In this document: in pieces, positions 1 through 64,000 of the stretch
How positions within the stretch are numbered: the stretch's first letter is position 1
Layout: each line of letters starts with the position of its first letter
Assembly (NCBI RefSeq): GCF_900106675.1
Contig: NZ_FNOB01000003.1
Coordinates: 124,001-188,000 of the forward strand
Reading direction: 5' to 3'
DNA from: Allgaiera indica
GTDB lineage: Bacteria > Pseudomonadota > Alphaproteobacteria > Rhodobacterales > Rhodobacteraceae
Length of the DNA stretch: 64,000 nt
Position numbers and translations under genes: made by a program
Notes under the pieces: generated by a model
The model's input: only the letters and a program-made list of their open reading frames with translations
Told to the model about the DNA's origin: nothing
Database searches by the model: none

Positions 1-594
1 AAGGGCTGCCAGTTCCTGCTGGAGACCGGGCCCAGCCACCGCTTGCTCGACCAGCTCGACATCCGCGCGCTCGACATGGTGGTCTGCGCCGAGACCGGCC
101 CAGCCGCCGCCTGGATGGAGGTACACCCCCTGCTGTCCGAACCCTTTGTCGTTGCCGCACCGCGCGACGCGGTGGACCCGGGTGGAGATGTGCTGGCGCA
201 GTTGAAGGCACTGCCGCTGATCGCCTATTCCGCCCGCCATGCCATGGGCCGCCAGATCGCCGCGCATCTGGCGCATGAAGAGATGCGCCCCGCCCATCGG
301 TTCGAACTGGACAGCTATCATGCGATCATGGCGATGGTGTCCGAAGGGCTGGGCTGGACCATTCTGACACCGCTGGGCTACCTGCATGCGGCACGCTTCC
401 GCGACCGCGCGGATGTGTTGCCGCTGCCCTTCGCGCCGATGTCGCGGCGGATTTCGCTGAGCGCCCGCCGCGGTGTGCTGCGCGACATGCCCGGCGAGGT
501 GGCCGACCGGCTGCGCGGTCTGCTGCAGGAAATGGTCGTGACCCCCGCATTGCGCCGCCTGCCCTGGCTGGAGGGCGAATTGCAGGTGCTGTGA
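1..594 (+). CDS. LysR-family transcriptional regulator, C-terminal part (5' end outside window)
   Basis: The frame is open from the first base of the window to a TGA stop, giving about 197 residues with no start in view. The sequence has the character of a LysR substrate-binding (periplasmic-binding-like) domain: a stretch describing the effector pocket near ALDMVVCAE, then SEPFVVAAPRDA, and the SEGLGWTILTPLGY segment typical of the last third of these regulators. The DNA-binding helix-turn-helix would lie upstream of the window. It converges on the aminotransferase gene with only 14 bp between stops. The effector cannot be told from this part, so the family call is firm but the target is unknown. 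Confidence 0.8.
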   Translation, partial: KGCQFLLETGPSHRLLDQLDIRALDMVVCAETGPAAAWMEVHPLLSEPFVVAAPRDAVDPGGDVLAQLKALPLIAYSARHAMGRQIAAHLAHEEMRPAHRFELDSYHAIMAMVSEGLGWTILTPLGYLHAARFRDRADVLPLPFAPMSRRISLSARRGVLRDMPGEVADRLRGLLQEMVVTPALRRLPWLEGELQVL

Positions 595-608
595 CGGCTG
601 TCGCCGCG

Positions 609-1802
609 TCAGGTGCCGTAGGCGCGCGCTTCGGTCTTCACCGCCTGCGCCGCGCCGATCAGCGCGTTGGCGATGAAATCGAGATCGGGCCGCGTCAGCC
701 GTGCGGGCAGGCGCACGTCGCAGGCGCGCATCAGCATCGCACGGGTCTGCGGCAGATCCGGCATCTGGCCCAGGAATTCCCAGTTCCAGAAGGCGCGGGC
801 GTTGTCCTCGCTCAGCCCGAAGACCTGCACAGAGACCCCGCGCGCCTTGGCCGCCGACTGGAAGGCGCGGGCCTCGTCGTCATGGCCAAAGCCGACCAGG
901 TTGAACTGGATCGAATCCGGCGCGCGGGTTTCGGGCGCCAGCGCCGGCGGCACCGACAGCCAGGGCGAGGCGTTCAGAAGATCCGCGACGTAATCGTGAT
1001 TGGCCCGCCCGTCGCGCACCCGCCGCGCCACCTCGGGCAGTTGCGCGCGCACCAGCACCGCCGAGAGGTTGTTCATCCGCATGTTGTAGAGCGGCAGCTT
1101 GTTTTGCCAGTGATGGAAGGAATTCTGCATCCCCGGATGCTTCCTCCAGTTGTGTTCATAGGCGCCCGACATGATGATCGCCCGCGCCGCGATCTCGGGG
1201 TCGTCGGTCACCAGGATGCCGCCCTCGCCGGAATTCACCAGCTTGTAGGATTGAAAGCTGAAGCAGCCCACGCGTCCCAGGGTGCCGATCTTCTTGCCAT
1301 GCCAGAGCGTCCCCAGCGAATGCGCCGCATCCTCGATCACCGGCACGCCGCGCGCCCGGGCCAGGTCCAGGATCGCATCCATGTCCGAGGTATGGCCGCG
1401 CATGTGGCTGATCAGGACGGCGGCGATCGTGTCGTCCAGCCTGGCCTCGAAATCGGCCAGATCGAGGCGGAAATTCGCGCCGACCTCGGCCAGCACCGGC
1501 ACGCAACCGGCATGGACCACGGCCGAAGGCACCGCGGCGAAGGTGAAGGCCGGGATCAGGACGCGCGCCCCCGCCGGCAGGTCCAGCGCCCTGAGCGACA
1601 GGAACAACGCCGCCGAGCACGACGACACCGCCAGCGCATAGCGCGTGCCCATCATCTCCGCGAATTCGGCCTCTAGCAGGGAAACCGGCGCGTTTTCAGA
1701 GGTGTAGCGAAACAGATCGCCCGTGCTCAGCAGACGCTCGATCTCGGCCCGGGCGGCCTCGGGGATCGGTTCGGCATCATAGACGTTGGGCGGTGGGGTC
1801 AT
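609..1802 (-). CDS. DegT/DnrJ/EryC1/StrS-family PLP aminotransferase
   Basis: The 397-residue product matches the usual length of this fold-type I family, which transaminates keto-sugars or related ketones in sugar-nucleotide or antibiotic pathways. Visible features are the SSCSAALFLSLRAL segment that contacts the cofactor phosphate, the IEDAAHSLG motif containing the Asp that pairs with the pyridine nitrogen, and SFQSYKLVNSGEGG, whose lysine (about K187) is the predicted Schiff-base residue. The ATG at 1802 has AAGGTG five bases upstream. No sugar-nucleotide genes are nearby, so it is an orphan here and its substrate is unknown. It is preceded by an AT-rich promoter-like region. Confidence 0.85.
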   Translation of the reverse strand: MTPPPNVYDAEPIPEAARAEIERLLSTGDLFRYTSENAPVSLLEAEFAEMMGTRYALAVSSCSAALFLSLRALDLPAGARVLIPAFTFAAVPSAVVHAGCVPVLAEVGANFRLDLADFEARLDDTIAAVLISHMRGHTSDMDAILDLARARGVPVIEDAAHSLGTLWHGKKIGTLGRVGCFSFQSYKLVNSGEGGILVTDDPEIAARAIIMSGAYEHNWRKHPGMQNSFHHWQNKLPLYNMRMNNLSAVLVRAQLPEVARRVRDGRANHDYVADLLNASPWLSVPPALAPETRAPDSIQFNLVGFGHDDEARAFQSAAKARGVSVQVFGLSEDNARAFWNWEFLGQMPDLPQTRAMLMRACDVRLPARLTRPDLDFIANALIGAAQAVKTEARAYGT

Positions 1803-1814
1803 GTTTCACCTTTT

Positions 1815-1831
1815 CTGAAAGTAGATTTCAG
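1815..1831. promoter_or_regulatory. Perfect inverted repeat in the aminotransferase leader
   Basis: CTGAAA, a 5-base spacer and TTTCAG form an exact palindrome 13 bases upstream of the aminotransferase start codon. The surrounding 84 bp are markedly AT-rich for this genome, which suits a promoter with an operator. No regulator is assigned. Confidence 0.35.
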
Positions 1832-1886
1832 GAATATGGTAAGTTGGTAACAGTGAAGTGGCGAGTAAATTCTTGCGCGCCGGCGA

Positions 1887-3191
1887 TCACATGCCGATGC
1901 GGTCGCGCAGCGCGAACCAGCTCATCGCCAGGACCAGCAGCGGATAGCGCAGCATCTGACCGCCCGGGAATGCGGGCATCGGCAGCCGCGCCATCAGGTC
2001 GAAATCCCCGGCCTGTCCTGCCACGGTTTCGGCCAGGATCTTGCCGGCGATGGTGGCCAATGCCACGCCATGGCCGGAATAGCCCGAGGCCGACAGGATG
2101 GTGCGGTCGCGCCGGTAGAAGCAGGGCAGGCGGGTTCTGGTGATGCCCAGCGTGCCGCCCCAGGCATAGTCGATGCGCAGGTCGCGCAGCTGCGGATAGA
2201 CATCGATCATCGGGCCGCGCACCGTGGCGGCGATGTCGCGCGGAAAGCGGTAGCCATAGCTTTCGCCGCCGCCGAACAGCAGCCGGCCGTCATCGGACCG
2301 GCGCCAGTAATTCACCACGAAGCGGCTGTCGTAGACGGCCGCGTTGGAGGGCAGGATCTCGGCCCAGCGTTTGCCCAGCGGTTCCGTCGCGACGATGAAA
2401 TTGTTGATCGGCATGACCCGGCGGGCGACCCGGGGCTCCAACCCGCCGAGATAGCCGTTGCAGGCCAGGATGACATGATCGGCCCGAACCTCGGCGCGGT
2501 CCAGTCGCACCAGATGCGGCGGGCCGGCGTGCAAGCCGGTGACTTCGCTAAGCTCATGGAACCGGGCGCCGGCCTCGGTTGCGGCCCTGGCCAGCCCGAG
2601 GGCGAAGTTCAGCGGATGGATATGGCCCGCGCCCCGGTCGACCTCGCCGCCGGCATAGGCGTCGGAGCCGGTCAGATCGGCGATGCCGGCGCGGTCCAGC
2701 GGCTCGATCCGGTCGTAGCCGTAATCGCGGGCCAGCTTTTCGGCGTAGGCGTGGGCTTCGGCCACCTCGCTCTTGTGGCGACAGGCGACGGCGACACCCT
2801 TATGGAAGGTGACCGGCATGTCGTGTTCCGCGATCAGGTCGCGGATCAGCTGCTTCGCGTCCTCGGCCATCTGCCACAGGCGATGCGCATCGTCGCGGCC
2901 GACCTGCGCCTCTAGCCGGTCCTGGCCCAGCCGTTGGCCCGATCCGACCTGTCCGCCGTTGCGCCCCGAAGCGCCGAAGCCCACGCGGTGGGCCTCCAGC
3001 ACCACGACATCCAGCCCCGCCTTGGCCAGATGCAGCGCCGCCGAAAGCCCGGTGAAACCGGCGCCGACGATGCAGACATCGGCCTTCACGGCCCCCCTGA
3101 GCGGCGGGTAGGGCCTGGCCGGGGTGGCGGTCGCGGCGTACCAGCTGCCTGGATAGGCGCCGGTTTTGTCATTGGCATGCAGCAGGTTCAT
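1887..3191 (-). CDS. puuB: FAD-dependent oxidoreductase, gamma-glutamylputrescine oxidase-like
   Basis: The 434-residue protein begins with a DAO-type Rossmann FAD site (about residues 35-65, VCIVGAGFTGLSAALHLAK followed by VVVLEAHRVGFGASGRNGG) and ends with the ASGYSGHGVALATIAGK motif that closes the FAD site in this family. PuuB-type enzymes oxidise gamma-glutamylputrescine to the aldehyde, releasing ammonia and hydrogen peroxide. The ATG at 3191 overlaps the stop of the glutamine-synthetase-like gene by 4 bp, so the two are translationally coupled. The substrate is inferred from that pairing, and another gamma-glutamylated amine is possible. Confidence 0.8.
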   Translation of the reverse strand: MNLLHANDKTGAYPGSWYAATATPARPYPPLRGAVKADVCIVGAGFTGLSAALHLAKAGLDVVVLEAHRVGFGASGRNGGQVGSGQRLGQDRLEAQVGRDDAHRLWQMAEDAKQLIRDLIAEHDMPVTFHKGVAVACRHKSEVAEAHAYAEKLARDYGYDRIEPLDRAGIADLTGSDAYAGGEVDRGAGHIHPLNFALGLARAATEAGARFHELSEVTGLHAGPPHLVRLDRAEVRADHVILACNGYLGGLEPRVARRVMPINNFIVATEPLGKRWAEILPSNAAVYDSRFVVNYWRRSDDGRLLFGGGESYGYRFPRDIAATVRGPMIDVYPQLRDLRIDYAWGGTLGITRTRLPCFYRRDRTILSASGYSGHGVALATIAGKILAETVAGQAGDFDLMARLPMPAFPGGQMLRYPLLVLAMSWFALRDRIGM

Positions 3192-4552
3192 ACGTTCAGC
3201 AGCAGGTGTTCGCGTTCCCAGGGGCTGATGACCTGAAGGAACTCTTTGTATTCGTTGCGCTTCACGGATTCGTAGACGGCGCAGAATTCGGGGCCCATCA
3301 CGTCGCGGACGGGGGCGCTGGCGGCCATCGTATCCAGCGCGTCGCCCAGGTTCGTCGGCAGTTCGTCGATCCCCAGATAGGCATCCCCCAGGCATTGCGG
3401 CCGCGGATCGAGCGCCTCCTTCAGCCCCAGATAGCCGCAGGCCAGCGACGCCGCGATGCCGAGATAGGGGTTGCAATCCATCCCCGCCAGCCGGTTTTCG
3501 ACCCGCCGTGCCTCGGGGCCGGAAATCGGCACCCGGATGCCGGTGGTGCGGTTGTCGCGGCCCCATTCCAGGTTGATCGGCGCCGCGAAATCCGGGACGT
3601 AGCGGCGATAGCTGTTCACATAGGGCGCCAGCAGCGCGATCACCGCGGGCAGGTGGCGCTGCATCCCGGCGATGAAATGCAGGAAGGCGGGCGTCTCGCC
3701 GCCCTCGGCATCCGAGAAGATGTTCCGGCCGGTCGCGATGTCGATGACCGAATGGTGGATATGCATGGCGCTGCCCGGCTCGCCCTCGATCGGCTTGGCC
3801 ATGAAGGTGGCGAAGCAGTCGTGGCGCAGGGCGGCCTCGCGGATGAGGCGCTTGAAGTAGAACACCTCGTCGGCCAGGCGCACCGGATCGCCGTGGTTGA
3901 GGTTGATCTCGATCTGCCCGGCGCCGCCTTCCTGCAGGATGCCGTCGATCTCGAATCCCTGGGCCTCGGCGAAATCGTAGATGTCGTCGATCACCTTGCC
4001 GTATTCGTCCACCGCCGACATCGAATAGGCCTGTTTCGCCGCAGCCCGGCGGCCGGTGCGGCCCATCGGCGGGATGATCGGCTGGTTGGGGTCGGTATTG
4101 CGCGCGACCAGGAAGAATTCCATCTCCGGCGAAATCACCGGGCGCCAGCCCCGGGCCTCGTACAGCGCCAGGACCCGGCGCAGGACGTTGCGCGGCGCAT
4201 AGGGCACCGGATTGCCCTGCTGGTCCTGCGCGTCGTGGATGATCTGCAGCGTCCAGTCCGCCGTCCAGGGGGCGGCGGTGGCGGTGGTCAAGTCGGGCAC
4301 CAGAACCATGTCGGGTTCGGTGAAATCGCCAACCGGGTTCTCGGCCCATTCGCCGGTGATGGTTTGCAGAAAGATCGAGTTCGGCAGGAAGAAGCTGTCC
4401 TGGCGGGTGAATTTCGATGCCGGCATCGCCTTGCCGCGCGCCACGCCCGCGATGTCCGAGACGATGCATTCGACCTCGTCCAGCCGACGCTCGGCGATAT
4501 AGTCGCGTGCCGCTTCGGGCAGCTTCTCGATCCAGTCCTGAGTGATCGCCAT
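3188..4552 (-). CDS. puuA: Glutamine synthetase family protein, gamma-glutamylpolyamine synthetase-like
   Basis: This 454-residue protein has the glutamine synthetase fold and matches PuuA in length. The catalytic signatures are visible: ISPEMEFFLV (metal-binding Glu), GAGQIEINL, the ATP/glutamate segment KPIEGEPGSAMHIHHS, and GRDNRTTGIRVP with the active-site arginines. Family members that sit next to a PuuB-like oxidase ligate glutamate to putrescine or other amines using ATP. It is the middle gene of a three-gene minus-strand run, 22 bp after the amidotransferase stop and overlapping puuB by 4 bp. It is not the housekeeping GlnA, which lacks this context. The exact amine is not readable from sequence. 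Confidence 0.82.
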   Translation of the reverse strand: MAITQDWIEKLPEAARDYIAERRLDEVECIVSDIAGVARGKAMPASKFTRQDSFFLPNSIFLQTITGEWAENPVGDFTEPDMVLVPDLTTATAAPWTADWTLQIIHDAQDQQGNPVPYAPRNVLRRVLALYEARGWRPVISPEMEFFLVARNTDPNQPIIPPMGRTGRRAAAKQAYSMSAVDEYGKVIDDIYDFAEAQGFEIDGILQEGGAGQIEINLNHGDPVRLADEVFYFKRLIREAALRHDCFATFMAKPIEGEPGSAMHIHHSVIDIATGRNIFSDAEGGETPAFLHFIAGMQRHLPAVIALLAPYVNSYRRYVPDFAAPINLEWGRDNRTTGIRVPISGPEARRVENRLAGMDCNPYLGIAASLACGYLGLKEALDPRPQCLGDAYLGIDELPTNLGDALDTMAASAPVRDVMGPEFCAVYESVKRNEYKEFLQVISPWEREHLLLNV

Positions 4553-4574
4553 TGGGGGATCCGATCCGTGAAGG

Positions 4575-5261
4575 TCAGGCCGCGGCGCGGGCCTGGGTGA
4601 AGAAGGCCGCGATGTCCCGCGCCATGGACAGATCGTCGATCGGCGTGCCCAGGCGGGCGGCTGCCTCGGCCAGCTGCGGCGCGGGCACGACGCCGGGGCC
4701 GCGCGTCTCGATCAAACCCTTGACGAAGTCGTCGCGGAATTCGGGATGTGGCTGCACCGTCCAGATCGTATCGCCATAGGCCAGGGCGGCATTGGCGCAA
4801 AACGGCGAAGAGCCCACCTGACGCGCGCCCTGGGGCGCCCGGGTGACCTGATCCTGATGCCAGGCGTTCAGGGTGAGCTTGCGGCCCTGGAAATCGTAAT
4901 CCTGCGGTCCGACGGCCCAGCCGCCGGGGAATTTCTCGACCTTCCCGCCCAATGCCTGGGCGATGATCTGATGGCCGAAGCAGATGCCCACCATCGGCAC
5001 GCGCGCCGCCTGGACCGCGCGGATGAAATCCTCCAGCGGGGCGATCCAGGGATGATCCTCGTATGCGCCGTGGCGCGAGCCGGTGATCAGCCAGCCATCG
5101 GCGGCCCCGGGGCCTTCGGGGAAGTCCATGTCGATCACCCGCCAGGTGCGGAAGGTAAAGCCATGGCCGGCCAGAAGCCGTTCAAACATGGTGGGATAGT
5201 CGCCGCTTTGGCCACGCAGGGCTTCGGGCGCTTCACCGGTTTGCAGGATGCCGATCAGCAT
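4575..5261 (-). CDS. Type 1 glutamine amidotransferase, possible gamma-glutamyl hydrolase
   Basis: The 228-residue protein is a class I glutamine amidotransferase with the nucleophile elbow GICFGHQ and the catalytic pair in VQPHPEF. It resembles the stand-alone GMP-synthase-type amidotransferases rather than the C26 peptidase PuuD. Leading the polyamine cluster, it may hydrolyse gamma-glutamyl-GABA or a similar conjugate, which would close the pathway, but this is inferred from position. The ATG at 5261 gives a native N-terminus (MLIGILQTGE) with no obvious Shine-Dalgarno sequence. Confidence 0.78.
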   Translation of the reverse strand: MLIGILQTGEAPEALRGQSGDYPTMFERLLAGHGFTFRTWRVIDMDFPEGPGAADGWLITGSRHGAYEDHPWIAPLEDFIRAVQAARVPMVGICFGHQIIAQALGGKVEKFPGGWAVGPQDYDFQGRKLTLNAWHQDQVTRAPQGARQVGSSPFCANAALAYGDTIWTVQPHPEFRDDFVKGLIETRGPGVVPAPQLAEAAARLGTPIDDLSMARDIAAFFTQARAAA

Positions 5262-5556
5262 GATGTGCTCGCAACTTGAGATGGCGCGAGCCTACCTCGG
5301 CCCCCGGCGCAGTTACAAGGGGGCGTGGAGCAGCGCACGAGGGTGGCGCACGGGGGAGGCGTGGGGGAAACCCGCATGGTCACATGTCCGGTCGGGTGCC
5401 CGCGCCGACCGCGTCGGGCGGGCGCGCGCGCCCCGCGTGTGGCGCTTGGCGCGTGACACCTGGGCCACGGCGCGCCGACGGCTTTGTTTGCCGGTTGGCA
5501 CGGCCTGACCGGGCAGCTAGGGTATGGCCGCTAGACAAGGGGTCGGAAACCGCCAG

Positions 5557-6786
5557 ATGGACAGACCGGCAGGCGAGGCAGAACAGTTCTTCAAGCAACC
5601 GGTGCGCCAGTTGACGACGATGCTGGTCGTGGTCGGGCTGGTTTCGGTGGGGGGCTATGTCGCCTGGCCACGGGTGTCGGGGGTGTTCCTGGCCAACCCC
5701 TATCTGAACGGGCTGATCTTCTTCGTCTTCCTGGTGGGGGTGGCATCGTGCTTCCTGCAGGTGTTCCGGCTGTTCGCCTCGGTGCGCTGGATCGGCGATT
5801 TCATCAATCACATACCGGGCCACCAGTTCGTGCGTGTGCCCCGGATGCTGGCGCCGCTGGCGCAACTGCTGCGTACCCGGGGCGCCCGGTCGCAGATCTC
5901 GTCGACCTCCGCGACCTCGATCCTCGATTCGGTCGCGACCCGTATCGACGAAGCGCGCGATATCACCCGCTATCTGATCAACCTGCTGGTCTTCCTGGGC
6001 CTTCTGGGCACCTTCTGGGGCCTGGCGACAACCGTGCCCGCCGTGGTGCAGACGATCCAGTCGCTGGCCCCCAAGGAAGGGCAAAGCGCGGTCGAGGTGT
6101 TCGGCAATCTGATGGGCGGGCTGCAAAAGCAGTTGGGCGGCATGGGGACGGCGTTTTCGTCGTCGCTGCTGGGGCTGGCCGGCTCGCTTGTCGTCGGCCT
6201 GCTGGAGCTGTTCGCCAGCCAGGCGCAGAACCGCTTCTATCGCCAGCTGGAGGAATGGCTTTCCACCATCACCCGGCTGGGCCTGGCCTCGGACGGGGGG
6301 GAGGGCGATCATTCGGTGCTGGCGGCGGTGCTGGACCAGATGGCCGAGCAGATGGAGGCCCTGCAAACCCTTGTGGCGCGGTCCGAGGAAAGCCGGGCCG
6401 AGACCACGGCGCGGCTGGCCTCGGTCACCGGCGCGGTCGAGGTTCTGGTGCGCCGCATAGAAGCCGAGCGCAACGATGCGACAGAAGCCGGCCGTGCCGA
6501 GCGCGCCCTGTTCGAACGCCTCGCCGCCGCACAGGAAGAGATGCTGAAACTGATGCGCCGCGAGGCCGAGACCGGCGGCGCGCGATCCGGGTCCCTTGCC
6601 GATCCTCATGCCGACGCGGAAAGCCGGATGCGGCTGCGCTCGATCGACGTGCAGCTGCTGCGCATCCTGGAAGAGATTTCGGCCGGGCGACAGGAAAGCA
6701 TGACCGATCTGCGCGGCGATCTGGCGGCGCTGACCAAGGCGATCCGGGCGTTGTCACGCGCCCCCGTCGCGGAAGGGCGGGGCTAG
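5557..6786 (+). CDS. MotA/TolQ/ExbB-like proton-channel protein
   Basis: The 409-residue inner-membrane protein has four likely transmembrane segments (about residues 20-38, 48-70, 134-160 and 190-212). The last two, including NLLVFLGLLGTFWGLA and the GMGTAFSSSLLGLAGSLV stretch, are the hallmark of the MotA/TolQ/ExbB stator family. A cytoplasmic tail of about 190 residues follows, with heptad-like helical stretches rich in Glu and Arg. The start at 5557 is chosen because it begins just before the first hydrophobic segment; an in-frame ATG at 5524 would add 11 residues. The OmpA-domain partner starts 3 bp downstream, so the pair forms one operon and probably one complex. Confidence 0.8.
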   Translation: MDRPAGEAEQFFKQPVRQLTTMLVVVGLVSVGGYVAWPRVSGVFLANPYLNGLIFFVFLVGVASCFLQVFRLFASVRWIGDFINHIPGHQFVRVPRMLAPLAQLLRTRGARSQISSTSATSILDSVATRIDEARDITRYLINLLVFLGLLGTFWGLATTVPAVVQTIQSLAPKEGQSAVEVFGNLMGGLQKQLGGMGTAFSSSLLGLAGSLVVGLLELFASQAQNRFYRQLEEWLSTITRLGLASDGGEGDHSVLAAVLDQMAEQMEALQTLVARSEESRAETTARLASVTGAVEVLVRRIEAERNDATEAGRAERALFERLAAAQEEMLKLMRREAETGGARSGSLADPHADAESRMRLRSIDVQLLRILEEISAGRQESMTDLRGDLAALTKAIRALSRAPVAEGRG

Positions 6787-6789
6787 GCG

Positions 6790-8685
6790 ATGGGGCTGTC
6801 TCGGCGGGGAACCAGCCGCGAAGACCCCCCGATCTGGCCGGGTTTCGTCGACGCGATGACCTCGCTTCTGATGGTGCTGATCTTCGTGCTGACGATCTTC
6901 ATGATCGTGCAGTTCGTGCTGCGCGAGACGATTACCACGCAAGACACCCAGTTGGGCCAACTCAATACCCAGATCCAGAATCTGGCCGATGCGCTTGGGC
7001 TGGAAAAGCGCAAGAATTCAGAATTGTCCAACACCCTGACGGCTGCGCAGCGCAAGGCGGATGAGCAGACGACGATGATCGCCACGCTAAGCAGCCAGCT
7101 GGCGGCGAAATCAAGCGACCTGACCGCGGCAAAGGCCAAGATCACCGATTTCGAGGCCCGGGTGGCGGGGCTCTTGGCCGACAAGGCATCGGCGCAGAAG
7201 GCCAACGACCAGCTGGCGGCCAAGCTCAACGACGTGCAGGCGCAGCGCGACGCGCTGAATCTGGCCGTGGCCAAGGCCCGCAAGGAGATAGACGCGCAGG
7301 CCGAGGCCGCGCGCCTGGCGGCCGCGCGGGCCGAGGCGATGCAGGCGCTGGTGGCCAGCCTGAAGAAGCAGACCGCGACCAAGGACACGAACCTGGCCGC
7401 GCTGGCGGCGGAATTGTCGGACCAGAAGGACAAGTCCCAGGCCCAGGCCGGGCAGGTGGCGAAGCTGCAATCCGACCTGACCGAGGCACAGAAGCAGAAG
7501 CTGGCCCAGGACGCGGCAGCCCAGGCGTTGCAGGCGAAGCTGAAGGACGCCAAGGACCAGCTTAGCGCCGCCGAGAAGCAGCGCCTTGCCGATGCGGCGG
7601 CGGCCAAGCTCTTGCGCGACAAGCTGAAGAATTCGCAAGACGAGCTGACGGCGATGACGCTGGAGCTGGAGGCGCAGCGCAAGAAGGCCGAGGATACGCT
7701 GACCCTTCTGGCCGGGGCCCAGGCCGCAAGCAAGGATCTGAACGCCAAGCTGGCGGCGGCGCTGGCGGCGCAGGACCAGGCGCAGCACAAGACCCAGGCG
7801 CTGGATCAGAAGCTTGCCACGGCGCAGGCCTCGAACAAGGATCTGACGGCGAAGCTGTCGGCGGCTCTGGCGGCGAAGCTGGCGGCCCAGCAGCAGGGCA
7901 AGACGCAGTTGACCGAGGCCCAGCAGAAGGCGGTTCTGCTGGCCGCGGCGAACAAGGCGCTGTCGGACGAGAAGGCGAAATCCGCCGGGGCGCTGCGCAA
8001 GGTGGCGCTGTTGAACGAACAGATCGCGGCCTTGCGCACGCAATTGTCGAACCTGCAGGGGGTGCTGGACGCCTCGGCCGTGAAGGACGCCAAGAACAAG
8101 GTGCAGATCCAGACCCTGGGCAGCCAGTTGAACGCCGCGCTGGCGCGGGTCGCGGTGGAAGAGAAGCAGCGCCTGGCGCTGGAAGAGGCCGCGCGCAAGG
8201 CGGCCGAGGCGAAGGCACAGAACCTTGAGCAATACCGTTCGCAGTTCTTCGGCAAGCTCCGGCAGGTGCTGAAGGGCCAGCCCGGCGTGCGGATCGTGGG
8301 CGACCGCTTCGTCTTTTCCTCCGAGGTGCTGTTCGAGCCCGCCTCGGCCACGCTGTCGCCCGAGGGCAAGCAGCAGATCGCGGGCGTGACCAGGACGTTG
8401 CAGACCATCGCCGCCGAGATTCCGACCAACATCCACTGGATCCTCGAGGTCGACGGCTTCACCGATTCGACGCCCTTGTCGGGGACCGGCCAGTACAGGG
8501 ACAACTGGGAACTCAGCCAGGCGCGGGCATTGTCGGTGGTGCATTACATGATCGACGATCTGGGTTTTCCGCCCCAGCATCTGGCCGCGGCGGGCTTCGG
8601 CCAGTACCAGCCCGTCGCCAAGGGTGACACGCCCGACGCGCGGGCGCAGAACCGCCGCATCGAGCTGAAGCTGACGCAGATGTAG
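6790..8685 (+). CDS. MotB/OmpA-like peptidoglycan-binding motor partner with a long coiled coil
   Basis: The 631-residue protein has a short cytoplasmic N-terminus and one transmembrane helix (about residues 22-45) preceded by PGFVDAMTSLLMV. The aspartate at position 21 aligns with the proton-carrying Asp of MotB-type stators. Residues of about 50-480 are an almost unbroken Ala/Lys/Gln/Glu-rich coiled coil with imperfect internal repeats (for example KDLNAKLAAALAA and KDLTAKLSAALAA). The last 140 residues are an OmpA-family domain that binds peptidoglycan (FEPASATLSPEGK, EVDGFTDSTPL, NRRIELKL). It lies 3 bp after the MotA-like gene. The two probably form an ion-driven force generator reaching the cell wall; its output is unknown. 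Confidence 0.8.
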   Translation: MGLSRRGTSREDPPIWPGFVDAMTSLLMVLIFVLTIFMIVQFVLRETITTQDTQLGQLNTQIQNLADALGLEKRKNSELSNTLTAAQRKADEQTTMIATLSSQLAAKSSDLTAAKAKITDFEARVAGLLADKASAQKANDQLAAKLNDVQAQRDALNLAVAKARKEIDAQAEAARLAAARAEAMQALVASLKKQTATKDTNLAALAAELSDQKDKSQAQAGQVAKLQSDLTEAQKQKLAQDAAAQALQAKLKDAKDQLSAAEKQRLADAAAAKLLRDKLKNSQDELTAMTLELEAQRKKAEDTLTLLAGAQAASKDLNAKLAAALAAQDQAQHKTQALDQKLATAQASNKDLTAKLSAALAAKLAAQQQGKTQLTEAQQKAVLLAAANKALSDEKAKSAGALRKVALLNEQIAALRTQLSNLQGVLDASAVKDAKNKVQIQTLGSQLNAALARVAVEEKQRLALEEAARKAAEAKAQNLEQYRSQFFGKLRQVLKGQPGVRIVGDRFVFSSEVLFEPASATLSPEGKQQIAGVTRTLQTIAAEIPTNIHWILEVDGFTDSTPLSGTGQYRDNWELSQARALSVVHYMIDDLGFPPQHLAAAGFGQYQPVAKGDTPDARAQNRRIELKLTQM

Positions 8686-8890
8686 CGGCGCGGGCCATGC
8701 GGCTGTGTGCTGCCGCCCGCCGTCCGCCACCGGAGCGGCCGGCGCCGCCCTGCGCCGATCCTCGGCTGTCCGGGCCGGGCAGGGGCCCTTCTGCAGCTTC
8801 CTTCTGGTTCGAATATCCCACCGGGGGCCACGGCGTATGAACCCACGGGGTGCCACGGACCGGAGCCGGCGCGACCGCCCCGGAAATGCG

Positions 8891-8916
8891 AAACGCCCGG
8901 GCAATCCCGGGCGTTT
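8891..8916 (-). terminator. Rho-independent terminator of clpA (possibly bidirectional)
   Basis: AAACGCCCGGG, a 4-base loop and CCCGGGCGTTT form a perfect 11-bp stem, 28 bp beyond the clpA stop. On the minus strand the stem is followed by a T-rich tail. It also lies about 200 bp after the motor operon on the plus strand and may serve both. Confidence 0.75.
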
Positions 8917-8944
8917 GCCTGTCTTGTGTCGCTGTTGTCCGCGT

Positions 8945-11266
<2,322 letters not shown>

Positions 11267-11444
11267 TTTGCGTGCTCCTCTCCATATCGGGGCGAGGACG
11301 GGTCGAGGCCCGCTCTCACCGTTGCCTCATACATTTAGAGTTCGGCTTTATTTCCGCAGCTTCAAGGCTTTTCTCGCCGAAATATGGTAATATTCCGCAA
11401 ACGCCAAAAATGTGACCGCCGGGCCGCAGGTAACGGCACGCCGG

Positions 11445-12206
11445 TCAGAAGCGGTCCTTGCGGGCCCGGATTTCGGCGAAAACCTCGGCGTCGGGGGCGT
11501 CGGCCATCCCGAGCGCCCGTTTGATATGGGGCCGATCCGCCCGAAGAAAAGGGTTGGTCGCAAGTTCTTCCGACAGTGGTGCCTGGGCGGTGGGCTGCTT
11601 TTGCACCCGCATGGAAACGGTACGGTCGATGCGCGCGACCAGTTCGGCGTTCTCGGGTTCGATGGTGCGCGCGAACTTGGCGTTCGCAAGCGTATAGTCA
11701 TGGCCGGAATAGACCATCGTCTCGGGCGGCAGGGCGGCCAGTTTCGACAGGCTTTCCCACATCATTTCCGGCGTGCCCTCGAACACCCGGCCGCAGCCCA
11801 CCGCCATCAGGCTGTCGGCGGTGAAGACCGCGGGTCCCGCGGCAAAGTGGAAGGCGACATGGCCCAGCGTATGCCCCGGTACCGCGATCACCCGGGCCTG
11901 CATCTCGTCCTCGCCCACAAGATCGCCCTCTTCCAGCGCGCGGTCGAGCGGCGGCAGCTTGTCGGCCTCGGCCTTCGGGCCCATCACGGCGCAGCCGTAT
12001 TCGGCGCGCAATTCCGCGACGCCGCCGACATGGTCGTGGTGGTGATGGGTGATCAGCAGCGTGTCGAGGCGCCAGCCCCGCGCCTTCAGCGCCGCGCGGA
12101 CCGGGCCGGCCTCGGGCGCGTCGATCAGGCACACCCCGCCCGCGCCCTTCACCAGATAGGCATAGTTGTCTTTCAGGCAGGGGATGGTGACGATGTCGAG
12201 GGCCAT
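11445..12206 (-). CDS. gloB: Hydroxyacylglutathione hydrolase (glyoxalase II)
   Basis: The 253-residue metallo-beta-lactamase-fold enzyme hydrolyses S-lactoylglutathione to D-lactate and glutathione, the second step of methylglyoxal detoxification. The binuclear metal motif THHHHDHVGG is at about residues 53-62, further metal ligands are in VPGHTLGHV, and the glutathione-binding C-terminal segment includes YSGHDYTLANAKFA. The ATG at 12206 gives the family-typical start MALDIVTIPCL and the usual length of about 255; a longer in-frame extension to 12269 is not conserved in character. It is divergent from the methyltransferase gene. Confidence 0.93.
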   Translation of the reverse strand: MALDIVTIPCLKDNYAYLVKGAGGVCLIDAPEAGPVRAALKARGWRLDTLLITHHHHDHVGGVAELRAEYGCAVMGPKAEADKLPPLDRALEEGDLVGEDEMQARVIAVPGHTLGHVAFHFAAGPAVFTADSLMAVGCGRVFEGTPEMMWESLSKLAALPPETMVYSGHDYTLANAKFARTIEPENAELVARIDRTVSMRVQKQPTAQAPLSEELATNPFLRADRPHIKRALGMADAPDAEVFAEIRARKDRF

Positions 12207-12340
12207 GGCGTTTCCATTTCGCTTGGGTATTCTGTCCCTGAATGTGGAGCGGATCCCCCCGGGGGGCAAGCCGGGGGCGTGCGGCGTGGTGCGGGCTGGC
12301 GCGGGTGGCGCGGCCGCGCCGTGAGAAAAAGGAACCGGCA

Positions 12341-13084
12341 GTGCATCTCGACGTGCTCGACCTGCGCAATTTCTACTACCGTACCGGGCTGGGTCGGGCG
12401 GCGCAGAAGGCGATCCGCGACCAGGTGACCGGTCTTTGGCCCGCCGCGACGGGCGAGAACGTGGCCGGATTCGGCTTTGCCGTGCCGCTGTTGCGGCCCT
12501 ATCTGGCCGAGGCGCGGCGCGTGGTGGCGCTGATGCCCGCGCCCCAGGGGGTGATGCCCTGGCCCGCCGGACAGCCCAATGTATGCGCCCTGTGCGAAGA
12601 GGAAACCTGGCCGCTGGCCACCGGCATGATCGACCGGCTGATCATGATGCACGGGCTCGAGACCTCGGACAATCCGGCGGCGGTGCTGGAAGAGGCCGCG
12701 CGGGTGCTGGCGCCGGGGGGGCGGGCGCTGGTGATCGTGCCGAACCGCGCCGGTCTTTGGGCGCGGCGCGATGCCACACCCTTTGGCTACGGCCGGCCCT
12801 ATTCGGCCAGTCAGCTGGAGGCCCAGCTGCGCCGCCACGGCTTTTCGACTGAGCGGCATCTTTCGGCGCTTTACGCGCCGCCGTCGCAGAAACGCTTCTG
12901 GCTGCGCACCGCCCCGATCTGGGAACGGGTCGGGCGGCGCATCCCGTGGCGTGCCGGCGGGGTGTTGATGCTTGAGGTGTCGAAGCAGGCCTTTGCCCCA
13001 ACGAAACCGGGGCTCGGCGCGGTGGTTCGCCGGCCGCTCAAGGCGCTGGAGGGGATGCCTGCCCCGGGCGTGAAGCCGGTCTGA
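12341..13084 (+). CDS. Class I SAM-dependent methyltransferase
   Basis: The 247-residue protein shows a methyltransferase type 11 pattern in its middle: [39 protein letters not shown] corresponds to motifs after the SAM site. The usual glycine-rich motif I (near residues 40-55, [12 protein letters not shown]) is poorly conserved, so SAM binding is less certain than the fold. Translation probably starts at the GTG at 12341, which follows AAAAAGGAACC. It is transcribed divergently from gloB, a pairing that recurs in related alphaproteobacteria as far as I know. The substrate is unknown. Confidence 0.75.
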
Positions 13085-13420
13085 TCGCCCGCGCCGGGCC
13101 GGGCGCGTGCCGAGAGCGACTCGCCCCCCCACGGGGGCTCGTGCCGGCCACGCGGAAGCCGATTCCATGCCCGCCGGCAGCGACTTGCCGTCGCAGTCGC
13201 GTGAGGGGTGGCTTTTCCCTTGTAAAACATGTGTCAGGTGCTCACCGGCTCGTGAGCAATGTGGTTGCGAGGCTGTGTTACCTCTGCTAAACCCACGCCG
13301 GATTTGAGGATACATGCACGGCGTGTATCTTGGGGAGGCTACTGCATCGCGCGACACGCGCCCGGACAGGCACCGGGATGGGTTACTGCGGGGCGGGGCC
13401 AAGACAGCGGAAGGTTAAAC
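13085..13420 (+). promoter_or_regulatory. Leader and promoter region of the F1-ATPase operon
   Basis: This 336-bp stretch holds no convincing gene. Its 3' half is less GC-rich and contains two hairpins. One is a perfect 7-bp inverted repeat (TGCTCAC, 6-base spacer, GTGAGCA) at 13239-13258. The other is a 9-bp stem with one G-T pair (GATACATGC, loop ACG, GCGTGTATC) at 13309-13329, about 90 bp before atpH. They could be operator or mRNA leader structures. A promoter is expected here but I cannot fix its boxes. Confidence 0.5.
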
Positions 13421-13981
13421 GTGTCCGAACCAGCCTCGATCTCGTCCGGTATCGCCGCGCGGTATGCGACGGCCATTTTCGAACTGGCCCGCGAAGAAAA
13501 GTCTCTGACGAAACTGGAAGGCGACGTGGACGCGCTGGATGCGGCGCTGAAGGCCAGCGCCGATCTGCGCGACCTGATCTCGTCGCCGGTCTACACCCGG
13601 CCGCAGCAGGCCGCGGCGATCTCGGCGGTCGCGCAGAAGATGGGCCTGGCCGAGCTGACCGTCCATGCGCTGGGCCTGATGGCCGGGAATCGCCGCCTGT
13701 TCGTGCTGCCGCATCTGATCGCGCAATTGCGCGCCCGCATCGCCGATGAGAAGGGCGAGGTCGTGGCCGAGGTGCGCGCCGCCACCAAGCTGACCAAGGC
13801 CCAGTCCGACAAGCTGGTGGAGACGCTCAAGGCGAAGATCGGCAAGGATATCAAACTGGAAACCACCGTCGATGAAAGCCTCATCGGCGGTCTCGTCGTT
13901 AAGGTGGGCTCGAAGATGATCGACACCTCGGTCCGCGCGAAGCTCACCTCCCTACAGAACGCAATGAAAGAGGTCGGATAA
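13421..13981 (+). CDS. atpH: F1Fo ATP synthase subunit delta
   Basis: The 186-residue OSCP/delta subunit links the top of F1 to the peripheral stalk. The sequence has the all-helical N-terminal domain ([17 protein letters not shown]) and the family C-terminal signature ([19 protein letters not shown]). The start is a GTG at 13421 with GGAAGG six bases before it, which gives the normal length; the frame stays open upstream but is not delta-like there. It is first in atpHAGDC, and its stop shares one base with the atpA start (TAATG). The Fo genes are elsewhere, as is usual in this group. Confidence 0.95.
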
Positions 13982-15519
13982 TGGGTATCCAAGCAGCTGA
14001 GATTTCTGCGATCCTCAAGGAGCAGATCAAGAACTTCGGCAAGGAAGCCGAGGTCGCGGAAGTCGGGCGGGTGCTGTCGGTCGGTGACGGTATCGCGCGG
14101 GTTCACGGCCTCGACAACGTCCAGGCGGGCGAGATGGTCGAATTCCCCGGCGGTATCCGCGGCATGGCGCTGAACCTCGAGGTCGACAACGTCGGCGTGG
14201 TGATCTTCGGCTCGGACCAGGACATCAAGGAAGGCGACACGGTCAAGCGCACCAAGTCGATCGTGGACGTACCCGCGGGCGACGGCCTGCTGGGCCGCGT
14301 GGTCGATGGCCTTGGCAACCCGATCGACGGCAAGGGGCCGATCGCCGCGTCCGAGCGGCGCGTGGCCGACGTGAAGGCGCCCGGCATCATTCCGCGGAAG
14401 TCGGTGCATGAACCGATGGCCACCGGCCTGAAATCGGTCGACGCGATGATCCCGATCGGCCGCGGCCAGCGCGAACTGATCATCGGTGACCGCCAGACCG
14501 GCAAGACCGCGGTGGCGCTGGACGCGATCCTGAACCAGAAATCCTACAACGACGCCGCCGGCGACGACGAGTCGAAGAAGCTGTATTGCATCTATGTCGC
14601 GATCGGCCAGAAGCGCTCGACCGTGGCGCAGCTGGTCAAGAAGCTCGAGGAAACCGGCGCGATCGACTACACGATCGTCGTCGCCGCCACCGCCTCGGAC
14701 CCGGCGCCGATGCAGTTCCTGGCGCCCTATTCGGCCACCGCGATCGCCGAATATTTCCGCGACAACGGCCGCCATGCGCTGATCGTCTACGATGACCTGT
14801 CGAAGCAGGCGGTGGCCTATCGCCAGATGTCGCTGCTGCTGCGCCGTCCGCCGGGGCGCGAGGCCTATCCGGGCGACGTGTTCTACCTGCATTCCCGCCT
14901 GCTCGAGCGTTCCTCGAAGCTGAACGAGGAAAACGGCTCGGGCTCGTTGACGGCGCTGCCGATCATCGAGACCCAGGGCGGTGACGTGTCGGCCTTCATC
15001 CCGACCAACGTGATCTCGATCACCGACGGCCAGATCTTCCTGGAGACCGAACTGTTCTACCAGGGCATCCGTCCGGCCGTGAACACCGGTCTGTCGGTGT
15101 CGCGCGTGGGTTCCTCGGCGCAGACCGACGCGATGAAGTCGGTCGCCGGCCCGGTGAAGCTGGAACTGGCGCAATACCGCGAGATGGCGGCCTTCGCGCA
15201 GTTCGGATCGGACCTTGACGCCGCGACCCAGAAGCTGCTGAACCGCGGCGCGCGCCTGACCGAGCTGATGAAGCAGCCGCAATACGCGCCGCTGACCAAC
15301 GCCGAGATCGTCTGCGTCATCTACGCCGGCACCAAGGGCTATCTGGACAACATCAAGCTGGCCGACGTGGGCCGGTTCGAGGAAGGTCTGCTGAAGCATC
15401 TGCGCACCACCCACAAGGCGCTTCTCGACGACATCACCCAGAATGACCGCAAGGTGAAGGGCGAGTTGGAAGAGAAGATCAAGGCCGCGCTGGACGAGTA
15501 CGCGAAAGACTTCGCGTAA
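13981..15519 (+). CDS. atpA: F1Fo ATP synthase subunit alpha
   Basis: The 512-residue non-catalytic nucleotide-binding subunit carries the P-loop GDRQTGKT near residue 170 and the family pattern [17 protein letters not shown]. It alternates with beta in the F1 hexamer in the cytoplasm. Length and N-terminus ([19 protein letters not shown]) match alphaproteobacterial AtpA. It overlaps atpH by 1 bp, suggesting translational coupling. Confidence 0.98.
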
Positions 15520-15542
15520 GCGCGGGGCGGGGGAGAGAACAC

Positions 15543-17866
<2,324 letters not shown>

Positions 17867-17876
17867 GGAGGCCCCC

Positions 17877-18272
17877 ATGGCCACGATGCAGTTCAACCTT
17901 GTCTCGCCCGAACGGATGCTTGCCTCGACGCAGGCCTCGGCGGTCGAAGTGCCGGGCGCCGAAGGCGATCTGGAGGTGATGCCCGGCCACGAGCCGGTGA
18001 TCACCACGCTGCGGCCGGGGGTTCTGCGGGCCCATGGCGCGGACGGCAAGACATCCTTCCTGGTGACCGGGGGCTTCGCCCAGATCACCGGTGACGAGAT
18101 TTCGGTGCTGGCCGAGCGAGCGGTGCCGATCGAGGAAGCCACCGGCACGATCATCGACGAGATGCTGGAAGAGGCCAAGAGCCTGGCCGACGCCGCCTTG
18201 CCGGAAGACAAGGACGCTGCGCACAAGCTGATAAGCGATGTGGAAAGCCTGCGCGGCACGATGGCGATCTGA
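17877..18272 (+). CDS. atpC: F1Fo ATP synthase subunit epsilon
   Basis: The 131-residue central-stalk subunit inhibits ATP hydrolysis. The N-terminal beta-sandwich is evident (FNLVSPERMLASTQASAVEVPGAEGDLEVMPGHEP), followed by a short helical C-terminal part. AAGGAGG precedes the ATG by 6 bp, and it starts 10 bp after atpD. It is the last gene of the operon. Confidence 0.95.
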   Translation: MATMQFNLVSPERMLASTQASAVEVPGAEGDLEVMPGHEPVITTLRPGVLRAHGADGKTSFLVTGGFAQITGDEISVLAERAVPIEEATGTIIDEMLEEAKSLADAALPEDKDAAHKLISDVESLRGTMAI

Positions 18273-18297
18273 GCGCCTTCGTTGGGAAGCAGAAGGA

Positions 18298-18329
18298 GGG
18301 CTCCGGCGATGCCGGGGCCCTTTGCTTTT
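18298..18329 (+). terminator. Rho-independent terminator of the atp operon
   Basis: GGGCTCCGG, loop CGATG and CCGGGGCCC form a 9-bp stem with one G-T pair, followed by TTTGCTTTT, 26 bp after the atpC stop. Confidence 0.85.
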
Positions 18330-18645
18330 GCCGATTTGGCAGCTGGGGGTATGGCGATCCTGGGCGCCGCCTTGGTCGCCTATGGTGCCTGAAATCGCCA
18401 TGGGGACTGCCATCGGGGCACATGCGCTCGCCCCGGGTGCTACCGTGGCCGTGCTCCGTATTTAGGGAACAATGAAAGGGAAGGGTACGCTGCCCCGACC
18501 GTTCATGCCGGTTCCGGGGGTTGCGCGATGCCACCGGGCGGGCGATGAAGAGCAGGCCCGCGCTTGGTTGCCTTCGGTTTGCATATGAGGCCAGGGCGTC
18601 GGCGGGGCGGGTGAAAGGCTGGAGCGCCGGCAAGACAGGGCGGGC
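18330..18645. other. Intergenic stretch without a recognised gene
   Basis: Between the atp terminator and the lectin-like gene I find no credible coding frame, RNA gene or repeat. The segment probably contains the promoter for the lectin-like gene. Confidence 0.4.
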
Positions 18646-18996
18646 ATGAAGAAATTTCGCGGCACACTGATCGGTATTGACCAGGGGTCTGCCCTGTTGT
18701 TTTCGGATTTCGAGGATGGCGGCCAGATGTGGACCGGAAGTGGCCCGCGCGCGGTACGCATCCAGGCGCGCTTTTCCGAGAGCTTCCGCACGCCGCCGGT
18801 GGTGCAGGCCAGCATTTCGATGTGGGACATGGATCGGGCAACCAATATGCGCGCCGATCTAAGTGCCGAAGAGATCACCGCCGAAGGGTTCGTGCTGGTT
18901 TTCAGCACCTGGGGCGATTCCCGCGTCGCGCGCATCCGCGCCGACTGGACCGCGATCGGCGAATTGGAGGATCCCGACGCATGGCAGGTTGACTGA
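18646..18996 (+). CDS. H-type lectin domain protein
   Basis: The 116-residue protein consists almost entirely of an H-type lectin domain, first described in snail agglutinins and Dictyostelium discoidin. Recognisable pieces are the hydrophobic VRIQARFSESFRTPPVVQASISMWDMD strand region and GFVLVFSTWGDSRVARIRADWTAIGE near the end. There is no signal peptide, so it is predicted cytoplasmic, unlike the secreted animal lectins. It converges on prs and lies just after the atp operon. Ligand and role in bacteria are unknown. Confidence 0.8.
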   Translation: MKKFRGTLIGIDQGSALLFSDFEDGGQMWTGSGPRAVRIQARFSESFRTPPVVQASISMWDMDRATNMRADLSAEEITAEGFVLVFSTWGDSRVARIRADWTAIGELEDPDAWQVD

Positions 18997-19007
18997 TCGA
19001 GGATCGA

Positions 19008-19025
19008 GCGCGGCCACCGCCGCGC
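19008..19025. terminator. GC hairpin between convergent lectin and prs genes
   Basis: GCGCGGC, loop CACC and GCCGCGC form a perfect 7-bp stem in the 58-bp gap between two convergent stops. There is no T-run, so termination is inferred from position only. Confidence 0.4.
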
Positions 19026-19054
19026 CACCCCTTTCCGGTGCGGGCCGGCCCGTA

Positions 19055-20074
19055 TCAGCCCGGGGTGTACATTCCCTCGTAGATGGGCACGAGGGTTTCG
19101 GTCTCGAACAGGGATGAAACCGAGGTGCCGTTCCAGATGTTCAGGATGGCCTGGGCGAACATAGGCGCGGTAGGGACGATGCGGATGTTGGGGGCCGCCT
19201 TCACCGCCGCCGACGGCTCGATCGAATCCGTGATCACCAGGCTCTTCATCACCGATTTCGAGATCCGCTCGACCGCCGGGCCGGACAGCACGCCGTGGGT
19301 GATGTAGGCGTGCACCTCCTTGGCGCCGTGTTCCATCAGCAGGTCGGCCGCCTTGCACAGGGTGCCGGCGGTGTCGCAGATGTCATCGACGATGATGCAG
19401 CTCATGCCCTCGACATTGCCGATCACCGTCATCTCGGCCACTTCGCCAGCCTTCTCGCGCCGCTTGTCGACGATCGACAGCGGCGCGTTGATCCGCTTGG
19501 CCAGTTCCCGCGCCCGGCCGACGCCGCCGACATCGGGCGAGACCACCATCACATTGCCGAGCTGGCTTTTGAAATGGTGTTCGATGTCCAGCGCGAAGAC
19601 CGGCGCGGCATAGAGGTTGTCCACGGGGATATCGAAGAAGCCCTGGATCTGGGTGGCGTGCAGATCCATCGTCAGCACCCGTTCGATCCCCGCCTCGACG
19701 ATCAGGTTCGCGACCAGCTTGGCGCTGATCGGGGTGCGGGCCTTGGTGCGGCGGTCCTGGCGGGCATAGCCGAAATAGGGGATCACGGCGGTGATCCGCG
19801 ATGCCGACGACCGGCGCAGCGCATCGGCGATGATCAACAGCTCCATCAGGTTGTCGTTTGCCGGGTTCGAGGTCGGCTGAATGATGAACATATCCTCGCC
19901 GCGGACGTTCTCGTAGACCTCGACGAAAATTTCCTGATCGTTGAAGCGTTCGACCCGCGCATTGACCAGCCCCACTGACATCCCCCGATGCATCGACATG
20001 CGCCGCGCGATGGCATTGGCGAGGCTGCGGTTGGCGTTGCCGGAGATCAGTTTCGGCTCGGTGATGGCGGGCAT
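19055..20074 (-). CDS. prs: Ribose-phosphate pyrophosphokinase (PRPP synthetase)
   Basis: The 339-residue enzyme makes PRPP from ribose 5-phosphate and ATP for purine, pyrimidine, histidine and NAD synthesis. Class I features are present: the ATP-binding segment [21 protein letters not shown], the PRPP loop motif [12 protein letters not shown], and [19 protein letters not shown]. The ATG at 20074 follows GAGGAC; an upstream in-frame ATG at 20134 would add 20 non-conserved residues. It is divergent from the isomerase gene, with the promoter in between. Confidence 0.95.
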
Positions 20075-20191
20075 GGGCAGTGTCCTCGGAAGCGGCCGTT
20101 CGCGGGCCATATAAAGGATTCGTGGCGTTGACACCGCTTACCACCCAGCTAGGTACTTGCAAACCGCGTGGGGACAAGGAGACGCCAGGCA

Positions 20192-20803
20192 ATGGCCCAT
20201 ATCGACTACTTTTTTGCGACAGTTTCGCCGTTCACCTATCTGGCCGGCCAGCGGCTGGAGGAAATCGCCGCCCGGCACGGCGCGACCATCACCTACAAGC
20301 CGGTGGATGTGCTGGCGCTGTTCACCCGCACCGGCGGCACCGCGCCCAAGGACCGGCATGAAAGCCGCATGGCCTACCGCGCGCAGGAGCTGCGCCGCCA
20401 GGCGGTGAAGGCGGGCCTGCCGATCAATCCGCGCCCGGCCTTCTTTCCGGTCAATGCCGCGCCTTCTTCCTATGCCTTCATTGCGGCGCAGGCCGAGGTC
20501 GGGAATGGCGGCGCGGGCAATCTGGGCGCGCTGGCGCATGGGTTCACCCGCGCCGTTTGGGCTGAGGAACGTGATATTTCCGACGACGCCGTGATCCGCG
20601 ACGTGCTGAAAGGCGCCGGTTTCGATCCGTCGCTGGCCGACAAGGGCCTGCTGCTGGGCGCCGAGACCTATCCCAAGTACCTGGAAGAAGCGGTGAAGCG
20701 CGGCGTCTTCGGCGCGCCCTTCTACATCACCGATGGGGATGAGCGTTTCTGGGGGCAGGACCGGCTCGACGATCTCGACGCGCATCTGTCGGGGGCGCTA
20801 TGA
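20192..20803 (+). CDS. 2-hydroxychromene-2-carboxylate isomerase-like DsbA/GST-kappa protein
   Basis: The 203-residue thioredoxin-fold protein begins MAHIDYFFATVSPFTYLAGQ. The Ser at position 12 in SPF replaces the redox Cys of DsbA, as in HCCA isomerase and kappa-class glutathione transferases. A cis-Pro region (VFGAPFYITDGDERFWGQDRLDDL) follows near the end. In naphthalene degraders the enzyme isomerises a chromene intermediate with glutathione; no aromatic pathway is nearby, so the reaction here is uncertain. AAGGAG lies 10 bp before the chosen ATG. It overlaps the hydrolase gene by 4 bp. Confidence 0.83.
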   Translation: MAHIDYFFATVSPFTYLAGQRLEEIAARHGATITYKPVDVLALFTRTGGTAPKDRHESRMAYRAQELRRQAVKAGLPINPRPAFFPVNAAPSSYAFIAAQAEVGNGGAGNLGALAHGFTRAVWAEERDISDDAVIRDVLKGAGFDPSLADKGLLLGAETYPKYLEEAVKRGVFGAPFYITDGDERFWGQDRLDDLDAHLSGAL

Positions 20804-21612
20804 GCCTTGACCAGGCACCGCAGCCGGATTGGGTGCGGTGCCTGGGCCAGGGGCCGCGGCAGGTGCTGGCGGTGCATTGCTCGTTGGCGCATTCCGGCGA
20901 ATGGCGCGGCCTGGCCGAGCATCTGGGCGGGGCCGTGACGATTACCGCCTTCGATCTTCCGGGCCATGGCCGCGCGCCCGGTCACGATCCGGCGCGCGAC
21001 CTCGGCGACCAGGCGACCGAGATGGGCCAGGCGGTGCTTGACGGGATGGCTGGCCCGGTCGATCTGATCGGCCATTCCTTCGGCGCGGTGATCGCCCTGC
21101 GCCTGGCGATCGAGAACCCGGGCCGGATCCGCAGTCTGACGCTGATCGAACCCACGCTTTACGCCGCCGCGATCCACGCCGGCCTGCCCGAACTGCCGGA
21201 GTTCGAGGCCCGGATGCGCCCGCTGTTCGAGGCCTTCGCCGCGGGCGACACGGTGCGCGCGGCGCAGATATTCACGGGCGATTGGGGCACCGGCGCGGCG
21301 TGGGCGGATCTGCCCGAGGCGCAGCGCGCCTATATCGCCGAAAGGATCGGGCTGGTCGAGGTGGCCGAGCCGGTGCTGCGCCACGATTCGGGCCGGGTGC
21401 TGGACCGGCTTGGACAGATCCGCTGCCCGGTTCTGCTGCTGGGCGGCGCGGCGACTCCGTCGATCCTGGGCCGGGTGCTGGCGCTGATCGAGGCCGGGCT
21501 GACCGGCACGACGACGACTTTGGTCACCGTGCCGGGGGCGGGGCACATGCTGCCGGTCACCCATGCCGCCGAGGTTGCGGCGGCGATCGGCGGCTTCCTC
21601 AGCCGCGTATGA
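20800..21612 (+). CDS. Alpha/beta hydrolase
   Basis: This 270-residue protein has the alpha/beta hydrolase fold with the nucleophile elbow LIGHSFGAV (Ser about 93), the oxyanion-side segment VHCSLAHSGEWRG near residue 25, and a C-terminal catalytic His in VPGAGHMLPVTH. Its ATGA overlap with the isomerase-like gene indicates co-translation. It ends convergently with, and overlaps by 14 bp, the threonine-aldolase-type gene. Substrate unknown. Confidence 0.85.
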   Translation: MSLDQAPQPDWVRCLGQGPRQVLAVHCSLAHSGEWRGLAEHLGGAVTITAFDLPGHGRAPGHDPARDLGDQATEMGQAVLDGMAGPVDLIGHSFGAVIALRLAIENPGRIRSLTLIEPTLYAAAIHAGLPELPEFEARMRPLFEAFAAGDTVRAAQIFTGDWGTGAAWADLPEAQRAYIAERIGLVEVAEPVLRHDSGRVLDRLGQIRCPVLLLGGAATPSILGRVLALIEAGLTGTTTTLVTVPGAGHMLPVTHAAEVAAAIGGFLSRV

Positions 21613-22645
21613 GCGAGAGGAAGCGGTCGGTCTCTTCGTCGGTGGTACTCCAGGAGGTCACGAAGCGGGCCTCTAGCAATTCGTCCTCCGGGCCGTTCCC
21701 GGCGCCCGAAAAGATATAGTAGGCGGCGCCCGCGGTGCGGGCACGGGCATGGACCCCGCGCGGCAACGCGGCGAACATCAGGTTGGCGGGCGGATCGAAG
21801 CTGAGCGTCGCATCGGGCAGGGCGCGCAGCCCGGCCGCCAGGCGCTGGCCCGCGTCATTGGCGCGCCGCGCGAGGGCAAGCCAAAGGTCGTCTTCCAGAT
21901 AGGCCTGCATCTGCGCCGACAGGTAGCGGTGCTTGGAAAACAGATGGCCCGCGCGCTTGCGCCGCAACTCGAATTCCCAGGCCTTGGCGGGATCGAAGAT
22001 CACCACCGCCTCGACCCCCATCAGCCCGTTCTTGGTGCCGCCGAAGGACAGCACGTCGACACCCGCGCGCCAGGTCATCTCGGCCGGCGAGGCATTGGTC
22101 GCGACCAGCGCGTTGGCGAAACGCGCGCCGTCCAGATGCACGGGCAGCCCGGCGGCGCGCGCGACTTTCGCCAGTGCGGCGATCTCGGCCACCGAATAGG
22201 CGGTGCCAGCCTCGGTCAGGTTGGTCAGGCTCAGCATCGCGGGCTGGACGTGGTGCACCCCCACCGGCGTTGCGTTGGCCACGGTGTGGGCCAGGGCGGC
22301 GGGGTCGATCTTGCCGTCGGGGCCGTCCACATGCACCAGCTTTGCGCCGGCGGTGAAAAATTCCGGCGCGCCGCATTCATCCACGGCGATATGGGCCTCG
22401 GGCTGGCAATAGACCGCGCCCCAGGGCGGGCAGAAGGTCGCGATCGAAAGCGCGTTCGCGGCGGTGCCGGTGGCGACCAGATAGACCGCCGCTTCCGGCG
22501 CCTCGAAGATCTCTCGGATCCGGGCGCGCACCCCGTCCATGATCGCGTCGGCCCCGTAGGAAGGTGCGGGGCCCTCGTTGGCACGCACGAGCGCCGCCAT
22601 CACCTGCGGCGCCACCGGCGCGCCATTGTCAGAGGCAAAGAACAT
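21599..22645 (-). CDS. Low-specificity L-threonine aldolase (beta-eliminating lyase family)
   Basis: The 348-residue PLP enzyme of fold type I resembles low-specificity threonine aldolases, which cleave threonine and allo-threonine to glycine and acetaldehyde. The family start MFFASDNGAPVAPQVMAAL, the phosphate-binding ATGTAANALS, the LHLDGARFANALV Asp motif and the Schiff-base lysine in SFGGTKNG (about K205) are all seen. The ATG at 22645 follows GAAGGAGAG and shares one base with the upstream stop (TGATG), so it is coupled to the YcgN-like gene. Confidence 0.87.
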   Translation of the reverse strand: MFFASDNGAPVAPQVMAALVRANEGPAPSYGADAIMDGVRARIREIFEAPEAAVYLVATGTAANALSIATFCPPWGAVYCQPEAHIAVDECGAPEFFTAGAKLVHVDGPDGKIDPAALAHTVANATPVGVHHVQPAMLSLTNLTEAGTAYSVAEIAALAKVARAAGLPVHLDGARFANALVATNASPAEMTWRAGVDVLSFGGTKNGLMGVEAVVIFDPAKAWEFELRRKRAGHLFSKHRYLSAQMQAYLEDDLWLALARRANDAGQRLAAGLRALPDATLSFDPPANLMFAALPRGVHARARTAGAAYYIFSGAGNGPEDELLEARFVTSWSTTDEETDRFLSLIRG

Positions 22646-23115
22646 CACAACTCTCCTTCGACGATGTAGTCTTCCCAATCTTCCTCGGGCACCTCGAATT
22701 CCGGCACGCTCCAGCCGCGCACCGATTCCCCCGCGCGGTGCACGCTTTCCGGATCGCCCGAGACCAGCGGGTGCCAATCGGGCAGAGGCTTGCCTTCGTG
22801 GCGCAGCCGGTAGGCGCAAGTCGAGGGCATCCAATAGGCGATTTCACCGATGTTCCGGGGGCTTAGCACCACGCATTCGGGCACCAGCGTCTTGCGGATC
22901 TGGTAATTGCCACAGCGGCAGCTCTCGTCGTCCAGCAGTCGGCAAGCGACGCGGGTAAAGGCGATTTCACCGGTGTCGGCATCTTCCAGCTTGTTGAGAC
23001 AGCATTTGCCGCAGCCGTCGCAAAGCGCCTCCCATTCCTGGGGGGTGAGGGATTTCAGCGGCACGTTTTCCCAGAACCTGGGGCGCAGGCCGGCGCGAGT
23101 GGTGGGGTCTGTCAT
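22645..23115 (-). CDS. YcgN/UPF0260 family cysteine-cluster protein
   Basis: The 156-residue protein belongs to the UPF0260 (YcgN/YkgJ) family. It shows the Cys pattern CDGCGKCC near residues 33-40, VACRLLDDESCRCGNY and the later PSTCAYRL, which suggest a bound zinc or iron-sulfur cluster. The function of the family is not established. The ATG at 23115 gives the conserved start (TTRAGLRPRFWENVPL) and a normal length; 19 additional in-frame residues upstream look spurious. It is coupled to the aldolase-type gene. Confidence 0.85.
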   Translation of the reverse strand: MTDPTTRAGLRPRFWENVPLKSLTPQEWEALCDGCGKCCLNKLEDADTGEIAFTRVACRLLDDESCRCGNYQIRKTLVPECVVLSPRNIGEIAYWMPSTCAYRLRHEGKPLPDWHPLVSGDPESVHRAGESVRGWSVPEFEVPEEDWEDYIVEGEL

Positions 23116-23250
23116 GGGGGCGGAGATTGGATCAAGCGGCGGGGGAAGGAAAGGGGGGCGAGGCTGCGGCAAGGGATGGCCTTTTCAGGACGCGGCGCCC
23201 GTTGCCATCGCCTCACGGAACGGTGATACCTCGATGCCGTCCTCCAGCAG

Positions 23251-23337
23251 AGTATTTTCGCCAAGATGAAGGATAAAGACTGCTCCTTGCCTTCATCTTG
23301 GTGCAAATACTCCGGGGGTGCAGGGGGCAGCGCCCCC
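23251..23337. repeat. Two inverted copies of a dispersed repeat plus GC hairpin
   Basis: One core copy reads GTATTTTCGCCAAGATGA on the plus strand (within 23251-23272), and a second, with two mismatches, lies on the opposite strand (within 23290-23313). Together they form a large hairpin with a 17-base spacer. Next to the second copy is GGGGGC, AGC, GCCCCC at 23323-23337. Related copies are at 25788-25838 and 30404-30458. It lies directly after the ribF stop and may end its transcript. Confidence 0.7.
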
Positions 23338-23350
23338 GCCGCGGCCCCAG

Positions 23351-24283
23351 TCACAGTGCGCCCAGGATGTCTCGGGCGCGGGCGCAATCGGCCTTCATCT
23401 GCGCGATCAATTCTTCGATCGCATCGAAGCTCATCTCCGGTCGCAGGTAGTCGACCAGGGCGACCGACAGTTCAGCGCCGTACAGATCGCCGTCGAAATC
23501 GAACAGGAAGGTTTCCAGATTCGGGGCCGCGCCGTCGAACATCGGCCGCACGCCCAGGCTGGCGGCGCCGCCGTAGCTGCCGGCATGGGGGCCGGTCAGC
23601 ACATCGGCCTTGACCGCATAGACCCCGAAACGCGGAAGGTGCAGCCCGCCCAGCTCCATGTTGGCGGTCGGAAACCCCAGGTCGCGTCCGCGCTTCTCGC
23701 CGTGCTGCACCTGGCCCTCGATCCGATGCCAATGGCCCAGCATCCGGGCCGCATCGCGCGGCCGGCCCTCGCTGAGCGCCGTGCGGATCGCGGTCGAGGA
23801 AATTTCCTCTCCCTCCGTCTCGATCAGCTTCGCGATCGAGACGCCGAAGCCCTTCGCCGCCCCCAAGGTGCGCAGATCCTCGGCCGATCCGGCCCGGCCC
23901 TTGCCGAAGTGGAAATCGGCGCCGACGACGACATGCGACACGCCCAGCCCCGCGACCAGCACCTCATCCACGAAGGTTTCGGGGGGCATCGCGGCAAGGT
24001 CTCGGGTGAAGGGCAGTTCATAAAGCCGCTGTACCCCCAGCTTTTCCAGCCGGTGGGCCCGGGCGGCGCGGTTCATCAGGCGAAAGGGGGGCGCGTCAGG
24101 GGCGAAGACCTCGCGCGGGTGGGGCTCGAAGGTGACGACGCCCAGCGGCGCGCCGGAAGGGGTGGCGGCCGCCTCGGCGATCACCGATTGGTGGCCCAGA
24201 TGCAGCCCGTCGAAATTGCCCATGGCGACCGAGGCCCCCCGGTCTTTGGGCTCAAGCCCTTGCCATGTCGTCAGAATCCGCAT
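23351..24283 (-). CDS. ribF: Bifunctional riboflavin kinase/FAD synthetase
   Basis: The 310-residue enzyme converts riboflavin to FMN and FMN to FAD. The N-terminal FAD-synthetase nucleotidyltransferase domain shows GNFDGLHLGHQ (about residues 23-33) and SSTAIRTALSEG. The C-terminal kinase domain shows KRGRDLGFPTANM, followed by GVYAVKADV and NLETFLFDFDGDLYG. Length fits the family. It is in a minus-strand series with the MaoC gene 39 bp upstream. No FMN riboswitch is visible before it. Confidence 0.95.
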   Translation of the reverse strand: MRILTTWQGLEPKDRGASVAMGNFDGLHLGHQSVIAEAAATPSGAPLGVVTFEPHPREVFAPDAPPFRLMNRAARAHRLEKLGVQRLYELPFTRDLAAMPPETFVDEVLVAGLGVSHVVVGADFHFGKGRAGSAEDLRTLGAAKGFGVSIAKLIETEGEEISSTAIRTALSEGRPRDAARMLGHWHRIEGQVQHGEKRGRDLGFPTANMELGGLHLPRFGVYAVKADVLTGPHAGSYGGAASLGVRPMFDGAAPNLETFLFDFDGDLYGAELSVALVDYLRPEMSFDAIEELIAQMKADCARARDILGAL

Positions 24284-24322
24284 CCAGCCCCCGGCCCCGC
24301 GCTCGGCGGGGTGGGCCCGCCG

Positions 24323-24802
24323 TCAGTCGAACTTGCGGCTGGGCGCCAGCACCAGCGCCTCGCCTTTCAACACGACCGTATCGCCCACAAGGCAGCGACA
24401 ATCAAGGGTGACGCGGCGCTTGGCGTGGTCGATGGTCAGCACCTTCACCCGCGCCTCGACCACGTCGCCCGGCCGCACCGGCGCCAGGAATTTCAACGAC
24501 TGCCCCATGTAGACGGTGCCATGGCCCGGAAGCTGTTCGCCGATCACCGCCGAGATCAGCCCGGCGGTCAGCATCCCGTGCGCGATGCGGCCCTCGAAGA
24601 TCGTGTCCTGGGCGTAGTCGTCATCCAGATGCACCGGGTTTCGGTCGGTCGAGACCTCGGCGAAAAGCGCGATGTCGCGGTCGGTTACCTGCTTGCGCAG
24701 GAAGCGCTCCATCCCGACCTCGAGATCCTCGATGCAGATCGTGCCGCGCGGCAGGTTGTCGTTCGGGGGGGTGTCGAACATCGGGGTGATTCCATCGCTC
24801 AT
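24323..24802 (-). CDS. MaoC-family (R)-specific enoyl-CoA hydratase/dehydratase
   Basis: The 159-residue single hot-dog domain protein carries the hydratase-2 signature: FAEVSTDRNPVHLDDDYAQ with the catalytic Asp/His pair, then FEGRIAHGMLTAGLISAVI. Such proteins hydrate enoyl-CoA or related thioesters, and in alphaproteobacteria may feed PHA or beta-oxidation. The start is ambiguous between 24802 and an ATG at 24781; neither has a strong ribosome-binding site. Confidence 0.85.
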   Translation of the reverse strand: MSDGITPMFDTPPNDNLPRGTICIEDLEVGMERFLRKQVTDRDIALFAEVSTDRNPVHLDDDYAQDTIFEGRIAHGMLTAGLISAVIGEQLPGHGTVYMGQSLKFLAPVRPGDVVEARVKVLTIDHAKRRVTLDCRCLVGDTVVLKGEALVLAPSRKFD

Positions 24803-24904
24803 GTTGCGCCGCAGCATAGCGGTGACCACGCCGGCGCGCAAGATAGTTGCGCAACAATATTGCTTGTGTGTTTATCTGGGTGTAATTTTGCTGCGGGCCG
24901 CATT

Positions 24905-25774
24905 CTAGCGCAGATAGGGGATCGCGGCGGTGACCGAAAGCAGATGCTCTTGCAGGAAGGCGTCGAGCTTCTGCGGATCGGGGGTGTTGCGGTCTTCGCC
25001 GAAGGCGGGCGCGGCGATGCCGGAGGTGACGAAGAGCGTGTCGAAGCCCTCTTGCATGGCGCCCTGGATGTCGGTGGCGATGCCATCGCCGATCGCCAGG
25101 ATATCGGCCTCCTGCAAGGAGCCGCCGACCTCTCCCAGACGCCGGCGGGCGAGGTCGTAGATCTGCGGATAGGGCTTGCCCAGCCAGAGCACCTCTCCGC
25201 CCGCCTCTTCATAGGCCTTGGCGATGGCGCCGGCACAGTAGATCCGCATCTCGCCGCGCTCGACCACGAGGTCGGGATTGGCGCACAGCATCTTCAGCCC
25301 TCTGGTGCGCGCCTCCAGAAGAATCGCGCGGTAGTCGTCGGGCGTTTCGGTGCTGTCGTCGAAGAGACCCGTGCAGACGATGCCGCTGGCCTGGTTCAGC
25401 GGTACCGGTTCGACCGAGGCGCCGCCGGGCAGGTTGTCGAACAGTGGCAGGCAGGTGTCGGGGCCGAGGTGGTAGATCCTTGGCCCGACGGCACCGCCGG
25501 CGATCGCCTCGCGCGCCGCGTCGCCGGAACTGGCGATCGCGTCGTAGCAATCGCGCGGCACGCCGAGCGCGTCGATCTGTTCGCGCACCATTTGCCAGGG
25601 GCGGGGGCCGTTGGTCAGCAGCACCACCTTGCCGCCGCCGGCCCGGAAGCCGCGCAGCGCCTCGACCGCCGCCGGGTAGGCGGCCACGCCGTTGTGCAGG
25701 CATCCCCACAGATCGCACAGGATCGAGCGGTAGGGTTGGGACATCTCGGCGAGGGATTGGACGATGCGGGTCAC
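24905..25774 (-). CDS. TIGR01459-type HAD-superfamily phosphatase
   Basis: The 289-residue class IIA HAD hydrolase is related to NagD. It has motif I ILCDLWGCLHNG with the nucleophilic Asp near residue 21, motif II VVLLTNGPRPW, the Lys in WLGKPYPQIY and motif IV ILAIGDGIATDIQGAMQEGFD. The start is GTG at 25774 with AAAGGAGG 7 bp before it. It is transcribed after ppaC, with a repeat-associated hairpin between them. Substrate unknown, possibly a sugar or nucleotide phosphate. Confidence 0.87.
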   Translation of the reverse strand: MTRIVQSLAEMSQPYRSILCDLWGCLHNGVAAYPAAVEALRGFRAGGGKVVLLTNGPRPWQMVREQIDALGVPRDCYDAIASSGDAAREAIAGGAVGPRIYHLGPDTCLPLFDNLPGGASVEPVPLNQASGIVCTGLFDDSTETPDDYRAILLEARTRGLKMLCANPDLVVERGEMRIYCAGAIAKAYEEAGGEVLWLGKPYPQIYDLARRRLGEVGGSLQEADILAIGDGIATDIQGAMQEGFDTLFVTSGIAAPAFGEDRNTPDPQKLDAFLQEHLLSVTAAIPYLR

Positions 25775-25787
25775 GGGGAGCCTCCTT

Positions 25788-25838
25788 TTCCGCCTGTGGC
25801 GGAAGCCTCCGGCGGGAGTATTTTCGCCAAGATGAAGG
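25788..25838 (-). repeat. Dispersed repeat copy with hairpin, downstream of ppaC
   Basis: The core GTATTTTCGCCAAGATGA lies within 25816-25838. A perfect stem (TTCCGCC, TGT, GGCGGAA) is at 25788-25804. Read on the minus strand, the order is core then hairpin, shortly after the ppaC stop, matching the copy after ftsY. A terminator role is plausible. Confidence 0.7.
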
Positions 25839-25871
25839 GCGGGGTGACCGGGATCGGGGCCCCGCCGGTGT

Positions 25872-26789
25872 TCAGACCGCGAGCGCGGGGATGATCTGCT
25901 TCTTGCGGCTCATGATGCCGGGCAGCACCACCGTGTCGCCCGTGACGGAGGCGCCGAAGCTTTTCTCGGCGATCGTCTTCACCAGATCGTTCGGGACCAG
26001 CAGCGTGGCTTCTTCGCGCAGGATATCGACCACGAACAGCAGCACCTGGTCGGCGCCGTCGGCCTGGGCCACGCCGGGCATAGCGGCCATCAGCGCATCC
26101 TTGCGCGCCAGCACAACCTCGGGCGCCGTGGTTTCCAGCACCGAGACCCGCAGCTGCTTGCCGCCCACCTCGTATTCCTTCGAATCCATGCGCAGCAATT
26201 CGGCGTCCGAGAAGGCCGAAACGTCGGATTTCGCGGCGAACATCTCGGCGGCGTAGTCGGGGATCGAGACGCCCAGATCCTGCGCCAGCGCCTCTGCCAG
26301 GGCGCGGTCATGCGCGGTGGTGGTGGGCGAGCGGAACGCCAGCGTGTCCGACAGGATGCACGACAGCGCCAGCGTCTTGATCGACGCGGGCATCTTCGCC
26401 GCGTCCGCGCCCATCAGATCGTGCATCACCGTGGCGGTACAGGCCAGCGGGCGGATGGTGATCTCGATCGGGGCGCGGGTTTTCAGGCCGCCGGCCAGCA
26501 GGTGGTGGTCGATCACCTGCAGCAGGTTCGCGCCGTTGATCGAGGCGGGCAGTTCGGCGGGGTTGTTGGTGTCGACGACGACGCAATCCTCTCCCTCCGC
26601 GACATCGGCGATGATCTGCGGCTTGTCCACGCCGGCGCGCGACAGCACGAAGGCGGCTTCGGTGTTGGGTTCCCCCAGCAGCGCGGGCGTCGCCGGGGTG
26701 CCTTTCACCTCGGATAGATACCAGGCCCAGATGATGGCAGAGCAGGTGGCATCGGTGTCGGGGGATTTATGTCCGAAAACCTTGATCAT
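25872..26789 (-). CDS. ppaC: Manganese-dependent inorganic pyrophosphatase (family II)
   Basis: The 305-residue DHH-superfamily enzyme hydrolyses pyrophosphate. Metal-binding motifs are all present: FGHKSPDTDATCSA near residues 6-19, VVVDTNNPAE near 70, and the DHH motif in QVIDHHLLAGG near 92-100. The C-terminal DHHA2 domain ends with SRKKQIIPAL, the substrate-binding RKK segment. It replaces or supplements a family I enzyme. It is divergent from groES across a 227-bp regulatory region. Confidence 0.94.
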   Translation of the reverse strand: MIKVFGHKSPDTDATCSAIIWAWYLSEVKGTPATPALLGEPNTEAAFVLSRAGVDKPQIIADVAEGEDCVVVDTNNPAELPASINGANLLQVIDHHLLAGGLKTRAPIEITIRPLACTATVMHDLMGADAAKMPASIKTLALSCILSDTLAFRSPTTTAHDRALAEALAQDLGVSIPDYAAEMFAAKSDVSAFSDAELLRMDSKEYEVGGKQLRVSVLETTAPEVVLARKDALMAAMPGVAQADGADQVLLFVVDILREEATLLVPNDLVKTIAEKSFGASVTGDTVVLPGIMSRKKQIIPALAV

Positions 26790-26917
26790 TGCGCAATCCG
26801 TTCACGAGAGAAGTCAAATCGCGCGTCTTATAGGCGGTGCGGCATGGCTTGTCACCCCGGCCCCCGCCCTCTGGCGCGGTCCGGCATCGCGGTGGGAATT
26901 TTAGCGCTGCGATCGGC

Positions 26918-26946
26918 TTGACAGCCACCGGTGCTTTGCCTAGATC
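26918..26946 (+). promoter_or_regulatory. Sigma-70-type promoter of groESL
   Basis: TTGACA at 26918-26923 and TAGATC at 26941-26946 are separated by 17 bases. The CIRCE element begins 7 bases downstream, as expected for a HrcA-controlled heat-shock promoter. Confidence 0.75.
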
Positions 26947-26953
26947 CAGGGCG

Positions 26954-26980
26954 TTGGCACTCGGACGAGGTGAGTGCTAA
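26954..26980 (+). promoter_or_regulatory. CIRCE element (HrcA operator) of groESL
   Basis: TTGGCACTC, nine bases, GAGTGCTAA. This matches the CIRCE consensus TTAGCACTC-N9-GAGTGCTAA with one mismatch in the left arm. It overlaps the probable transcription start, where bound HrcA would block groESL at normal temperature. Confidence 0.92.
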
Positions 26981-27016
26981 CGGCGATATGAACTGGAACC
27001 TAGGGAGTGTTCTCAG

Positions 27017-27304
27017 ATGGCATTCAAACCGCTGCATGACCGCGTGCTGGTCCGCCGCGTCGAAGGCGAGGAAAAGACCAAGGGCGGTCTGATCATCCCC
27101 GATTCCGCCAAGGAAAAGCCCGCCGAGGGCGAAGTGGTGGCTTGCGGCGAAGGCGCGCGCAAGGATTCGGGTGAGCTGATCGAGATGGCCGTGAAGGCCG
27201 GTGATCGCGTGCTGTTCGGCAAGTGGTCGGGCACCGAGGTGACCATCGACGGCGAAGAGCTGCTGATCATGAAGGAAAGCGACATCCTCGGCATCATCGC
27301 CTGA
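27017..27304 (+). CDS. groES: Co-chaperonin GroES
   Basis: The 95-residue Hsp10 protein caps the GroEL ring. The start [20 protein letters not shown], the mobile loop region [18 protein letters not shown] and the end of the domain ([29 protein letters not shown]) match the family. GGGAG precedes the ATG. groEL follows after 45 bp. Confidence 0.98.
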
Positions 27305-27319
27305 GGCCCTTTCCCCTAA

Positions 27320-28993
<1,674 letters not shown>

Positions 28994-29016
28994 GCCACCC
29001 GTTCGGCTTGGATAAG

Positions 29017-29044
29017 GGAAAGGGGGTCTTCGGGCCCCCTTTCC
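29017..29044 (+). terminator. Rho-independent terminator of groESL
   Basis: GGAAAGGGGGTC, TTCG, GGCCCCCTTTCC: a 12-bp stem (one G-T pair) closed by a C(UUCG)G tetraloop, 23 bp after the groEL stop. Confidence 0.9.
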
Positions 29045-29310
29045 GCATTTGCATTGCGCAGCCGCCGAACGTCGGAGATCGCGCCGTGCCGGGCGGGGTC
29101 CGTCGCCGCCAGACGACCAACGGAGAGAACTGAGGCGCGGCAAAGGGCCTGCCCCGGCGCCCTGACCATGGCCTCGCTCGACGACAAAAGCAGGCCGGCG
29201 GACCTTGGCGGTTCGTTTCACGGCCGCCTCGGCTCTTTCCCTTCGCGTCGCAAGGCATTAGGTCAGACGAAACCGGGGCCGCGCGGGCCCTGCCAGGTAT
29301 GGGACCCGTA
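29045..29310. other. Intergenic region before ftsY
   Basis: These 266 bp hold no convincing gene. I looked for the SRP RNA because ftsY follows, but the conserved GGTCAGG/GGAAGCAGCC core is absent. The region probably contains the ftsY promoter. Confidence 0.4.
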
Positions 29311-30390
29311 ATGTCGTTCTTCAGGAAGCTGAAAGACCGGATGTTAAAATCCTCCTCGAAGCTCGAGGCCGGATTGGAAGATCTTGTCGAAGAGGGTGCC
29401 GACGCCGCCGCCCCCCCGGCGCCCGGCAATGCCCCGCCAGCGCCCCCCGCCAAGGCCACGCCCCCCGCAGCAGATCAGCCCGCCGCCGCAGCGGAACCTG
29501 CGGCGCCTTCCCGTCCCGGCCTGCTGAGCCGCGTCATCGGCCGTGACACCGCGCCGCGCCGCGTCCTTGACGACGAGATGCTCGAAAGCCTAGAGGATCT
29601 GTTGATCCAGTCCGACATGGGCGTCGAGACCGCGGTGCGGGTCACCGCGAACCTGGCCGAGGGCCGCTACGGCCGCCGACTTTCGGTCGAAGAGATCAAG
29701 CGCGCCCTGGCCGACGAGATCACCCGCATCATGGAGCCGGTGGCCAAACCCCTGCCGCTTTATGCCAAGACCCCGCAGGTGGTGCTGGTGGTGGGGGTGA
29801 ACGGCTCCGGCAAGACCACGACGATCGGCAAGCTGGCCGCGCAGTTCCGCGCCGCGGGGAAGCAGGTGGTGATTGCGGCGGGCGATACCTTCCGCGCCGC
29901 GGCGGTCGAACAGCTTCAGGTCTGGGGCGAACGCGCCGGTGTGCCGGTGATGACCGCGCCCGAGGGCTCGGACCCGGCAAGCCTGGCCTTTGACGCGCTG
30001 ACCAGGGCCCAGGCCGAGGGCGCGGATCTGCTGATGATCGACACCGCCGGCCGGCTGCAGAACCGCGCCGATCTGATGGAGGAACTGGCCAAGATCGTCC
30101 GGGTGATCCGCAAGAAGGATCCCGATGCGCCGCACAACACCCTGCTTGTTCTTGACGCCACCACCGGCCAGAACGCGCTGAGCCAGGTCGAGATCTTCCA
30201 GAAACTCGCCGATGTCTCGGGGCTGGTGATGACGAAACTCGACGGCACCGCGCGCGGTGGCGTGCTGGTGGCGCTGGCCGACCGCTTCGGCCTGCCGATC
30301 CACGCGATCGGCGTGGGCGAACAGATCGACGACCTGGCCCCCTTCGACCCCGAGGATTTCGCCCGCGCCCTGACGGGCCTCGACCCATGA
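29311..30390 (+). CDS. ftsY: Signal recognition particle receptor FtsY
   Basis: This 359-residue SRP GTPase targets ribosomes making membrane proteins to the translocon. A short N-terminal acidic, Ala/Pro-rich region (to about residue 70) is followed by the helical N domain (LDDEMLESLEDLLIQSDMGVETA) and the G domain with VGVNGSGKTTTIGKLA (P-loop Lys about 168), DTFRAAAVEQL, DTAGRLQN and TKLDGTARGG. MSFFRKLKDRM at 29311 is the typical basic amphipathic start; an ATG four codons upstream also exists. A dispersed repeat with hairpin follows the stop after 13 bp. Confidence 0.95.
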   Translation: MSFFRKLKDRMLKSSSKLEAGLEDLVEEGADAAAPPAPGNAPPAPPAKATPPAADQPAAAAEPAAPSRPGLLSRVIGRDTAPRRVLDDEMLESLEDLLIQSDMGVETAVRVTANLAEGRYGRRLSVEEIKRALADEITRIMEPVAKPLPLYAKTPQVVLVVGVNGSGKTTTIGKLAAQFRAAGKQVVIAAGDTFRAAAVEQLQVWGERAGVPVMTAPEGSDPASLAFDALTRAQAEGADLLMIDTAGRLQNRADLMEELAKIVRVIRKKDPDAPHNTLLVLDATTGQNALSQVEIFQKLADVSGLVMTKLDGTARGGVLVALADRFGLPIHAIGVGEQIDDLAPFDPEDFARALTGLDP

Positions 30391-30403
30391 AACCCCGAAG
30401 TCC

Positions 30404-30458
30404 CCTTCATCTTGGCGAAAATACTCTCGGGGGGTCCGGGGGGCAGACAGCCCCCCGG
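30404..30458 (+). repeat. Dispersed repeat copy with GC hairpin after ftsY
   Basis: The core (reverse complement of GTATTTTCGCCAAGATGA) lies within 30404-30426. It is followed by a perfect 9-bp stem CCGGGGGGC, AGACA, GCCCCCCGG at 30436-30458. The core-then-hairpin order relative to the upstream gene is the same as at ppaC. It could terminate ftsY. Confidence 0.72.
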
Positions 30459-30469
30459 CTTGGCCGCGA

Positions 30470-31369
30470 TTGAGCGCCTGGATCAATGCCATACAGGGCA
30501 CGCCGGCGGGCCATCAGGCGGCGTTGGTGCTGGCGCTTGCCGCAGCGTTCCTGCACGCGATCTTCGGCGCGCTGCAGAAGGGCCGTCATGACCCCTGGCT
30601 CAGCCGCGCGGCGATCGACGGCTCCTATGCGGTCCTGTCGCTGCCTTTCGCGTTGTTCGTCGTGCCCTGGCCGCAGGCCCAGATGTGGCCGATCTTCGCC
30701 GGCGCCGTGGTGATCCATATCGGCTACAAGCTGTTGCAGGCCTCGGCTTACCAGCGCGGCGCCTATACGGTGGTCTATCCGGTGGTGCGCGGCACCGGGC
30801 CGCTGTTTACCGTGTTCGGCGCGATGCTGATCTTCGGCGAGCATTTCACCCCGCTGCAATGGGTCGGCGTGGCGATGCTGGTCGCCGGCATCTTCGGCCT
30901 GGCAGGCTACAATCTGCGCCATATCCAGATCGACCGCGAAACGCTGGCGCCCGCGCTGGGGCTGGCGGTGCTGACCGGGGGCTTCGTCGCGCTTTACACC
31001 ACCTATGACGCCTTCGGCATCCGCCGCGCGCCCGATCCCTTCACCTTCCTGGCGTGGTTCTTCGTGCTCGATGGGCTGTTCATGCCTTTCTACACCCACC
31101 GCCGCTGGCGGGTGCTGGGCCGCGACCAGATAGCACCGCTGCTTCGGCGCGGCGTGCTGGGGGCGGTGATTGCCTGGGCCAGTTTCGGGTCCGTCATGCT
31201 GGCCACGCGGCTGGACAAGGTGGGGCAGGCGGCGGTGCTGCGCGAGACCTCGACGATCTTCGCCGCGCTGATCGGCTGGGTCGTGCTGGGCGAAAAGGTC
31301 GGTCCGCGCCGCACGCTGCTGATGGCGCTGATCGCCGCCGGGGCCGTGGTGGTGGAACTGGCGGGCTAG
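30470..31369 (+). CDS. EamA/DMT-superfamily transporter
   Basis: This protein of about 299 residues has ten hydrophobic helices in two EamA halves, consistent with a small-molecule exporter of the drug/metabolite family. The second half ends VLGEKVGPRRTLLMALIAAGAVVVELAG, a common EamA ending. The start is uncertain: the frame opens with a TTG at 30470 without a clear ribosome-binding site, 12 bp after the repeat hairpin. It converges on the peroxiredoxin gene. Confidence 0.8.
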   Translation: MSAWINAIQGTPAGHQAALVLALAAAFLHAIFGALQKGRHDPWLSRAAIDGSYAVLSLPFALFVVPWPQAQMWPIFAGAVVIHIGYKLLQASAYQRGAYTVVYPVVRGTGPLFTVFGAMLIFGEHFTPLQWVGVAMLVAGIFGLAGYNLRHIQIDRETLAPALGLAVLTGGFVALYTTYDAFGIRRAPDPFTFLAWFFVLDGLFMPFYTHRRWRVLGRDQIAPLLRRGVLGAVIAWASFGSVMLATRLDKVGQAAVLRETSTIFAALIGWVVLGEKVGPRRTLLMALIAAGAVVVELAG

Positions 31370-31381
31370 GGCGCGGCTGGC

Positions 31382-31423
31382 GGCGGCCAGCACCGAGGCC
31401 GGCCGCCGACGTCGATGTTTTTT
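31382..31423 (+). terminator. Possible terminator between convergent DMT and peroxiredoxin genes
   Basis: GGCGGCC and GGCCGCC form a 7-bp stem over a 12-base loop (31382-31407). A run of six T lies ten bases further (31418-31423). The gap between stem and T-run weakens the call. Confidence 0.4.
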
Positions 31424-31438
31424 GGAAACGGGGCGCCC

Positions 31439-31945
31439 TTAGCCGTCGGCTTCCGCGCCGATCGCCTTCAGCATCGATTCGCCGCCCGAAGTGTCGCACA
31501 CGCCGGGCGATTCTTCTTCATGGAGCACCTTGATCACGCCGTCCTCGGCATAAAGGGCATAGCGTTTGGACCGATCCAGCAGACCTGCCGGCGGGGCCGA
31601 AAAGGCGCGCCCCATCGCCTTGGTGAAGCTGGCGTCCGTGTCGCCCAGCATGGTGATGCCGGCATCACTTGCGCCGGTGGCTTCGCCCCAGGCGCCCATC
31701 ACGAAGGGGTCGTTGACCGAGATGCAGATCACCTCGTCCACGCCCTTTGCCGCGAAATCCTTCCGGGTGCGGATGAAGCTGGGCACATGCGACGTGGTGC
31801 AGGTGCCGGTATAGGCGCCGGGCAGCGCGAAGATCACCACCTTGCGGCCCTTGGTCAGGCTGTCCAATTCCACCGGTTCAGGGCCGTCGGGGCCCATCTT
31901 CAGAAGGGTTGCCCCCGGAAGTTTTTCGCCTACCGAAATCGTCAT
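31439..31945 (-). CDS. Peroxiredoxin (Prx5-type, thioredoxin-like)
   Basis: The 168-residue AhpC/TSA-type protein reduces hydrogen peroxide and organic peroxides. The peroxidatic Cys is in PGAYTGTCTTSHVPSF (about C49). A further Cys near the C-terminus (SPGVCDTSGGE) could act as resolving residue, as in atypical 2-Cys Prx5 proteins. GAGGAGAAC is seen just before the ATG at 31945. It is divergent from the FAD reductase gene. Confidence 0.9.
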   Translation of the reverse strand: MTISVGEKLPGATLLKMGPDGPEPVELDSLTKGRKVVIFALPGAYTGTCTTSHVPSFIRTRKDFAAKGVDEVICISVNDPFVMGAWGEATGASDAGITMLGDTDASFTKAMGRAFSAPPAGLLDRSKRYALYAEDGVIKVLHEEESPGVCDTSGGESMLKAIGAEADG

Positions 31946-32029
31946 GACGTTCTCCTCGCGCGTTGCGTTACCTGTGCATCGGCATATAGGGTCTGCGCGC
32001 GTAGGGGCCAGTAAATTTCGGAGGCATCC

Positions 32030-33235
32030 ATGACGGGGATCGTCATAATCGGTGCGGGGCAGGCGGGCGCCTCGCTTGCCGCGAAACTTCGGGCTTTGGG
32101 ATACGACGGCGTCCTGACCTTGATCGGCGAAGAGACTGACGCGCCCTACCAACGCCCGCCGCTGTCGAAGCAGTACCTTATGGGCGAGATGGAACTGGAA
32201 CGCCTGTACCTGCGCGCGGACAGCTTCTACGACGAACAGAAGATCGCCCTGCGGCTGGGCAAGCCGGTCACCGCGATCGACCTGGCGGCGCAGACCCTGA
32301 CGGTGGGCGGCGAGGCGCTGTCCTACGACCGGTTGGCCCTGACCACCGGGGCCACGCCGCGCACCCTTCCGGCCGATATCGGCGGCATGCTCGACGGTGT
32401 CTATACGGTGCGGCGGCTGGCCGATATCGACGCGATGCAGCACGAATTCCGCAAGGGCGCCCGGCTGCTGGTGATCGGCGGCGGCTATATCGGGCTGGAA
32501 GCCGCGGCGGTGGCGGCCAAGCTGGGGCTGAAGGTCACGCTGGTCGAGGCCGCGCCGCGCATCCTGGGCCGTGTCGCCTGTGAAGAGACCGCCGCCTATT
32601 TCCGCGATCTGCACGCCAGCCATGGCGTCGAGATCCGCGAGGGCGTGGGCCTGAAGCAGCTGAAGGGCGAGGCGCGGGTGACCGGGGCCGAGTTGTCCGA
32701 CGGCACCAGCCTGGCGGTGGATTTCGCCATCGTCGGGGTCGGCATCCGGCCCGAGACCGCGCTGGCCGAGGCCGCCGGGCTGGAGATCGACACCGGCATC
32801 TGTTGCGACGTGCAGGGGCGCACCTCGGATCCGCATGTCTGGGCGGCGGGCGATTGCGCCTCGTTTCCCGGCCCGGCCGGGAGGATGCGGCTGGAAAGCG
32901 TGGGCAACGCCATCGACATGGGCGAGCTGGTGGCCGAAAACATGCTGGGCGCGGCCAAGGCCTATGTGGCCAAGCCCTGGTTCTGGTCCGACCAATACGA
33001 CGTGAAGCTGCAGATCGCGGGGCTTGGCGCCGGCGCCGACCGCATCGTGCAGCGCGCCGACGGGGCGGGGATGTCGCATTGGTATTTCGCGGGCGACCGG
33101 CTGCTGGCGGTCGATGCGATGAACGATCCGCGTGCCTATATGGTGGCCAAGCGCCTGATCGAGGCCGGACGCTCGCCCGCACCCGAGGTCGTGGCCGACC
33201 CGGCGACCGATCTGAAGGCGCTTCTGAAGGCATGA
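32030..33235 (+). CDS. FAD-dependent NAD(P)H:ferredoxin reductase-type oxidoreductase
   Basis: This 401-residue pyridine nucleotide-disulfide oxidoreductase has an N-terminal FAD site (IVIIGAGQAGASLAAKLRALG), a central NAD(P)H site (LLVIGGGYIGLEAAAVAAKLG) and the second FAD motif HVWAAGDCASFP. A reductase C-terminal domain follows (VKLQIAGLGAGADRIVQR). Relatives pass electrons to ferredoxins of cytochrome P450 or dioxygenase systems (rhodocoxin or putidaredoxin reductase type). No such partner is in the window. GGAGG precedes the ATG. It overlaps rsmD by 4 bp. Confidence 0.88.
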   Translation: MTGIVIIGAGQAGASLAAKLRALGYDGVLTLIGEETDAPYQRPPLSKQYLMGEMELERLYLRADSFYDEQKIALRLGKPVTAIDLAAQTLTVGGEALSYDRLALTTGATPRTLPADIGGMLDGVYTVRRLADIDAMQHEFRKGARLLVIGGGYIGLEAAAVAAKLGLKVTLVEAAPRILGRVACEETAAYFRDLHASHGVEIREGVGLKQLKGEARVTGAELSDGTSLAVDFAIVGVGIRPETALAEAAGLEIDTGICCDVQGRTSDPHVWAAGDCASFPGPAGRMRLESVGNAIDMGELVAENMLGAAKAYVAKPWFWSDQYDVKLQIAGLGAGADRIVQRADGAGMSHWYFAGDRLLAVDAMNDPRAYMVAKRLIEAGRSPAPEVVADPATDLKALLKA

Positions 33236-33795
33236 GGATCATCGGTGGAACACGGCGCGGCCTGATCCTGGCCGAGGTTGGCCAGGGCGACGCGGCGGCG
33301 CATCTGCGCCCGACGACCGATCGGGTCAGGGAATCGATCTTCAACCTGCTGGTCAACGGCGGCTATGGCGATCCGATCACCGGCGCGCGGGTGCTGGATC
33401 TGTTCGCCGGCACCGGGGCGCTGGGGCTAGAGGCGCTGTCGCGCGGCGCGGCGCGGGTGACCTTCATCGACGACGGGGTGAAGGCGCGGGCCCTGATCCG
33501 CCAGAACATCGACAAGATGCGCGCCATGGGCATGTGCGACCTCTATCGCCGCGACGCGACCCGGCTGGGCGAGAACCGCGGCGCGCCCTATGGGCTGGTG
33601 TTCCTCGATCCTCCCTATGCCCAGGCCCTGGGCGAAAAGGCGCTGGCCTCGGCCGCCGCCGGCAACTGGCTGGCGCCGGGCGCGCTGGTGGTCTGGGAAG
33701 AGAGCCGCGCGCCGGAACTGCCCGCGGGGTTCACCCTGCTTGATCAGCGCCGCTATGGCGACACTTTGGTGACCCTGCTGGAGGCCCCCGCATGA
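33232..33795 (+). CDS. rsmD: 16S rRNA (guanine966-N2)-methyltransferase RsmD
   Basis: The 187-residue protein starts MRIIGGTRRGLILAE and includes LRPTTDRVRESIFNLL, the SAM-binding VLDLFAGTGALGLEALSRG and the catalytic LVFLDPPYAQ (DPPY) motif. These are the conserved blocks of RsmD, which methylates G966 of 16S rRNA. Four-base ATGA overlaps with the genes on both sides suggest a translationally coupled run. Confidence 0.93.
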   Translation: MRIIGGTRRGLILAEVGQGDAAAHLRPTTDRVRESIFNLLVNGGYGDPITGARVLDLFAGTGALGLEALSRGAARVTFIDDGVKARALIRQNIDKMRAMGMCDLYRRDATRLGENRGAPYGLVFLDPPYAQALGEKALASAAAGNWLAPGALVVWEESRAPELPAGFTLLDQRRYGDTLVTLLEAPA

Positions 33796-34454
33796 CCGGT
33801 TCCGACAGGCCCCCCGCAGCGGTGCTGTTCGATTGCGACGGGGTGATCGTCGACAGCGAGCGCCCGCTGTTCGACCTGCTCGAAGGTGATTTCGCCCGCT
33901 ACGGCCTGCCGATGCCGCGCGACGAGATCATGCACACCTTCATCGGCGGCACGATGTACGATGTCGGCCGCCGGGCCCGCGCCCATGGCGCCACCATGCC
34001 CGAGGGCTGGGAAGAGGATTTCTACGAGCGCCTGTTTGATGTCCTGGCCAAGGATGCGCCGCTGATCCCCGGCATCGTCGAGGTTCTGGACGCGCTCGAC
34101 GCGGCGGGGATCGGCTATGCGGTGGGCTCGAACGGATCGGGGCGCAAGATGGGCATCACCCTGGGCCAGCACCCCGAGGTGCTGCGCCGGTTTCATGGGC
34201 GGCTGTTCTCGGGGCAGGACATGAACCGCCCCAAGCCGGCACCCGATCTGTACCTTCATGCCGCTGCCGCACTGGGCACCCCGCCAGAGGCCTGCGTGGT
34301 GGTCGAGGACAGCCCCACCGGCGCGCGCGCCGCCCGTGCGGCCGGCATTCCCTGCTACGGCTATGCCCCGCATGATGATGGCGCCCGCCTGGCCGAGGTG
34401 GGGGCGCGGGTCTTTGGCGACCTGCGCGAACTGCCCGGCCTGTGGGGGATCTAG
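33792..34454 (+). CDS. HAD-family phosphatase (beta-phosphoglucomutase-like)
   Basis: The 220-residue HAD subfamily IA protein has motif I LFDCDGVIVDSERP (nucleophile Asp about 14, general acid Asp about 16), motif II VGSNGSGRKMG, the Lys of RPKPAPDLYLHAA and motif IV VVVEDSPTGARAARAAG. It resembles phosphoglycolate phosphatase and beta-phosphoglucomutase relatives, and the substrate is open. It is coupled to rsmD by ATGA. Confidence 0.87.
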   Translation: MTGSDRPPAAVLFDCDGVIVDSERPLFDLLEGDFARYGLPMPRDEIMHTFIGGTMYDVGRRARAHGATMPEGWEEDFYERLFDVLAKDAPLIPGIVEVLDALDAAGIGYAVGSNGSGRKMGITLGQHPEVLRRFHGRLFSGQDMNRPKPAPDLYLHAAAALGTPPEACVVVEDSPTGARAARAAGIPCYGYAPHDDGARLAEVGARVFGDLRELPGLWGI

Positions 34455-34590
34455 GGGGCGTTCGCGGGCGAATTGCTTTTCGTCCGGGGCTATGCTTCAA
34501 GCATCGGGCGTTGCCGGCCCCGTCCTGTCCGGCTCCGTCCGGCCTCGTCCCGCGCCGGCCGCCCACCCATCCGTCCGTCCGGAGAAACCG

Positions 34591-35043
34591 ATGCCCGATT
34601 ACCCCAGTCTCGCCGCCACGATCCGGTCGCTGTGCGAAGGTGAGACCGACACCATCGCGCTGATGGCCACGTTGGCCTGCGAGATCCACCATTCCGATCC
34701 GCGCTTCGACTGGACCGGCTTCTATCGCGTCACGGCGCCCGAACTGCTGAAGATCGGCCCCTATCAGGGCGGCCATGGTTGCCTGGTGATCCCGTTCTCG
34801 CGCGGGGTCTGCGGTGCCGCCGCGCGCACGGGCCAGATCCAGCGCATCGCCGATGTCGAGGCCTTCGCCGGCCATATCGCCTGCGCCGCCTCGACACGGT
34901 CGGAACTGGTGATCCCGGTGCGTGACGTGGGCGGGCAGATCATTGGCGTGCTCGACATCGACAGCGACCGGCCCGACGCCTTCACGGAAGAGGACGCCAC
35001 GGCGCTGAGCGCCATCATCGACGAGGTCTTCGCCCGCGGCTGA
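34591..35043 (+). CDS. msrC: Free methionine-(R)-sulfoxide reductase (GAF domain)
   Basis: The 150-residue single GAF domain protein carries the three fRMsr cysteines at about C64, C74 and C98 (GCLVIPFSRGVCG and GHIACAASTRSE). It reduces free methionine-R-sulfoxide with thioredoxin. The start at 34591 follows CGGAGAAA. A longer in-frame extension upstream overlaps the HAD gene in another frame and is rejected. Confidence 0.9.
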   Translation: MPDYPSLAATIRSLCEGETDTIALMATLACEIHHSDPRFDWTGFYRVTAPELLKIGPYQGGHGCLVIPFSRGVCGAAARTGQIQRIADVEAFAGHIACAASTRSELVIPVRDVGGQIIGVLDIDSDRPDAFTEEDATALSAIIDEVFARG

Positions 35044-35106
35044 GCCGCGCGAAGGGGTTGCGTCACACCCGCCCAGCGCTATCGTGGCGCCCGTATCGGA
35101 GCCCCC

Positions 35107-36015
35107 ATGCTTGAGTTCCACACGCTCGACGTTTTCACCGCCACGCCCTTTGCGGGCAATCCGCTGGCCGTGGTGCTGGGGGCGGACGCGCTGTCGCCGG
35201 CGCAGATGCAGGTGATCGCGCGCGAATTCAACCTGTCCGAGACGATCTTCGTCCAGCGCCCGCGCGACCCGGCCCACAGCGCGCGGGTGCGGATCTTCTT
35301 TCCCACCGCCGAGATCCCCTTTGCCGGCCACCCCACCGTGGGCTGCGCCGTGCTGCTGGCCGAGACCGCGCATCCCGAGGGCGGCGATTTCACCACCCGG
35401 ATCGCGCTGGAGGAGGAGGCGGGCCTTGTCCCCGTCACCGTCACCCGCGCCGGCGGCGTCACGCGGGCCGAATTCACCGCGCCGGTGATCCCCCATGCCT
35501 TTCCGGGCGCGCTGCCCGAAGGGCTGTTGGCCCGGGCGCTCGATCTGGCGCCGGGCGCGATCGGCTTTGGCGGCCACCGCCCGGCGCTGTGGCAGGGCGG
35601 GCCCGCCTTTCTGTATGTGCCGGTGGTGGACCGCGCGGCGCTGGCCCGCGCCCGGGTGATCGAGCCGGCCTATTCGGAACTGCAGCAAGCAGTGGGGGCG
35701 CCGGTCGGCCTTTACCTGTATACCCCCGGCGAGGGCGTCGATTTCCAGGCACGCATGCTTGACCCCGTGGCCGGCATTCCCGAGGATCCGGCGACCGGTT
35801 CGGCCAGCGCGATCCTGGCCGCGCAATTGCAGGCGGCGGGGGCGTTGAAGCCGGGCATGCAGGTTTTCGATCTGCTGCAGGGCGCCGAGATGGGCCGGCC
35901 CAGCAACCTGCGCCTGAGTATCGAGAGCGGCCCCGAAGGGCTGTGCTCGGTGCGCATTGCGGGCGCTGCTGTGAGGATTTCTTCGGGCCGGATCACCGTG
36001 CCCGCGGCGACGTAG
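35107..36015 (+). CDS. PhzF-family isomerase/epimerase-like protein
   Basis: The 302-residue protein has the two-lobed diaminopimelate-epimerase-like fold of PhzF. The start LEFHTLDVFTATPFAGNPLAVVLGA and the Glu in FNLSETIFV (E45, the position of the catalytic acid in PhzF) are present, as is the second-lobe DPATGSASAILAAQL. Phenazine genes are absent, so it is one of the many PhzF homologues with unknown substrate. Confidence 0.87.
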   Translation: MLEFHTLDVFTATPFAGNPLAVVLGADALSPAQMQVIAREFNLSETIFVQRPRDPAHSARVRIFFPTAEIPFAGHPTVGCAVLLAETAHPEGGDFTTRIALEEEAGLVPVTVTRAGGVTRAEFTAPVIPHAFPGALPEGLLARALDLAPGAIGFGGHRPALWQGGPAFLYVPVVDRAALARARVIEPAYSELQQAVGAPVGLYLYTPGEGVDFQARMLDPVAGIPEDPATGSASAILAAQLQAAGALKPGMQVFDLLQGAEMGRPSNLRLSIESGPEGLCSVRIAGAAVRISSGRITVPAAT

Positions 36016-36027
36016 AAGGAGCAGAGC

Positions 36028-36321
36028 ATGCCGAAGGGATACTGGGTGGCCCATGTCGATGTGGGCGACCCCGAAGTTTACGCGAAATACCGCGACGCCA
36101 ATGCCGCGCCCTTCGCGGAATACGGCGCGCGGTTTCTGGTGCGCGGCGGTACGGCCACACAGATGGAGGGCGATTGCCGCGCTCGCACCGTGGTGATCGA
36201 ATTCCCCACGATCGAGGCGGCGAAGGCCTGCTACGAGAGCGCGGGCTACCAGGCGGCGAAGGCGATCCGCGACCCGGTCTCGACCGGGGATCTGGTGATC
36301 GTCGAGGGCTGGGAGGGCTGA
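36028..36321 (+). CDS. DUF1330 domain protein
   Basis: The 97-residue dimeric alpha/beta-barrel-type protein has the DUF1330 pattern: GYWVAHVDVGDPEVYAKYRDAN at the start, FLVRGG in the middle and VVIEFPTIEAAKACYESAGYQAAKAIR. It lies 12 bp after the PhzF-like gene, so the two are probably co-transcribed. Function unknown; relatives of this fold include monooxygenases and isomerases. Confidence 0.87.
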   Translation: MPKGYWVAHVDVGDPEVYAKYRDANAAPFAEYGARFLVRGGTATQMEGDCRARTVVIEFPTIEAAKACYESAGYQAAKAIRDPVSTGDLVIVEGWEG

Positions 36322-36343
36322 GGCGGCGGGGATTGGGCGCCGC

Positions 36344-36964
36344 CTAGTCCACCACCAGCCGCAGGGCAAGGCCGGCGAAGACCACCGCGGCCACCTTGTT
36401 CAGCACCCCCAGCCGCCGGGCCAGGCGCTGGCGGACCAGCCCCGCCAGCGTGCCGTAGCCCATGGTGATCAGCGTGCCGGTCAGCGCGAAGATTGCGCCC
36501 AGCTCGACGATCTGCTGCCAGACCGGCCCCAGCGCGGGGTCGGTGAATTGCGGCAGGAAGGCCAGCACGAAGAGCACCGGCTTGGGGTTCAGCACATTGG
36601 TCAGGAAACCGCGCCTGAGCGCCCCCCAGCCCGAGCCCGCCCCGCGCCCGCCATTGGCCTCGGGCTGGGCGTGCCAGCTTTTCCAGGCCAGGAACAGCAG
36701 ATAGGCGCCACCGCCCCAGCGCAGCGCGGTCAGCGCGGCGGGCGAGGCCGCCAGCAGCGCCGAGATCCCCGCCGCGGCCAGGCTGACATGCCACAACGCG
36801 CCGAAGCCCACGCCCAGCCCCGCCAGCGCCCCGATCCGCGGCCCGCCCCGGATCCCGCTGGCGGTGGCGAACAGCACGTCGGCCCCGGGGGTCAGGTTCA
36901 GCAAGACCCCGGACAGGGTAAAGAGCCACAGGCTCTCGGGCGGGATGGCGGGCAGGGCTACCAT
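36344..36964 (-). CDS. LysE-family amino-acid/metabolite exporter (first copy)
   Basis: The 206-residue membrane protein with about six helices has the RhtB/LysE signature near its start (LSGVLLNLTPGADVLFATASGIRGG) and the later NVLNPKPVLFVLAFLPQF. It exports amino acids or derivatives. The ATG at 36964 lies inside the end of the GFA gene (7-bp overlap), implying coupled translation. Confidence 0.87.
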   Translation of the reverse strand: MVALPAIPPESLWLFTLSGVLLNLTPGADVLFATASGIRGGPRIGALAGLGVGFGALWHVSLAAAGISALLAASPAALTALRWGGGAYLLFLAWKSWHAQPEANGGRGAGSGWGALRRGFLTNVLNPKPVLFVLAFLPQFTDPALGPVWQQIVELGAIFALTGTLITMGYGTLAGLVRQRLARRLGVLNKVAAVVFAGLALRLVVD

Positions 36965-37740
36965 GCGGCGTGCTGCGGCAACCCGTCCGCGATCCCGTAG
37001 TAGTCGCCCTTCTCGGACACGAAGATATGGCTTTCCATCCGGCCTCCGGTGGCGCCCTCGATGCAGCCGGCCTCGATCGCGAAGCTGCCATCGCGGGCGC
37101 GGAACCACAGGCTTGATCCGCAAACGCGGCAATGGCCCCTGGTGCCGCCGGCGGGGGCCGCGAATTCGGCCAGGGTGGCGCGGGCGCTGTAGGTCAGTGC
37201 CGCCTCATCGGCGTCGAAAGAGGCCGAGAAATGCCCCGACAGCTTGCGGCACTGACGGCAATGGCAGGCGGTCACCCTACGCGCCGGTCCCGGCAGGGTG
37301 AAGGCCACCCCGCCGCACAGGCAGCGCCCCTCCAGCCGGTCGGCGCGCGGCGCGCATAGCGGCGGCGGTGCGGCGGGGGTGTAGTAGTCGCCCGCGCATT
37401 CGGTGAAGATATGCCGGCCCACACGGCTGCCGGTCGGGCCGTCGAAGGCGCCGCCGGCCACGGCGATATAGTTTTCTTTCGCACCATCCCGGAACAGGCT
37501 GGCGCCGCAGTCGCGGCAAAAGCCGCGCCGCGCATGGGCCGAGGATTGATACCAGGTCAGGGCGTCGGAGCGGATCAGCCGAAAGGCCGCGCGCGGCACC
37601 GGCGCGGCGGCGAAGACATGGCCCGACCAGCGGCGGCATTGCCCGCAATGGCAGACCGTGACCGCCGGGATCGCGCCGCTGACCTCGAAGGTGACCTGGC
37701 CGCAATGGCACGATCCGCGGTGGATTTCAGGGCCGGACAT
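36958..37740 (-). CDS. Tandem GFA-domain protein
   Basis: This 260-residue protein contains two complete glutathione-dependent formaldehyde-activating (GFA/CENP-V) zinc domains. The first is at about residues 7-115 (SCHCGQVTF, CHCGQCRRWSGH, FCRDCGASLF) and the second at about 137-250 (RCLCGGVAF, CHCRQCRKLSGH, HCRVCGSSLW). Most family members have one domain. It overlaps LysE genes on both sides, by 14 bp and 7 bp, so all three are likely one translationally coupled unit. The family's formaldehyde-glutathione chemistry is known for a few members only. Confidence 0.85.
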   Translation of the reverse strand: MSGPEIHRGSCHCGQVTFEVSGAIPAVTVCHCGQCRRWSGHVFAAAPVPRAAFRLIRSDALTWYQSSAHARRGFCRDCGASLFRDGAKENYIAVAGGAFDGPTGSRVGRHIFTECAGDYYTPAAPPPLCAPRADRLEGRCLCGGVAFTLPGPARRVTACHCRQCRKLSGHFSASFDADEAALTYSARATLAEFAAPAGGTRGHCRVCGSSLWFRARDGSFAIEAGCIEGATGGRMESHIFVSEKGDYYGIADGLPQHAAW

Positions 37741-38350
37741 GCTGGCCCCCCGTGGTGCCCAGCGCGATTCCGTAAAGGACGAAGGCCACGGCCATCACCC
37801 GCCGGAACCAGACGTTCAGAACCGCCCCCATCGCCGCCCGCCCCATCAGCGCGCCGATCGCGGTATAACAGCAATAGGAGGCGGCGGTGATCGTCAGCGC
37901 GGTGGGATAGATCGCGGCCATCTGATGCCAAAGCGGCACGTCGGGCTGCACGAACTGGGTGAAGGCGGCCAGATAGCCCGCCAGCGACTTGGCGTTGATC
38001 GTCGCGATCATGAAGGCCCGGCCGTAGATCGACCCTCCAGATGTTCCCCCGGCGCGCAGCGGCCTTTTCGCGTTCAGCCAGCCACGGATGCCCAGCCAGA
38101 TCAGGACGCCTGCTCCAAGCAGCCGCAACGCCTGGTAAAGCCCGGGCGAGGCGGCGATCAGCGCCGTCACCCCCAGCGCCGAGAGCGTCAGGAACAGCGA
38201 AGCCTGGGTCAGGATCGCCAGCACCCCCCAAAGCGCGCGGCCAAAGCCATGCCCCATGCCGTTCGAGATGCAGTTGACGGCGTTCGGCCCCGGAGTGGTG
38301 ACAAAGACCACCCAAAACAGCGCGAAGACGGTCCAGGCGTGAAAAGACAT
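37727..38350 (-). CDS. LysE-family amino-acid/metabolite exporter (second copy)
   Basis: The 207-residue membrane protein resembles the downstream exporter but is clearly diverged: FVTTPGPNAVNCISNGMGHG near the start and MIATINAKSLAGYLAAFTQF in the middle. The ATG at 38350 has GGAGGAAC just upstream, making it the probable first gene of a three-gene unit (LysE, GFA, LysE). Confidence 0.87.
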   Translation of the reverse strand: MSFHAWTVFALFWVVFVTTPGPNAVNCISNGMGHGFGRALWGVLAILTQASLFLTLSALGVTALIAASPGLYQALRLLGAGVLIWLGIRGWLNAKRPLRAGGTSGGSIYGRAFMIATINAKSLAGYLAAFTQFVQPDVPLWHQMAAIYPTALTITAASYCCYTAIGALMGRAAMGAVLNVWFRRVMAVAFVLYGIALGTTGGQHVRP

Positions 38351-38446
38351 CGGGGTTCCTCCGCCCGCCAGATGGCGCGATTTGCGGGGCAAGGACAAGT
38401 GCGGCGCCCGCGGAACGGCGGGCGATCACGGTTTCGTGCGGATGGG

Positions 38447-38920
38447 TCAGTCCAGGCCGGTCGCGTGCAACATGCCGCGCCGCTTGGCCTCGTAATAATA
38501 GCCGCGCGAATACCACATCACCGCGCGCGCCTCGCTGCCGTCGGCCAGCAGCCAGGCGCCGCGCAGGTATTTCACCCCGTAGCGCAGGTTCGTGTCGGGG
38601 TCGAGCAACCCGCGGGGACTGCCGCGGTAGCCCATGGTGCGGGCGGTCGCGGGCAGGATCTGCATCAGCCCCCAATAGGGGCCGTTGCGCGCCCGCGGGT
38701 TGTAGCGGCTTTCGCGCTGCACGACGCGGTGCACCAGGCTGGGCGGCACGTCATAGGCCCGGGCGTAATGGTCGATCATCCGGCGCAGACGCGGGGTTTC
38801 ATGAGGGTTCAGCGCGCCATGGTCGGGGCGATAGCCGTGCGGCCCGGGCGCCGCGCAGGCCCCCAGTGCGAGGGCAAGGCCAAGAGCCAGAAGCGGGGCA
38901 AGGCGGCGGGGGGCTGTCAT
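38447..38920 (-). CDS. Lytic transglycosylase-domain lipoprotein
   Basis: The 157-residue protein begins with a signal peptide ending in a lipobox (LALALGAC, Cys about 22), so it should be lipid-anchored. An SLT/goose-lysozyme-like domain follows, with the catalytic Glu in VVQRESRYNPRA (about E70), then GLMQILPATARTMGY and NLRYGVKYLRG. It cleaves peptidoglycan glycan strands to give anhydromuropeptides. It is a small stand-alone form with no additional domains. Confidence 0.9.
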   Translation of the reverse strand: MTAPRRLAPLLALGLALALGACAAPGPHGYRPDHGALNPHETPRLRRMIDHYARAYDVPPSLVHRVVQRESRYNPRARNGPYWGLMQILPATARTMGYRGSPRGLLDPDTNLRYGVKYLRGAWLLADGSEARAVMWYSRGYYYEAKRRGMLHATGLD

Positions 38921-39054
38921 CGGGTCTCGGGGGCGGCTCCGGGGCGCTTTGGCAAGACGATAGCGGGCGCCCGCCGGCCCGGAAAGGGGGCCGCGCGGGG
39001 CCGGGTGCGCGATGGGCGGGAAGGCGCCGGGGGTGGGAAGGTGCCCGGGGCGGG

Positions 39055-40074
39055 CTAGCGCCAGCCCAGCCCCGGCGCGACATGGGTCAGGATGCTTTCG
39101 ATCACATGGGCGTTGTAATCGACCCCCAGCATGTTCGGCACCGTCAGCAGCAGGGTATCGGCCTCGGCGATCGCCTCGTCGCGCTTCAGCTCCTCGATCA
39201 GCCGGTCGGGTTCGTCCGCGTAGCCGCGCCCGAAGATCGCCCGGGTCTGGGCGTCGATCATGCCGACCTGGTCGCTGTCCTTGCCGCGGCCGAAATACAT
39301 CCGGTCGGTATCGTTCATCAGCGCGAAGATCGACCGGCTGACGGAAACACGTGGCGCACGGGTGTGGCCCGCGGCCTTCCAGGCGGCGCGATAGGCGCGG
39401 ATCTGTCTGGCCTGCTGGATGTGGAAAGGCTCTCCCGTCTCGTCGTTCTTCAGGGTCGAGCTTTGCAGGTTCATCCCCAGCTTCGCCGCCCATTCGGCGG
39501 TGGCATCCGATCCCGCGCCCCACCAGATGCGGTCGCGCAGGCCGGGCGAATGCGGCTCCAGCCTCAGCAGGCCGGGCGGGTTGGGGAACATCGGCCGCGG
39601 GTTGGGCTTGGCAAAGCCCTTGCCGCCCAGGCGCTGCAGGAAGACCTCGGCATGGCGGCGGGCCATGTCGGCGGGGGTCTCGCCTTCGTGCGGGCGATAG
39701 CCGAAATGGGCCCAGCCGTCGATCACCTGTTCGGGGCTGCCGCGACTGATGCCCAGCTGCAGCCGTCCGCCGGCGATCAGGTCCGCCGCGCCGGCGTCCT
39801 CGATCATGTAAAGCGGGTTCTCGTAGCGCATGTCGATGACGCCGGTGCCGATCTCGATGGTCTTCGTGCGGGCGCCCACGGCGGCCAGCAGCGGGAAGGG
39901 CGAGGCCAGCTGACGCGCGAAATGGTGGACGCGGAAATAGGCGCCATCCGCGCCCAGATCCTCGGCCGCCTCGGCCAGTTCGATCGATTGGGTCAGCACG
40001 TCGGCGGCCGAGCGCACCACGCTGCCGGGCTCATTCGACCAATGGCCGAAGGACAGAAAGCCGATCTTCTTCAT
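39055..40074 (-). CDS. LLM-class flavin-dependent oxidoreductase
   Basis: The 339-residue luciferase-like monooxygenase begins MKKIGFLSFGHW and has the family pieces ADGAYFRVHHF, IEIGTGVIDMRYENP and GISRGSPEQVIDGW. Such enzymes use FMN or F420 to oxidise small substrates. GAGGGA lies before the ATG at 40074. No flavin reductase is next to it. Substrate unknown. Confidence 0.87.
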   Translation of the reverse strand: MKKIGFLSFGHWSNEPGSVVRSAADVLTQSIELAEAAEDLGADGAYFRVHHFARQLASPFPLLAAVGARTKTIEIGTGVIDMRYENPLYMIEDAGAADLIAGGRLQLGISRGSPEQVIDGWAHFGYRPHEGETPADMARRHAEVFLQRLGGKGFAKPNPRPMFPNPPGLLRLEPHSPGLRDRIWWGAGSDATAEWAAKLGMNLQSSTLKNDETGEPFHIQQARQIRAYRAAWKAAGHTRAPRVSVSRSIFALMNDTDRMYFGRGKDSDQVGMIDAQTRAIFGRGYADEPDRLIEELKRDEAIAEADTLLLTVPNMLGVDYNAHVIESILTHVAPGLGWR

Positions 40075-40205
40075 GGGATCCCTCGCGCATGTTGACGGGC
40101 CACGCGGCCCTTTGGCCAGATGTGGCAGCGCGGCGCGCGCCCGGCAAGGCGCGCCGCTGTGGGCTGAGGCGCGGGGCCTGTGCGGAGGGGCAGAGGGGCG
40201 CGGGG

Positions 40206-41849
40206 TTACACCAGCCGCTCGACCTCTTTCGCGGCGCGGATGAAATCCGCAAACAGCGGATGCGGGGCGAAGGGTTTCGATTTCAGTTCCGGGTGGAACT
40301 GCACGCCGATGAACCATGGATGGTCCTTCACCTCGACGATCTCGGGCAGGCGACCGTCGGGCGACATGCCCGAAAAGACCAACCCGCAGCCTTCCAGCTT
40401 TTCGCGGTATCTGTTGTCCACCTCGTAGCGGTGGCGGTGGCGTTCCTCGATCGTGGTGGCGCCGTAGACGTCGGCCACCTTCGATCCGGGCTGAAGCTGT
40501 GCGGTATAGGCGCCCAGGCGCATCGTGCCGCCCTTGTCGTCATCGACCTTGCGCTGCACCTTGTAATTGCCCTGCACCCATTCCTTGAGGTGATAGACGA
40601 CCGGGGTGAAGCGCTTCTTGCCGGATTCGTGGTCGAATTCCTCCGATCCCGCATCTTCCAGCCCGGCCAGGTCGCGCGCCGCCTCGATCACCGCCATCTG
40701 CATGCCCAGGCAGATGCCCAGATAGGGGATCTTGCGCTCGCGCGCGAACTTGGCGGCCTTGATCTTGCCCTCGGTGCCGCGTTCGCCGAAACCGCCGGGG
40801 ACCAGAATCGCGTGGAAGCCCTCCAGATAGGGGGCCGGGTCCTCGCGCTCGAAAATCTCGGCGTCGATCCATTCGGCCTTCACGCGGGTGCGGTTGGCCA
40901 TGCCGCCGTGCGTCAGCGCCTCGGCGATGGATTTGTAGGCGTCCTCCAGCTGGGTGTACTTGCCCACGATCGCCACGCGCACCTCGCCCTCGGCATGTTC
41001 GAGGCGGTCCATCACATCTTCCCAGCGGGCCAGATTCGGGCGCGGCGAGGGGCTGATCCCGAAAGCGTCCAGCACCGCCTGATCCAGACCTTCGCGGTGG
41101 TAGGCCAGCGGCGCCTCGTAGATCGTCGCAAGATCCGGCGCGGCGATCACCGCCTCCTTGCGGACGTTGCAAAACAGCGCGATCTTCTCGCGCTCCTTTT
41201 CCGGGATCGGGCGTTCGGAGCGGCACACCAGCACATCCGGCGCGATGCCGATCGAGCGCAGCTCCTTCACCGAGTGCTGGGTCGGCTTGGTCTTCAACTC
41301 GCCGCTGGCCGACACGTAGGGCAACAGCGTCAGATGCATGAAGATGCACTGGCCGCGCGGCCGGTCCTGGGCGAACTGGCGGATCGCTTCGAAGAAGGGC
41401 AGGCCCTCGATATCGCCGACGGTGCCGCCGATCTCGCATAGCATGAAATCGACCTCATCATCTCCGATCTCGATGAAGTCCTTGATTTCATTGGTGACAT
41501 GCGGAATTACCTGGATCGTCTTGCCCAGGTAGTCCCCGCGGCGCTCTTTCTCCAGCACGTTGGAATAGATCCGCCCCGAGGAAACCGAATCCGTCTTGCG
41601 GGCCGCCACGCCGGTGAAGCGCTCGTAATGGCCCAGATCCAGATCGGTTTCGGCCCCGTCGTCGGTGACGAAGACCTCGCCATGTTCGAAAGGCGACATC
41701 GTGCCCGGATCGACGTTGAGATAGGGGTCAAGCTTGCGCAGCCGCACCGAGAAGCCGCGCGCCTGCAACAAAGCCCCCAGCGCCGCCGAGGCCAGGCCCT
41801 TGCCCAGGCTGGACACCACACCGCCGGTGATGAAGACATAACGTGCCAT
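40206..41849 (-). CDS. pyrG: CTP synthase
   Basis: The 547-residue enzyme aminates UTP to CTP with glutamine. The N-terminal synthetase domain starts [25 protein letters not shown], with the CTP-feedback region [25 protein letters not shown]. The C-terminal glutaminase domain has the nucleophile GICLGMQ and the catalytic His/Glu in [10 protein letters not shown]. It lies downstream of secG on the same strand. Confidence 0.98.
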
Positions 41850-41925
41850 GCGGTGAAAACTCCCGTGATTGCGTTGCGCGAATATGTGGACGCGCCTTGA
41901 AGAACTGCAGCACCACGGGAGTCAA

Positions 41926-41954
41926 GCTATAGCCGATTCCCGCCCCTGCCGCAA
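41926..41954 (-). promoter_or_regulatory. Possible pyrG promoter
   Basis: On the minus strand TTGCGG and TATAGC are separated by exactly 17 bases, about 77 bp before the pyrG start. It is inferred from match and spacing only. Confidence 0.45.
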
Positions 41955-42020
41955 CAAGTGGCGCAAGATGATGTTGGTTGTTCCGGGCATTTGCCCAGAA
42001 TTTGTGGTGATTAGGTCGCA

Positions 42021-42040
42021 GCCCGCGCGAATACGCGGGC
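42021..42040 (-). terminator. Hairpin directly after secG
   Basis: GCCCGCG, a 6-base loop and CGCGGGC form a perfect 7-bp stem starting 2 bp after the secG stop codon. There is no T-run, so its terminator role is moderate. Confidence 0.5.
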
Positions 42041-42042
42041 GA

Positions 42043-42480
42043 TCAATTCGCGCGCTTGGGCGTTGCGGGCGTGTCGGGCGAAGCGGTGCCGCCATTGCCG
42101 CCCGATCCGCCGATCGCGCTGCTGGGCGGCAGCAGATCCTTGGCCGAGGGCAGGGAATTCGTGGGCACGCTGCCGGGGCCCTGTGCCGGCGCCGCCGGGG
42201 CCGAGGCCGAAGACGAGCCGCCGATCTGGTCGATGACCGAGGATTCCGCGGATTGCCGTGCTGCCAGCACCGTCAGCGTCATCGAGGTGACCAGGAAGGC
42301 CGCGGCCAGGACCCAGGTGATCTTGGCCAGCGCCGTCGCGGCCTGGCGTCCGCTCATCACCCCGTCGCCGCCGCCACCGCCGCCCATGCCAAGCCCGCCG
42401 CCCTCAGAGCGTTGGAGCAGCACGATGCCGACCAGGCAAAGCGCCAGGATCAGGTGGATGATGAGGACGACATTTTCCAT
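42043..42480 (-). CDS. secG: Preprotein translocase subunit SecG
   Basis: The 145-residue protein starts MENVVLIIHLILALCLVGIVLLQRSEGGGLGMGG, the typical first helix and cytoplasmic glycine-rich loop of SecG. A second helix follows (ITWVLAAAFLVTSMTLTVLA). The Ser/Pro/Ala-rich tail of about 60 residues is common in alphaproteobacteria. It stabilises SecYE in the inner membrane. It is upstream of pyrG, an order often seen in this group. Confidence 0.93.
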   Translation of the reverse strand: MENVVLIIHLILALCLVGIVLLQRSEGGGLGMGGGGGGDGVMSGRQAATALAKITWVLAAAFLVTSMTLTVLAARQSAESSVIDQIGGSSSASAPAAPAQGPGSVPTNSLPSAKDLLPPSSAIGGSGGNGGTASPDTPATPKRAN

Positions 42481-42877
42481 ATGGTCGGATATCCGCAGCT
42501 AGCTGACGGGGCTATTTAGGCTGATGCGTCCGGGCCCGCAACCCCTCGGTGTCCGGATGGGCAGTGAATCCTGCAAGATCGGCCGACAGGGCTGTGGAAG
42601 GTCGGCAGCCGGTCGCCGGGGGCGGGGCCGGTGCGGGCGCGCGCGGCAAGGGCCGGGCGACATGCGGCCCGCGCTACGCCGGCCCCCGGGCCGGGCGCAT
42701 CCGCCGCTGCAGCCCTGTCCGGCCCCCAGACATCTTTCGCGCCGGTCGTGCCGAAGCCCGCCGACAATCGGCGCCGGGCCGCCGCCGCAGCGGCATCTTG
42801 CCCGAAATTTCCGGTTTCTCCCTGCCTCCGGCCCCGCTATACCGCGCTACGGCACGCAGCCAGGATATGAGGGACAT
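42481..42877. promoter_or_regulatory. Divergent secG-purA intergenic region
   Basis: These 397 bp are very GC-rich and hold no supported gene or RNA; I looked for a tRNA after secG and found none. A TATACC box at 42838-42843, 35 bp before purA, is a weak -10 candidate without a convincing -35 partner. Confidence 0.4.
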
Positions 42878-44170
42878 ATGGCCAACGTCGTCGTTGTGGG
42901 CGCCCAGTGGGGCGATGAAGGCAAGGGCAAGATCGTCGATTGGCTATCCAGCCGCGCCGATGTGATCGCGCGTTTCCAGGGAGGTCACAATGCCGGCCAC
43001 ACCCTGGTGATCGACGGCGTCACCTACAAGCTGTCGCTGCTGCCGTCCGGCATCGTGCGCGAAGGCAAGCTCAGCGTCATCGGCAATGGCGTCGTGATGG
43101 ACCCGTGGGCCCTTCTGGCCGAGATCGAACGACTGACGGCCCAGGGCGTGACCGTCACCCCCGACAACCTGCTGATCGCCGAGAACACCCCGCTGATCCT
43201 GCCGATCCACGGCGAACTGGACCGGGCGCGCGAGTCGCAGAATTCGGTGGCCAAGATCGGCACCACCGGCCGCGGCATCGGCCCGGCGTACGAGGACAAG
43301 GTCGGCCGCCGGGTGATCCGGGTGGCGGATCTGGGCGATGCGGCGACGCTGGATCTGCGCATCGGCCGGTTGCTGACGCATCACAACGCGCTGCGCGCCG
43401 GACTGGGGCTGGAACCCGTCGACGCCGAGGCGCTGAAGGCGCAATTGCTGGAGGTGGCGCCGAAGATCCTGCCCTTCGCGGCACCGGTCTGGAAGGCGCT
43501 GACCGAGGCGCGCCGCGCCGGCAAGCGCATCCTGTTCGAAGGCGCCCAGGGCAGCCTGCTGGATGTCGATTTCGGCACCTACCCCTTCGTCACCTCGTCG
43601 AATACCACCGCGGGCATGGCGGCCTCGGGCACCGGCCTTGGGCCCACGGCGATCGATTTCGTCCTGGGGATCGTCAAGGCCTACACGACGCGGGTGGGCG
43701 AGGGGCCCTTCCCGACCGAACTGAACGATGCCGACGGCCAGCGCCTGGGCGAGCGCGGCCATGAATTCGGCACCGTCACCGGGCGCAAGCGCCGCTGTGG
43801 CTGGTTCGATGCGGTGCTGGTGCGCCAGACCTGCGCGACCTCGGGCGTGTCGGGCATCGCGCTGACCAAGCTCGACGTGCTCGACGGCTTTGATGAGCTG
43901 AAGATCTGCACCGGATACGAACTGGACGGCACCTTCTACGACTACCTGCCCACGGCGGCCGATCTTCAGGCGCGGGTGGTGCCGGTCTACGAGACGCTGG
44001 AAGGCTGGAGCGAGAGCACCGCGGGCGCGCGCAGCTGGACCGACCTGCCGGGCGCGGCGGTCAAATATGTCCGCCGGATCGAAGAGCTTATCCAATGCCC
44101 TGTCGCGCTGCTGTCGACCAGCCCCGAGCGCGACGACACGATCCTTGTCACCGACCCGTTCGAGGACTGA
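42878..44170 (+). CDS. purA: Adenylosuccinate synthetase
   Basis: The 430-residue enzyme makes adenylosuccinate from IMP, aspartate and GTP, the first committed AMP step. The start [23 protein letters not shown] holds the GTP-binding loop. [24 protein letters not shown] and [15 protein letters not shown] are the other family signatures. GAGGGA precedes the ATG. The stop shares one base with the next gene (TGATG). Confidence 0.98.
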
Positions 44171-44430
44171 TGGCGCTTGGCTACAAATCCCGGCGCCGCT
44201 GGTCGCTGATCGTGCTCGTCGTCGGGCTGCCGGCCTATATCGCCCTGGCCTGGTGGGTCACCAGCCTGCTGCCCGAGCGCCCGCCGGTATTGCTGGAACT
44301 GGCGGTCTATGTCGGGCTTGGGGTGCTTTGGGCTCTGCCGCTGCGCTTCGTCTTCCTGGGCGTGGGCCGGGAAGACCCGGACGCAACGCCCCCTCGCACG
44401 CCGGCAAAGCGCGAAGACCCGAAGCCCTAG
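44170..44430 (+). CDS. DUF2842 small membrane protein
   Basis: The 86-residue protein has two hydrophobic helices (about 11-32 and 40-60) and the DUF2842 start GYKSRRRWSLIVLVVGLPAYI. It is found after purA in related bacteria as I recall, and here its start overlaps the purA stop by one base. Function unknown. Confidence 0.82.
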   Translation: MALGYKSRRRWSLIVLVVGLPAYIALAWWVTSLLPERPPVLLELAVYVGLGVLWALPLRFVFLGVGREDPDATPPRTPAKREDPKP

Positions 44431-44655
44431 GATGCCGCGCGCCCGGTGGAGTGCGCCGACGACACGGTCGTCGGGGTAGGGCGGCGGCCCCCGCAAGACC
44501 GCGGCCCGGCGCCTTGCAGGCCCGATGCGAAGGGTTGCGGCCCGGGCCGGCCGGCGCAAAGGGAACGGGCGGAAAGGTTGCCCCTTCCACCCGCACTCGT
44601 GACACGGACACTGATTACAACGTGACTCACCGATAATGGAACCGCCGCAAGCGCC

Positions 44656-47187
44656 CTAGCGGGCGATCTTGCGGGCTTCCATGATGAAGCGGGAAGATTG
44701 AGAAATCGCAAACTGGCCCCGCTTCACCTTCTTGATCTTGCCGTCGCGCAATAGCGCGCCGAAGCTGCGCAGCCCGGCCTCGCGGCTGAAGCCGTCCCCC
44801 TGGCTTGTTTCGGCGCCTACGGCGGCGGCGAAGCGCATGATCTGCGGGCGGGTGAAATGTTCCAGCCCCTCGACACAGTTCGAATAGGCGGCGGCGGCCT
44901 CCAGCAGATCGGGAAGGCTGGTCGCGCCGATCCGTTCCGCGAACTCGGCGAAAGAGCGGCTGTCCGCGAGCGCCGCGGTATCGTTGTCGCTCAGCGCTTC
45001 GATCGAGTCTTCGTCCTGCGCATCGACGGCAAGATTGCTGGCGCTGACACGGCGCGGCCGGATCGGCGAGGCGGTTTGCGCCGAGGTCGGGCGGTCGATG
45101 CGTTGCTCGGATACCAGCACCAGCGGGGCGGGACGGTCCGACGAGGCCGCAGGACGGCGCGCGGCGCTTTGCCCGCCATCGGCCACGGCCGGGCGGCGCG
45201 GGCGGACCACGCGGGCAAGATCGTCACGGTAGGAACGCAGCGCCTCTTCCGGGTTCGCCTCGGGGCTTTCGCCCAGCTCGCGATCGGCCTCCTTCGCGGC
45301 AACCGCCGCCTTCAGATGCGCGATGGTCGACAGCCGGCGGCGGCTTTCGGCGCCTTCCAACTGGTTTTCGGTCTGCCGCATCAGGCGGCTCATGGCATCG
45401 TCATCGGCTGAATCGCCCAGGATCGAACGGCCGCCCCGGTCGGCGCGGCGATGGGCGTCGACCTCGCGCTCGACCGCGGCCAGTTCGGCCTGCAATTCGG
45501 CCTCGGCCTCAGGCGGCAGGCTGGAGGTCGAGGCCGCGGCATCGAGCTTTGCGAATGCGGAACTGCCGTCGTCATCGTCCTCATCATCGTATTCCTCGGC
45601 CGCGTTGGCCGCGTGCGCGAAGGGCGTATCAACCGCGTCGTCTTCCACGCCCGCCCGGGGCGCGGCCTCGTCCGCGGCGGTTTCGGCGGCAGTCTCGGCG
45701 GCAGTCTCAGTGGCGGCAAGCCTGCCCTCGTCCGCCTCGGTTTCATCGCCGGGAAGCTGGTCGTCCTCGGCCGGCAACTCCTTTTCGGCCAGCGACCCGG
45801 TTTGGGGGGCGGCGGCGGAGGCTTGGGCGGTTTCCTCTTGCGCCGCGCCTTCTTCCTCGGCCGAGGGGGGCACGATCTCGGGCGCGGCGCCGGGGGCGGC
45901 GCGCCGGACCTTGATCACCCGGGCCCGGACCCGCGCAAGCGGCCCCGTGTGCGGCCCGGTCTGGGGGGGCGCCTCCGGCTCGGGCTGGGTCTCGGTCTGC
46001 GCCTGGGCCTCGATCCGGGCCTCGGACGGGATGTGAGCTTGCTGCTCCGGCTCCTGCTTCGGCAGGGCTGGGGCCTCGGCGGTTTCGGACGCGGCCGCGT
46101 CGGGGCGGGCGTCGTCGGCGTCCTGCGCGCCGGGCACGTCGGCGGCCTCGTCTTTCTGCGGGGTCGGGGCGGAATTTGCCTTGACCGGATGGGCCCGAAG
46201 CGCGGCCTGCACATTGGCAAGCGAGATCGCCTGCAGGTCTTCGTCCTCGTCGAATTCCGTCTCTGCGTCCGGCCCGGCTTTCGCCGTCTCCGGGGCCGTC
46301 TCCTCGGCCGTATCTTGCGCCATGCCCTGCGTCGCGTCCTGTGCGGCGTCGGGCGCCGCATCGTCGCCAAGGTCCTGTCCGGTGGTAAGCTCGGCGGGCG
46401 CGGTTTCGGCGGTCACGGTTTCGGCAAGCGCATCGGCAGAGTCCTCTGCCGGCGTTTGCGCGATCTCGGCGGTCTCGTCGATCGCGTCGGCAATTTCGAC
46501 ATCTTCGACCGGCGCCGGGGCCGGAGTGCTCGGCGCGCGCAGGCCGGTTTCGGCCAGGGCGGGCGCGGCGGCGGCCGTCGCGGCTGCGGCGGGTGCGGCG
46601 CCCGAGCGCGCTTGTTCCACCGCGGCCCGGATGCGCAGCAGTTTCGCGGCGACGCTGTCGAACGCCAGCGGGGCGGCGGCCGGCGAGGTCTGCGGCTCGT
46701 CCTCGATCACGCTTTCGTCTTCGGCGGCGACCGTCGAATCCTGCGGCGCAGGCTGGGCTTTGTCCTCGTCCTCGGATGCCGCGTCTTCGAAATCATCCGT
46801 GGCCGTCATCGCGGTCGCGGCGTCGGGCTGGATTGCCTCGGGAACCGGTTGTTCGTGGACGGGCGCCTCGGGCGAGGCCGCGGCGACCGTCTCGGGTGCG
46901 CCTTGCGCCTGGCCCACAGCAGGGGGGGGGGCGCCGTCGGCGCGCAACACGACACCGTTTTCCTGGATCTTCGCCTCGACCCGGCGCTGAACCTCGCGCT
47001 CGGCGATCTGATGCAGCATCTGGGCATCGGGCGTGGGCGGTTCCGCGCCGAAATAGCGATCATCCGCAGCAAGATCGCGGAAATACTCGGCGATGGCCTT
47101 CATCGTCGAGAACGGTTCCTCGAACCCCTCCAGCGTGCAAGAGAAGGTACCGTAAGAGACAGTGAGGATCTTGCTCGCACCGACCAT
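44656..47187 (-). CDS. Large acidic, mostly disordered protein with conserved ends (unknown function)
   Basis: The 843-residue protein has a folded-looking N-terminus (about 1-90, SKILTVSYGTFSCTLEGFEEPFSTM with EYFRDLAADDRYFGAEPP). Some 550 residues of Ala/Glu/Asp/Pro/Thr-rich low-complexity sequence follow. A final conserved part (about 735-843, FAERIGATSLPDLLEAAAAYSNCVEG and RPQIMRFAAAVGAE) ends basic. There are no transmembrane helices or signal peptide, so it is probably cytoplasmic. The ATG at 47187 is preferred over a TTG nine codons upstream. I do not recognise a known family with certainty. It is divergent from thiN. Confidence 0.75.
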   Translation of the reverse strand: MVGASKILTVSYGTFSCTLEGFEEPFSTMKAIAEYFRDLAADDRYFGAEPPTPDAQMLHQIAEREVQRRVEAKIQENGVVLRADGAPPPAVGQAQGAPETVAAASPEAPVHEQPVPEAIQPDAATAMTATDDFEDAASEDEDKAQPAPQDSTVAAEDESVIEDEPQTSPAAAPLAFDSVAAKLLRIRAAVEQARSGAAPAAAATAAAAPALAETGLRAPSTPAPAPVEDVEIADAIDETAEIAQTPAEDSADALAETVTAETAPAELTTGQDLGDDAAPDAAQDATQGMAQDTAEETAPETAKAGPDAETEFDEDEDLQAISLANVQAALRAHPVKANSAPTPQKDEAADVPGAQDADDARPDAAASETAEAPALPKQEPEQQAHIPSEARIEAQAQTETQPEPEAPPQTGPHTGPLARVRARVIKVRRAAPGAAPEIVPPSAEEEGAAQEETAQASAAAPQTGSLAEKELPAEDDQLPGDETEADEGRLAATETAAETAAETAADEAAPRAGVEDDAVDTPFAHAANAAEEYDDEDDDDGSSAFAKLDAAASTSSLPPEAEAELQAELAAVEREVDAHRRADRGGRSILGDSADDDAMSRLMRQTENQLEGAESRRRLSTIAHLKAAVAAKEADRELGESPEANPEEALRSYRDDLARVVRPRRPAVADGGQSAARRPAASSDRPAPLVLVSEQRIDRPTSAQTASPIRPRRVSASNLAVDAQDEDSIEALSDNDTAALADSRSFAEFAERIGATSLPDLLEAAAAYSNCVEGLEHFTRPQIMRFAAAVGAETSQGDGFSREAGLRSFGALLRDGKIKKVKRGQFAISQSSRFIMEARKIAR

Positions 47188-47260
47188 GGGACACTCGCTT
47201 TCTGCCGTTTCCAATTAGCACCACAATACCGTCGTCATGTTCAATTCCGTGGACAGATCG

Positions 47261-47296
47261 GGGTGTTTTGAAGGATTGATTATGGCCTGAACACCC
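47261..47296. promoter_or_regulatory. Inverted repeat in the divergent promoter region
   Basis: GGGTGTT and AACACCC are separated by 22 bases, in the 139-bp AT-rich gap between the 843-residue protein gene and thiN. It is a candidate operator; the regulator is unknown. Confidence 0.3.
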
Positions 47297-47326
47297 GGTG
47301 ACTGCCTTAATTGGACCAATAAACCG

Positions 47327-48019
47327 ATGCGCCGTACATTTGTCGAATCCCAAGATGGACTGATTCTGCTTGGCGCGGGCCCTGTCGGACGGGCGAATTT
47401 CAGCGCGGCGCGGGCACTGGCGTCAAGAGTGATCGCCGCCGATGGCGGTGCGCGCAGGGCGCTTGCGCTGGGCGTCATGCCCGAGGCCGTGATCGGTGAT
47501 CTCGACAGCCTCGATTCGGCGACGCGCGCGGCACTTCCCGAGGGTAGCGTCCACCGTATCGCCGAGCAAGACAGTACGGACTTCGACAAGACCCTGCGCC
47601 ATATCGCGGCGCCTTTCGTCATCGGGCTGGGGTTCTGGGGCGCGCGGATGGATCACGGCCTGGCGGCGCTGAACGTGCTTGCGCGCCATCCCGACCGGCG
47701 CTGCGTGCTGATGGGCGGGCGCGAGGTCTGTTTTCTTTGCCCGCCGGAACTGGATCTGGCGCTGCGCCCCGGAACCCGCGTTTCGCTGTTCCCGCTGGGC
47801 CCGGTCGAGGGCGAGAGCGAGGGGCTGGAATGGCCGATCGGGGGGCTGAAATTCGCCCCCGACGGGCGGGTGGGCACCTCGAACCGGGCGCCGACGGGCC
47901 GGGTGCGGCTGCGGTTCACGGCGCCGCGGATGCTGGTGATGCTGCCGGCGGGGGCGCTGGAAGCGGCGGTTCGGGCACTGGCGCCGGGTGCCGTGCCGCC
48001 AGCCGCTCTCGGTGGATGA
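47327..48019 (+). CDS. thiN: Thiamine diphosphokinase
   Basis: The 230-residue enzyme converts thiamine to thiamine pyrophosphate with ATP. Conserved parts are RVIAADGGARRALALGVMPEAVIGDLDSL, the catalytic QDSTDFDKTLRH and GFWGARMDHGLAALNVL, then the C-terminal barrel ending in GTSNRAPTGRVRL. No TPP riboswitch is seen upstream. Its last 104 bp overlap the end of the opposite-strand DMT gene. Confidence 0.9.
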   Translation: MRRTFVESQDGLILLGAGPVGRANFSAARALASRVIAADGGARRALALGVMPEAVIGDLDSLDSATRAALPEGSVHRIAEQDSTDFDKTLRHIAAPFVIGLGFWGARMDHGLAALNVLARHPDRRCVLMGGREVCFLCPPELDLALRPGTRVSLFPLGPVEGESEGLEWPIGGLKFAPDGRVGTSNRAPTGRVRLRFTAPRMLVMLPAGALEAAVRALAPGAVPPAALGG

Positions 48020-48878
48020 CGTAAAGGCCCGACGCCACGATCACCGCGATCCCCACCCAGGTCAGCGCATTGGGGAAGTTGCCGAAGACCAGATAGCCAA
48101 GCGTGGCGGAGCTGACGATTTCCAGATAATGCAGCGGCGCCAGCGTCGCGGCGGGGGCAAGGCGCAGCCCGAAGCTCATCAGCACATGCGAGAAGGTGGC
48201 CGCCGCCCCGACGCCGAAAAGCCAGCCCCAGGCGATGCCCTCGGGGCGCAGCAGCGTAAGATCCGGCAGCCCCAGATCCGAGGTGACCCATAGCACCGGC
48301 GCCCAAATCAGCACAGCGGCCATGGCAGTGTGGAACTGCATCTCGACCGGGTGCTGAAGCGGTGCAAGGCGGCGGGTGACGAGGATGTAAAGCGCGAAGC
48401 CCACGGCGGTGCCCAGGGGAAACAGCGCGACCGCCCCGAATTCGGCAAAGCTGGGCTGGATCACCAAGAGCGCGCCGCAAAAGCCCACCCCCGAAGCCGC
48501 GATCCGGCGCGGGCCGACCTGTTCGCCAAACAGCAGCCAGCCCAGGCCCAGGATGATGAACGGCTCGACGAAGACGATGGCCAACGCGTCGGCGATCGGC
48601 ATTTCGCGCACCGCCGCGACGAAGCAGTAGGTCGCGAAGATCGACACCGCCGCGCGTATCAGCGTCAGCTTCAGCGCCCGGCCCCGCAGGTGCAGGCTCT
48701 GCCCCATCGCCAGCACGATCGGCGCCATCAGGGCGGCCTGCACGGCAAAGCGGGCCAGGGTGATTTCGCCCACCGGCAGGGTTTGCGCGGCCAGTTTCGA
48801 GCAGACGTCGATCAGCGGCGCCGCGGCGCAAAAGCCCAGCATGAAGGCGGTACCAAGGGGGATGCGGTCCTGTTGCAT
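47916..48878 (-). CDS. EamA/DMT-superfamily transporter with Pro/Ala-rich tail
   Basis: The 320-residue ten-helix transporter has EamA features such as ADALAIVFVEPFIILGLGWLLFGEQVGPRR and the closing GIAVIVASGLYVIHRERL. Its last 30 or so residues are a Pro/Ala-rich tail encoded by DNA antisense to thiN. The neighbouring gene 48942-49838 is a diverged paralogue. Substrate unknown; many relatives export amino acids or related metabolites. Confidence 0.85.
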   Translation of the reverse strand: MQQDRIPLGTAFMLGFCAAAPLIDVCSKLAAQTLPVGEITLARFAVQAALMAPIVLAMGQSLHLRGRALKLTLIRAAVSIFATYCFVAAVREMPIADALAIVFVEPFIILGLGWLLFGEQVGPRRIAASGVGFCGALLVIQPSFAEFGAVALFPLGTAVGFALYILVTRRLAPLQHPVEMQFHTAMAAVLIWAPVLWVTSDLGLPDLTLLRPEGIAWGWLFGVGAAATFSHVLMSFGLRLAPAATLAPLHYLEIVSSATLGYLVFGNFPNALTWVGIAVIVASGLYVIHRERLAARHPAPVPEPPLPAPPPAASPASAAP

Positions 48879-48941
48879 GCGCTGGCGGTAGGGCCGGGCG
48901 CGCGCCGGGTCGCGCGGGTTTGCGACCTGCGGGTGTCGCAG

Positions 48942-49838
48942 TCAGGCCGGCTGGGCCAGCGCCATGCGCTCGCGCCACACGATGTAAAGGCCCGAGGCCA
49001 CGGTCAGCGCGATCCCCACCAGCGCCAGCCGGTCGGGAAAATCGGCGAAGACCAGATAGCCGGTAAGCGTGGCAAAGGGGATTTCCATGTATTGGACGGG
49101 GGCGACGGTGGCGGCGGGCGCGTGGCGCAGCGACCAGGTCATGAACAGATGGGCGAAGGTGCCGGTGACGCCCAGCGCCACCAGCAGCGCCCAGGGCTGC
49201 GGCGCCGCCAGCATCACACCCGGCGCGGGCAGTCCGAAGGGCGCCACCAGCGCCAGCGGAATCAGCACGAGCGAGGCCATCACCCCGGATGCCGCCTGCA
49301 GGCGAAGCGCATCGGCCTCGCGGCTGATCTGGCGGGTCAGCATCATGTAGAGCGCGAAGATCACCGCGACGGCCAGCGGCAGCAGAGCCGCCGGACCGGC
49401 CTCGGCGAAGCTGGGCTTGATCACCAGAAGCGTGCCGGCAAAGCCCGCGACGCAGGCCAGCAGGCGGCGGGGGCCGACCTCTTCGCGCAGGAAGAAATGG
49501 CTCAGCAGCAGCATCAGGAAGGGTTCGACATAGGCGATGGCGATGGCATTGGCGAGCGGCAGGAAGCGCAGCGCGGTGTACATCGCCCCGATCCCGCCGA
49601 CCTGCAGCACCGTGCGCAGGGCGTTCAGCACCACGACGCGCGGTCGCATCCGCAGGCTGCCACCCCCCGCCCACAGGATCGGCAGCAAGATCACGGCCTG
49701 GAAGGCAAAGCGCAGGGTGATCAGGTGAAACAGCGCAACCTGCCCGCCCAGCACCTTCGCCAGCGCGTCCGCAAGCGTCGCGGTGGCGCAGAAGGCGAGC
49801 ATCAGAGATATACCGAGAAGCGGACGATCGGGGCGCAT
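48942..49838 (-). CDS. EamA/DMT-superfamily transporter
   Basis: The 298-residue ten-helix transporter is paralogous to the gene at 47916-48878: compare ANAIAIAYVEPFLMLLLSHFFLREEVGPRR and GIALTVASGLYIVWRERMAL. The ATG at 49838 places the first helix near the N-terminus; the frame continues upstream without hydrophobic content and is trimmed. The two genes probably arose by tandem duplication. Confidence 0.86.
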   Translation of the reverse strand: MRPDRPLLGISLMLAFCATATLADALAKVLGGQVALFHLITLRFAFQAVILLPILWAGGGSLRMRPRVVVLNALRTVLQVGGIGAMYTALRFLPLANAIAIAYVEPFLMLLLSHFFLREEVGPRRLLACVAGFAGTLLVIKPSFAEAGPAALLPLAVAVIFALYMMLTRQISREADALRLQAASGVMASLVLIPLALVAPFGLPAPGVMLAAPQPWALLVALGVTGTFAHLFMTWSLRHAPAATVAPVQYMEIPFATLTGYLVFADFPDRLALVGIALTVASGLYIVWRERMALAQPA

Positions 49839-50063
49839 CGGCGCACGATAGGCAAGCCGCAAGCGGCGGGCAATGCATAGCCGCGGCCCGAAGACGACGC
49901 ACCGGCCGGCATTCCCGCGCGAACCTTTCGGGCTGCGGTCCCGGGACCCGATGTCGGGGGCGAATATCCGGGTGTTCCCTTCGGCACCGCGGTGGCCCGG
50001 GCAGCCCTTCCGCAATACGGCGTCCGGGTCGCGGCCCGGTGCCGCCGGGGCGGTTGGCGCCGC

Positions 50064-51191
50064 TCAGCTTCGCGCCTGGTCGGCCCGGTCCAGTTCTGCG
50101 CGCATCGCAGCGATGCCTTCGCCGATCCGGGTGCCCAGCCGCAGCAGAGCGCCCCCCAGCAGATAGACCGTATCGGCGCCGTACATCGCGGCCATGTCGG
50201 CGGCGCGCGCGACGCTCATGCCGCCGCCGGGGCTGGGCAGCATGGTCAGGCCCGGGCCGCGCGGATCGCGGCAGGCCGCTGCGATCTGGCCACATTCCCC
50301 GGCGCTGAAGCCGAAACGGCCGCCGACATTGGGAAACACCGAGATATCCGCCCCCGCGACGCGTTGCAGCGTGCCGAACATCACCCCATGATCGAATCCG
50401 GTATCGGGCGACAGCACATGGGGCCCCAGGAAGGCGGGATGTGTCATCACCGGCAGGTTCAGCCAGGGATCGCGCGCGATCCGGGCGACGAGGCCGAAAC
50501 CCACGAGCCCGGGCATGACCAGAAGGCCATCCACCCCCGCCTGCTTGGCGAAGCGGATATTCGCCTCGGCCTCATCCGGGGCGCCGGCGAGCGAGGCGAA
50601 ATACAGCGCCTTGCCGCCGGTCTCGGCGTTGGCGCGGGCGATGGCCATGGCGGTCTTCTCGACCCGTTCGCGGAACGGCGCCATCGGCTGATCCATGATC
50701 CCGTGATCTTCCTTGATCACGTCGGCCCCCGCCCGGGCGCAAAGATAGCCAAGTTCCGCCAGGGCGTCGGCGTCCAGCCCCTGGGGTTTGAGAACCGGCG
50801 CGATCAAACCGCCGCGCGGGCGCCCGCACAATGCCCGGATGCCCTCGATCCCGAAGCGCGGCCCGGGGTGGCGGCGGATCATCTCTTCGCCCGGGTCGAT
50901 GCCGATCACCCGCAGCCCGCGCTGGATCGAGGAATTGCCGAAGACCACGTTGAGGAATTGCGCCAGTTCCGCCCCCGCGCTGTCGGGCGAATAGCTGATC
51001 GAGGCGCGGAAACGGCCCTCGGCCTCGGGGCCGATCTCTTCGACCCGGCCCAGGATCTCTTCGGTGACATAGCCTGCGGGGACCAGATCGCGGGGGATCT
51101 CGACCGTCTGTTCCAGGGCGATCTCTTGGGCGCGGGCCTGGGCCTCGGCCTGGCTGTCGGCAAAGATCCGGTAGGTGACGGTGAAGCGCAT
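50064..51191 (-). CDS. RuBisCO-like protein (form IV)
   Basis: The 375-residue protein has RuBisCO large-chain layout: an N-terminal alpha/beta domain (1-110) and a TIM barrel. LIAPVLKPQGL keeps the lysine aligned with RuBisCO K175 (K135), and GADVIKEDHG keeps the carbamylation Lys and one Asp (K160, D162) but has His (H163) for E204. The loop-6 lysine (K334) has no equivalent in ADISVFPNVGGRFGFS. Such changes rule out CO2 fixation and resemble RuBisCO-like proteins that isomerise or decarboxylate phosphorylated sugars or acids. It shares one base with the transketolase subunit upstream. Its substrate is unknown. Confidence 0.85.
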   Translation of the reverse strand: MRFTVTYRIFADSQAEAQARAQEIALEQTVEIPRDLVPAGYVTEEILGRVEEIGPEAEGRFRASISYSPDSAGAELAQFLNVVFGNSSIQRGLRVIGIDPGEEMIRRHPGPRFGIEGIRALCGRPRGGLIAPVLKPQGLDADALAELGYLCARAGADVIKEDHGIMDQPMAPFRERVEKTAMAIARANAETGGKALYFASLAGAPDEAEANIRFAKQAGVDGLLVMPGLVGFGLVARIARDPWLNLPVMTHPAFLGPHVLSPDTGFDHGVMFGTLQRVAGADISVFPNVGGRFGFSAGECGQIAAACRDPRGPGLTMLPSPGGGMSVARAADMAAMYGADTVYLLGGALLRLGTRIGEGIAAMRAELDRADQARS

Positions 51192-52195
51192 CACAGGGCC
51201 TCGGCCTTGGCCAGGGAATGGACGGCGTCGATGCGGACCTCGTCCAGCGCGGCCTCGTCGATGCCGGTCTGCTGGCCGGTCAGCCGCTCGATCGCGTGCA
51301 CCAGCGCCTGCGCGTCCAACCCGTAATGGCGCATCAGATAGGGGCGCGAGCCGCCATGCGCATAGGTATCTTGCAGCCCCAGGCGGATCAGCCGCCGCGC
51401 CAGGCCCGCCTCGGCCATCGCCTCGGCCACCATCGAGCCGATGCCCCCCGCGACCAGGTGGTTTTCCAGCGTCACCACCCCGTGCCGGACCGAGGCCGCG
51501 TGATCGAGGATCTGCGCCGCGTCGAACGGCTTGAGGGTGTTCAGATGCAGATGCCGCACCGACACCCCCGCCGCCCCGAGCGCGCCGCGCGCCCGGATCG
51601 CCTCTTCCGTGGTGATGCCTGCGGTGACCACCAGCACGTCGCTGCCCGCCGAGAGCACGCGCATCTGCCCAACCTGCAGCGGCGTATCGAACAGCCGCGG
51701 CACCGCGCCCCGCAGCACCCGGCAATAGACCGGGCCGTCGATGCTGTCGGCGGCCGCGACGATATTCTCGACCTCGGTCGCATCGCCGGTTTCCAGCACC
51801 GTCATGTTGGGGATCGTGCGCATGACCGAGATATCCTCGATCGCCTGATGGGTCATGCCCCCAGGCGTGGTGATCCCCGGTAGGAACCCCATCAGCCGCA
51901 CCCTGCGGCGCGGATAGGCGACCGAGGCGACCAACTGGTCATAGGGACGGCGGTAGAGGAACACGCCGAACGTGTGTACGAAGGGCCGGAAGCCCGCCAG
52001 CCCCAGCCCGCCGGCGAAGGACAACATGTTCTGTTCGGCCATCCCCATCGACAGGAACTGATCGGGGTGGCGGTCACGGAAGCCGTCGATTTCGCAGCTG
52101 GAGGTCAGATCGGCGGACAGGCACAGCACCTCGGGGTGTTGCGGCGCGTAAGCCTCGAAGGCGCGGGCGTAGGGGCGGTTGACCATTTCGACCAT
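51191..52195 (-). CDS. Transketolase, C-terminal subunit
   Basis: This protein of about 334 residues holds the pyrimidine-binding domain (FLSMGMAEQNMLSFAGGLGLAGFRPFVHTF, with the Glu that activates thiamine diphosphate) and the C-terminal transketolase domain (VLVVTAGITTEEAIRA). Split transketolases have this part as a separate chain. I prefer the ATG at 52195, which follows GAGGAAG by 9 bp; a TTG at 52213 that overlaps the upstream stop is the alternative. It forms the enzyme with the 308-residue chain encoded just upstream. Confidence 0.88.
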   Translation of the reverse strand: MVEMVNRPYARAFEAYAPQHPEVLCLSADLTSSCEIDGFRDRHPDQFLSMGMAEQNMLSFAGGLGLAGFRPFVHTFGVFLYRRPYDQLVASVAYPRRRVRLMGFLPGITTPGGMTHQAIEDISVMRTIPNMTVLETGDATEVENIVAAADSIDGPVYCRVLRGAVPRLFDTPLQVGQMRVLSAGSDVLVVTAGITTEEAIRARGALGAAGVSVRHLHLNTLKPFDAAQILDHAASVRHGVVTLENHLVAGGIGSMVAEAMAEAGLARRLIRLGLQDTYAHGGSRPYLMRHYGLDAQALVHAIERLTGQQTGIDEAALDEVRIDAVHSLAKAEAL

Positions 52196-52209
52196 TGTCG
52201 TCGTCTTCC

Positions 52210-53136
52210 TCAATGGCTGCAGGCGATTGGGTCGATCCCCAGTTCGGCGGCGATCTCGCGGTTCATCTCGGCGCGCTCGTCGTCGGATTTGAAGCGGACG
52301 TAGTGAAGGCGCGGGAAGCGGCGGCGCAGGAAGCTCATGCCCTGGGTGGGCGAGGTATGGGCGAGGATGATCAGCGGCCGCCCGGGGTGCGGTTCCGCCC
52401 GGGCCTGGCGCATGGCGTCGAGGTCATGGCCGTCGATCTCGCAGACGACGGCGCCGAAATCGCGCAGCTTGGCGGCGATGTCGCCCACTTCCATCACGCT
52501 GTCCATCGCGCCGTCGCATTGCTGGGCGTTCACGTCCATGATCGCCCACAGATTGTCGATGCCGTGAAAGGCGGCGGCCTGGACGGCCTCCCATGTCTGG
52601 CCTTCCTGGACCTCGCCATCCGACATGAAGACGCAGACCTCGCCACTGTCGCCGCGGCGCTTGCGGCCCCAGGCGAGGCCCGCGGCGGTGGATAGCCCGA
52701 TGCCGAGCGTGCCGTTGTGGACCTCCATCCCCGGGCTGTGTTCGGCGCCGATCATCTCGACCGAGGAGCCGTCCTTGTTGAACATCTCCAGCCCTTCGGG
52801 GGCCATCCTGCCGGTCTCGATGAGCGTGGCATAGGCGACCAGCGCGTAATGCGCGGGGGCGATGAACAGCCGGTCGAGATGCGGCGCGGCGGGGCCGTTG
52901 TAGCCCGCGCCGGTGACATAGCCGGGATTGTCCGCCGCGGGCACGCCCTGAAACGGTTCGGGGATCATCGGCCGGGTCGGCGCGCCCAGGGTCAGCGCCT
53001 CGTTGTACAGAAAGGCCAATTGCTCGGCGGCCGAGCACGCCTGGCTGAGATAGCCGCCGTTGTTACGCATCGTGTGCTCGAAGACGCGCCGGCGAATGCC
53101 CCGTGCCACCTCTTCCGTCGTCTTGATGTTCTGCAC
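52210..53136 (-). CDS. Transketolase, N-terminal subunit
   Basis: The 308-residue thiamine-diphosphate-binding subunit has the diphosphate motif in FMSDGEVQEGQTWEAVQAAA and MDVNAQQ, plus AEHSPGMEVHNGTLGIGLS. The start is GTG at 53136 with AAGGAC just before it. It is the first gene of the minus-strand operon followed by the C-terminal subunit and the RuBisCO-like protein. Split transketolases of this kind are used in special catabolic routes (for example apulose-4-phosphate or sulfofructose cleavage) as well as in some central pathways. The substrate here is not known. Confidence 0.88.
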   Translation of the reverse strand: MQNIKTTEEVARGIRRRVFEHTMRNNGGYLSQACSAAEQLAFLYNEALTLGAPTRPMIPEPFQGVPAADNPGYVTGAGYNGPAAPHLDRLFIAPAHYALVAYATLIETGRMAPEGLEMFNKDGSSVEMIGAEHSPGMEVHNGTLGIGLSTAAGLAWGRKRRGDSGEVCVFMSDGEVQEGQTWEAVQAAAFHGIDNLWAIMDVNAQQCDGAMDSVMEVGDIAAKLRDFGAVVCEIDGHDLDAMRQARAEPHPGRPLIILAHTSPTQGMSFLRRRFPRLHYVRFKSDDERAEMNREIAAELGIDPIACSH

Positions 53137-53511
53137 GCTCGGTCCTTGGCGTCCGGGGCTGGGAATGTGATCGCCATCATGCCGCCGACACTGGGGGCTG
53201 ACAAATGATTAATCGCCCATCATCACGGGTGCGTCGGACCCGTCGCGAACCTGCGCGGACTTTGCCCGCGGCGGCGGGATCATCCGGTCCCGCCGGCCCC
53301 GTCGATTCACCCGATCGCGGAAAAACGATTGCAAATCATCGATGTTATGTTGGCATGATCCGAATGTAGGCCCGGACAAAAAGCACGTGCGACGGACGGG
53401 GGAAAGGTTGTCCAGCTCGATATGATCCTGCTATCGTTGACGAAACATCGTGGAATTCCGCAAGTTTCGTCGATGATATTGGACACACATCATTTCTTAC
53501 GGGAGGGATAC
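53137..53511. promoter_or_regulatory. Divergent control region of the transketolase and MarR/TRAP operons
   Basis: This 375-bp region has no gene. Its right half is AT-rich and contains GACGAAAC and GTTTCGTC (53439-53446 and 53464-53471) with 17 bases between them, enclosing the palindrome GGAATTCC. ATCATCGA (53335-53342) recurs inverted as TCGATGAT at 53470-53477. The symmetric elements are good candidate sites for the adjacent MarR-type regulator. Confidence 0.55.
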
Positions 53512-54042
53512 ATGGCGAACATGTCGAAACAGCCGCAGGCGACACCGATCGTCTCCTCTGCGCATCTTGCCGACGGGGACAGCGGCTGGCAGCTGAGCGA
53601 ACTCGAATACGCCATGACGATGACCTACAACGCCTTCTCGCGCTGGATGATGCATTGCATGAAGGCGGTCGGGCACAATGATTTCAACCCGCTCGACGTG
53701 CTGGTGCTGCACAACGTCAACCACCGCGGCAAGGAAAAGCGGCTGGCCGACATCGCCTTCATGCTGAATATCGAGGATACGCATACCGTCAATTATGCGC
53801 TCAAGAAGCTGATCAAGGCGGGGCTGATCGACGGGCGCAAGCTGGGCAAGGAGATGTTCTACAGCACCACCCCGCAGGGTCAGGAGGTCTGCCAGGCCTA
53901 TCGCGATGTGCGCCGGTCCTGCCTGCTTGATACCGCCGGCGCGTCCGAGCGCGACTATGACGAAATCAGCCAGGTCGCGCGGGTTCTTCGGCGCATGTCG
54001 GGACTTTACGATCAGGCCTCGCGTTCGGCCGCGTCGCTATAG
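53512..54042 (+). CDS. MarR-type winged-helix transcriptional regulator
   Basis: The 176-residue protein has a winged-helix domain: LDVLVLHNVNHRGKEKRLADIAFMLNIEDTHTVNYALKKLIKAGLI is the recognition region and GKEMFYSTTPQG the wing. It resembles the predicted MarR-like regulators of COG5631. The strong GGGAGGGA sits before the ATG at 53512. It is first in the plus-strand operon with dctPQM and divergent from the transketolase/RuBisCO-like genes, so it probably controls both in response to a pathway intermediate. Confidence 0.85.
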   Translation: MANMSKQPQATPIVSSAHLADGDSGWQLSELEYAMTMTYNAFSRWMMHCMKAVGHNDFNPLDVLVLHNVNHRGKEKRLADIAFMLNIEDTHTVNYALKKLIKAGLIDGRKLGKEMFYSTTPQGQEVCQAYRDVRRSCLLDTAGASERDYDEISQVARVLRRMSGLYDQASRSAASL

Positions 54043-54160
54043 CCCGGGCGGCCCGCGCAAACGGGCAGGGCGGGGAGACCGAGAACGCATCAAAACGTTG
54101 ACAGTTCATCAGCGTAATGCAACCGTGCCTCAATAAAGCTTCATCACAGGGAGAATGATC

Positions 54161-55132
54161 ATGGGTTTCTTGAAGAACCTCGGCGGCGCCTGCGCCGTGA
54201 CGATGGCGCTTGCCGTTCAGGCCCAGGCGCAGAGCTGGGAGATGCCGACGCCCTATCCGGACGCCAACTTCCATACGGTGAACGACCGCGCCTTTGCGGC
54301 GGATGTGGCCAAGGCGACCGGCGGCAAGCTGGAAATCAAGATCCATTCGGCGGGGTCGCTGTTCAAGCATCCCGAGATCCCGCGCGCGGTGCGTTCGGGG
54401 CAGGTGCAGGTCGGCGAATTCCTGCTGTCGATCCTGAACAACGACAACCCCGTCTTCGGCGCGGATTCGATGCCCTTCCTGGCGACCTCCTACGCCGATG
54501 CGGCGAAACTGTGGAAGGCGCAGAAGCCGGTGGTCGAGAAACTGCTGGAAAAGCAGGGGATGATGGTGCTGTATTCGGTGCCGTGGCCGCCGCAGGGGCT
54601 TTATACCAAGAAGCCGATCAAATCCGTGAAGGATCTCGCGGGGCTCAAGTTCCGCTCCTATAACGCGACGCTCGACACCTTCGCGCGGCTGGCCGGCGCG
54701 TCGCCGACCCAGGTCGAGGTGCCCGATATCCCGCAGGCCTTCACCACCGGCCGGGTCGAGGCGATGATCACCTCGCCCTCGACCGGCGTGAACACCAAGG
54801 CCTGGGATTACGTCAGCTACTACACCGACATCCGTGCCTGGCTGCCCAAGAACATCGTCGTCGCCAACAAGCGCGCCTTCGACCACCTGCCCAAGGCCGA
54901 GCAGGCCGCCGTTCTGAAGGCCGCGGCCGAAGCGCAGGCCCGTGGCTGGAAGATGAGCGAGCAAGAGACCGTGACCCAGACCAAGGCGTTGAAAGAGCAC
55001 GGCATGCATGTCGAAAAGCCCAGCCCCGAGCTGGAAGCCGGCCTGAAGAAGATCGGCGCCGAGATGCTGGCGAACTGGAAGAAGAAGGCCGGGGCCTCGG
55101 GCGCCGAGCTTCTGAAAGCCTACAATCAGTGA
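54161..55132 (+). CDS. dctP: TRAP transporter substrate-binding protein DctP
   Basis: The 323-residue periplasmic protein has a signal peptide of about 24 residues (ending in AVQAQAQS). The DctP segments include GGKLEIKIHSAGSLF, PQGLYTKKPIKSVKDLAGLKFRSYNA, where R165 is at the position that binds the substrate carboxylate in characterised TRAP proteins, and QAFTTGRVEAMITSP. It therefore likely binds an organic acid. I chose the ATG at 54161, 7 bp after AGGGAG, over one two codons upstream. Confidence 0.93.
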   Translation: MGFLKNLGGACAVTMALAVQAQAQSWEMPTPYPDANFHTVNDRAFAADVAKATGGKLEIKIHSAGSLFKHPEIPRAVRSGQVQVGEFLLSILNNDNPVFGADSMPFLATSYADAAKLWKAQKPVVEKLLEKQGMMVLYSVPWPPQGLYTKKPIKSVKDLAGLKFRSYNATLDTFARLAGASPTQVEVPDIPQAFTTGRVEAMITSPSTGVNTKAWDYVSYYTDIRAWLPKNIVVANKRAFDHLPKAEQAAVLKAAAEAQARGWKMSEQETVTQTKALKEHGMHVEKPSPELEAGLKKIGAEMLANWKKKAGASGAELLKAYNQ

Positions 55133-55193
55133 TCCGGCTTGGGCGGTCCCACAACGGGGCCGCCCCTTCGCCCTTCGTCCTGGGGAGAGAACG

Positions 55194-55742
55194 ATGCGCA
55201 AAGGCCTGGATGCGCTTTATCGGCTAAGCGGCGGTCTGGCCGCCTTTTTCATCGTTGCCATCGTCGTTGTGGTGGTTGTCCAGGTCGGGTTGAACCTGAC
55301 CGACAAGATCCTGATCGCCACTGGCACTGGCGCGCTGGGGCTGACGATCCCTTCCTATGCGGAACTGACCGGCTACTTCCTGGCGGCCTCGACCTTTCTG
55401 GCGCTTGCCTACACGCTGCGCGGGGGCGGGCATATCCGGGTGACGCTGGCGATCCAGTTCCTGCCGCCTCCGCTGCGCCGCGGCATAGAGGCGCTGGCGC
55501 TGGCCACGGCGGCCGCGATGACCGGCTTCGCGGCCTGGCACATGGTGCTGTATGTGCACGATTCCTTCAGCTATGGCGACATGTCGTCGGGGATGCTGGC
55601 GGTGCCGATCTGGATCCCGCAAACACCGCTGGCGCTGGGGCTGACGATCCTGACCGTCGCCCTTGTCGACGATCTCGTCCAGGTCCTGCTTGGCCGCGCG
55701 CCAAGTTTCGAGGGCAAGGACGAAAGCCTGCTAAGCGAATAG
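55194..55742 (+). CDS. dctQ: TRAP transporter small permease DctQ
   Basis: The 182-residue protein has four predicted transmembrane helices and the small-permease arrangement: a first helix in LSGGLAAFFIVAIVVVVVVQVGLN and the later TYTLRGGGHIRV-like segment (AYTLRGGGHIRVTLAIQFL). It sits 61 bp after dctP and 6 bp before dctM. Confidence 0.92.
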   Translation: MRKGLDALYRLSGGLAAFFIVAIVVVVVVQVGLNLTDKILIATGTGALGLTIPSYAELTGYFLAASTFLALAYTLRGGGHIRVTLAIQFLPPPLRRGIEALALATAAAMTGFAAWHMVLYVHDSFSYGDMSSGMLAVPIWIPQTPLALGLTILTVALVDDLVQVLLGRAPSFEGKDESLLSE

Positions 55743-55748
55743 GGGTGC

Positions 55749-57047
55749 ATGATGTCGATCTTCCTTCTGTCCGGCATCTTGCTGGCCCTGCTGTTCCTGA
55801 TGCTTGGCCTGGGGCTGTGGGTCGCGTTCTCGTTGATGGGCCTTGGGGTGGCGGCGATGATGCTGGGCACCTCGGCGCCGCTGGGCACGGTGCTGGCCAC
55901 CACGATCTGGGGCAATAGCAATTCCTGGGCCCTGGCGGCGCTGCCGCTGTTCATCTGGATGGGAGAGATCCTGTTCCGGTCGCGCCTGTCCGAGGACATG
56001 TTCACCGGCCTCGCCCCCTGGATGGAGCGCCTTCCCGGCCGCCTATTGCATGTCAACATCTTCGGATCGGGCATCTTCGCGGCGGTGTCGGGTTCTTCCG
56101 CCGCCACCGCCGCCACGATCGGCAAGCTGTCGATCCCGGAACTCAAGCGCCGCGGCTACCCCGAGCGGATGATGATCGGCACGCTGGCGGGATCGGCCAC
56201 GCTGGGCCTTCTGATCCCGCCCTCGATCATCCTGATCGTCTATGGAGCGGCGACCGAGCAAAGCATCGCCCGGCTGTTCATCGCCGGCGTGCTGCCCGGC
56301 ATCCTGCTGATCGCGCTGTTCGTGGGCTATGTCGCGATCTGGGGCCTGATGAACGGCGACAAGCTGCCCCAGGCCGACGAACGCCTGCCGCTGGGCGAGA
56401 AACTGCGCCGCTCGCGCCGGTTGATCCCGATCGTGGGGCTGATCGCGGGGGTGATCGGGTCGATCTATGCGGGCATCGCCTCACCGACGGATGCGGCGGC
56501 GGTCGGCGTGGCGCTGGCGCTGCTGTTGTCGTGGGGGTCGGGCTCTTTGACCCGCCAGACCTTCACCGAAGGGCTGATGAGCGCCACCATGACCTCCTGC
56601 ATGATTGCTTTCATCCTGGCGGGGGCGGCTTTTCTGACCGTGGCGATGGGCTTTACCGGGATCCCGGCGATGCTGGCGGAATGGATCGGCGGGATGAACC
56701 TGTCGCCCTATGCGCTATTGGCGGCGCTGACGGTGTTCTTCGTGATCATGGGCTGTTTCCTGGATGGGATCTCGGTGGTGGTGCTGACGACTTCGGTGAT
56801 CATGCCGATGGTGGAAAAGGCCGGGATCGACACGATGTGGTTCGGCATCTTCGTTGTGATCGTGGTCGAGATGAGCCAGATCACGCCGCCGGTCGGCTTC
56901 AACCTGTTTGTGCTGCAATCGCTGACCGGGCGCAACATCCTGACGGTGGCACGCGCGGCCTTTCCGTTCTTTCTGCTGATGCTGCTGGCGCTGGCGCTGA
57001 TCGTCATGTTCCCGGGCATCGTGACCTGGCTGCCGAGCAAGATGTAG
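55749..57047 (+). CDS. dctM: TRAP transporter large permease DctM
   Basis: The 432-residue protein has about 12 hydrophobic helices and the DctM family pieces SGSSAATAATIGKLSIPELKRRGYPERM, TLGLLIPPSIILIVYG and ISQVTPPVGFNLFVL-type segment (MSQITPPVGFNLFVLQ). It is the membrane channel of a sodium- or proton-driven TRAP importer. Its stop lies 6 bp from the convergent kinase stop. Confidence 0.95.
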   Translation: MMSIFLLSGILLALLFLMLGLGLWVAFSLMGLGVAAMMLGTSAPLGTVLATTIWGNSNSWALAALPLFIWMGEILFRSRLSEDMFTGLAPWMERLPGRLLHVNIFGSGIFAAVSGSSAATAATIGKLSIPELKRRGYPERMMIGTLAGSATLGLLIPPSIILIVYGAATEQSIARLFIAGVLPGILLIALFVGYVAIWGLMNGDKLPQADERLPLGEKLRRSRRLIPIVGLIAGVIGSIYAGIASPTDAAAVGVALALLLSWGSGSLTRQTFTEGLMSATMTSCMIAFILAGAAFLTVAMGFTGIPAMLAEWIGGMNLSPYALLAALTVFFVIMGCFLDGISVVVLTTSVIMPMVEKAGIDTMWFGIFVVIVVEMSQITPPVGFNLFVLQSLTGRNILTVARAAFPFFLLMLLALALIVMFPGIVTWLPSKM

Positions 57048-57053
57048 CGCCGA

Positions 57054-58487
57054 TCAGGCCCCCGGGCGCGCGGAACCGGGCGCGGGAAACCGGGCCCGGA
57101 CGCACAGCCCCGGGCGCCCGTTTCCGGCGCCGGGGTTGTCGGTAAGATCAAGCCGCGCGCCGTGCAGCCGCATCACTGCCGCCACCAGGCTTAGCCCCAG
57201 CCCGCTCCCCTCGCCCTCGCGCGCGCGGTCCAGCCGCACGAAGCGCTGCAAGGCGCGGGCGCGGTCGGCGGCGGCGATGCCGGGGCCGTCATCGCAGACC
57301 GACAGCAGGATCTCGCCGGTCGCGGCGTCCGCGATCCGCACCACGATGCGCGCGGGCGCCGAGCAATAGCGAAAGGCGTTCTCGATCAGGTTCGTCAGTG
57401 CCTGGGCCAGCATGTCGCGATCGCCCAGGATCGGCGCGGGACCATCGGTTTCGAGCCCCAACTGGTGGCCGGCTTCCTCGGCCACCGGTTCGAGCATCTC
57501 GAACACGTCCGCCGCCAGCGCCGCCAGGTCCAGCTTCTGTATTTCGGGCCGGGCGCTGCCGCCTTCGAGCTGGGCGATGCGCAGGACGGCGTTGAAGGCG
57601 CGCACCAGGGTTTCGGTCTCGCTGACCGCGCGGGCGATCTCTTGCGCGGCGCCCGACGGCAGATCGTCGCGGCGCAGCAGCGGCTCTAGCCGGTTGCGCA
57701 GCCGCGTCAGGGGGGTGCGCAGATCATGGGCGACATCGTTCGACACCTGGCGCAGCCCCTCGATCGACAATTCCAGCTTGTCGAGCGTGACGTTCAGCGA
57801 ACTGGCAATGCGGCCGATATCGTCGTCGCCGGCGTCCAGCGTCCGGCGGCTCAGGTCACCCTCGGCCGCGGCGTCGAGCACGGCGTTGATGCGGCCGATG
57901 CGTTCCTCGCTGCGCCGCGCCAGCAGTGCGGCCACCCCGATCGACAGCAGCAGCGCCGTGCCCAGCCCCCAGCCGATCGACTGCACCAGGACCTCGCGGC
58001 TGTCGTCGATCCAGACGGTATCGCGCCCCGCCACGATCCAGGATTTTCCGACCTTGATGCCATAGGCGGCGAAGCTGTGGTCGCGTTCGTCGGGCTCGGC
58101 GGACAGAAGCTTCATGTCGTGCCCGCCGCGCAGGATCTTCGGCCCGGTGAACGGGGTGGGGGGCGACATGTTGCCGGCGCGCTCTTGGCCATCGGGCCCG
58201 ACGAAGAGATAAAGGCTGTAGTGGTCGTCGACCGCCGCCGTATAGCCGCCGATCCGCCGGCTGAGCGCGTCTGGGCCGTCCTGGCGCAGCGATTGCGCCA
58301 GCCCTTCGGCCAGCTGCCGCGCCTGATCCGCCAGGCGGCCGCGCAACTCCTCGGTCAGCACCGCGAAGGAAACCGCCCCCGCCAGCAGGATCGCGCAAGT
58401 GAAAACCACCGTCAGCCGCATCGCAAGGCGTAGTGCCGAGGACCGGCGGATCGCCTCGAACGGCGCGGGGCGGGGTGGCAGGGTCAT
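57054..58487 (-). CDS. Sensor histidine kinase
   Basis: The 477-residue two-helix sensor has a transmembrane segment near residues 25-45, a periplasmic domain of about 125 residues (GYTAAVDDHYSLYLFVGPDGQ), a second helix, a HAMP domain and the phosphoacceptor His in VSNDVAHDLRTPLTRL (about H254). The ATPase domain follows with NLIENAFRYCSAPA, DDGPGIAAADR and GSGLGLSLVAAV. The ATG at 58487 overlaps the regulator stop by 4 bp. Confidence 0.92.
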   Translation of the reverse strand: MTLPPRPAPFEAIRRSSALRLAMRLTVVFTCAILLAGAVSFAVLTEELRGRLADQARQLAEGLAQSLRQDGPDALSRRIGGYTAAVDDHYSLYLFVGPDGQERAGNMSPPTPFTGPKILRGGHDMKLLSAEPDERDHSFAAYGIKVGKSWIVAGRDTVWIDDSREVLVQSIGWGLGTALLLSIGVAALLARRSEERIGRINAVLDAAAEGDLSRRTLDAGDDDIGRIASSLNVTLDKLELSIEGLRQVSNDVAHDLRTPLTRLRNRLEPLLRRDDLPSGAAQEIARAVSETETLVRAFNAVLRIAQLEGGSARPEIQKLDLAALAADVFEMLEPVAEEAGHQLGLETDGPAPILGDRDMLAQALTNLIENAFRYCSAPARIVVRIADAATGEILLSVCDDGPGIAAADRARALQRFVRLDRAREGEGSGLGLSLVAAVMRLHGARLDLTDNPGAGNGRPGLCVRARFPAPGSARPGA

Positions 58488-59161
58488 GACTTCAGGACAT
58501 AACCGCTGCCGCGCAGCGTATGCAGCAATGGCTTGTCGAAGGGCTTGTCGATCTTGGCGCGCAGGCGGCTGATATGGGTCTCGACCACGCTGGTCTGGGG
58601 GTCGAAGTGGAAATCCCACACCGCTTCGAGCAACATGGTGCGGGTCTGGACCCGGCCCGCGCGGCGCATCAGATGTTCGAGCAGCCGGAATTCGCGCGGC
58701 TGCAGCTCGATCTCTTGGTCGGCGCGGGTGACGCGGCGCGCCAGCAGATCCATGCGCAGATCGCCCACCGTCAGCGCCGTATCGGGGGCTTCCGAGACAT
58801 GCGGCCGCCGAGCCAGCGCCGCCACCCGGGCCGACAGCTCGGCAAAGGCGAAAGGCTTTACAAGGTAGTCGTCCGCCCCCGCCTGAAGCCCATCGACCCG
58901 GTCGCTGACGCCATCGAGCGCGGTCAGCATCAAGACCGGCGCCCGGAAGCGCGCGGCCCGAAGCGCCTTGACCAGCGACAGACCGTCGAGCCCGGGCATC
59001 ATGCGATCGGTGATCAGCAGGTCATAGGGTTGCATCGTGGCGCGCACCAGCGCGTCCTGACCATCACCGACCAGATCGACGCTGTGGCCCTCGGCGTTCA
59101 GCCCGTCGCGGATATAGGCGGCGGTCTGGGGATCGTCCTCGGCCAGCAAGATCTTCATCAT
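58484..59161 (-). CDS. OmpR/PhoB-family response regulator
   Basis: The 225-residue protein has a receiver domain (LLAEDDPQTAAYIRDGL, phospho-Asp about 52 in LLITDRMMPG, Lys in DYLVKPFAFAEL) and a winged-helix output domain (VTRADQEIELQPREFRLLEHLMRR and VVETHISRLRAKIDKPF). AGGAG precedes the start; two adjacent ATG codons are possible. It is co-transcribed with the kinase. The palindrome 120 bp upstream, repeated before the first COG4705 gene, is its likely target. Confidence 0.93.
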   Translation of the reverse strand: MMKILLAEDDPQTAAYIRDGLNAEGHSVDLVGDGQDALVRATMQPYDLLITDRMMPGLDGLSLVKALRAARFRAPVLMLTALDGVSDRVDGLQAGADDYLVKPFAFAELSARVAALARRPHVSEAPDTALTVGDLRMDLLARRVTRADQEIELQPREFRLLEHLMRRAGRVQTRTMLLEAVWDFHFDPQTSVVETHISRLRAKIDKPFDKPLLHTLRGSGYVLKS

Positions 59162-59260
59162 TCGCTCCTGGCCCGATATGCCCTGGGCCTGCTCAATCTG
59201 CTTGCCCGCAGGGAAGGGTGCGGGTCAAGCCCCGCGCGGCCCCCGATATCGCCGAGGCGG

Positions 59261-59299
59261 CTTACCGGCGCATCGGGTGCGTCTTACGGATGCGTAAGA
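59261..59299. promoter_or_regulatory. Candidate response-regulator operator upstream of the DedA-PAP2 fusion
   Basis: TCTTACG, GATG and CGTAAGA form a perfect palindrome at 59282-59299. A further CTTACCG at 59261-59267 lies 22 bp (two helix turns) away from the CTTACGG inside it. A closely similar 16-bp site occurs at 61610-61625. Confidence 0.5.
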
Positions 59300-59447
59300 A
59301 AGGGCGGCCGGGCCGGCGCGCGATGGGTGCGCGCCAGATCCGTCTGTCCTCTGCGCCCCGCCGGGCGTGTGGGGTTGAACCGCGGTGTGCGACGGATCAT
59401 CTGTAGTCGCAGGCGATGGCCGCCCCTGCCTTGTTCACGGACCCTCG

Positions 59448-61565
59448 ATGCCCCATTCGCTTGATCAACTGCTTCCCTCGCTGCAATCACTGGGGGCGTG
59501 GTCCTACTGGATCATCGGCCTGGGTTCGATGCTGGAGGCCTTCTTCCTGACCGGCGTTGTCGTTCCCGGCACGCTGGCGGTCGATGCCGCGGGGATCCTG
59601 GCGCAGCGCGGGTTCCTGAATGTGTTCGATCTGTTCTGGTTCGTCGCGATCGGGTCCATCCTGGGCGGAGAACTGGGCTATTGGACCGGGCGCTGGGGCA
59701 GCCGCAGGATCTTCACGCATTTCGATCCGGGCCGATCGCGCGCCTTCCGCCGCGCCCAGGACCTGTTCGAGCGCCGGGGCGGACTGGCGCTGGTGCTGGG
59801 GCGGCTGTTGGGGCCGGTGGCGGGCTTTGTGCCGCTGGCGGCGGCGGTGGCCGGCATGGCGCCGCGCCGGTTTCGTATCTGGAACGTGATCGGGGCGCTG
59901 CCCTATGCGGCGATCCACCTCAGCCTGGGCTATTTCTTCGGCGACATCTTTGCCCGGATCGGCCCTGCCGCCACGCGCCTTGCGCTGTTCGCGGCCGCCG
60001 CCGCCGCGATCCTGGCCGTGCTGGCCTACATGGTCGTGCGGATCGAGCGCCACCTGCCGTCGCTTCTGTCCGTGGCCGCGGCCTATCTGGAGGCGCTGGC
60101 GCAGCTGGCGCCGGTTCAGGCCTGGCGGGGGCGCCACCCACGGCTGGCCGCTTTCCTGGCGCGTCGGCTGGACCGAGGGCAGTTTCTTGGCCTGCCGGCG
60201 ACGTTGATCGCGCTGGCCTTCGGCTATGTCTTGCTGATCTATCTGGGGTCGGTGCTGGATTTCCTGATGGCGGCGCCGATCGTTCAGGCGGACAAGAACA
60301 TCGCCGCCCTGATGCATGTCTTCCGCAATCCGCTGCTGATCCGGCTGGCGGCGATCGTCACCGCCTTCGGCATCTGGCAAAGCGTCAGCCTGGTCCTGGT
60401 CGCCGCGCTGGCGACATTGCTGCTGGCGCGGCGTGGGCCGCTGGCGGCGGGGCTGGCCGCGGCGGTGGCGGGCAATGTGGTGTCGGTGGCGGTGCTGAAG
60501 CTTGCCTTCCACCGCACGCGGCCCGAATTCGCCTATTTCGTCGAAGGTACCAACAGCTTTCCCAGCGGCCATGCAGCGATCTCGGTCGCGCTTTACGGGA
60601 TGCTGGCCTATATCGCCTGGCGCCTGCGCCTGCTGGGGCCGATCACGGCTGCCCTGCTGGCGCTGCTGGCGGCCTTTCTGATCGGGCTGAGCCGGCTTTA
60701 TCTGATCGAGCATTACCTCAGCGACGTGCTGAACGGCTATCTGGTGGGGGCGATGTGGCTGCTGATCGGCATTTCGGTCGCCGAATGGCTGCAGACCCGG
60801 GCCGAGGCCGCCGGCGCCGCGCCGCCGGGCCGGGCGGAGCGCGCCGCGAAATCCCCGCGCCGCTGGCTTGCACCGGGGATGTGGGCGCTGGCACTGCTGG
60901 GAAGCCTGTGGGTGTCGGCCAGCTACCACAAGGCGCTGACCCCGCCGCTGGCGCCGGAAAAGATCGCGACCGTCAGTGATCTGCCGGGGTTCTTCGCGGC
61001 CACCGGCGCGCCTGGACGGATCGACAGTATCGACGGCTCGCCCCTCGCGCCGGTCAACCTGATCCTCGTGGCCCGCGACCGCGACGCGCTGCAGCGGGCG
61101 CTGGCCGCGGCCCGCTATGCGCCCACCGAACCCGCGACTCTGTCCTCGATCCTGAGCGCCGCCATGGCCGAGGCGACGGGCAAACCCGATCCGCGCGCGC
61201 CCGCGATGCCCGCCTTCTGGAACTCGATCCCCAGCGCCATGACCTATGTCGCGCAGGTCCCGCCCGCGGGGCCGCAGGCCAGGGCCGGGTTGCGCCACCT
61301 GCTGCGGGTCTGGCCCACGCGGTGGCGCGATGCCCAGGGGCGGCAGATCTTCGTCGCCACCGCAAGTTTCGACGACGCCCAGATTTGGGAGGCATCCGAG
61401 CAGATGGATCCGCACACCGACCGGGATCGCGACGCGCTGGTCGCGGCGTTGCGCGCGGCGGGGCAGGTCGAAAGCGCCGAACCGGCGCCGCTGCCGAAAG
61501 CCGACGGCAGCCTGCGCGGCCATTGGCAATCGGACGGCGTCGCGACGGTCCTGATCCTGCGCTAA
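59448..61565 (+). CDS. DedA-PAP2-LssY_C fusion membrane protein
   Basis: The 705-residue protein joins three domains. An N-terminal DedA domain (about 20-190) has FFLTGVVVPGTLAVDAAGILA and GGELGYWTGRWGSRR. The PAP2-type phosphatase (about 240-450) has all three catalytic motifs: KLAFHRTRP (K351-P359), FPSGH (to H375) and SRLYLIEHYLSDV (S415-D426). A C-terminal LssY_C-like domain (about 500-690) includes PAPSNHRLF-type features less clearly seen here. It probably dephosphorylates a lipid at the periplasmic face while the DedA part flips lipids. The ATG at 59448 is chosen. Confidence 0.87.
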   Translation: MPHSLDQLLPSLQSLGAWSYWIIGLGSMLEAFFLTGVVVPGTLAVDAAGILAQRGFLNVFDLFWFVAIGSILGGELGYWTGRWGSRRIFTHFDPGRSRAFRRAQDLFERRGGLALVLGRLLGPVAGFVPLAAAVAGMAPRRFRIWNVIGALPYAAIHLSLGYFFGDIFARIGPAATRLALFAAAAAAILAVLAYMVVRIERHLPSLLSVAAAYLEALAQLAPVQAWRGRHPRLAAFLARRLDRGQFLGLPATLIALAFGYVLLIYLGSVLDFLMAAPIVQADKNIAALMHVFRNPLLIRLAAIVTAFGIWQSVSLVLVAALATLLLARRGPLAAGLAAAVAGNVVSVAVLKLAFHRTRPEFAYFVEGTNSFPSGHAAISVALYGMLAYIAWRLRLLGPITAALLALLAAFLIGLSRLYLIEHYLSDVLNGYLVGAMWLLIGISVAEWLQTRAEAAGAAPPGRAERAAKSPRRWLAPGMWALALLGSLWVSASYHKALTPPLAPEKIATVSDLPGFFAATGAPGRIDSIDGSPLAPVNLILVARDRDALQRALAAARYAPTEPATLSSILSAAMAEATGKPDPRAPAMPAFWNSIPSAMTYVAQVPPAGPQARAGLRHLLRVWPTRWRDAQGRQIFVATASFDDAQIWEASEQMDPHTDRDRDALVAALRAAGQVESAEPAPLPKADGSLRGHWQSDGVATVLILR

Positions 61566-61609
61566 AGCCGTGGCACGCGCCGGGGCCGTGGCCGGGGTGG
61601 GTGCGGTCG

Positions 61610-61625
61610 CTTACCGATCGGTATG
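61610..61625. promoter_or_regulatory. Second copy of the 16-bp palindrome, upstream of a COG4705 gene
   Basis: CTTACCGATCGGTATG contains the perfect 12-bp palindrome TACCGATCGGTA and matches the site at 59283-59298 at 12 of 16 positions. It lies about 84 bp before the first COG4705 gene. Confidence 0.5.
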
Positions 61626-61708
61626 GCGCCGGAAAGGGGCGTGACAATCCCCGTGGGCATCTTCGCGGGCACGGCCAGAAGCCGAGCGCAGAGATGGAGC
61701 AAGACAAC

Positions 61709-62494
61709 ATGACCGCCACGACCCGCCCCGACCGGATCCCCAACCGCGTGCCGCAGGTCACCTGGGATTTCTGGGTGATCAAGCTTCTGGCCGTGACCGT
61801 GGGCGAAACCGCCGCGGATTTCCTGAGCCAGACCCTGGGCCTGGGCCTGCCGCTGACCTCGCTGCTGATGAGCGCCGTCCTGGTGCTGTCGCTGATCTGG
61901 CAGTTCCGCCAGAAAGCCTATGTGCCGATGGTCTACTGGACCGCCGTGGTGTTGATCAGCATCGTCGGCACGCTGATTTCGGACAATCTGGTTGATAACC
62001 TGGGCTTTCCGCTGTCCTTCACCACCCCGGTCTTCGCCGCCGCGTTGGCGGCCACCTTCATCGCCTGGTACGCGGTAGAGCGGACGCTGTCGATCCACGC
62101 CATCTTCACCTTCCGGCGCGAGGCCTTCTACTGGCTCGCGATCCTGTTCACCTTCGCGTTGGGCACCTCGGCGGGGGATCAGCTTTCGGAAGGGCTGGGG
62201 CTGGGCTACCTGACCGCGGGCGCCGTCTATGGTGCGGTGATCGCGGTGATCGCGGGGGCTTTCTATGCCGGGTGGATGAACGGGGTCCTGGCCTTCTGGC
62301 TGGCCTATATCCTGACCCGGCCGATGGGGGCCTCGTTCGGCGATTACCTGTCGCAGCCGTTGGCCGACGGCGGGCTGGGCCTGGGCACGGTGGGCACCAG
62401 CGCGCTGTTCCTGACCGCGATCGCGGCGACGGTGGTCTACATGAGCCTAAGCCACGACGGTGAGGAAGCCGCGCAGTCCTCGCCGCGGGGCTGA
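61709..62494 (+). CDS. COG4705-type membrane protein (first copy)
   Basis: The 261-residue integral membrane protein has about seven to eight helices and duplicated segments: WDFWVIKLLAVTVGETAADFLSQTLGLG near the N-terminus and AFYWLAILFTFALGTSAGDQLSEGLGLGYLT in the middle, both containing a GE/GD-T/S-A-x-D pattern. The family is uncharacterised. I chose the ATG at 61709 with GGAGC nine bases before it; an ATG five codons upstream is possible. A homologue follows. Confidence 0.82.
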   Translation: MTATTRPDRIPNRVPQVTWDFWVIKLLAVTVGETAADFLSQTLGLGLPLTSLLMSAVLVLSLIWQFRQKAYVPMVYWTAVVLISIVGTLISDNLVDNLGFPLSFTTPVFAAALAATFIAWYAVERTLSIHAIFTFRREAFYWLAILFTFALGTSAGDQLSEGLGLGYLTAGAVYGAVIAVIAGAFYAGWMNGVLAFWLAYILTRPMGASFGDYLSQPLADGGLGLGTVGTSALFLTAIAATVVYMSLSHDGEEAAQSSPRG

Positions 62495-62731
62495 GGCGGA
62501 CCGCGCGGCGGCCCGGCACGGCCGCGCCGCCGCGCCGGGCTGCCGCCCAAGAAACCCGCACACACGCCGCCTTGACGACTTCGTCAGCTCACGCCCTCTT
62601 CATCGCCCGAGCGCGGAAAAGCCGTTAGGCAGGGTCCCGCGCCCAGCACCCCACCCCGGGGGCCGCCCGCTGCCCCGCGCGACCCGCGGGGCATGGCGCG
62701 CATGGGGACAGGAAGCAGACGAAAGCCCGCC
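62495..62731 (+). promoter_or_regulatory. Gap between COG4705 genes with a palindrome
   Basis: TGACGA, CT and TCGTCA form a palindrome at 62573-62586, about 146 bp before the second COG4705 gene. It differs from the CTTAC motif. No gene is seen in the gap. Confidence 0.35.
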
Positions 62732-63529
62732 ATGACCGATACCGCGCTTGCCGCCCTATCCGCGGCCCCGCCGCACCGCAGCCCGGCCTCGAAGGTGCCC
62801 CAGGTGGCGCTGATCTTCTGGGTCGTGAAGATCCTCACCACCGGGATGGGCGAGACGACCTCGGATTTCCTGGCCCATCACATCTATCCGCCGATTGCCG
62901 TCATCATCGGCTTTCTCGGGCTGATTGCCGCGCTGGCGCTGCAACTGGCCGCGCCGCGCTACAACGCCTGGATCTACTGGCTGGCGGTGGTGATGGTCAG
63001 CATCTTCGGCACCATGGCCGCCGATGTGCTGCATGTGGGGCTTGGCATTCCCTATGTCGTGTCGACCACGTCCTTCGCGATCTCGCTGGCATTGATCCTG
63101 TGGCTTTGGCACCGGGTCGAGGGCACGTTGGCGATTCATTCGATCCATTCGCGCCGGCGAGAGCTGTTCTACTGGGCGACGGTGCTGGCCACCTTCGCGC
63201 TGGGCACCGCGGCGGGCGACATGACGGCGACCAGCCTGGGCCTTGGCTATCTTGATTCGGGGGTGATGTTCACCGGCATCTTCATGCTGCCCGCGCTGGC
63301 CTATTGGCGGCTTGGCCTGCCCGAAGTGCCCGCCTTCTGGTTCGCCTATATCGTGACCCGGCCGCTGGGGGCCTCGTTCTCGGACTGGATGGGCGTGAAC
63401 CACGCGCGCGGCGGCCTGGCCTGGGGGACAGGGCCGGTCAGCCTGACGCTGGCGGCGCTGATCGTGCTGTGCGTGGGCTATCTTGCGGTCAGCCGCTGCG
63501 ATGTCGAGCCCGAGCCCGAACGTAAGTGA
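62732..63529 (+). CDS. COG4705-type membrane protein (second copy)
   Basis: This 265-residue protein is a diverged paralogue of the previous gene with the same repeat pattern: IFWVVKILTTGMGETTSDFLAHHIYPP and LFYWATVLATFALGTAAGDMTATSLGLGYL, then YIVTRPLGASFSDWM (YILTRPMGASFGDYL in the first copy). About eight hydrophobic helices. The ATG at 62732 gives an N-terminus similar to the first copy. Function unknown. Confidence 0.82.
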   Translation: MTDTALAALSAAPPHRSPASKVPQVALIFWVVKILTTGMGETTSDFLAHHIYPPIAVIIGFLGLIAALALQLAAPRYNAWIYWLAVVMVSIFGTMAADVLHVGLGIPYVVSTTSFAISLALILWLWHRVEGTLAIHSIHSRRRELFYWATVLATFALGTAAGDMTATSLGLGYLDSGVMFTGIFMLPALAYWRLGLPEVPAFWFAYIVTRPLGASFSDWMGVNHARGGLAWGTGPVSLTLAALIVLCVGYLAVSRCDVEPEPERK

Positions 63530-63550
63530 CGGCGATGGCAGGGGCGGTGT

Positions 63551-64000
63551 TCAGGCCTCACCCGTCAGCAGGCCCTGGCCCGAGCGGGGGTGCAGATGCA
63601 CCCTTGCGTGGTGGCCATCCTCGGCCATGACGAATTCCACCTCCGCGCCGATCTGATCGAGGGCCTGGCGTACGATCGCCAGGCCCAGCCCCGTGCCGTC
63701 GTCGCGGTTGGCGCCCTTGGCGAACTTCTGGAACAGCCGCGCGCGCAGGCTGTCGGGAATGCCGGTTCCCCCGTCGCGGATATCGATGGTATCCGGCGTC
63801 GTGTGCAGCTCGACCGTGCCGCCCGGCGGCGTTGCCTGAAGTGCGTTCTCGACCAGATTGCGCAACACCACCGCCAGCACCAGCCCGTCGGAGACCTCGC
63901 CATCGGGGCCGGGAATCAGCCGCAGGGTGACCTGGCGCGCCTCGGCGAAGAAGGCCAGTTCGGTGACCACCGACCGCGCGACATTGCCGGTGCGCGCGGG
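63551..64000 (-). CDS. Histidine kinase, C-terminal ATPase domain (5' end outside window)
   Basis: The frame is open from the window edge to a stop at 63551, about 149 residues. It contains the HATPase_c core: the N-box LRNLVENALQATPPGG, G1 IRDGGTGIPD, the F-box-like LFQKFAKGANRDDG and G2 GTGLGLAIVRQAL. The His phosphoacceptor and sensor lie outside the window. It faces the COG4705 genes convergently. Confidence 0.85.
   Translation of the reverse strand, partial: PARTGNVARSVVTELAFFAEARQVTLRLIPGPDGEVSDGLVLAVVLRNLVENALQATPPGGTVELHTTPDTIDIRDGGTGIPDSLRARLFQKFAKGANRDDGTGLGLAIVRQALDQIGAEVEFVMAEDGHHARVHLHPRSGQGLLTGEA

What the first reader, a model, noticed from the sequence alone, without database searches (positions are those of the whole stretch)
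50064..57047. RuBisCO-like protein, split transketolase, MarR and TRAP transporter form a divergent catabolic cluster
The minus-strand operon (transketolase N- and C-subunits, then a form IV RuBisCO homologue) and the plus-strand operon (MarR-type regulator, DctP-DctQ-DctM) share one palindrome-bearing control region. From established work, apiose and apionate catabolism uses RuBisCO-like decarboxylases and split apulose-phosphate transketolases. Here the two are in one short operon without the kinase, dehydrogenase or isomerase genes expected. The inferred route is uptake of a carboxylate, conversion by the RuBisCO-like protein of a phosphorylated acid to a ketose phosphate, and C2 transfer by transketolase. 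The missing kinase must be elsewhere, or the pathway is different.
Basis: partly seen in the sequence, partly recalled or inferred. Interest (0 to 1): 0.78.

Follow-up and report, generated by a model that had tools for sequence, protein, structure and literature searches.

The report
RuBisCO-like protein paired with odd transketolase
Beside a predicted pyroglutamate importer lies a conserved operon in which a RuBisCO-like protein and an unusual two-part transketolase likely work in sequence to break down the modified sugar left over when cells use S-adenosylmethionine.

Summary
The genes are real, but the finding joins two unrelated units. The minus-strand trio (transketolase N, transketolase C, RuBisCO-like protein, RLP) is a conserved operon: 32 of 34 related loci keep it, and 28 of 34 carry mtnA together with mtnK (25) or a phosphorylase-type gene (3). 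The RLP lies outside the OiaX and MtnW groups, in one clade (100/98) with cupin-linked RLPs, and shares their active-site signature. Transketolase and cupin never occur in the same locus. I infer that the RLP converts a 5-substituted ribulose 1-phosphate to a 1-substituted xylulose 5-phosphate, and that the transketolase cleaves it. All 32 pairs lack the His that recognises the donor's C1 hydroxyl, plus three other pocket residues. The 'missing kinase' would be MtnP plus MtnA, encoded elsewhere in this genome. MarR-DctPQM is a predicted pyroglutamate importer: 13 of 14 examined relatives adjoin oxoprolinase genes. Seven searches of an open-access library (capped lists) showed no paper linking such an RLP to a transketolase. 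Nothing was tested at the bench.

The parts
50064..51191 (-). RuBisCO-like protein, 375 aa, DeepYkr-type; predicted 5-substituted-ribulose-1-phosphate 1,3-isomerase
51191..52195 (-). split transketolase, C-terminal subunit (pyrimidine-binding and C-terminal domains); stop overlaps RLP start
52210..53136 (-). split transketolase, N-terminal (thiamine-diphosphate-binding) subunit with the family motifs GGYLSQ and VEMIGAEHSPG
53137..53511 (.). intergenic region between the two units; only weak inverted repeats; not shared in L030, where a DinB-family gene intervenes
53512..54042 (+). MarR-type winged-helix regulator that travels with the TRAP operon (homologue in 11 of 14 relatives examined)
54161..55132 (+). 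DctP solute-binding protein, predicted pyroglutamate-binding
55194..55742 (+). DctQ small permease subunit
55749..57047 (+). DctM large permease subunit

Best explanation
The minus-strand trio is a conserved operon encoding a DeepYkr-type RuBisCO-like protein and a divergent two-subunit transketolase that likely act one after the other on 5-deoxy- or 5-methylthio-ribulose 1-phosphate, while the MarR-TRAP genes beside it are a separate, predicted pyroglutamate uptake unit. Inferred route in this genome: 5'-methylthioadenosine or 5'-deoxyadenosine (by-products of S-adenosylmethionine use) is cleaved by MtnP with phosphate, so no kinase is needed; MtnA isomerises the product to the 5-X-ribulose 1-phosphate (X = SCH3 or H); the RLP moves the carbonyl to give 1-X-xylulose 5-phosphate; the transketolase cuts the C2-C3 bond, releasing glyceraldehyde 3-phosphate and a two-carbon X-CH2-CO unit that is passed on or released. 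In most other loci the input would be a sugar taken up by an ABC transporter and phosphorylated by MtnK. Shown by sequence: operon conservation, clade, active-site signatures, gene content. Inferred: every catalytic step, the substrate, and the pyroglutamate ligand.
For: Clade: the 34 TK-group RLPs (window included), 15 cupin-linked RLPs and the 3QFW fragment form one clade (100/98); MtnW is its sister and OiaX-type RLPs lie outside. Signature: K201-x-D-H (H in 33 of 34 TK-group and 16 of 16 cupin-plus-3QFW rows) and K334 to R (34 of 34; 16 of 16), unlike the OiaX, MtnW and RuBisCO rows. Context: TK-N, TK-C and RLP adjacent in 32 of 34 loci; mtnA in 28, mtnK in 25 of these, a PNP-type gene in the other 3, cupin in 0; cupin in 14 of 15 loci of the sister group and TK in 0 of 15. 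Two loci found later obey the rule (L168: TK, mtnA, mtnK; L169: cupin). Transketolase pocket: in 32 of 32 sequences human H37 is Y, H110 is hydrophobic, H416 is L and D424 is G, while H77, E366 and R474 stay; the two full-length transketolases of this genome that I examined keep GHP. PMC7661550 (section 14 read): H100 (human H110) is Phe in DXP synthase, and H100F or H100L gives a transketolase activity on pyruvate. Own genome: MtnP 494 over a cut-off of 437 bits, MtnA 420 over 279, no MtnK; the three class II aldolases score over the cut-offs of other families, so no MtnB or Ald2 was seen. Characterised precedent, passages read: R. palustris RLP1 and R. rubrum Rru_A1998 isomerise 5-methylthioribulose-1-P.
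Against: No enzyme of this TK-linked subclade is known to me to have been assayed; the R. rubrum and R. palustris RLP sequences were not in hand, so the link to them rests on the RLP-cupin gene pair and on 3QFW (its organism is recalled). The TK group is not shown to be one clade: L007 and L134/L135 branch deeper. Two of 34 TK-group loci (L037, L056) show no TK. Eighteen of 34 loci also carry a bifunctional aldolase/dehydrogenase that could consume the same ribulose 1-phosphate, making RLP-TK look redundant there. Vibrio L007 has sugar kinases and no mtnA in view, so the substrate may vary. The window and L030 lack the whole uptake module. An invariant His four residues past the lost one (GAEHS) might replace it; the roles of H37, H416 and D424 are recalled; and in my own alignment the genome's DXP synthase has a gap at the H110 column, so it neither shows nor denies the Phe.
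Confidence: 0.62

Rival explanations
1. One reading: the TRAP transporter imports a sugar acid, an OiaX-like RLP decarboxylates its phosphate, and an apulose-phosphate-type transketolase takes the ketose.
For: TRAP and RLP-TK are neighbours in the window and L030; RLPs with TRAP and four-carbon acid sugar kinases do exist in other bacteria.
Against: RLP is not in the OiaX group by score (72 of 700 bits), tree or active-site residues; TRAP relatives sit with oxoprolinase genes in 13 of 14 loci examined; this DctP is in 2 of 34 RLP loci.
Confidence: 0.05
2. The RLP acts as proposed, but the transketolase runs in the building direction: it adds a two-carbon unit to the modified sugar or to the aldehyde from the aldolase route, making a longer deoxy-sugar for disposal.
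For: In Synechococcus a promiscuous transketolase turns 5-deoxyribose into 7-deoxysedoheptulose (PMC8102628, passages read); aldolase/dehydrogenase genes in 18 of 34 loci would supply aldehydes.
Against: That route needs no RLP, yet TK and RLP genes are adjacent in 32 of 34 loci; loss of the C1-OH-binding His argues against ordinary ketose donors.
Confidence: 0.12
3. The pair works on a different ketose 1-phosphate (for example ribulose 1-phosphate or another 5-modified sugar), turning it into a 5-phosphate that the transketolase then uses.
For: Vibrio nigripulchritudo L007 has FGGY sugar kinases and an ABC transporter with TK-RLP and no mtnA in view; the chemistry is the same whatever the substituent.
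Against: mtnA is in 28 of 34 loci, mtnK in 25, scoring above the curated cut-offs in the one example tested, L006; pocket changes argue against a C1-hydroxyl donor.
Confidence: 0.15
4. The TRAP unit and the RLP-TK operon are functionally linked here: a new carboxylate ligand imported by DctP feeds the RLP-TK pathway.
For: The oxoprolinase gene that relatives carry beside DctP is absent and TK-RLP lies there instead in the window and L030; DctP is only 56-65% identical to the 14 relatives.
Against: 116 of 126 columns invariant in the 14 relatives are kept, the ten changes mostly mild; L030 has a gene between the units; the nearest relative outside the genus with the RLP operon (L031, genome G010) has no such MarR, DctP or DctM in view and no such DctP in its genome at E up to 1e-40.
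Confidence: 0.06

Closest known systems
MTA-isoprenoid shunt of Rhodospirillum rubrum and Rhodopseudomonas palustris (DeepYkr RLP plus cupin MTXu-5P methylsulfurylase)
   Same: RLP of the same clade as cupin-linked RLPs, same active-site signature, inferred same isomerisation of 5-methylthioribulose 1-phosphate (PMC5893883 and PMC4958253, passages read)
   Different: No cupin in 34 loci; a two-subunit transketolase takes its place, so the product would be split into glyceraldehyde 3-phosphate and a C2 unit instead of kept as DXP
DHAP shunt for 5-deoxyribose and methylthioribose (mtnK/mtnP, mtnA, ald2)
   Same: mtnK and mtnA beside a sugar transporter in most RLP-TK loci; a regulator annotated as sugar-binding (that MtnR of E. 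coli is of this kind is recalled); same inferred inputs (PMC12632272, PMC10986504, PMC6079011, passages read)
   Different: Adds RLP and transketolase; this genome has no Ald2-type aldolase among its three class II aldolases
OiaX/OiaT and split apulose-phosphate transketolase (apiose and apionate catabolism)
   Same: Also uses RLPs and two-subunit transketolases in sugar catabolism (Carter 2018, recalled; paper not held)
   Different: Different RLP clade and active site from annotated OiaX; AptAB sequences were not compared
Split-gene transketolase of Carboxydothermus hydrogenoformans (6YAK)
   Same: Best solved-structure match of both subunits, thiamine diphosphate motifs kept
   Different: Keeps the donor-pocket residues that all 32 RLP-linked enzymes have lost
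DXP synthase
   Same: Hydrophobic residue in place of the C1-OH-binding His (PMC7661550); TK-C scores 161 bits on the DXS model, second to one transketolase model at 196
   Different: Two subunits; found with mtnK/mtnA-type genes; the genome has a true DXS elsewhere (801 bits)

Membership tests
DeepYkr RLP (5-methylthioribulose-1-P 1,3-isomerase) | falls in the clade of cupin-linked RLPs, apart from MtnW, OiaX and RuBisCO | tested here: met
   clade of 50 rows, 100/98; but outside the cupin subclade itself (100/100 with 3QFW)
DeepYkr RLP (5-methylthioribulose-1-P 1,3-isomerase) | active-site signature K201-x-D-H and R334 | tested here: met
   H in 33 of 34 and R in 34 of 34 TK-group rows; both in 16 of 16 cupin-plus-3QFW rows
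DeepYkr RLP (5-methylthioribulose-1-P 1,3-isomerase) | cupin methylsulfurylase gene beside it | tested here: not met
   cupin in 0 of 34 TK-group loci; none found in the own genome (no positive control)
DeepYkr RLP (5-methylthioribulose-1-P 1,3-isomerase) | isomerase activity | not testable with these tools
   needs an assay
OiaX decarboxylase | NCBIfam equivalog score of at least 700 bits | tested here: not met
   72 bits; annotated OiaX control 759
MtnW enolase | TIGR03332 score of at least 513.6 bits | tested here: not met
   116 bits; MtnW control 751
Transketolase | thiamine diphosphate motif and catalytic Glu | tested here: met
   SDGE...DVN kept in the family alignment; E366 equivalent in 32 of 32
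Transketolase | donor-pocket residues H37, H110, H416, D424 (human numbering; H110 called invariant in PMC3485151 passages; the other three recalled) | tested here: not met
   all four replaced in 32 of 32
Apulose-4-phosphate transketolase AptAB | close sequence kinship to AptA/AptB | not tested
   no reference sequence in hand; no AptA/AptB model was listed for P0002 or P0003 in NCBIfam
Pyroglutamate TRAP transporter | binding protein close to 2PFY/2PFZ/6WGM (ligand recalled) | tested here: met
   335, 299 and 249 bits against 86 for the next chain
Pyroglutamate TRAP transporter | 5-oxoprolinase gene alongside | tested here: not met
   met in 13 of 14 relatives examined, absent from the window
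DHAP shunt | MtnP or MtnK, MtnA and Ald2 | tested here: not met
   MtnP and MtnA present, no MtnK, no Ald2-type aldolase in this genome

The most novel reading that the evidence does not exclude
A third branch of S-adenosylmethionine by-product salvage: an RLP makes 1-methylthio- or 1-deoxy-xylulose 5-phosphate and a dedicated transketolase runs DXP-synthase chemistry backwards, with methanethiol expelled from the thiamine-bound intermediate (as water is in phosphoketolase), giving glyceraldehyde 3-phosphate plus an acetyl unit.
Probability: 0.3. Interest if true: 0.85.

Novelty: new variant of a known kind. Interest (0 to 1): 0.66.

Why it matters
If right, a RuBisCO-family isomerase and a transketolase retuned towards DXP-synthase chemistry form a new way to recycle carbon and sulfur from S-adenosylmethionine by-products, seen here in Rhodobacterales, Rhizobiales and on a Vibrio plasmid. 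It would assign a function to proteins that some databases now call 'ribulose-bisphosphate carboxylase large chain' or 'transketolase', explain what consumes methylthioribulose phosphate in genomes like this one, where no MtnB or Ald2 was seen, and offer a natural transketolase for 1-deoxy-ketoses; PMC7661550 describes H100 mutants made to accept pyruvate.

Tried and rejected
Apiose/apionate pathway: rejected on HMM score, tree and active site. MtnW enolase: rejected. RLP as DXP supplier for isoprenoids: not needed, the genome has a DXS scoring 801 bits. TRAP as part of the RLP pathway: rejected from relatives' context; other TRAP permease genes do lie some genes away in L041, L051 and L053, but not this DctP or MarR. 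A MarR palindrome in the shared region: only weak inverted repeats. The search for the cupin in the own genome was empty but without a positive control. The oxoprolinase-like proteins of the genome are only 26-35% identical to the one beside a relative's DctP, so the pyroglutamate-opening enzyme here is not identified; 'oxoprolinase' in relatives rests on Pfam for one example of each protein and tblastn for the rest. The crude gene caller picked some antisense frames and missed some genes; contexts were therefore recounted by tblastn. Counting rules: L040 and L042 (same genomes as L031 and L035) were dropped before the counts; L167 is the same contig as L030; L168 and L169 came later and are not in the 34 or 15. 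'TK group' holds all loci that are neither cupin-linked nor OiaX-like, including L037 and L056 in which no TK was seen; L055, L056 and L134 lie on short or cut contigs; L138 was put in the cupin group by its place although no cupin was seen (its contig ends nearby). The RuBisCO row and L007 are long branches in the tree. In one alignment the lost His aligns with Met instead of Ile, by a one-column gap shift; both are hydrophobic. Other transketolase-like hits of the genome (C35, C75, C48) were not examined. Paper lists were capped (20 of 168; 20 of 43; 15 of 40; 15 of 25). The apiose paper and the R. rubrum RLP paper were not held.
Full report
What is there. The window lies at C34:124001-188000 of a 4.28-Mb genome, G000, whose nearest named relatives here are Defluviimonas (Rhodobacterales). 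The seven genes are intact and in the stated places; families are RuBisCO_large, split transketolase, winged-helix MarR, DctP, DctQ, DctM. The RLP is one of two RuBisCO_large matches in the genome; the other, on C33, looks like a true RuBisCO (445 bits). Against L030 and L031, dN/dS is 0.09-0.22 for RLP, TK-C and TK-N.

Two units, not one. Close relatives of DctP were examined at 14 loci (14 of the 83 genomes with a hit among 149 searched, 56-65% identical). Thirteen of 14 have oxoprolinase genes beside DctP (fused hydantoinase A/B type in 8, pxpB/pxpC with or without pxpA in 5), and 11 of 14 have the same MarR homologue beside DctM. The best solved structures are 2PFY, 2PFZ and 6WGM, pyroglutamate binders as I recall. 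In window and L030, 116 of 126 columns invariant among the 14 are kept. So MarR-DctPQM is a predicted pyroglutamate uptake unit. Among 34 RLP loci it occurs only in the window and L030, which are of one genus, and in L030 a DinB-family gene lies between the units. G002 and G010, which have the RLP, are listed without such a DctP at E up to 1e-40.

The conserved unit. RLP homologues were found in 20 of 295 genomes of the family, own included, in 20 of 385 of the class (E up to 1e-15, own included, three of them OiaX-like) and in 5 of 398 of the phylum at E up to 1e-30, own included. With named loci from plasmids and genomes, 34 distinct TK-group loci and 15 cupin-group loci were compared by tblastn. 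TK-N, TK-C and RLP are adjacent and co-directional in 32 of 34. mtnA is in 28 of 34, mtnK in 25, a purine-nucleoside-phosphorylase-type gene in the 3 others with mtnA, a sugar ABC binding protein in 25, a bifunctional aldolase/dehydrogenase in 18, a sugar-binding-type regulator in 27. The small gene between the RLP and the transporter in L031 is a RbsD/FucU-type mutarotase; its cluster has 12 members. The mtnK and mtnA of Agrobacterium L006 pass the curated cut-offs (491 over 275; 441 over 279 bits). Cupin: 0 of 34. In the sister group cupin is in 14 of 15 and TK in 0 of 15. Two loci found afterwards follow the same rule (L168 TK, L169 cupin).

Placement of the RLP. In a 62-row tree (IQ-TREE, LG+C20) the window RLP sits with L030 and L031, inside a 31-row TK clade (97/87). 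That clade, the deeper TK rows L134/L135 and L007, the cupin rows and 3QFW form one clade (100/98), sister to MtnW (100/97 together); OiaX and four-carbon-kinase RLPs are outside. The TK label needs two changes, so TK linkage may be older than the cupin linkage; this is not settled. Active-site columns: TK and cupin RLPs share K175, K201, D203, His in place of E204 (one TK row has Asp), and Arg in place of K334; OiaX-type rows keep DDE and K334. R. palustris RLP1 and R. rubrum Rru_A1998, characterised 5-methylthioribulose-1-P 1,3-isomerases, are DeepYkr RLPs with a cupin gene next or near by locus number (PMC5893883 and PMC4958253, passages read).

The transketolase. Both subunits best match the split transketolase of Carboxydothermus (6YAJ/6YAK; 199 and 118 bits). 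In all 32 pairs, His37, His110, His416 and Asp424 of the human enzyme are replaced by Tyr, Ile (Met by another gap placement), Leu and Gly, while His77, Glu366 and Arg474 equivalents and the thiamine diphosphate motif remain. Two full-length transketolases of the same genome keep GHP; its DXS shows a gap at that column. PMC7661550 (sections 12 and 14 read) states that H66, H100, G114 and H473 bind the donor, that H100 is replaced by Phe in DXP synthase, and that H100F and H100L raise activity on pyruvate. PMC3485151 (passages) calls His110 invariant among transketolases. I infer a donor without a C1 hydroxyl, which is what the RLP's predicted product would be.

The 'missing kinase'. G000 has MtnP (494 bits over 437), followed by an adenine-phosphoribosyltransferase-like frame (read by eye), and one MtnA whose scanned neighbours are a helicase, an aspartic protease, a NAAT transporter and an ABC-F protein. 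It has no MtnK (control rings in E. coli and B. subtilis) and no cupin by a single-sequence search (no positive control). Its three class II aldolases are two 3-oxo-tetronate-4-P decarboxylases and one PRK07490 protein by curated cut-offs, so no MtnB or Ald2 was seen. Phosphorolysis by MtnP would supply the phosphate, and the RLP is the only candidate I found for using the resulting ribulose 1-phosphate. A normal DXS is present.

Known or new. Searches of the open-access library (listings, four of them capped; passages of the papers named) showed the RLP-cupin shunt, the DHAP shunt (PMC12632272, PMC10986504, PMC6079011) and a promiscuous transketolase on 5-deoxyribose (PMC8102628), but no RLP-transketolase module. 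Most subscription papers were not searchable, among them the main apiose paper. I rate it a new variant of a known kind. The catalytic steps remain inference.

Noticed in passing
window 47327-48019 (+): Thiamin pyrophosphokinase gene, 2 kb from the end of the RLP-transketolase operon, whose transketolase needs thiamine diphosphate; the stretch aligns with L030. Possibly coincidence.
   Followed up: no
window 47916-48878 (-) and 48942-50015 (-): Two EamA-type transporters directly downstream of the RLP on the same strand, with homologues in the same place in L030.
   Followed up: no
window 57054-59161 (-): Histidine kinase and response regulator with a Trans_reg_C domain next to DctM, on the opposite strand.
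   Followed up: no
L158 2229-5234 and L162 2227-5273: TRAP, VOC-family protein, RLP, four-carbon acid sugar kinase cluster in Paracoccus marcusii and Paroceanicella; RLP related to OiaX but only 377-382 of 700 bits: perhaps another unassigned RLP pathway.
   Followed up: partly
L003 3425-14167 and L058: Ponticoccus variant: BMP-family ABC transporter, PNP, amidohydrolase, mtnA, molybdopterin oxidoreductase, TK-N, TK-C, RLP, perhaps a whole-nucleoside version of the pathway.
   Followed up: partly
L007 7871-14548: TK-N, TK-C, RLP with an FGGY sugar kinase on a conjugative Vibrio nigripulchritudo plasmid, no mtnA in view: a different substrate is possible.
   Followed up: partly
L059, L060 (G000 C62 and C72): Two copies of a 3-oxo-tetronate-4-phosphate decarboxylase gene beside what looks by eye like a four-carbon acid sugar kinase.
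   Followed up: no
L037: Oceaniradius locus keeps RLP, mtnK, mtnA, ABC transporter and aldolase but shows no transketolase genes.
   Followed up: no
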